Shown here: positions 1-22,413 of the stretch, in pieces
Numbering within the stretch: the stretch's first letter is position 1
Layout of the letters: every line of letters begins with the position of its first letter
From: a virus
Reading direction: 5' to 3' (one strand)
Virus record (IMG/VR): IMGVR_UViG_3300035698_001143
Coordinates: 1 to 22,413 of that record
Length of the DNA stretch: 22,413 bases
The notes under the pieces: model-generated
Seen by the model: the letters and a program-made list of their open reading frames with translations, nothing else
Databases searched by the model: none
Told to the model about the DNA's origin: nothing
Translations under genes and position numbers: made by a program

Positions 1-1
1 C

Positions 2-109
2 CCCGAAGGCTGGCAGCGCCCCGGCGGCTTCTGCGAGCTGGCGGCCAAGGGGCCGGACACCACGTCCCGCAAGTCAGCCCCACCGCCGCCTCCAGCACTG
101 CCGAGCTAA
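2..109 (+). CDS. C-terminal fragment of an unknown protein (5' end outside window)
   Basis: An open frame enters from the left edge and ends at TAA 107-109, giving 35 residues that start PEGWQRPGGFCELAAKG and finish in a proline run (PPPPPALPS). It is followed by a tandem repeat and a strong terminator, as expected of the last gene of a transcription unit. No family is recognisable from so short a piece. In a T7-like order the gene before lysis would often be a tail-fibre gene, but nothing in these residues shows that. After the stop the same frame stays open for 14 more codons, described with the repeat. Confidence 0.5.
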   Translation, partial: PEGWQRPGGFCELAAKGPDTTSRKSAPPPPPALPS

Positions 110-111
110 AC

Positions 112-151
112 GGCCCAGCAGGCGGCCCAGCAGGCGGCCCAGCAGGCGGCC
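112..151 (+). repeat. 12-bp tandem repeat, about 3.3 copies, in frame after a stop codon
   Basis: The unit GGCCCAGCAGGC is repeated head to tail. In the frame of the gene ending at 109 it reads ACG then Ala-Gln-Gln-Ala units up to a second TAA at 152-154. It could be a readthrough tail, a former C-terminus cut off by a new stop, or a simple slippage repeat. Confidence 0.85.
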
Positions 152-160
152 TAAACTGAA

Positions 161-195
161 GCGGTATTCCGGCAAGTCCGGAATACCGCTTTTTT
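161..195 (+). terminator. Rho-independent terminator before the lysis operon
   Basis: A perfect 12-bp stem (GCGGTATTCCGG, 161-172; CCGGAATACCGC, 178-189) with a 5-nt loop CAAGT is followed by six T (190-195). It should end transcription coming from the left and isolate the lysis/packaging operon. Confidence 0.93.
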
Positions 196-203
196 ACGTC
201 CAG

Positions 204-249
204 TGTTTTGAGGTAGGAGTTGGTTTAGTCAACCACCAAAACAGACACG
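204..249 (+). promoter_or_regulatory. Leader element with inverted repeat and CAAAACAGACACG motif
   Basis: Between the terminator and the endolysin start lie TGTTTTG (204-210) pairing with CAAAACA (237-243), and an inner TGGTT (221-225)/AACCA (231-235) stem. The right arm continues as CAAAACAGACACG (237-249), which recurs exactly at 5637-5649 in the only comparable leader of the window. Both sit just upstream of an operon start. This could be an operator, a phage-specific promoter or an RNA element. I see no convincing sigma-70 hexamer pair with normal spacing. Confidence 0.45.
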
Positions 250-264
250 CCGGAGCATTGAGCC

Positions 265-1134
265 ATGACCAAGCCGGGACTATTCCACGCAGCTCTTGAG
301 CGCGTCCTCGTCCACGAGGGCGGCAAGGCCGATCATCCGAAAGACCCCGGTGGGCGCACCAACAAGGGCATCACGCAGCGCGTATACAACGGCTGGCGAA
401 CCAAGAGTTATTTGCCTGTCCGAGACGTGTGGCGTATTTCGGACAACGAAGTTGAAGCGATCTACCGCTTCCAGTATTGGGAGCCGATCCGGGGCGACCA
501 GCTGCCCCCGGGCGTGGGCTACGTCATCTTCGACGGGGCCGTGAACTCTGGACCCAGCCAGTCCGTCAAGTGGACCCAGCGCGCCCTCGGCGACGCCGCA
601 GGAAAAGTTGACGGCGTTCTCGGGTCCGTCACGCTCACCGCAATCTTCAGCGTATCGGACCATGACGTGCTGATCGCTCGCATTTGCGAGCGGCGCATGC
701 TGTTCCTACAGGCCCTCAAGACGTGGGCCACCTTCAAGAACGGCTGGACCACCCGCGTGACCGGCGTCCGCAATGTCGGACAGGCGGAAGCCCTGGGCAC
801 CGTCGGCCCCCGCATCGTGTGGGTTCCCGGCGCAGACGCCAAGGCCAACCCCAGCGACGCCAAGAAGGCCCCGTCCACGGCCCCGGGCGACCTCTCGATT
901 GGCGTCGGCGGCGCAGGCACCGGCGGCGGCATTACGCTGGACCAGGTGCTGGACACGGCCAAGGATCAGCTCACCCCCTACGCGGGTGTCCCGTGGGTGA
1001 AGACCCTGATTGTCAGCGTCATCGTCGCGACCGCACTACTCGCAGTCGGCGGCTTCGTGTGGCGTTGGTGGGCCAACAAGGAAGCCAAGCGGCTGGCCGA
1101 CGTGCTGGACCTCAGTGAGGGGGTCCAAGCGTAA
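265..1134 (+). CDS. Endolysin, GH108 muramidase with C-terminal membrane anchor
   Basis: The 289-residue protein has an N-terminal lysozyme-like domain of the GH108 (ZliS/secretion-activator) family: residues 14-36 contain HEGG followed by DPGGRTNKGIT, the family signature, with E18 as the expected catalytic glutamate. A peptidoglycan-binding-3-like part follows at about residues 100-175 (GVLGSVTLTAI and after). A Gly/Ala-rich linker (about 195-230) leads to a strong membrane segment at about 245-269, then a short charged tail. This enzyme should cut the glycan backbone at lysis. GH108 endolysins are often shorter and soluble; the C-terminal anchor is unusual. ATG 265 has GGAG at 252-255. Its stop overlaps the holin start (TAATG), so the two are translationally coupled. 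Confidence 0.9.
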   Translation: MTKPGLFHAALERVLVHEGGKADHPKDPGGRTNKGITQRVYNGWRTKSYLPVRDVWRISDNEVEAIYRFQYWEPIRGDQLPPGVGYVIFDGAVNSGPSQSVKWTQRALGDAAGKVDGVLGSVTLTAIFSVSDHDVLIARICERRMLFLQALKTWATFKNGWTTRVTGVRNVGQAEALGTVGPRIVWVPGADAKANPSDAKKAPSTAPGDLSIGVGGAGTGGGITLDQVLDTAKDQLTPYAGVPWVKTLIVSVIVATALLAVGGFVWRWWANKEAKRLADVLDLSEGVQA

Positions 1135-1535
1135 TGGACAAGCTGTTCGGCTTCATCCTCCAGTTTCTCAGCGGCGGCATCGTGGACAAGGTGCTTGGCC
1201 ACCTTGAGCGCCGCGCCGACGCAGAAGTGGAGCGCGACAAGCTCCGCACTCAGACGACCATCGAAGTCATCCGGGCTGCGGTCCAGTCCGAACAGACGAT
1301 GGCGGACTTCAACAAGTCCAAGCTCTCGTTCCCCCTGTTTTGGGTTCTTATCTGCATGTTCGTCGTGCCGCTCGCCCTCTGGTGGACGGCCATAATCGCC
1401 GACAGCATTTTCAACTTCCCCTTCGACATTGCAAACCTCCCCACCCCCGAACTCAGGGAGATGGCCGCCGACATGATCGCGTGGCTGTTCTTCGTCGGTA
1501 CGGGCCTCGGGGGGCTGCGCCTTCTGGTGAAATAG
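1134..1535 (+). CDS. Holin, 3TM gene-transfer-agent-like type
   Basis: The 133-residue membrane protein has a hydrophobic amphipathic N-terminus (residues 2-15), a charged helical middle (about 24-62, rich in Glu/Arg/Lys) and two strong hydrophobic segments at about 66-92 (FWVLICMFVVPLALWW) and 113-130 (MIAWLFFVGTGLGGL). This layout fits the 3TM holin family known from Rhodobacter-type gene transfer agents (GTA_holin_3TM). It would make the membrane lesion that triggers or permits endolysin action. The ATG overlaps the endolysin stop by one base, and the next gene starts right after its TAG. Confidence 0.78.
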   Translation: MDKLFGFILQFLSGGIVDKVLGHLERRADAEVERDKLRTQTTIEVIRAAVQSEQTMADFNKSKLSFPLFWVLICMFVVPLALWWTAIIADSIFNFPFDIANLPTPELREMAADMIAWLFFVGTGLGGLRLLVK

Positions 1536-1805
1536 ATGGCCGACGAAAACGACGACACGCCCCTCCAGCTCGGGCGGGGAACGCCCGGCGACGGTCCGCA
1601 AATCCGGTTGGTCCTCTCGGCAGATCAAGCCAAGGCCCTGCAAGCAATGCTCTCTGACCGCATGTGGTGGGATGGCTTCCTCCGGCGCGCCAAGAAGTGG
1701 GGCGTCGTCGTGGCGGCGGGCTTCGTGTTCCTCGCGGCACTGTCCAGCTGGTGGCCTTGGGTCACGAGCATGGTGAAGGCCCTTATCCGGGACGTGCCCA
1801 AGTAA
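1536..1805 (+). CDS. Small single-span membrane protein between holin and terminase
   Basis: The 89-residue protein has an acidic N-terminus, a short helical stretch with LSADQAKALQAML (about 27-39), basic residues just before the membrane (RRAKKWG) and one hydrophobic segment at about 55-73 (VVVAAGFVFLAAL), then a WWPW patch and a basic tail. It starts directly after the holin TAG and ends in a TAATG overlap with the terminase gene, so it belongs to the lysis/packaging operon. No family is recognised. It could be a second holin, an antiholin or part of a spanin. It sits where many phages carry the small terminase subunit but does not look like one. Confidence 0.72.
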   Translation: MADENDDTPLQLGRGTPGDGPQIRLVLSADQAKALQAMLSDRMWWDGFLRRAKKWGVVVAAGFVFLAALSSWWPWVTSMVKALIRDVPK

Positions 1806-3379
1806 TGGCGGTCCAGACTTCATTCCCGCCAATCTCGCGGCGTGAAGCGATCATCCGACGCTTGCTGGCTATCCAGCAGGCGCAAACGGACTTGCTCGCC
1901 TATACGTCGTTCACCATGCCGGACCATCGCGACCCGGACGACGCGCGGCGGACCCGATACCAGAGCGACCGGCTGCACCGGACGCTGGCCGACGCGCTCC
2001 AGAAGCTCGCCGACAAGCGTATCCTCCGGCTGATCGTCAATTGCCCGCCCCGTCACGGCAAGACCGAAATCGCGTCCAAGCGCTTCATGGCGTGGCTGGC
2101 CGGGCAACGCCCGGACGAGCATCTTATTTTCGGCACGTACAACGACACATACGCCGAAGACAACGGGCGCGCGGTCCGCGACATTCTCACGTCGGCGTCG
2201 CACAAGCAGGTGTTCCCGACCTTCGGTCTCAAAGAGGGCTCCGCGTCTGCCAAGCGCCTCGAAACCCTACAGAGCGGCATCCTTGCTTTCGTTGGACGTG
2301 GCGGCTCGATCACGGGCCGCGGCGGCCACGGCATCATCATTGACGACCCGATCAAGGACCGGGCGGAAGCGGACAGCCCGCTCATCCGCAAGCAGCTTTG
2401 GGAGTGGTTCACGCAGGTTGTGGCCACCCGCCTGATGACGCCGGACAGCTTCATCATGCTCATTCAGACGCGGTGGCACGAAGACGATTTGGTGGGACGG
2501 CTGACCGACCCGACCAACCCGTTCTATGATCCAGACGAGGCGTCCAAGTGGACCGTCGTGGACCTGCCCGCGCTCGCCCTCGAAGACGACCCCCTCGGGC
2601 GCAAGAAGGGCGAGGCCCTGTGGCCGGAGCGCTTCCCCCGGGACTTCCTCTTGGGCCAGCAGCGGCTGGACGCGCGTGGCTTCCAAGCGCTCTATCAGGG
2701 CCGCCCCACGTCCGAGACCGGCACGTTCTTCCAGTCGCACCACCTGCGGACGTACCAGCCGGACGAGCTGCCGCCCGACCTGCGATACTACATCGCCTCG
2801 GACCACGCGGTCAGCACCCGGCAGGACCGGGACAAGACGTGCCTGATCCCTGTGGGCGTGGACGACAACGACAACATCTACGTCCTGACGGACGTGTGGT
2901 GGCGGCATGCTGCGTCGGACACCGTGGTTGAAGCCATGCTGTCCCTGATGCAGCGCTTCAAGCCGCTCTACTGGTGGGCGGAGCGCGGCCATATCTCGAA
3001 GGCCATTGGCCCGTTCCTGCGCAAGCGCATGTCTGAGGAAAGCACATATGCCTCAGTGATTGAGCTGACGCCGGTCGCGGACAAGCAGACCCGGGCGCAG
3101 TCGATCATGGGCCGCATGTCCATGGGCAAGGTGTTCTTCCCGGCCCGCGCGCCGTGGTGGCCGGAAGCCCGGGACCAGCTGCTCAAGTTCCCGCACGGGT
3201 CCCACGACGATTTCTGCGACGCCCTTGCCTACATCGGCCTCGGGCTCGCCCAGCAGGTGGGCGCGAACCACGTCACCAAAATTCACCGCCAGAAGGACGG
3301 CACCTTCGGCGCGATGTTCGCGAACACCCGCCGCGACAGCAAACTCAAGGTAGCCGCTCGCGAAGCGGCGGATTGGTAG
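1805..3379 (+). CDS. terL: Terminase large subunit (DNA packaging ATPase/nuclease)
   Basis: The 524-residue protein has the expected two-domain build. The ATPase has Walker A CPPRHGKTE at about residues 80-88 and Walker B IIIDDP at about 177-182. The nuclease half starts near the YYIASDHAV segment (an acidic strand typical of the RNase H-like fold), continues with VDDNDNIYVLTDVW, and ends with HDDFCDAL at about 467-474, the usual last metal-ligand motif (Terminase_6C type). It should cut concatemers and drive DNA into the prohead through the portal. I chose ATG 1805 because it overlaps the preceding stop as TAATG and gives the normal N-terminus. An in-frame start at 1664 would run through the preceding gene. 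No small subunit is visible next to it. Confidence 0.95.
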   Translation: MAVQTSFPPISRREAIIRRLLAIQQAQTDLLAYTSFTMPDHRDPDDARRTRYQSDRLHRTLADALQKLADKRILRLIVNCPPRHGKTEIASKRFMAWLAGQRPDEHLIFGTYNDTYAEDNGRAVRDILTSASHKQVFPTFGLKEGSASAKRLETLQSGILAFVGRGGSITGRGGHGIIIDDPIKDRAEADSPLIRKQLWEWFTQVVATRLMTPDSFIMLIQTRWHEDDLVGRLTDPTNPFYDPDEASKWTVVDLPALALEDDPLGRKKGEALWPERFPRDFLLGQQRLDARGFQALYQGRPTSETGTFFQSHHLRTYQPDELPPDLRYYIASDHAVSTRQDRDKTCLIPVGVDDNDNIYVLTDVWWRHAASDTVVEAMLSLMQRFKPLYWWAERGHISKAIGPFLRKRMSEESTYASVIELTPVADKQTRAQSIMGRMSMGKVFFPARAPWWPEARDQLLKFPHGSHDDFCDALAYIGLGLAQQVGANHVTKIHRQKDGTFGAMFANTRRDSKLKVAAREAADW

Positions 3380-3386
3380 GCCCGGA

Positions 3387-5594
3387 ATGAACACGCTTGA
3401 AGACGCAGTTGTAGGCGCAATGCCCGGAGCCGCCCCCGCAGGTCCAGGTCCAGTGGACCCGATGGCGGGTATGGACCCCACCGAGCCGCAAGGTGACGTT
3501 GTGGACCGCACCGCTCCGGACCCGGAACAGGCGCGGCGAGCCCTCGTCACGCAATGGATTGGCCGCGTGAAAACGGCAGAAGAATATTGGGAGCGGCGCG
3601 CCTTCGACAAGATGCGCAAGAACATGAAGATGGCGCGCGGCGACCAGTGGACGGTTCCGGACGCGCAGTTCGTGGACGACCCCGGCAAGCGCTATGTCGC
3701 CAACATTGTGCTGCGCCACATTCACCACCGCACGGCGTCGATCTACGGCAAGAACCCGAAGATCGTGGCCCGGCGCAAAGAGCGCCTCATGTCCACGGTT
3801 TGGGACGGGTCCAGTCAGGCCGTCATGAGCGCCGTGGAAGCGCTCTCGCTGACCCCGGACCCGATGGACCCGAGCGTGATGCAGGCGCTGGCATTGCTGC
3901 AAGACGCCCAACAGACCGTCGAGAACAACAAGATGATGGATAAGGTCGCCAAGACCCTCCAGCTTCTTTACGAGTACGAAATCGCTGAGCAGACCGTGCC
4001 CTTCAAAATCCAGATGAAGGCGACGGTCCGGCGTACCCTCACGACCGGCGTGGGCTGGGTCAAGCTGGGCTTCCAGCGCGTCATGAAGCTGTCCCCGGAG
4101 CTTGAAACGCAGGTCTCGGACCTGTCGCAGAAGCTGGCCACGATTGAGCAGCTTTCGGCGGACGTGGCTGACGGCGAGGTCCAGCCGGACAGCGCTGAAG
4201 CCGAACAGCTCAAGCTCGCGGTCCAGAGCCTACAGGCCAACCCGGACGTGATTGTGCGCGAAGGGCTGACCGTCAGCTACCCGGACAGCACCGCGATTGT
4301 TCCGGACCCGGCGGTCCGCCAGCTCCGGGGCTTCGTCGGGGCTGAATGGGTCGCAGAGCGCTTCATGCTGTCTCCGGCGCGGGTCCAGCAGATTTACGGC
4401 GTGGACGTGGCCAAGTCGGCCTACGCCTACACCGAAGACCCGGCCACCCACCAGATCAAGGCGGAAAGCACCAGCCCCGTCATCAACTCGAACGGCGACC
4501 GGCAGATGGCGGAGCAGTCCCTGTTCTGCGTTTGGGAAATATACAACAAGTCCGACGGGCTGGTTTACGCCGCCTGCGACGGCTGGCCGGACTTCCTGAT
4601 GGAACCGGCGGAGCCCGACGTTTGGCTCGAACGCTTCTGGCCATGGTTCGGCTTCGTGACCAACGAAGTGTACGACGAGCAGACGGTCTACCCGCCTTCG
4701 GACGTGTCGCTGATCGAAGACATGCAGCTGGAGCTGAATCGCGCCCGGCAGGGCCTGCGGGAGCATCGGCGCGCTGCGCGTCCCCGTATCTTCACCCGCC
4801 GGGGCTTCCTCGAAACGAACGAGAAGGAAGCGATCAGCGAAGCCCGCGCGCACGAAGTCATTGAGCTGAACGGCCTGCCGGACAGCATGCCGATTGACGA
4901 AGCACTCATGGGTTGGGCGGGCGCAGCTATCCGGCCTGAGCTGTACGACACCAGTCCCCAGCTCGAAGACTACTACCGCGTCGTCGGCGCGCAGGAAGCC
5001 AACCTTGGCGGCACGTCCGGCGCGACGGCCACCGAGACCTCCATCGCCGAAGGCTCGCGCATGTCCAGCGTGTCCAGCGTCGTGGACGACCTTGACGAGT
5101 TCCTGACCGAGATTGCCCGCGCCTCGGGCCAAATTCTGTTCGCCAACGTGACCGCCGAAACGGTGAAGCGCGTTGTCGGCCCGGGCGCTGTCTGGCCGGA
5201 AACCTCGCGCGATGAAATCGCCCGGGAAATCTATCTGGACATTGAGGCGGCCAGCACCGGACGCCCCAACAAGGCGCAGGAAGTCCAGAACGCGACGCAG
5301 CTTATTCCGCTGCTTCTGCAAATCCCCGGCCTCTCTCCGGAGTGGATGGCGCGCGAAATGCTCCGCCGTCTGGACGACCGGCTGGACCTGACCGACGCCT
5401 TTGCGGCGGGCATGCCCTCCATCCAGATGATGAACGGCATGAAGCAGCAAGGCTCCGGCGGGCCGAACGACCCGAACGCCCAAGGCGGGCAGGGCGGCAA
5501 CAACGCCGCCAGCACGAAGCCCGCGCAGACCAACGTAGCGCCGCGCCCCGGCGCGCCGCCCCCCAACCCCCAACCGACGCGCCCAAGCGCTTAG
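3387..5594 (+). CDS. Portal (head-tail connector) protein
   Basis: This 735-residue protein lies 7 bp after terL and before scaffold and capsid genes, the standard portal place. The N-terminus is Pro/Gly-rich and probably disordered. The core contains ARGDQW, a VGWVKLGF segment near residues 222-229, aromatic-rich WYPPSDVS-like strands and the helical GGTSGATATETS stretch near 541-552, seen in large podovirus portals. A predicted coiled-coil insertion at about 233-285 (ELETQVSDLSQKLATIEQL and after) is noteworthy. The last 60 residues are Gly/Asn/Pro-rich. It should form the dodecameric ring through which DNA enters and leaves. Family assignment rests on position, length and general pattern. 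Confidence 0.85.
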   Translation: MNTLEDAVVGAMPGAAPAGPGPVDPMAGMDPTEPQGDVVDRTAPDPEQARRALVTQWIGRVKTAEEYWERRAFDKMRKNMKMARGDQWTVPDAQFVDDPGKRYVANIVLRHIHHRTASIYGKNPKIVARRKERLMSTVWDGSSQAVMSAVEALSLTPDPMDPSVMQALALLQDAQQTVENNKMMDKVAKTLQLLYEYEIAEQTVPFKIQMKATVRRTLTTGVGWVKLGFQRVMKLSPELETQVSDLSQKLATIEQLSADVADGEVQPDSAEAEQLKLAVQSLQANPDVIVREGLTVSYPDSTAIVPDPAVRQLRGFVGAEWVAERFMLSPARVQQIYGVDVAKSAYAYTEDPATHQIKAESTSPVINSNGDRQMAEQSLFCVWEIYNKSDGLVYAACDGWPDFLMEPAEPDVWLERFWPWFGFVTNEVYDEQTVYPPSDVSLIEDMQLELNRARQGLREHRRAARPRIFTRRGFLETNEKEAISEARAHEVIELNGLPDSMPIDEALMGWAGAAIRPELYDTSPQLEDYYRVVGAQEANLGGTSGATATETSIAEGSRMSSVSSVVDDLDEFLTEIARASGQILFANVTAETVKRVVGPGAVWPETSRDEIAREIYLDIEAASTGRPNKAQEVQNATQLIPLLLQIPGLSPEWMAREMLRRLDDRLDLTDAFAAGMPSIQMMNGMKQQGSGGPNDPNAQGGQGGNNAASTKPAQTNVAPRPGAPPPNPQPTRPSA

Positions 5595-5606
5595 CCGTAC
5601 AACCTT

Positions 5607-5647
5607 TGTCTGTTTTGTTAGTTCACCGTGGACTTACAAAACAGACA
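5607..5647 (+). promoter_or_regulatory. 41-bp near-perfect palindrome before the scaffold gene
   Basis: The arms TGTCTGTTTTGT (5607-5618) and ACAAAACAGACA (5636-5647) are perfect inverted repeats. The symmetry continues through the centre at 5627 with only a T/T mismatch (5619/5635) and a T/G pair (5623/5631), so 18 of 20 arm positions match. No T-run follows, which argues against a simple terminator. The right arm carries CAAAACAGACACG, also found in the lysis leader (237-249). It fits an operator for a dimeric regulator or an RNA processing hairpin controlling scaffold and capsid expression. Confidence 0.65.
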
Positions 5648-5693
5648 CGGTTAGCGCTTGGACTACTCGGAATAACCAGTCACGGAGCAAACA

Positions 5694-6797
5694 TTGACTG
5701 AGAAGCCGACGGGCGAAAACGACACTGGAATTACACCGGCTCTCCCGCCCATTGAGCCAGTCCAGACGGACGCCGCTGTTGCGGATACTGCGCCCCCGTC
5801 CAGCGCAACGGACCCAGCTCCGGCCTCCGAGCCTGCAACGATGGCAGATGCCATTTTAGCGGGCCTCGACGCGGACAAGGGCGAAGACGGCGACGAACCG
5901 ACAGTTGAGGCTGCGGAACCCGTCCCCGACCCCGCCACGTCCAGCGATACCGCCAAGAGCAATGACGGGTCCACCGCAACCGCCGAAACCGGCAAAGACA
6001 CTGAACCCGAAGACCCGACTGACGACGAAATAAAGGCTTTCAAGCCTGACGTTCAGAAGCGGATCAAACAGCTCCTTCACCAGCGCAACACGGCTCGCCG
6101 TGACGCAGAAGGCTCGAACGAAGCCGCCAGTGAGTACCGGAATATCCGGCAGTTCATGGCGGAGAACAGTCTGGCCGACAAAGACATGGCCGAACTGTTC
6201 AAGTTCGGCTCGATGGTGAAGTCCAACGACCCGGCCAATCTCCAGCAGGCGCTGGAAATGATTGGACCGATCTACCGGAACTTGCAGGCCGCGCTTGGCC
6301 ACACAGTCCCGGACGATCTTATGGGCCGCGTGGACAGTGGGGAACTCACCGAAGACCTCGCCAAGCAGATGGCCAAAGACCGCTCTCGGGCGGCAATGGC
6401 AGAACGCCGGGCAACTGAGGTCACGGACCGAGCGACCCAGCAGCAGCAGACCCAGCAGGTCCAGCAGCTGCGAGTTTCGATCCAGAGCGCCGTCGCCGAT
6501 TGGCAATCTCAGGCTCAGCAGTCCGACCCCGACTTCGGCAAAAAAGCCGCTGCAATGGCGGACGTGGCAACAGCACTCGTGGCTCAGAAAGGCCAGCCGA
6601 AGAACGCGCAGGAAGCCGTGGAGTACGCCAAGGAAGCGTACACCCGGGCCAGTTCGTACTTCAACGCTGGGCGACCGACCCCGAAGGCGACACGCCCCGT
6701 CCCCGACAGCGGAGCCAACGGCGCACGTCAACAGGCTCAACCCGCCGCCAACACAATGTTGGACGCGGTTATGCAGGGCCTTCGCACAGCGTCGTAG
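5694..6797 (+). CDS. Putative capsid scaffolding protein
   Basis: The 367-residue protein lies between portal and major capsid genes. It is acidic and low-complexity at the N-terminus (about 1-105, many Ala, Asp, Glu, Pro, Thr), then mainly helical with a Gln-rich heptad-like run at about 248-258 (QQQQTQQVQQL), and a short basic C-terminal region. This composition and place are typical of internal scaffolds, which guide capsid assembly and leave the prohead; there is no sequence motif to prove it. The start is TTG 5694: GGAG at 5684-5687 stands 6 bases upstream and no ATG with a better site exists nearby. The rare start plus the upstream palindrome suggest tuned expression. Confidence 0.72.
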   Translation: MTEKPTGENDTGITPALPPIEPVQTDAAVADTAPPSSATDPAPASEPATMADAILAGLDADKGEDGDEPTVEAAEPVPDPATSSDTAKSNDGSTATAETGKDTEPEDPTDDEIKAFKPDVQKRIKQLLHQRNTARRDAEGSNEAASEYRNIRQFMAENSLADKDMAELFKFGSMVKSNDPANLQQALEMIGPIYRNLQAALGHTVPDDLMGRVDSGELTEDLAKQMAKDRSRAAMAERRATEVTDRATQQQQTQQVQQLRVSIQSAVADWQSQAQQSDPDFGKKAAAMADVATALVAQKGQPKNAQEAVEYAKEAYTRASSYFNAGRPTPKATRPVPDSGANGARQQAQPAANTMLDAVMQGLRTAS

Positions 6798-6811
6798 TTC
6801 TAGGGACTACG
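6793..6811 (+). promoter_or_regulatory. Hairpin carrying the capsid-gene ribosome binding site
   Basis: CGTAGTTC and GGACTACG form an 8-bp stem (one T-G pair) around the triloop TAG, overlapping the scaffold stop TAG (6795-6797). The likely Shine-Dalgarno AGGGA (6802-6806), 9 bases before ATG 6816, lies partly in the loop and partly in the stem. It may couple capsid translation to ribosomes finishing the scaffold gene. Confidence 0.4.
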
Positions 6812-6815
6812 GAAA

Positions 6816-7925
6816 ATGGCCTTTTCGGCTGGACAGCTGGAGAACATCGCCAACTCGGCGCTGGACTTCTATCTAACGCGCGGGGACACCTTCAAGCAGA
6901 GCTTGCAGGCCCGCCCGTTCTTCCACTTCCTCGACAAGGCGGGCGGCAAGAACGTCCCGTCCGGTAAGGGGGAAATCATCATCCCGGTCCAGTTCGCCTT
7001 CGGCGACGGGTCCGGCAACGATGCCGTCAAGGGTTATACCCATGACGACGCCGTGGACTTCCACACGCCGCTGAATGTGAAGCAGGCCAAGTACGCTTGG
7101 CGTGAGCATCACATCGGTATCGAAGTGACCCACACCCAGCTCAAGATGGACGGTATCACCGTCTCCGATGAGATGGGTTCCACGTCCGAGCATGCAGGCC
7201 GGGACGCCACTGTCCTCGTAAACATGTTCGAGAACATGCTGTTCAACTTCGGCGAGAACTACGCTCGCTCGATGAACTTGCTGGCGTGGGGCGACGGTGC
7301 CGGCGACGCGAAGGCGATGGCTGGACTTCGGTCCCTGCTTACCGCCAACCCGACGACCGGCACTGCGGGCGGCATTGACCGCTCCGTCGTGGCGAACAAG
7401 CTGTGGCGCAACCGTGCCCGCACGGCGGCCTATGCCGGGGCGGTGACGGGTGACAGCACTCTGGCTGGACACGGCGGCGGCGCAGTGACTGTCAACGTCG
7501 CCAACGGCGGCGCTCTCTGGCAGGTTCTCCAGCAGGAGAAACGGCAGCTCACCCGCTACGGCGGCAACCCGACGAAGTTCTACGCCGGGTCCGACTTCAT
7601 CGGCGGCCTCGAACTCGAAATGCGGTCCAATGGCTACTACCGCCAGAGCGGCTTCAAGGGTTCGCAGGACGGCGCGATGGGGCCGATGCTGTTCGACGGC
7701 GTGACGGTCGAATATGACCCGACGCTGGACGACCTTGGGCTGACCAAGCGCGGCTACTGGTACGATCCCCGCCACGTCTACATGGCGCGGATGACCAACG
7801 AGTGGCGGCGTGTCCACAAGCCCGCCCGCCCGTCGAACAAGTTCGTGCTTTACCGCTCGATCACTTCGACCGGGCAGCTGGCAGCTCAGCAGCTGAACAG
7901 CGCTCTCGTCATCGACATTGCCTAA
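6816..7925 (+). CDS. Major capsid protein
   Basis: The 369-residue protein follows the scaffold candidate and precedes a strong hairpin, the arrangement of T7 gene 10. It begins with a helical N-arm (SAGQLENIANSALDFYL), has an E-loop-like region with GGKNVPSGKGE at about 43-55, and a long mixed alpha/beta body with a VTHTQLKMDGI segment resembling HK97-fold capsid proteins of the N4 gp56-like type. The C-terminal part contains WRRVHKPARPSNKFVLYRS. It should be the most abundant virion protein and build the icosahedral shell. Assignment to an exact capsid family needs a profile search; the role as capsid is well supported by context. Confidence 0.85.
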   Translation: MAFSAGQLENIANSALDFYLTRGDTFKQSLQARPFFHFLDKAGGKNVPSGKGEIIIPVQFAFGDGSGNDAVKGYTHDDAVDFHTPLNVKQAKYAWREHHIGIEVTHTQLKMDGITVSDEMGSTSEHAGRDATVLVNMFENMLFNFGENYARSMNLLAWGDGAGDAKAMAGLRSLLTANPTTGTAGGIDRSVVANKLWRNRARTAAYAGAVTGDSTLAGHGGGAVTVNVANGGALWQVLQQEKRQLTRYGGNPTKFYAGSDFIGGLELEMRSNGYYRQSGFKGSQDGAMGPMLFDGVTVEYDPTLDDLGLTKRGYWYDPRHVYMARMTNEWRRVHKPARPSNKFVLYRSITSTGQLAAQQLNSALVIDIA

Positions 7926-7934
7926 TTAGGCGAC

Positions 7935-7962
7935 CCGGGGCGGCCCTCAAAAGCCGCCCCGG
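7935..7962 (+). terminator. Strong hairpin after the capsid gene, no T-tract
   Basis: CCGGGGCGGC (7935-7944) and GCCGCCCCGG (7953-7962) pair perfectly over 10 bp with an 8-nt loop ending in AAAA. The downstream bases (ACTTACTTCC) are not a real T-run, so it is likely a leaky terminator, pause or 3'-end stabiliser. This matches the common use of a partial terminator after the capsid gene, which lowers expression of the genes that follow. Confidence 0.7.
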
Positions 7963-7988
7963 ACTTACTTCCAACAGGAGCAAACACT

Positions 7989-8426
7989 GTGCCCAAATTT
8001 CAGCTGATTGGCTGCAAGATCAACATTGCGGGCGACCGCAATACCACCATCGTCCGCGACCGCTTCGACCCCGTGACGTACCCCGAATACCTCGTGTTGC
8101 AGGCGGTCCACGGCGGCGAGGAACACGTCTATGACGCCGTGGTTGTCGGCGAGCGCGAGACCAACGACGACGAACGCGAACGCCTTGTCGGGCTGTATGG
8201 CCGCGAACTCACCTTGGCAGTTTTCCCGGGCGCAATGCGCGTCCTCCCGCTGGGCGACGACACGATCCCGACGCTCGAAGAAATCGAAGAAGTCCGGGCC
8301 GCCGCGCAGAAGGCGCGCGACACCGTTCGGGCCAAGAAGTCTAAGAAGAAGGCCGACCCGGTTGAGCCGCCCAAGGACGCCGCAGACGACGGCGCGCTCC
8401 CCGACCTGACCGCCCCCAAGAAGTAA
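7989..8426 (+). CDS. Unknown protein between capsid and tail-tube genes
   Basis: The 145-residue protein starts at GTG 7989, supported by AGGAG at 7976-7980. About 95 residues look folded (strand-rich start FQLIGCKINI, then acidic and mixed segments), followed by a helix with EEIEEVRAAAQKARDTVRAKK and a Lys/Pro/Asp-rich, probably disordered tail. I recognise no family. Lying directly after the major capsid gene, it may be a head decoration or head-completion protein; this is context only. Confidence 0.7.
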   Translation: MPKFQLIGCKINIAGDRNTTIVRDRFDPVTYPEYLVLQAVHGGEEHVYDAVVVGERETNDDERERLVGLYGRELTLAVFPGAMRVLPLGDDTIPTLEEIEEVRAAAQKARDTVRAKKSKKKADPVEPPKDAADDGALPDLTAPKK

Positions 8427-8438
8427 CGGAGCAACCCC

Positions 8439-9158
8439 GTGCGCTACATGACGCTGACCGACATGCTGGACGAACTCCGGGCGGAAGCCGGGATCAGCCA
8501 GAACGTTTCGCACGGGGTCACTCAGATCAACCCGCATAAGGCGTTGCTGCGTCGGGTCCAGGAAGAACTCTATCTGTCCTTTGACTGGCCGCACTTGCAG
8601 ACCTCCGCCGTCGTGGACGTGGACGCGGGCACCCGCTTCGACGCCTACCCGGAGAACTTCGTGTTCGAGGGCGTCAAAGAGGTTTGGTGCAAGGACTTGG
8701 ACACGGCGGGCGCGCGTTGGCTCCCGGTTGAGTACGGGATCGGCTCCGACGAGCTGAACGCTATCGACAGCGACGAAGACGAGCGCAAGTACCCCACGGC
8801 GCGCTGGCAGAACTACGTCAACGGCGAAGACGACGAGACCAACCAGAACATGTACGAGGTTTGGCCCGTTGTGGACCGCAACGTGCGGTTCCGCTTCGTG
8901 GGCCGCCGGGCGCTGTTCCCCCTGATCGACGGGGAAGACAAGTCCACCATCGACGCCCCCACCATTATCCTGCATGCGGCGGCTGAAATCCTCGCCAAGC
9001 AGAAGTCCGAAGACGCCAGCCTCAAGCTGGGCAAGGCGCAAGAGCGCCGCCGCTTGCTGGGTATCCGGCAGTCCGCGTCCAACAACGCCCGCACCAATCT
9101 CGCCAGCACCGGCAGTCCGCGCAGCGGGCTCCGGCGCGGCATCGACTACATCGAGTAG
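8439..9158 (+). CDS. Putative tail tubular protein A / head-tail adaptor
   Basis: The 239-residue protein sits between the capsid region and a long beta-rich nozzle candidate, where T7 has gp11. An early helix contains HKALLRRVQEELYLSFDWPHLQ-like residues (about 33-54); an N-terminal helical pair with a Trp-Pro motif is common in podovirus gp11-type adaptors. A strand-rich centre and a long C-terminal helix (about 180-213) follow. It would bind the portal and start the short tail. GTG 8439 is preferred over ATG 8448 because GGAG at 8428-8431 is 7 bases before the GTG; the ATG would be 16 away. Confidence 0.6.
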   Translation: MRYMTLTDMLDELRAEAGISQNVSHGVTQINPHKALLRRVQEELYLSFDWPHLQTSAVVDVDAGTRFDAYPENFVFEGVKEVWCKDLDTAGARWLPVEYGIGSDELNAIDSDEDERKYPTARWQNYVNGEDDETNQNMYEVWPVVDRNVRFRFVGRRALFPLIDGEDKSTIDAPTIILHAAAEILAKQKSEDASLKLGKAQERRRLLGIRQSASNNARTNLASTGSPRSGLRRGIDYIE

Positions 9159-9163
9159 CGCCC

Positions 9164-10603
9164 ATGGGATATTTACTCGTTGAAGACTTCGCGGGCGGCG
9201 TGGACCTACGCAAGTCCACGGTCGCGGCGAAGCAGGGCACTCTGCGCCAGCTGACCAACGGCTTCATCAACGTCGGCGGCGAAATCGAGAAACGCAAAGC
9301 CGTCACCAACGTTGGTCTGCTCCCGGCGGGCGACACCCACGGGCTTTCGTTCCGCGACAGCGAGCTTGTCGTTTTCGGCACGAAAGCCTCGGGCGACGTG
9401 GGGGCGCTCCCCAGCTATACCGACTACATTCGGCTGCTCCCGACAGCGGGCACCCCGACCATTGAGCGGATTATGGACGTGTCGCCCTACGGCGACGAAC
9501 TCTACGTCATCGCGCTCATGTCCGACGGTATCCGCCACTTCGAGACGAGCGGGGCGACCGCCGCCGAAGTGGCGCAGACCGGCAACAATGCCCGGACCCA
9601 CCGGACCAAGACCTACATCACGGACGGCAAGAACCTCCGGTTCTCGGCGACGCTGGACATGTCGGACTTCGCGGGCACCGGCTCCGGCCTCATTGACGTG
9701 CGAACCCAAGACACCGCCATGGGCGACCTGATCGGGCTCGAACAGTATTACTCGTACTTGGCCTGTTTCGCGGGCAACGCGGTCCAGCTGTGGGCCATGG
9801 ACCCGGACCCGGCGCAGAATGCCCTGATCCAGACGCTGGGCAACATCGGCCTCGCCGCGCCCCACGCGGCCAGCCAGTACGGCAACGGCGACGTGCTGTT
9901 CCTCTCGCACTCCGGCGTCCGTTCGCTACGCGCCCGGGACAGCTCCAACGCCGCCGTCCTCAACGACCTCGGCTCGCCCATCGACCCGCTCATTACGGGC
10001 AAGCGCGCGGTCCTCACCGCGACCGACGCAGAGAAGATCAAGGCCCTCGTGGACCCGCTCTCGGGGCACTGGTGGCTGGTGTGGGGCAACGAAATCCACG
10101 TCTACGCCTACTACCCGAACTCCAAAGTCTCGGCGTGGTCCACGTTCCGGCTGAACGTCGCGACGGACTACGTGGTCGTCGCGAACTCGCGCGTCGCCTT
10201 CCGGTCAGGCGAGTACCTTTACATCTATGGATCGGTCCCGGCCTCGGGCTCGCCCTTCGACCCGTCTTCGCCGGTGGGCACGACGGCGGCGCTCTATGAC
10301 GCGACCGTGGTGGACGCGATCCTCCCGGCAATCGACATGGGCAAGCCCGCCACCGAAAAGAAGTGGGCCGGGCTGGACTTGGCCTGCGAGGGAACGTGGA
10401 TCGTTGAGGCAAGTCCAAGCGTCAAGAACCCGAACGCTTGGGTCACGCTGGCCACCGTCACCAACAACACCTTCGAGGATGAGCGGATCGGCTTCGACTG
10501 GACCAGCACACACTTGAACGTGCGGCTCCGTTCGGTCGGCACCGGCCTGGCCAAAGTCTCGCAGCTGGCGGTCCACTCCGTCGGCGACGGAGACGCAGAC
10601 TAG
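9164..10603 (+). CDS. Putative tail tubular protein B / nozzle protein
   Basis: The 479-residue, strand-rich protein starts DFAGGVDLRKSTVAAKQGTL followed by NGFINVGGEIEKRKA, a beginning typical of podovirus nozzle proteins (T7 gp12-like or P22 gp10-like), in which residues that organise the propeller lie next to a conserved Asn-Gly and Glu-Lys-Arg segment. The rest is repetitive beta structure (for example LYVIALMSDGIRHF and GDVLFLSHSGVRSL) as expected of a beta-propeller. Its place after the adaptor candidate agrees. It should form the distal end of the short tail. The start ATG 9164 has only a weak ribosome site, 5 bp after the preceding stop. Confidence 0.72.
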   Translation: MGYLLVEDFAGGVDLRKSTVAAKQGTLRQLTNGFINVGGEIEKRKAVTNVGLLPAGDTHGLSFRDSELVVFGTKASGDVGALPSYTDYIRLLPTAGTPTIERIMDVSPYGDELYVIALMSDGIRHFETSGATAAEVAQTGNNARTHRTKTYITDGKNLRFSATLDMSDFAGTGSGLIDVRTQDTAMGDLIGLEQYYSYLACFAGNAVQLWAMDPDPAQNALIQTLGNIGLAAPHAASQYGNGDVLFLSHSGVRSLRARDSSNAAVLNDLGSPIDPLITGKRAVLTATDAEKIKALVDPLSGHWWLVWGNEIHVYAYYPNSKVSAWSTFRLNVATDYVVVANSRVAFRSGEYLYIYGSVPASGSPFDPSSPVGTTAALYDATVVDAILPAIDMGKPATEKKWAGLDLACEGTWIVEASPSVKNPNAWVTLATVTNNTFEDERIGFDWTSTHLNVRLRSVGTGLAKVSQLAVHSVGDGDAD

Positions 10604-11088
10604 TGGGCAAGGTCACGCTGATCGCGGAACCCAGCGTGGACGTGGTGCGCAAGATTTGCCAAAATCTGCGCGCCCGCGACCGACAGGAAATCTTCGCTAC
10701 GAAGTGGACCGACGATCCAGAGGAAGTGGTCGCGGGCGTCATCGCCTCGGGCGCGTTCCGCTGGGCGGCCCTTGTGGACGGCGAGCCCGTCGCGCTCATA
10801 GGGGCCAGGCCCCGCTGGCCGGGCGTGTGGAGCATGTGGGCGTTCGGCACGGACCGCTGGCCGGAAGTCGTCCGGACCCTCACCAAACACGCCAAGCGCT
10901 TCATGATGCCCGCTTTGATGAACGCCGGGGCGGTCCGGGCGGACTGCCACGCACTTGCTGAACACACCGACGCTCGCCGCTGGTTGGAGCGCTTGGGAGC
11001 CACCGCCGAAACAGAGCTTGCGGCGTGGGGAAAAAACGGGCAGAGCTTTGTCTGTTACGTCTGGACGCGAAAACAACTAGAGGGTTAG
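10603..11088 (+). CDS. gp13-like protein, DUF2833 / GNAT-like fold
   Basis: The 161-residue protein starts at GTG 10603 within a TAGTG overlap with the nozzle gene, with GGAG at 10589-10592. It contains LRARDRQEIFAT (about 22-33), a WAALVDGEPVALIGARP strand pair (about 58-74), WSMWAFGTD, and C-terminal ARRWLERLGA with WGKNGQSFVCYVW. This pattern matches the phage DUF2833 family (T7 gp13-like, related to GNAT acetyltransferases). In T7, gp13 lies directly before the internal core genes and is needed for virion assembly; the same order is seen here. Whether it binds acetyl-CoA is not evident, as no clear Q/R-x-x-G-x-G/A loop is visible. Confidence 0.75.
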   Translation: MGKVTLIAEPSVDVVRKICQNLRARDRQEIFATKWTDDPEEVVAGVIASGAFRWAALVDGEPVALIGARPRWPGVWSMWAFGTDRWPEVVRTLTKHAKRFMMPALMNAGAVRADCHALAEHTDARRWLERLGATAETELAAWGKNGQSFVCYVWTRKQLEG

Positions 11089-11095
11089 ACCCCCG

Positions 11096-11116
11096 CACTG
11101 CGCCGCGCCCGCAGTG
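11096..11116 (+). repeat. Intergenic hairpin between gp13-like and internal virion genes
   Basis: CACTGCG (11096-11102) and CGCAGTG (11110-11116) form a perfect 7-bp stem with a 7-nt loop in a 51-bp gap. No T-run follows. It could be an RNA processing site or weak pause. Confidence 0.45.
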
Positions 11117-11139
11117 ATCCACACGACGGAGTATCGTCT

Positions 11140-11769
11140 GTGTGTGACTTCGGTCCAAAAGTAGATACCACGCTCAGCGATCAGATGACGGCGGAAGCCG
11201 CAGCTGCGCGTCAGCGCGAAGAAGAACGCCAAGGCCGTATCACGACCGGCATGGCCGATCTGGACACGCAGTTCGGCGCGTTCGATGACAGCTTCTATGA
11301 CCAGCGCAAAGACAGTTTCCTCGGCTACTACACGCCGCAGATTGACGACAAGTTCAGTGACGCCAAGGACCAGCTGACCTACGCGCTTGCGCGGGCGGGC
11401 ACGTCCAACAGCACCATGGCGGGCGATCAGCTGGGTAAGCTGCTCAAGGCGTACAGCTCCGAACAGGCGGGCATTCTCTCGCAGGCCGACGCGGACGGGG
11501 CCAACGTCAAGTCCCGTATCGGCGCAGAGAAGTCTTCCCTCACCGCTCAGCTCAACGCGACCGGCGACGCCTCGCGGGTCTCCAACGACGCGCTGGGCCG
11601 GACCCAGCAGCTATTCGCGGAGACGCCCGTCTACTCCCCGCTGGGCGACATTTTCGGCGGCGTGGCGAATGGCATCGGCAACTACGCGCAGGCTCAGCGC
11701 GAACAGCAGCTTTACCGTACCTACTTTGGCAACGGCCAGAGCGGGTCCAGCTCCCGGGTGATCCAGTAA
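11140..11769 (+). CDS. Putative internal virion protein (first MCD-start protein)
   Basis: The 209-residue protein starts at GTG 11140, backed by GGAG at 11128-11131. It begins MCDFG, is mostly helical and rich in Ala, Gln, Asp and Ser, with QMTAEAAAARQREEERQGRI early and a GGVANGIGNYAQAQREQQLY segment near the end. Composition and place after the gp13-like gene fit the gp14-type internal core proteins of podoviruses, which leave the head during DNA ejection. It shares the Met-Cys-Asp start with the next gene. Methionine removal would expose Cys as the N-terminal residue. I see no signal peptide, so a classical lipoprotein is unlikely. Confidence 0.6.
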   Translation: MCDFGPKVDTTLSDQMTAEAAAARQREEERQGRITTGMADLDTQFGAFDDSFYDQRKDSFLGYYTPQIDDKFSDAKDQLTYALARAGTSNSTMAGDQLGKLLKAYSSEQAGILSQADADGANVKSRIGAEKSSLTAQLNATGDASRVSNDALGRTQQLFAETPVYSPLGDIFGGVANGIGNYAQAQREQQLYRTYFGNGQSGSSSRVIQ

Positions 11770-12414
11770 ATGTGTGATCCAATCAGCGCAGGACTGGCCC
11801 TCTCGGTTGGCGGCGGCGTCGTTCGCGGCGTCCAAGGGTCCATGTACGACAACGCCACGCGCACGGCGGACAAGCAAGCCTACGAGAGATCCAAGGCCGC
11901 CCGCGAAGCGGAGGTTGGCCGCCAGCAGGGCTTCGAGACGCAGGCGTCCGACTTCTGGACCGAGACCGCCAACAAGCTGTCGCTCCCGGCGATGGAAGCG
12001 ACGCGGGGCCAGCAGCAGCAGGCGTTCATGGACAGCTTCGACGCCATGAGCCCGGCCCCCGAAGGCATGGCAATCGCAGGCAACGACAAGGCCAGCAGCG
12101 AAGTCCAGACCGAGATTGCGCGCCGCGTCGCGGGGGCCTCGGCGGAAGCGCGCGCCCGCGTCCAGAACCTCGCCAAGCTGACCTCGTTCGACATGGCCGG
12201 GGCGGACCGCTCGCAGTCGCTGAACAACAATGCCAACCTGCTCCAGACCATCAACGGGCTCCGTCAGGGCTCGCTGGGCGCGGCCATGCAGGAAGGCTCC
12301 ATAGCGGGCAATCAGGTGTTCGCGCCTAACACGATCATCGCTGACATTCTTTCCGGCGGCGGGGCGGCCCTTTCGGGCGCAGGCTCCCCCGGCGGCGTAC
12401 TTTACGGGGGCTAG
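11770..12414 (+). CDS. Putative internal virion protein (second MCD-start protein)
   Basis: The 214-residue protein starts right after the preceding stop (TAAATG) with MCDPISAGLALSVGGGVVRG, a short Gly-rich hydrophobic N-terminus seen in many podovirus internal core proteins. It then becomes helical and polar (Gln/Ala/Glu/Arg-rich; GQQQQAF near 80) and ends in a Gly/Ala/Ser-rich tail. It is expected to be part of the ejection apparatus that crosses the cell envelope, analogous to T7 gp14. The hydrophobic start suggests membrane contact. Identity rests on context and composition. Confidence 0.6.
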   Translation: MCDPISAGLALSVGGGVVRGVQGSMYDNATRTADKQAYERSKAAREAEVGRQQGFETQASDFWTETANKLSLPAMEATRGQQQQAFMDSFDAMSPAPEGMAIAGNDKASSEVQTEIARRVAGASAEARARVQNLAKLTSFDMAGADRSQSLNNNANLLQTINGLRQGSLGAAMQEGSIAGNQVFAPNTIIADILSGGGAALSGAGSPGGVLYGG

Positions 12415-12417
12415 ACC

Positions 12418-13533
12418 ATGGCGATGATGACAATTTCGGACCCCGGGATGGCGCAGGGCTTTCAGGGGCTCATGAGCGCCCTTGGTGGCGGCAACGTGAA
12501 CGGCATGATTGAGGCGGACCTGAACAAGGGCCGCCGCCAGCTGCTCACGGCGCAGACCGGCGTCGAGGGTCAGAAGCTCACCGACATGCAGTTTCAGACG
12601 GGCAACTCCCGCACCCTCATGGAACTTCTGGCGAACCCGGAAACGCTGGGCAGCGACGAAGGCCGCGCGTCTCTCATGTCGGTTCTGTCCGGCGTGGCGG
12701 GGGGCTTACAGCACGGCCCCGGTTTCGCGACCGGCGCAGCGACCTTCACGGACCCGAACGTCTTCAACCCCAACGATCTATCTAACGTCCTGCTCGGGAC
12801 GGGCGTGGTCAACGGCTGGGGCGACACCCCGGCGGGACACTCGGACAAGCTCAACAACGACGTTATCACGACCGGCATGGACAACGACGCGGCCTACGTC
12901 CGCGCGCTGCTCCCCGGTGGCGGCAGCAACCGCGCGCCGCTTACGGTCAGCCCGGACACGACGCTGGACTTGGACAACATGATCGCGGGCGCGCTCGAAG
13001 CGCAGTACCCCGGCGCGTCGCAAGACCCCCAGCTCAAGAACCTACTGCGCAGCCGCGTGTCGCAGCACTACCAGACCACGCGCAACGCGCAGATGGCCGT
13101 GGACACGGCCATGCAGGAAGTCCAGATGGCCCTCGAAGGCCAGAGCGACGGATGGTTCGGCTTGGGCAGCCGCCCCGGCACCGTCGTGCCCACGGGCCAG
13201 ACTGTTCCGCAGACCGCTCCTGTTTCGGACCCCACCACGGCGTTGCCGCCGACGACCCCGGTCGTTGGCACGACGCCAACCGCTGTTGCCCCGGGCGCGC
13301 CGCCCGCTGCGTCTGCTCCCGCAGCTGGCGCGTCCGGGGCAGCCCCCATTCCCATGGACCAGCTCCCGCCCTCGCTCGCCAAGGGCGTGGTCCAGACCCC
13401 CGACGGCCAGATGCTCTACGTGGACGCCAACGGCCAGTCCACGCCGCTCCAGAACGGGCAGGTTTTCACGTCTCCGAGCAACCCCGCAAACAGTCTGATC
13501 TGGCGCGACGGCCAGTTCTGGCCCTACAGCTAG
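12418..13533 (+). CDS. Putative internal virion/structural protein with Pro-Ala linker
   Basis: The 371-residue protein starts 3 bp after the previous stop; ATG 12418 is taken, with ATG 12424 as an alternative. The first 250 residues are mixed and helical (for example LTAQTGVEGQKLTDMQFQTG). Residues about 255-320 form a Pro/Ala/Thr/Val-rich linker, and the last 50 residues look like a small strand-rich domain (GVVQTPDGQMLYVDANGQ, then LIWRDGQFWPYS). No family is recognised. Between MCD-start proteins and the giant ejection protein it is likely virion-internal. The linker suggests a flexible tether. Confidence 0.6.
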   Translation: MAMMTISDPGMAQGFQGLMSALGGGNVNGMIEADLNKGRRQLLTAQTGVEGQKLTDMQFQTGNSRTLMELLANPETLGSDEGRASLMSVLSGVAGGLQHGPGFATGAATFTDPNVFNPNDLSNVLLGTGVVNGWGDTPAGHSDKLNNDVITTGMDNDAAYVRALLPGGGSNRAPLTVSPDTTLDLDNMIAGALEAQYPGASQDPQLKNLLRSRVSQHYQTTRNAQMAVDTAMQEVQMALEGQSDGWFGLGSRPGTVVPTGQTVPQTAPVSDPTTALPPTTPVVGTTPTAVAPGAPPAASAPAAGASGAAPIPMDQLPPSLAKGVVQTPDGQMLYVDANGQSTPLQNGQVFTSPSNPANSLIWRDGQFWPYS

Positions 13534-13542
13534 GAGCCCGGC

Positions 13543-14379
13543 ATGGACGCCTTTTTTGACAGCAAAGACTTGGACGTGGGCAGCTTCTACAGCGGCATCC
13601 TCCCCAACGGCGGCGCGTATGGAAACAGCGCGGGCAGGACCCGGGGCCTCTTGCCCGCGACGCCGGTTACGACCGTAAAGGTGGACCCGAAGTCCGGCCA
13701 GCCGATCACTGCGCCCAAAGCCTCGCACCCCTTCGCAACGAACGCGCAGGGCCAGACGTACAACCCTGGGGCGAACAACGAGACGTTCACCCCCGGCGGA
13801 GTGCCTAGCTGGGCGGTCGGCAACGCCGCCGCCGCGCAGGGATACATCGTGCCCGGCAGCTTCCGGCTTATGCCGACCCAGCTTCCATTTTCGGCGGGCA
13901 CCCCGCCGGCAGCGGCCGCGGCTGCCGCCGCCAGGGCGGGCACCCCGTTCACGAACGCCCCGGGCTGGAGCCCGGGTCCCGCAAGCGCTTTCTCGCCGTG
14001 GAACCCTTGGACCTCTGGCGGAGACGAGGGCCTTTTTGGGGGCACCATGTCCCCCGCCATGGCGGCGATCCTCGCGGGCGACCCGGCATACAACGGCGGC
14101 GGCGGCGGCGGCGGCGGCGGGGGCCGCAGCAGCAGCAGCGGAGCGTCTTCCGCGCCGACTTCCTTTCAGGGCTCGTCCACGGGCCGGACGTACGAGGTCG
14201 GCAAGACCTACACGCTGGCTTCTGGCGAGAAGAAGGTTGCCCAAGCGGACGGCACGTTCAAAAGCACGTCCACGGGCAAGTCGTCCAGCAGCGGCGTTTA
14301 CGCGCCGGGCAGCCGTACGCCGACCAACTCGTATGGCGTCAATTCTTACGAGTACCGCAAGGCAATGGCGCACTTGTAG
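13543..14379 (+). CDS. Low-complexity putative virion protein with poly-Ala and poly-Gly tracts
   Basis: The 278-residue protein starts at ATG 13543 with AGGAG at 13532-13536, overlapping the previous stop. It is dominated by Gly, Pro, Ala and Ser: an eight-Ala run at about 125-132, a ten-Gly run at 185-194 followed by four Ser, and a C-terminal part with GRTYEVGKTYTLASGEKKVA that looks like a small beta unit. The very C-terminus is YGVNSYEYRKAMAHL. No family is recognised. Gene order suggests an internal-virion role, and the sequence suggests an extended, flexible protein. Confidence 0.6.
   Translation: MDAFFDSKDLDVGSFYSGILPNGGAYGNSAGRTRGLLPATPVTTVKVDPKSGQPITAPKASHPFATNAQGQTYNPGANNETFTPGGVPSWAVGNAAAAQGYIVPGSFRLMPTQLPFSAGTPPAAAAAAAARAGTPFTNAPGWSPGPASAFSPWNPWTSGGDEGLFGGTMSPAMAAILAGDPAYNGGGGGGGGGGRSSSSGASSAPTSFQGSSTGRTYEVGKTYTLASGEKKVAQADGTFKSTSTGKSSSSGVYAPGSRTPTNSYGVNSYEYRKAMAHL
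14095..14139 (+). repeat. GGC and AGC trinucleotide tracts inside a gene
   Basis: GGC is repeated eight times, then GGG GGC, then CGC and four AGC codons. The tract encodes poly-Gly then poly-Ser in frame. Such runs change length by slippage in steps of three without breaking the frame. Confidence 0.85.
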
Positions 14380-14400
14380 GCTACTTAGGAGCAAGCCCCC

Positions 14401-17400
14401 GTGGCCCAAAAAGACGAACTGCCGGACGATTATATCCCGGTCTTCTCCAAGCCTACGCACCTCGCGCCCGTGCCCAAGGGTGTGCTGACGGACGACTATG
14501 CTCCGAGCATCGTTGTGCCGGACGCCACCACTCGCAACCCGGTTGAACGCTGGCTGACCGATCCGGTCCAGCACGGCGCGATTGAGCTGGCCAAGCAGGC
14601 CGACACGCTCCGCATGATTAGCGGCGGCATGACGGCGCAGGACTACGCGAAGTCCGTCTTTGAGAAAGACTTTCAGCAGCGGCAGTTCCCCCGCCACCCG
14701 GACGAACAGGCTGGACTTGATGCAGTCGGCAACGCCGAAGGCTGGGGTCAGGTTTGGGAAGCCGCGTCCCGCCCCGGGCTGTGGGCGCACTTGGCCGCGC
14801 AGAGCCTGCCGCAGTCGGCCCCGGCCATTGTCGGCGGCGTCGGCGGCGGCCTTCTGGCGGGACCCGTCGGCGCGGCCACCGGCGCAGCCGCCGGTAGCTT
14901 CGTGACCGAGTTCGCGGCGAGCCTCTTGGACGCCGTGAAGGCGGCGGGCGGCGAAGCCGCAGAGACCGAAGAAGGACTGGCGGCGGCGCTCAGCGACCCC
15001 GAAGTCTTCGCCACGGCCAAAGAGTTCGCGATCAAGCGCGGCGTCCCGATCGCGGCGTTCGACGCCCTCTCGTTCGGGCTTGTCGGCAAGCTCGCTGGAC
15101 CCGTGTCCCGGACGGTCGGCGGCACCGGCGGCAAGGTCGCTGGCGGCGCAACCGAACTGGCGGCGCAGGCCGCCATGGGCACGGCGGGCGAAGTCGCCGG
15201 GCAGCTGGTGTCCGAAGGCGAGGTCAGCCGTCCCGGCGAGGCGGCGCTTGAAGGCTTCGCAGAAGTTCCCGGCATGATTACGGAGCTGCCAGCGGCGGCG
15301 CTCTCGCGTATCCGCGACGGCAAGAAGGCCCCAGCAGAGGCGGGCGGCCCGGCGCTGCCCGACGACTACGCCCCGGTCGCGGCCCCCCTCGTGGACGAAA
15401 GCAAGATCGCAGAAGCGCCGACCCCGCAGTGGGGCGACGACTACGCCCCCCTGGGCGCGACCCAGCCCCAGCAGGTCGCGGCGCAGAGCGTGGACCCCGG
15501 CGTCGTCACGGCGCAGGGCGACCCGAACCTCCAGATTGAAACCCAGCCGATCCAGCCCGGGGAATATTCCTCGGGGGGTAATCTCCCGGCGCAGGCTCCG
15601 CAGGTCCAGCCGGTCCAGGTCCAGCAGCCCGGCGCTGAGCCCGCGCAGGTCCAGCAAGCATCCGCACAAGTCGCACAGCCGACCGCACAAGTCGCACAGG
15701 CTCCCGCACAAGTCGCACAAGCGCCGAAGGCCCCGGACGGCAAGGTCCGGGGCAAGGTTGTGTGGCGCTGGCGCTCCGGCGGGCCGATCACCGAGACGAG
15801 CCCTCGGAGCTTCCCGCAGGTCTCCGTCACGCTCCCCGGCAGCAAGCCGGGCGACGCGCCGACCCTCGTGGGCATGGACACGCTTGAGCAGAACGGCAAG
15901 CCGGTCCGCAACGCCAAGGCGCTCACGCCCGGGCAGCAAGTCACCGTTGCGTCCAACGGCCCGCTCAAGGGCCGCATCGTGACCGTCAACGAAGTGTGGG
16001 CACCCGCGCCCGCACCGCGCACGAAGCAGCCGGGCACTCCCCGCTCGACCAACGTTGCCTTCCAGATCGACGGCGCGCCCGATGGCGCGTACCGCATGGC
16101 GTCGCTCCGCTCCGTCAAGCGCGTCAGCGCGCAGCCTGAGACCGCCCCGGCTCCCGTCAGCCCCCAGCCTGTCAAGGGTACGGAAATCGAGGGGGGAAAT
16201 CCCGGCGTTTCTCCCACCCCCCAGCCGCGCACCATGCGCGCGGTCCGGGCGAACCCCAACGTCCACAGCGACAAGGGCTACCAAGAAGCCAGCATGCCCG
16301 ATGGCCGCAAGGTCGCGTTCTGGAAGAACGAAGGCCAAGGTGGCACCAGCGGGCTTGGCGAGTGGTCCATCGGTGTGCTGGACGCGGACGGCAAAGAGCT
16401 GTCTGTCTCGCCGAGCCTCATGTCCAACTGGGGCCGCGATGACGCCACCGGGGCGTACACGCTGGCGCAGCTCAAAGAGAGCTTCGAGGCGGGCGACTAC
16501 GACAACCGCATCAACCGGCTCTTTGAGCTGGCCGAGCAGACCAAGCAGGAACAGAAGGCCAAGAAGAAGGCCGCCAAGAAGACTGCCAAGAAGACTGCCA
16601 AGAAAGCCGAACGCCTCGCCGAACAGACGAGCGAGCCCGTGGGCGTGGACGTGGACGACGAGGCTGATGCAGACGTTGACGCCGAGATTGCCGCAGAAGA
16701 CGACGCGGAGTTTCTGCCCGGCGCGCGCAAGCCGCCGGGCACCCTCACGCCCAAGACCATGGACGTGTCGTTCACCAACCACGCCTCGGTCAACGAGGAA
16801 GCGTGGCGCGTCGCCGGGCTGACGCCGGACGAGGGCACGTTGCTCCCGCCGGAGAAGAAGCTCAGCACCTTGAAGCGGCTCATGCTGGACGTGTTCGGCT
16901 TCCGGTCCGTGGACCTCGGGGACAAAGGCAAATCCATCCCGGTGAACGAGGGCGTCAATCAGATGCTCGACGCCTACCGGAACGTCCGGTTCATGATGCA
17001 CGTCTTGGGCCTGCCGGTCCGGGCCATTGGCCTGAACGGGACGCTCTCGCTCTCGATGGAGCGCAACACCAACCGCTACTTCGGGGCGTACTTCCCCGGT
17101 GAGCGCAAAATCCGCCTGCCCGGGCGGTCCAACTCGTTCGCCCACGAATGGGCGCATGCGCTGGACCACTACCTTGTCGGGCAGCTGGTGAAGCACCCCA
17201 AGCTCCGCAACCGGCTACTGACGCAGGAAATCCGGCAGGGCAGCGTGGACCCCACGCAGTCGCTGGAAGCCGCGTTCGTGAACCTCGTCAACACCATGTT
17301 CTTCGACAAGGCCGCGCAGGCCATGAAGGCGATGGAGCTGACCACGGCTGCCGCCGAGACGACGGCGGCGGGGCAGCCCACGGCCAAGGCGCGCGCAGCG

Positions 17401-20400
17401 CAAGAGCAGCTGGACCGGCTGGAGCAGGGCGCAACCCGCTCCGCCATTCAGCCCACGAAGTTCCGCCAGAACGCGAAAGACTTCGCGCCGGGCAGCAACT
17501 ACTGGACCTCGCCGCACGAAATGCTGGCCCGCGCCTTCGAGGCGTATGTCGCCCACCGCATGAACGCGGCTGGCGCGAAGTCCAGCGCCTTCGTGTCCAA
17601 GGGCGACGAAGCCTACCTGAGCGGCGCCGACGCCCGGCTGGCCATGACGTTCCCCCATGCAGAGGAACGCGAACTGATCTTCCTCGCGCTGGACGACGTG
17701 TTCCACCATTTGCGCAATCAGGCGATCCTCGGACCCGGCGCGGCGGAAGCCAAGCCCGGCGACGCCGACATTCTGGACCCGGCGCACTGGAACAAAATCT
17801 TGCTGGCGGAGGGCGAGCTGGCCTTGCCGAAAGCCGTGGTCCAAGAAGCCAAGCAGGTGTTCAACGCCGCGCGGAACTTTAGCCTGCGCGACACGGTGTC
17901 CGAGCTGGCGGTCAACGCGGGCCTCAACGTCAAGGGTAGCATCCGCGTCGCCATGCGGCGCGGGGCGGACATTGCCCGGGGCGCGGTCTTTTCCGCCCGG
18001 GGGTACATCAACCCCATGATTAAGCGGAACGAGGGCAAGGGCGGCGAATACATGCGGGCCGCGTGGTCCATGTTCAACAAGCAGACCGGTGCGGGCGGTC
18101 AGCAGATGCAGATTTACGAAGACGACCGGGAGCAGGTTTTCTCGAAGTTCGGCAACCAGCTGGACGGCGAGCTAAAGAACAACAAGCTAGTCCGGCGCTC
18201 TGACGAGCAGAACGCCCGGCTGCGCAAGCTGTTGTTCGGCGAGACTGTCACCGGGGCCACGTCCAACGAGAAGGCGCTGGCCGCCTCGATCCGGCGCATG
18301 CTCAACGACACCCACCAGCTGGCCGTCAACGCGGGCATCGAAGTGGGCTTCCTGCGCAACAAGGGCTACCTACCGCGCATCATCAACACGCAGGCGGTCC
18401 AGGAGAACGCGCACGAGTTCAGCGCCAAGGCCGTGGCTGTCTACAAGTTGGTGTTCGATGACACCCACGCGGACGCGACCCCCGGGCAGCTGGTGGCGCT
18501 GGCGCGACAGGTCGCGCAAACCGCCGAGAACCGGGGCATGTTCAACACCGAGCTGGTGGCGCTCAAAGCCGCCCGCCGGGCGCTCAAGAAGGCCGAGCGG
18601 GCCAACGACACCAAGGCAATCGTCGCCGCCAGGAAGCGCGTGGACGTGGCCGGGGAGAACCTGCGCAACGCGATCAAGCCCGTGTGGTCCGAGCAGGCCG
18701 CGCATCAGTGGACCAAGCGCGTCATCGCGGGCGACAGCATGACGTTCGACACCCTCGGGCCGAACGCGGACTTCGCCAAGCACCGGACCCTGCCCCCGCA
18801 GGCGGACGGCATTCTGGCCGAGTTCTACCTGACGGACCCGGTGGACCTCGCCATGCGCTACGCCAACAACGTCTCGAACCGGCAGGCGTACGTGAAGCGC
18901 GCGGGCAACGGCAGCAACGCCAAGCTGTCCGCCGTCCTCGCCCGCAAAGACGTGCGCAACTACCTTGGGAGCAAGTACGACCCCGGCACCCCGGCGGGCC
19001 GCATCGCGATCATCAACGCCCTGACCAATCAGCAGGCCGACAACCGGCTGGAAATGCTGATGCAGGAAGCGCTGGACGCCGGGGCCTACGGCCCGGACAT
19101 TGTGGCGCTGCGCAAGACCATCGACAGCATCGCCGGGCGCGCCCCGCAGACCTCGTGGGAGTTTCTGGATCGCATCGCGGGCTTCCTGCACGGCGTCACG
19201 TATGTGCTGTTGCTGCCCCGCGCGGCGTTCACGGCGCTGGCCGAGCCCGCCACCATGTTGATCCGGACGCGCAGCGTGAAGGCGGCGGCCAAGACGTTCG
19301 CCTTCTACCTCGGGGAAGCGCTCCGCCACACCAAGTCCACGCAGGAACGGGCGGCACTGGCCCGGGCAATCGGCCTCACGACGACGCCCCTGTACGACAT
19401 GGTGCTACAGAACCGCATGTCCGTGGACCCGACCAAAGTCCTCAACGCCGGGGGCCTGATCGCGCGCTTCTTCCAGACCAACGCCCTCGCGCCGATCACG
19501 AACGCGCAGCGCCGGTCCGCCATGGCTGGCGGCTTCTTCTGGATGCAGGACATGGCCCAGCAGTACGGGAAGGTGGACAGGGTAAAGCAGCGGCAGATCG
19601 CGGCTGAGTTCACCGAAATGGGCATCCCGCAGGACGATTTGATGGCGTTCATGGACTGGCTCAAGCAGTCCGGAGGGCGGCTGCCCTCGCTGGACGAGCT
19701 GGACAGCAGGGCCGGGCGGCTCTTTGAGCAGGCGATCTACTCGTTCGTCGGAACCACCATCATGAACCCGCGCCGGGGCGACAAGGCCATGGCCGTGTCC
19801 ACGCCCTACGGCAAGGCGATCTTCGCCCTCACGTCGTTCTCTTACTCGTTCTTCGCCAACGTCCACGCCGCGACCGTCGCCCGCATCAAGCGGGACTACG
19901 ACATTGCGCTGGACGAAGGCGTCGGCGAGAAGACGGCGGCCTTCAACGCGCTCGCCCCCAACCTCGCGTACTTCGCGGCGGGCTTTGCTGCGATCATGCT
20001 GGGGCAGGGGATCACGACCATGGTCCGCGAAGCCCTGTTCAACCGGGAGCAGTGGGAGAAGAAGCGCAAGGACGGCGAGGAAATCGAATGGCTTCTGGCG
20101 CTCACGGCGTCCCGGTCCGGTATCTACGGACCGCTGGACGTGGTGAACAACATGATGACCGGGCTCCGCTACGAGCGTGACATTGCGAACAGCTTTGTCA
20201 GCCCGGGCGGTAGCTACCTGTTCTCGCAGGGGGCCAACATTCTGCGCGGCTTGGGCGCGACCGACCGCAACTCCGCCAACACCAACAGCGCCGAACGCGA
20301 AATGATGAAGTCGATCTACCGGCTCACCGCGGCCCCGGCGGCCACCACGTTCCTCTCCGCGCTGGACAGCTTTGGCCCCGTCGGCTGGGGCGTCAAATAC

Positions 20401-20553
20401 TTCGGGCTCACCGGGGCGACCTCGAACACAGCGGCGTCGTGGTTCGCGGACGTGACCGTTGGACCTCAGACCCGGCTCAAGAAGGGCGACCCCGGCTACG
20501 TGCCCAGCGCCGCGTCCAGCAAAACGAAGGAAAATCCGTGGGCGGGCCGGTAG
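14401..20553 (+). CDS. Giant putative ejection protein with zincin (LPD1-like) domain
   Basis: The 2050-residue protein starts at GTG 14401 with AGGAG at 14387-14391. Parts in order: four DDYxP motifs (residues 9-13, 31-35, 321-325, 346-350); a Gly/Ala-rich, membrane-active-looking region (about 138-171); Gln/Ala heptapeptide repeats (421-441); strand-rich segments (about 450-700); a Lys-rich helix (about 719-742); a metallopeptidase-like region with HEWAHALDHY at 915-924, whose HExxH would bind zinc, and E1040 or E1047 as possible third ligands, matching the large polyvalent-protein-associated LPD1 type; then long helical regions with hydrophobic segments at about 1596-1622 and 1856-1876. 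Size and last place in the core cluster fit a T7 gp16-like internal protein that forms the DNA-ejection channel. I see no lytic transglycosylase motif. Confidence 0.82.
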   Translation: MAQKDELPDDYIPVFSKPTHLAPVPKGVLTDDYAPSIVVPDATTRNPVERWLTDPVQHGAIELAKQADTLRMISGGMTAQDYAKSVFEKDFQQRQFPRHPDEQAGLDAVGNAEGWGQVWEAASRPGLWAHLAAQSLPQSAPAIVGGVGGGLLAGPVGAATGAAAGSFVTEFAASLLDAVKAAGGEAAETEEGLAAALSDPEVFATAKEFAIKRGVPIAAFDALSFGLVGKLAGPVSRTVGGTGGKVAGGATELAAQAAMGTAGEVAGQLVSEGEVSRPGEAALEGFAEVPGMITELPAAALSRIRDGKKAPAEAGGPALPDDYAPVAAPLVDESKIAEAPTPQWGDDYAPLGATQPQQVAAQSVDPGVVTAQGDPNLQIETQPIQPGEYSSGGNLPAQAPQVQPVQVQQPGAEPAQVQQASAQVAQPTAQVAQAPAQVAQAPKAPDGKVRGKVVWRWRSGGPITETSPRSFPQVSVTLPGSKPGDAPTLVGMDTLEQNGKPVRNAKALTPGQQVTVASNGPLKGRIVTVNEVWAPAPAPRTKQPGTPRSTNVAFQIDGAPDGAYRMASLRSVKRVSAQPETAPAPVSPQPVKGTEIEGGNPGVSPTPQPRTMRAVRANPNVHSDKGYQEASMPDGRKVAFWKNEGQGGTSGLGEWSIGVLDADGKELSVSPSLMSNWGRDDATGAYTLAQLKESFEAGDYDNRINRLFELAEQTKQEQKAKKKAAKKTAKKTAKKAERLAEQTSEPVGVDVDDEADADVDAEIAAEDDAEFLPGARKPPGTLTPKTMDVSFTNHASVNEEAWRVAGLTPDEGTLLPPEKKLSTLKRLMLDVFGFRSVDLGDKGKSIPVNEGVNQMLDAYRNVRFMMHVLGLPVRAIGLNGTLSLSMERNTNRYFGAYFPGERKIRLPGRSNSFAHEWAHALDHYLVGQLVKHPKLRNRLLTQEIRQGSVDPTQSLEAAFVNLVNTMFFDKAAQAMKAMELTTAAAETTAAGQPTAKARAAQEQLDRLEQGATRSAIQPTKFRQNAKDFAPGSNYWTSPHEMLARAFEAYVAHRMNAAGAKSSAFVSKGDEAYLSGADARLAMTFPHAEERELIFLALDDVFHHLRNQAILGPGAAEAKPGDADILDPAHWNKILLAEGELALPKAVVQEAKQVFNAARNFSLRDTVSELAVNAGLNVKGSIRVAMRRGADIARGAVFSARGYINPMIKRNEGKGGEYMRAAWSMFNKQTGAGGQQMQIYEDDREQVFSKFGNQLDGELKNNKLVRRSDEQNARLRKLLFGETVTGATSNEKALAASIRRMLNDTHQLAVNAGIEVGFLRNKGYLPRIINTQAVQENAHEFSAKAVAVYKLVFDDTHADATPGQLVALARQVAQTAENRGMFNTELVALKAARRALKKAERANDTKAIVAARKRVDVAGENLRNAIKPVWSEQAAHQWTKRVIAGDSMTFDTLGPNADFAKHRTLPPQADGILAEFYLTDPVDLAMRYANNVSNRQAYVKRAGNGSNAKLSAVLARKDVRNYLGSKYDPGTPAGRIAIINALTNQQADNRLEMLMQEALDAGAYGPDIVALRKTIDSIAGRAPQTSWEFLDRIAGFLHGVTYVLLLPRAAFTALAEPATMLIRTRSVKAAAKTFAFYLGEALRHTKSTQERAALARAIGLTTTPLYDMVLQNRMSVDPTKVLNAGGLIARFFQTNALAPITNAQRRSAMAGGFFWMQDMAQQYGKVDRVKQRQIAAEFTEMGIPQDDLMAFMDWLKQSGGRLPSLDELDSRAGRLFEQAIYSFVGTTIMNPRRGDKAMAVSTPYGKAIFALTSFSYSFFANVHAATVARIKRDYDIALDEGVGEKTAAFNALAPNLAYFAAGFAAIMLGQGITTMVREALFNREQWEKKRKDGEEIEWLLALTASRSGIYGPLDVVNNMMTGLRYERDIANSFVSPGGSYLFSQGANILRGLGATDRNSANTNSAEREMMKSIYRLTAAPAATTFLSALDSFGPVGWGVKYFGLTGATSNTAASWFADVTVGPQTRLKKGDPGYVPSAASSKTKENPWAGR
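15662..15719 (+). repeat. 21-bp tandem repeat coding Gln/Ala heptapeptides
   Basis: CCGCACAAGTCGCACA starts at 15662, 15683 and 15704, an exact 21-bp period. In frame it gives SAQVAQP, TAQVAQA and PAQVAQA in the giant virion protein. It lies in a Pro/Gln-rich linker. Confidence 0.9.
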
Positions 20554-20602
20554 GCCCGTCTGCTTCGTCTGCTTCGTCTTTTCGGTTGAGCGACCCAACC
20601 GA
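20543..20602 (+). promoter_or_regulatory. Two hairpins and a 9-bp direct repeat after the giant gene
   Basis: CGGGCC (20543-20548) and GGCCCG (20553-20558) pair across the stop codon. Next come two copies of CGTCTGCTT and a short T-run (TCTTTTC, 20576-20582). A second hairpin TCGGTTG (20582-20588)/CAACCGA (20596-20602) follows. The first hairpin with its distant pyrimidine tract could be a weak terminator. Together they probably separate the internal-protein genes from the next structural gene. Confidence 0.4.
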
Positions 20603-20660
20603 CGCGGGGTACTCTCCCGGCGCGACGCACTCGACAAACTGAACCCATGGGAAACAGAAC

Positions 20661-21551
20661 ATGACCAAGAAGACTTTTGACGTGGTGGAGGGCGTACTCG
20701 CCACCTCCGTGGCGGACGCCGCGACCTTCACCGTTGGCTACCCTGCCGGACGCGGCCCCAACGACTATATCTCTGGACGTGACCACATCGTCGCAACCAG
20801 CAATTACGGCGAGCTGAAAGCGCTGGACGGCGTTATCTCCGTCGCCTTTGGCGCGTCCCTCGTGACCATCACCAACAACACGGGCCGGGCCCTCGCGGCG
20901 GGCACCCGCATCTTCGTGCAGCTGGACCGCTTTGGCTTCGACGGCTCCGGCGAAGCCCGCCTTGCCGATCCGATCAGCATGACGGCGCTGTCCACGGTCC
21001 GCGTCAACCTCGGTGCGCCCATCACGGCGGACCCCAACGGCGTCTGCGAGACCCAAGCCGTCACGGACGACGCCCTCCTTAACGGCGCTCTGGCCGCTGA
21101 CGGCGTGGCCACCTTCGACGTGCCGCGCAACGTGGTGGCCGCGTGGACCACGGCGGCGGTCCTCACCGTGACCGGCACCGACGCCTACGGCAACGTCGTC
21201 GTGGAAAGCTCCGCATCCGGTACGGCTCTCACGGGCAAGAAAGCCTTCAAGACGATCACGGCGGTGGCGTTCTCCACGGCTGTGACCGGCGCGACGGTCG
21301 GCACGGGCGACGTTCTCGGGCTCCCGGCGTTCCTGCCCGGCAAAGCCTACGTCACCCGGGAGCTGGAAGACGGCAACGCCGCCGCCGCCGGAACCGTGGT
21401 GGCGGGCGTTGACGCCGTGGCTACGGCCGCGACCGGCGACGTTCGGGGCACCTACGACCCCAACTCCGCCTGCAACGGGACGAAGGCTTTCGCGCTGATT
21501 GCCACGCTGGCCGATCAGCAGTACGCCGGGCGACCTCAGTACGCGGGCTAG
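20661..21551 (+). CDS. Putative virion structural (decoration-like) protein
   Basis: The 296-residue protein starts at ATG 20661 with GGGA at 20649-20652. It is strand-rich and Ala/Gly/Thr/Val-rich with few charged residues. The N-terminus is KKTFDVVEGVLATSVADAATF followed by VGYPAGR; the middle has VTITNNTGRALAAGTRIFVQLDR, an Ig-like or beta-sandwich pattern. I recognise no named family. The start resembles uncharacterised structural proteins from short-tailed marine phages. In T7 the fibre gene occupies this place, but no fibre-like triple-helix repeats are seen. A head-decoration or surface protein is the best guess. A strong terminator lies 30 bp downstream, so it ends the rightward late unit. 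Confidence 0.68.
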   Translation: MTKKTFDVVEGVLATSVADAATFTVGYPAGRGPNDYISGRDHIVATSNYGELKALDGVISVAFGASLVTITNNTGRALAAGTRIFVQLDRFGFDGSGEARLADPISMTALSTVRVNLGAPITADPNGVCETQAVTDDALLNGALAADGVATFDVPRNVVAAWTTAAVLTVTGTDAYGNVVVESSASGTALTGKKAFKTITAVAFSTAVTGATVGTGDVLGLPAFLPGKAYVTRELEDGNAAAAGTVVAGVDAVATAATGDVRGTYDPNSACNGTKAFALIATLADQQYAGRPQYAG

Positions 21552-21582
21552 TCTCGCGGGGCTAGGTCCAGCCCACGTCCAG

Positions 21583-21612
21583 AACCCCCGGCATCCTGTG
21601 CCGGGGGTTTTA
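21583..21612 (+). terminator. Rho-independent terminator ending the rightward unit
   Basis: AACCCCCGGCA (21583-21593) and TGCCGGGGGTT (21599-21609) form an 11-bp perfect stem with loop TCCTG, followed by TTTTATT. This is a strong terminator for the structural operon. Confidence 0.93.
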
Positions 21613-21624
21613 TTCTGCCGGGAT

Positions 21625-21643
21625 TATGCCGGACTTCGGCAGA
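21625..21643. promoter_or_regulatory. Palindromic site 1, TCTGCCG-N5-CGGCAGA family
   Basis: The 19-bp site has right arm CGGCAGA and left arm TATGCCG (one mismatch), centred at 21634, so it is the least perfect of three related sites. It is followed by AAAT as is site 2. A further TTCTGCCG at 21613-21620 adds a half-site directly upstream. Confidence 0.6.
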
Positions 21644-21703
21644 AATACAAATTCGTCGGCGGTCGGCCAACTTGGAAAAGCACATATATTTCTAGGGGTT
21701 ATC

Positions 21704-21750
21704 TGGTGCTGCCGGTCAGGATTGAACTGACGGCCTCTCCCTTACCAAGG
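21704..21750 (-). other. 3' half of tRNA-Thr(GGT), candidate phage attachment site (attP)
   Basis: Read on the minus strand, the block gives the tRNA 3' half: anticodon loop TTGGTAA (21742-21748; anticodon GGT), 3' anticodon stem GGGAG, variable loop AGGCC, a perfect 5-bp T-arm GTCAG-TTCAATC-CTGAC (21715-21731), acceptor strand CGGCAGC, discriminator A and CCA (21704-21706). The 5' half does not follow. The anticodon stem is broken after two pairs at 21749-21750, no D-arm forms, and the only 5' acceptor candidate (21771-21777) mispairs at two of seven positions. Phage attP sites commonly carry exactly this part of a tRNA gene so that integration restores the host tRNA. The flank is locally AT-rich (21644-21700). 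No integrase lies in the window. Confidence 0.65.
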
Positions 21751-21775
21751 CAAGTGTATGTCAGTTTGTGGGTCA

Positions 21776-21787
21776 GCAGACACAGGG
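21776..21787 (+). repeat. Direct repeat GCAGACACAGGG, copy 1
   Basis: An exact 12-bp direct repeat with copy 2 at 21904-21915. Copy 1 is 26 bp from the tRNA-like block, copy 2 beyond the palindromes. Such spaced repeats can be integrase arm sites. Confidence 0.6.
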
Positions 21788-21844
21788 GTTTCCAGGATTT
21801 CTGGACGTGTGGACCCGTTTTTGTTGGCCACAAGTAGACAAAAA

Positions 21845-21863
21845 TCTGCCGAATTTCGGCAGA
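21845..21863. promoter_or_regulatory. Palindromic site 2, perfect 19-bp inverted repeat
   Basis: TCTGCCGAATTTCGGCAGA is perfectly self-complementary around the central T at 21854. It is one of three related sites in this non-coding interval. Likely a binding site for a dimeric DNA-binding protein. Confidence 0.75.
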
Positions 21864-21873
21864 AATTCCAAAA

Positions 21874-21892
21874 TCTGCCGAAGTCCGGCAGA
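21874..21892. promoter_or_regulatory. Palindromic site 3, TCTGCCG-N5-CGGCAGA family
   Basis: TCTGCCGAAGTCCGGCAGA has perfect 7-bp arms and lies 29 bp centre-to-centre from site 2, close to three helical turns. A single half-site CCGGCAGA follows at 21901-21908. Confidence 0.75.
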
Positions 21893-21903
21893 AAGACAAA
21901 CCG

Positions 21904-21915
21904 GCAGACACAGGG
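21904..21915 (+). repeat. Direct repeat GCAGACACAGGG, copy 2
   Basis: Exact second copy of the 12-bp repeat at 21776-21787. It overlaps the extra half-site that follows palindromic site 3. Confidence 0.6.
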
Positions 21916-21918
21916 CGC

Positions 21919-21953
21919 AAAAAAGCCCCCGGGGCGTCATTTTACCCGGGGGC
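21919..21953 (-). terminator. Rho-independent terminator for the leftward operon
   Basis: On the minus strand GCCCCCGGG and CCCGGGGGC (21953-21945 and 21933-21925) pair over 9 bp around an 11-nt loop and are followed by six T (21924-21919). It lies 43 bp after the end of the helix-turn-helix frame, which supports real leftward transcription. Confidence 0.88.
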
Positions 21954-21995
21954 CAAGTGCCGCGTCCGCTTGCGCGGGGGGCTCGCGGTTTCGTG

Positions 21996-22120
21996 TTAGG
22001 TTCGCTTGCCGTTCAGGATTTCCGACACGCGGCCTAAGGCCCGCGCAATCTCGGCCTGCGAGGCGTGGGGGTAGACCCCCGGGCATACGTCCGGATTTCG
22101 TTCCGCCGGGCGGGCGTCAT
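21996..22120 (-). pseudogene. Small helix-turn-helix protein, frameshifted
   Basis: ATG 22120-22118 overlaps the upstream gene's stop (ATGA). The first frame reads MTPARRNEIRTYARG and runs out at TAG 22034-22036 after 28 codons. Shifting -1 at a GGGGG run (22076-22080) continues as VYPHASQAEIARALG then RVSEILNGKRT to TAA 21996-21998. SQAEIARALG...VSEILNGKR is a recognisable helix-turn-helix pattern, though the turn looks a few residues short. The combined product would have 41 residues. It may be a broken gene, a sequencing error in the G-run or a true frameshift. A Cro- or Xis-like regulator role is possible from size and place near palindromic sites; this is inference. Confidence 0.42.
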
Positions 22121-22413
22121 CTTGATGCTAGTGACCCGGCCCGGAGTGCCCGGGCGGCGGGCTGCTCGTCAGCCATCGCGCACATGCGTCCTACTAGCCC
22201 GGCTGCCGATTGCTGTAGCTCTGCGGTGGTCGGGGCGAGTTTCGCTTTAGCGGCGGCCCCAGCGGCGTCCCAAGCGGCGGCCCCAGCGGCGGCCCCAGCG
22301 GCGTCCCAAGCGGCGGCCCCAACGGCGGTCCAAGCGGCGTCCCTAGCGTCCCAAGCGGCGGCCCTAGCGTCCCAAGCGGCGTCCCTAGCGGCGTCCCAAG
22401 CGGCGTCCCTAGC
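22117..22413 (-). CDS. AAWDAARDAA-repeat protein, C-terminal part (5' end outside window)
   Basis: The minus-strand frame enters from the right edge and ends at TGA 22119-22117, giving 98 residues. The first 55 are Ala-rich repeats in four-residue steps such as AARDAAWDAA, later AAGAAAWDAA. The rest is TTAELQQSAAGLVGRMCAMADEQ-like and ends in SLASR. Proteins with AAWDAARDAA-type repeats are common in bacteria and phages, usually of unknown function; the four-step pattern with Trp, Asp and Arg suggests a long amphipathic helix or solenoid. Its stop overlaps the next start (ATGA), and a terminator lies further on, so it is the upstream member of a leftward operon. The opposite strand is also open across the repeats but lacks such support. 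Confidence 0.6.
   Translation of the reverse strand, partial: ARDAAWDAARDAAWDARAAAWDARDAAWTAVGAAAWDAAGAAAGAAAWDAAGAAAKAKLAPTTAELQQSAAGLVGRMCAMADEQPAARALRAGSLASR
22249..22413 (-). repeat. GC-rich tandem repeats, 9- and 12-bp units
   Basis: Units such as GCTTGGGACGCC (12 bp) and GCTTGGGAC (9 bp) run to the window edge. All steps are multiples of three, so the minus-strand coding frame is kept. Length variation between related phages is likely. Confidence 0.85.

Follow-up and report, generated by a model that had tools for sequence, protein, structure and literature searches.

We analysed a linear IMG/VR fragment of 22,413 bp, called the window here over its whole length, which carries the 3′ half of a tRNA-Thr(GGT) gene on the minus strand at 21704–21750. 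This 47-bp block very probably forms the attP core of a temperate phage of podovirus type, which infects an alphaproteobacterium and integrates at the 3′ part of a host tRNA-Thr(GGT) gene. An earlier note, made from the letters of the window, had proposed such an attP. The proposal is now supported by a related Devosia prophage bounded by a 50-bp repeat of that tRNA part, by tRNA 3′ halves in the corresponding position of additional relatives that encode tyrosine integrases, and by near-identical blocks close to an integrase gene in unrelated phage contigs. From this we infer integration by the window's own phage.

Results

Gene content of the window

The window is a single plus-strand late module, and its right end lies 663 bp beyond the block. 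All annotated genes given here are on the plus strand: a GH108 endolysin (Glyco_hydro_108, 265–1134), small genes, the terminase large subunit TerL (phrog_38, 1805–3379, start approximate), the portal (3387–5594), a gene in scaffold position, the major capsid protein (phrog_9953, 6816–7925), an SU10-type adaptor, a tail protein, an 'internal virion protein' (phrog_308), several unknowns, a large virion-type protein of 2050 aa (14401–20553) and, as the final gene of the structural module, a 296-aa protein (20661–21551) whose stop codon lies 153 bp before the block. A strong terminator-type hairpin, spotted by eye at about 21584–21613, separates this gene from the tRNA half. The portal served as query for finding relatives; its profile gave no match among solved structures.

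We use 'podovirus-type' for the window as a label of gene content only. The T7-like module order claimed in the earlier note found no support: TerL precedes the portal, lysis genes lead the module, and an RNA polymerase is not annotated in the two complete relatives, Mae-Yong1326-1 and RHph_N65. T7-like phages (Autographivirales) are defined by a phage single-subunit RNA polymerase and by a TerL gene that closes the far end of the structural genes; the window, which spans no early region, has TerL before the portal.

The integrase domain PF00589 was not found in the 22.4-kb fragment. Since the integrase genes of relatives lie from 0.8 to 12–14 kb past attP and the window stops at 663 bp, the phage's own integrase would be encoded outside the record. 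At the right end (22249–22413) we observed 12/24/36-bp tandem repeats with an Ala/Trp/Asp-rich minus-strand frame (AAWDAARDAAWD), which are probably the reason for the contig break; a 12-bp repeat also occurs near the left end (111–151).

A tRNA-Thr 3′ half behind the structural module

Read on the minus strand from 21750 to 21704, the block (CCTTGGTAAGGGAGAGGCCGTCAGTTCAATCCTGACCGGCAGCACCA) corresponds to nucleotides ~30–76 of tRNA-Thr(GGT). It comprises the anticodon loop TTGGTAA (anticodon GGT), the 3′ anticodon strand GGGAG, a variable loop of 5 nt, a perfect 5-bp T-stem with the T loop TTCAATC, and the acceptor 3′ strand with an encoded CCA. The 5′ anticodon strand is degenerate (4/5 pairs), and nothing like a D-arm was seen 5′ of it. 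The earlier description of a minus-strand tRNA-Thr(GGT) half that breaks off inside the 5′ anticodon stem and lacks a D-arm proved exact in structure and coordinates. The complete tRNA was absent, as this description required: ARAGORN found no tRNA genes in the whole window, and a covariance-model scan with Rfam gave no tRNA match even at E ≤ 1. A hidden tRNA 5′ end, suggested by a 6/7 acceptor-stem pairing at 49 nt 5′ of the T-stem, was considered and rejected; it has no D-arm, and ARAGORN and Rfam do not accept a tRNA here. Weak Rfam matches to P31 and sR39 fell under the gathering scores and were set aside as irrelevant. Folded alone, the 47-mer gave a z-score of −0.83, which is not significant and is expected for half a tRNA.

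Resemblance of the block to tRNA-Thr is not a matter of chance: BLAST matched it to an annotated phage tRNA-Thr at E 1e-8 and to alphaproteobacterial tRNA-Thr genes at E 2.5e-14, with 44/47 identical positions. Ten of 385 alphaproteobacterial genomes have a tRNA-Thr(GGT) at this level of identity (E about 3e-14), and nine of these ten best host tRNAs depart from the block in one further base and in a T-stem pair that is swapped (T-A for A-T). As the differences include such a swapped pair, the source of the block was a working tRNA with a covarying pair. Pattern searches allowing ≤2 mismatches retrieved the block from none of the 385 alphaproteobacteria and none of 199 Chelatococcus-family genomes, and in a Pseudomonadota sample the best match was still 44/47. 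Nothing above 44/47 was found in the orders of two of the best hosts either, in searches whose E cut-off was stricter than 44/47, so that only better matches are excluded there. The match that the earlier note had expected among alphaproteobacteria was obtained in its near-exact form; an exact one was absent from these samples. As a positive control, the half of RHph_N65 matched many genomes of Rhizobiaceae, the family of its host, with 100% identity over 44–45 nt.

Other viral contigs carry the same tRNA part. An exact 46-nt search of IMG/VR returned no contig other than the window's, and a degenerate search returned 13 contigs with variants of the block, with a complete tRNA predicted by ARAGORN in only one of the 13 stretches. 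The halves in L189, L191 and L194 are 1 nt off the window's core (46/47); L189 and L191 also encode, 135–280 bp from the half, an integrase belonging to the same broad family. Since these and other contigs carry variants, tRNA-Thr(GGT) is used by several phage groups.

tRNA halves in related phages

By capsid and TerL, the nearest named phages are Mae-Yong1326-1 (OP028995) and RHph_N65 (MN988536), each of which encodes a tyrosine integrase and a repressor. In both, a tRNA 3′ half lies right behind the structural module and runs antisense to its genes. In Mae-Yong1326-1 the half is of tRNA-Thr(GGT), as in the window; this phage differs in its GC content of 71.8%, in an integrase ~12.4 kb from attP and in 7/47 positions of the block. 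RHph_N65 has a tRNA-Thr(CGT) half, an integrase homologous to those of the relatives but close to attP (0.8 kb), and a capsid protein 40% identical to that of the window. The Mae-Yong1326-1 half (OP028995.1, ~22969–23015) is of an alphaproteobacterial GGT type with CCA, and the virion genes of this phage are of podovirus type and related to those of Devosia and Rhizobium phages. Mae-Yong1326-1 was published as a 'Microcystis' phage with a reported 340-nm tail (PMC9503304). Either the host assignment or the match between the genome and the imaged particle looks doubtful.

A portal-profile search identified further relatives in IMG/VR and prophages in bacterial genomes. A search for phages near-identical to the window's returned none. 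In G597 (Thr-GGT half) and G599 (Val-CAC half) the tRNA half occupies the same place, and G008 has a half-like T-arm, acceptor and CCA at the attP place in opposite orientation. The integrase gene lies ~12 kb further on in G597 and G599 and, taking these together with Mae-Yong1326-1 and Devosia, 12–14 kb past attP. ORFs of 2108–2441 aa, the equivalents of the window's 2050-aa protein, end 74–166 bp before attP in Mae-Yong1326-1, Devosia, G597 and G008. Integrases of relatives with tRNA halves are mostly 38–50% identical to one another. A recognisable tRNA half was not found in the integrase-bearing G601, G603, G607, G608, G610, G611 and G001, where several contigs were scanned in part.

The integrated state in prophages

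A prophage of Devosia sp. 66-22 (MKUZ01000023.1, 17704–66710), with a portal 58% identical to that of the window, shows the integrated state of such a phage. Its ends are an exact 50-bp direct repeat (17704–17753 and 66661–66710), 49 kb apart. The right copy lies within a complete tRNA-Thr(GGT) gene (66661–66735, minus strand), and the left copy is the 3′ half only. Both ends adjoin chromosomal genes, for a MacB/FtsX permease and an ABC ATPase beyond the left end and for EPSP synthase beyond the right. Structural genes are related to those of the window, and the same 3′ part of tRNA-Thr(GGT) occurs in the same place and orientation, with 7/47 positions of the block differing. The 2108-aa ORF of the prophage ends 87 bp before the CCA end, and the order of structural end, CCA end, anticodon end and replication side is common to both. 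The circularised Devosia phage would thus have the attP arrangement of the window. The prophage encodes a repressor and a tyrosine integrase (phrog_1, 7e-28; 38% identical to that of Mae-Yong1326-1), the latter 14 kb from its left end. Near attL it also bears a gene for a GcrA-like cell-cycle regulator (L131, 5371–5883, minus strand).

Related prophages use other tRNA genes. In Chelatococcus caeni (G014:C3), the prophage ends are a 48-bp repeat at tRNA-Glu(TTC) (8513–8560 and 54586–54633), with the copies 46 kb apart. Unusually, the 41-bp repeat (62920 and 110436) at the ends of a prophage of Mycoplana azooxidifex (G018:C15) comes from a tRNA 5′ half, that of tRNA-Glu(CTC), and not from a 3′ half. 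The integrases of this prophage and of the Chelatococcus one, which targets the 3′ half of tRNA-Glu(TTC), share 52% identity. Separately, in Rhodopseudomonas pseudopalustris (G013:C16) we observed a complete tRNA-Thr(GGT) at 194770–194844 and a second 3′ half at 205504–205551, 10.7 kb apart, with a weak integrase match at 204040; the pair probably marks a further small island inserted at this tRNA.

Dyads and repeats flanking the block

Three copies of TCTGCCGRARTYCGGCAGA (≤3 mismatches) occur in the 22.4-kb window, none of them more than 150 bp away from the block, which they flank on either side. The dyad TATGCCGGACTTCGGCAGA (21625–21643) is located on the CCA side as a candidate protein-binding site in an attP arm. 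On the anticodon side are TCTGCCGAATTTCGGCAGA (21845–21863), which may alternatively be a minus-strand terminator stem, and TCTGCCGAAGTCCGGCAGA (21874–21892), 29 bp from it; one of the window dyads also scores as a terminator. A repeat search further detected two copies of the direct repeat GCAGACACAGGG (21776–21787 and 21904–21915). Two candidate inner arm-type sites are present on the minus strand, GGCCAACAA (21821–21829), a CCTACAA-like site of a type shared with the attP flanks of relatives, and GACCCACAA (21766–21774); both are weak and the sites few. Such CCTACAA-like sites are over-represented in the attP flanks of the window (3 vs. 0.9 expected), G597 (5 vs. 0.9) and G008 (4 vs. 0.6), in counts that are small and for a motif derived from two of the phages.

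We considered the outer repeats as motifs private to each phage, and they are better described as variants of one dyad type, TGCNGN5CNGCA. Dyads of this type were found near the tRNA site in G597, G008, G602 and L210 and at the left end of the Devosia prophage, and were not found near the attP of Mae-Yong1326-1, RHph_N65 and G599. Pairs spaced 29–30 bp recur in the window, in G602 (7053 and 7082 of L161) and in L210 (4557 and 4587). In G603 (L158), which has no recognised tRNA half, dyads at 13750 and about 13985 stand on either side of an intergenic stretch in the corresponding position, where they likely mark an attP devoid of a recognisable half. Dyads and repeats alike may function as arms in binding integrase or accessory factors.

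Complete tRNA-Thr genes with short cores

Two relatives showed a different arrangement. In G602 (IMGVR_UViG_3300025133_000434; L161), whose portal is 49% identical, a complete tRNA-Thr(GGT) (6779–6853, minus strand) occupies the attP place between the structural module and the module of integrase, repressor and replication genes. A second CTTGGTAAGGG, the short core at 6934–6943 (minus strand), lies 120 bp closer to the integrase, and TTGGTAAGGG occurs twice vs. 0.03 expected. An independent phage, L210 (IMGVR_UViG_3300025889_000269), with an integrase 68% identical to that of G602, likewise combines a complete tRNA-Thr(GGT) (4791–4865, plus strand) with CTTGGTAA, a short core at 4700–4707 (plus strand) in the conserved context GGGAGCAYATTCTTGGTAA. 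In both, the short cores measure 8–11 bp, correspond to the anticodon loop and lie on the integrase side, which is the anatomy of tRNA-dependent lysogeny. This mode has been described for actinobacteriophages, and its authors suggest a wider occurrence (PMC10865867). One integrase lineage may therefore hold two forms of attP at tRNA-Thr(GGT), a 47–50-bp half that rebuilds the gene (the window, Mae-Yong1326-1, Devosia and G597) and a tRNA-dependent form (G602 and L210), a proposal that we advance tentatively and rate somewhat short of an even chance.

Discussion

The block is an ordinary, well-supported tRNA attP; the genome that carries it is truncated and represents a temperate phage family that has been little described. 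It follows the tRNA 3′ part for 47 nt through to CCA, with 44/47 identities to host genes and 46/47 to phage halves; a direct repeat of this part marks both ends of a related prophage; and candidate arm sites, the three dyads, stand on both sides of the core and nowhere else in the window. A tyrosine integrase encoded beyond the end of the record would carry out recombination between attP and the 3′ part of the host's tRNA-Thr(GGT) gene. The strands would probably be exchanged in the anticodon stem-loop, where the common block has its 5′ edge, because identity ends there and G602 and L210 share only an anticodon-loop segment. The phage-borne 3′ half would then join the host 5′ half and leave an intact tRNA-Thr at one end of the prophage, while the old host 3′ half would persist, truncated, at the other. 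Integrase and/or accessory factors would bind the dyads and repeats on either side of the block, which would form the attP arms.

Other readings of the block were weighed against this one. Full tRNA-Thr(GGT) genes do occur in some phages (DSS3_MAL1 and the relatives G602 and L210), and the block might be the decayed remnant of such a gene, a translation helper with no role in integration. Yet its 3′ half is intact, with a perfect T-stem and CCA, and ends where attP cores end; several relatives with divergent flanks keep the same half in the same place, one prophage is bounded by the tRNA half, and random decay would not spare exactly this half each time. Decay is hardly credible, and the att repeats of Devosia already largely refute it. 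That the block is instead the attL or attR of an integrated prophage, with the window as a provirus end, is very improbable. IMG/VR includes proviruses, and the 663 bp between the block and the contig end could be host DNA, but the dyads past the block (21845 and 21874) match the CCA-side dyad (21625) as both arms of a single attP would, and the contig ends in a tandem repeat of the kind at which an assembly is likely to break.

A third reading accepts attP and integrase but assigns them to transient integration with no stable lysogeny, as in T7-like marine cyanophages. Such integration has been demonstrated for the podoviruses S-TIP37 and P-SSP7, which have a tRNA-Leu attP, and experiments with S-TIP37 gave no stable lysogens (PMC8776855). 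Repressor genes were not found in these two phages, whereas the relatives described here encode HTH repressors and one of them is a 49-kb prophage with matching att repeats, so we regard transient integration as quite unlikely.

With the block read as attP, an apparently integrase-less, truncated phage contig becomes very probably temperate, its target gene can be named and an alphaproteobacterial host is indicated. In the family of podovirus-type temperate phages to which it belongs, attP repeatedly follows the final structural gene and the tRNA target varies (Thr-GGT, Thr-CGT, Val-CAC, Glu-TTC). In one integrase lineage, the evolution of integration-site choice could be traced, and with it a possible switch to tRNA-dependent lysogeny; if such a switch is real, this mode is not confined to actinobacteriophages and the lineage holds the two states next to each other.

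P22 is a temperate podovirus that integrates at thrW, a tRNA-Thr. It shares with the window a podovirus-type genome and a tRNA-Thr attB; its module arrangement differs. P-SSP7 and S-TIP37 resemble the window in podovirus-type virion genes and a tRNA attP, but they have a T7-like core, use tRNA-Leu, had no repressor found and did not reach stable lysogeny (PMC8776855). The tRNA-dependent system is defined by a non-rebuilding core of ~10 bp and a phage tRNA of the same isotype (PMC10865867); in the window the core is 47 bp, would rebuild the tRNA and is not accompanied by a tRNA gene. Canonical tRNA attP sites are also found in the mycobacteriophages Boilgate and Omega, which are unrelated phages of unrelated hosts with attP close to the integrase gene. 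Their canonical 43–44-bp attP core covers a tRNA 3′ half, the tRNA is rebuilt on integration, and one such core has five single-nucleotide differences from attB (PMC10865867). The mechanism proposed for the window fits these published canonical tRNA cores.
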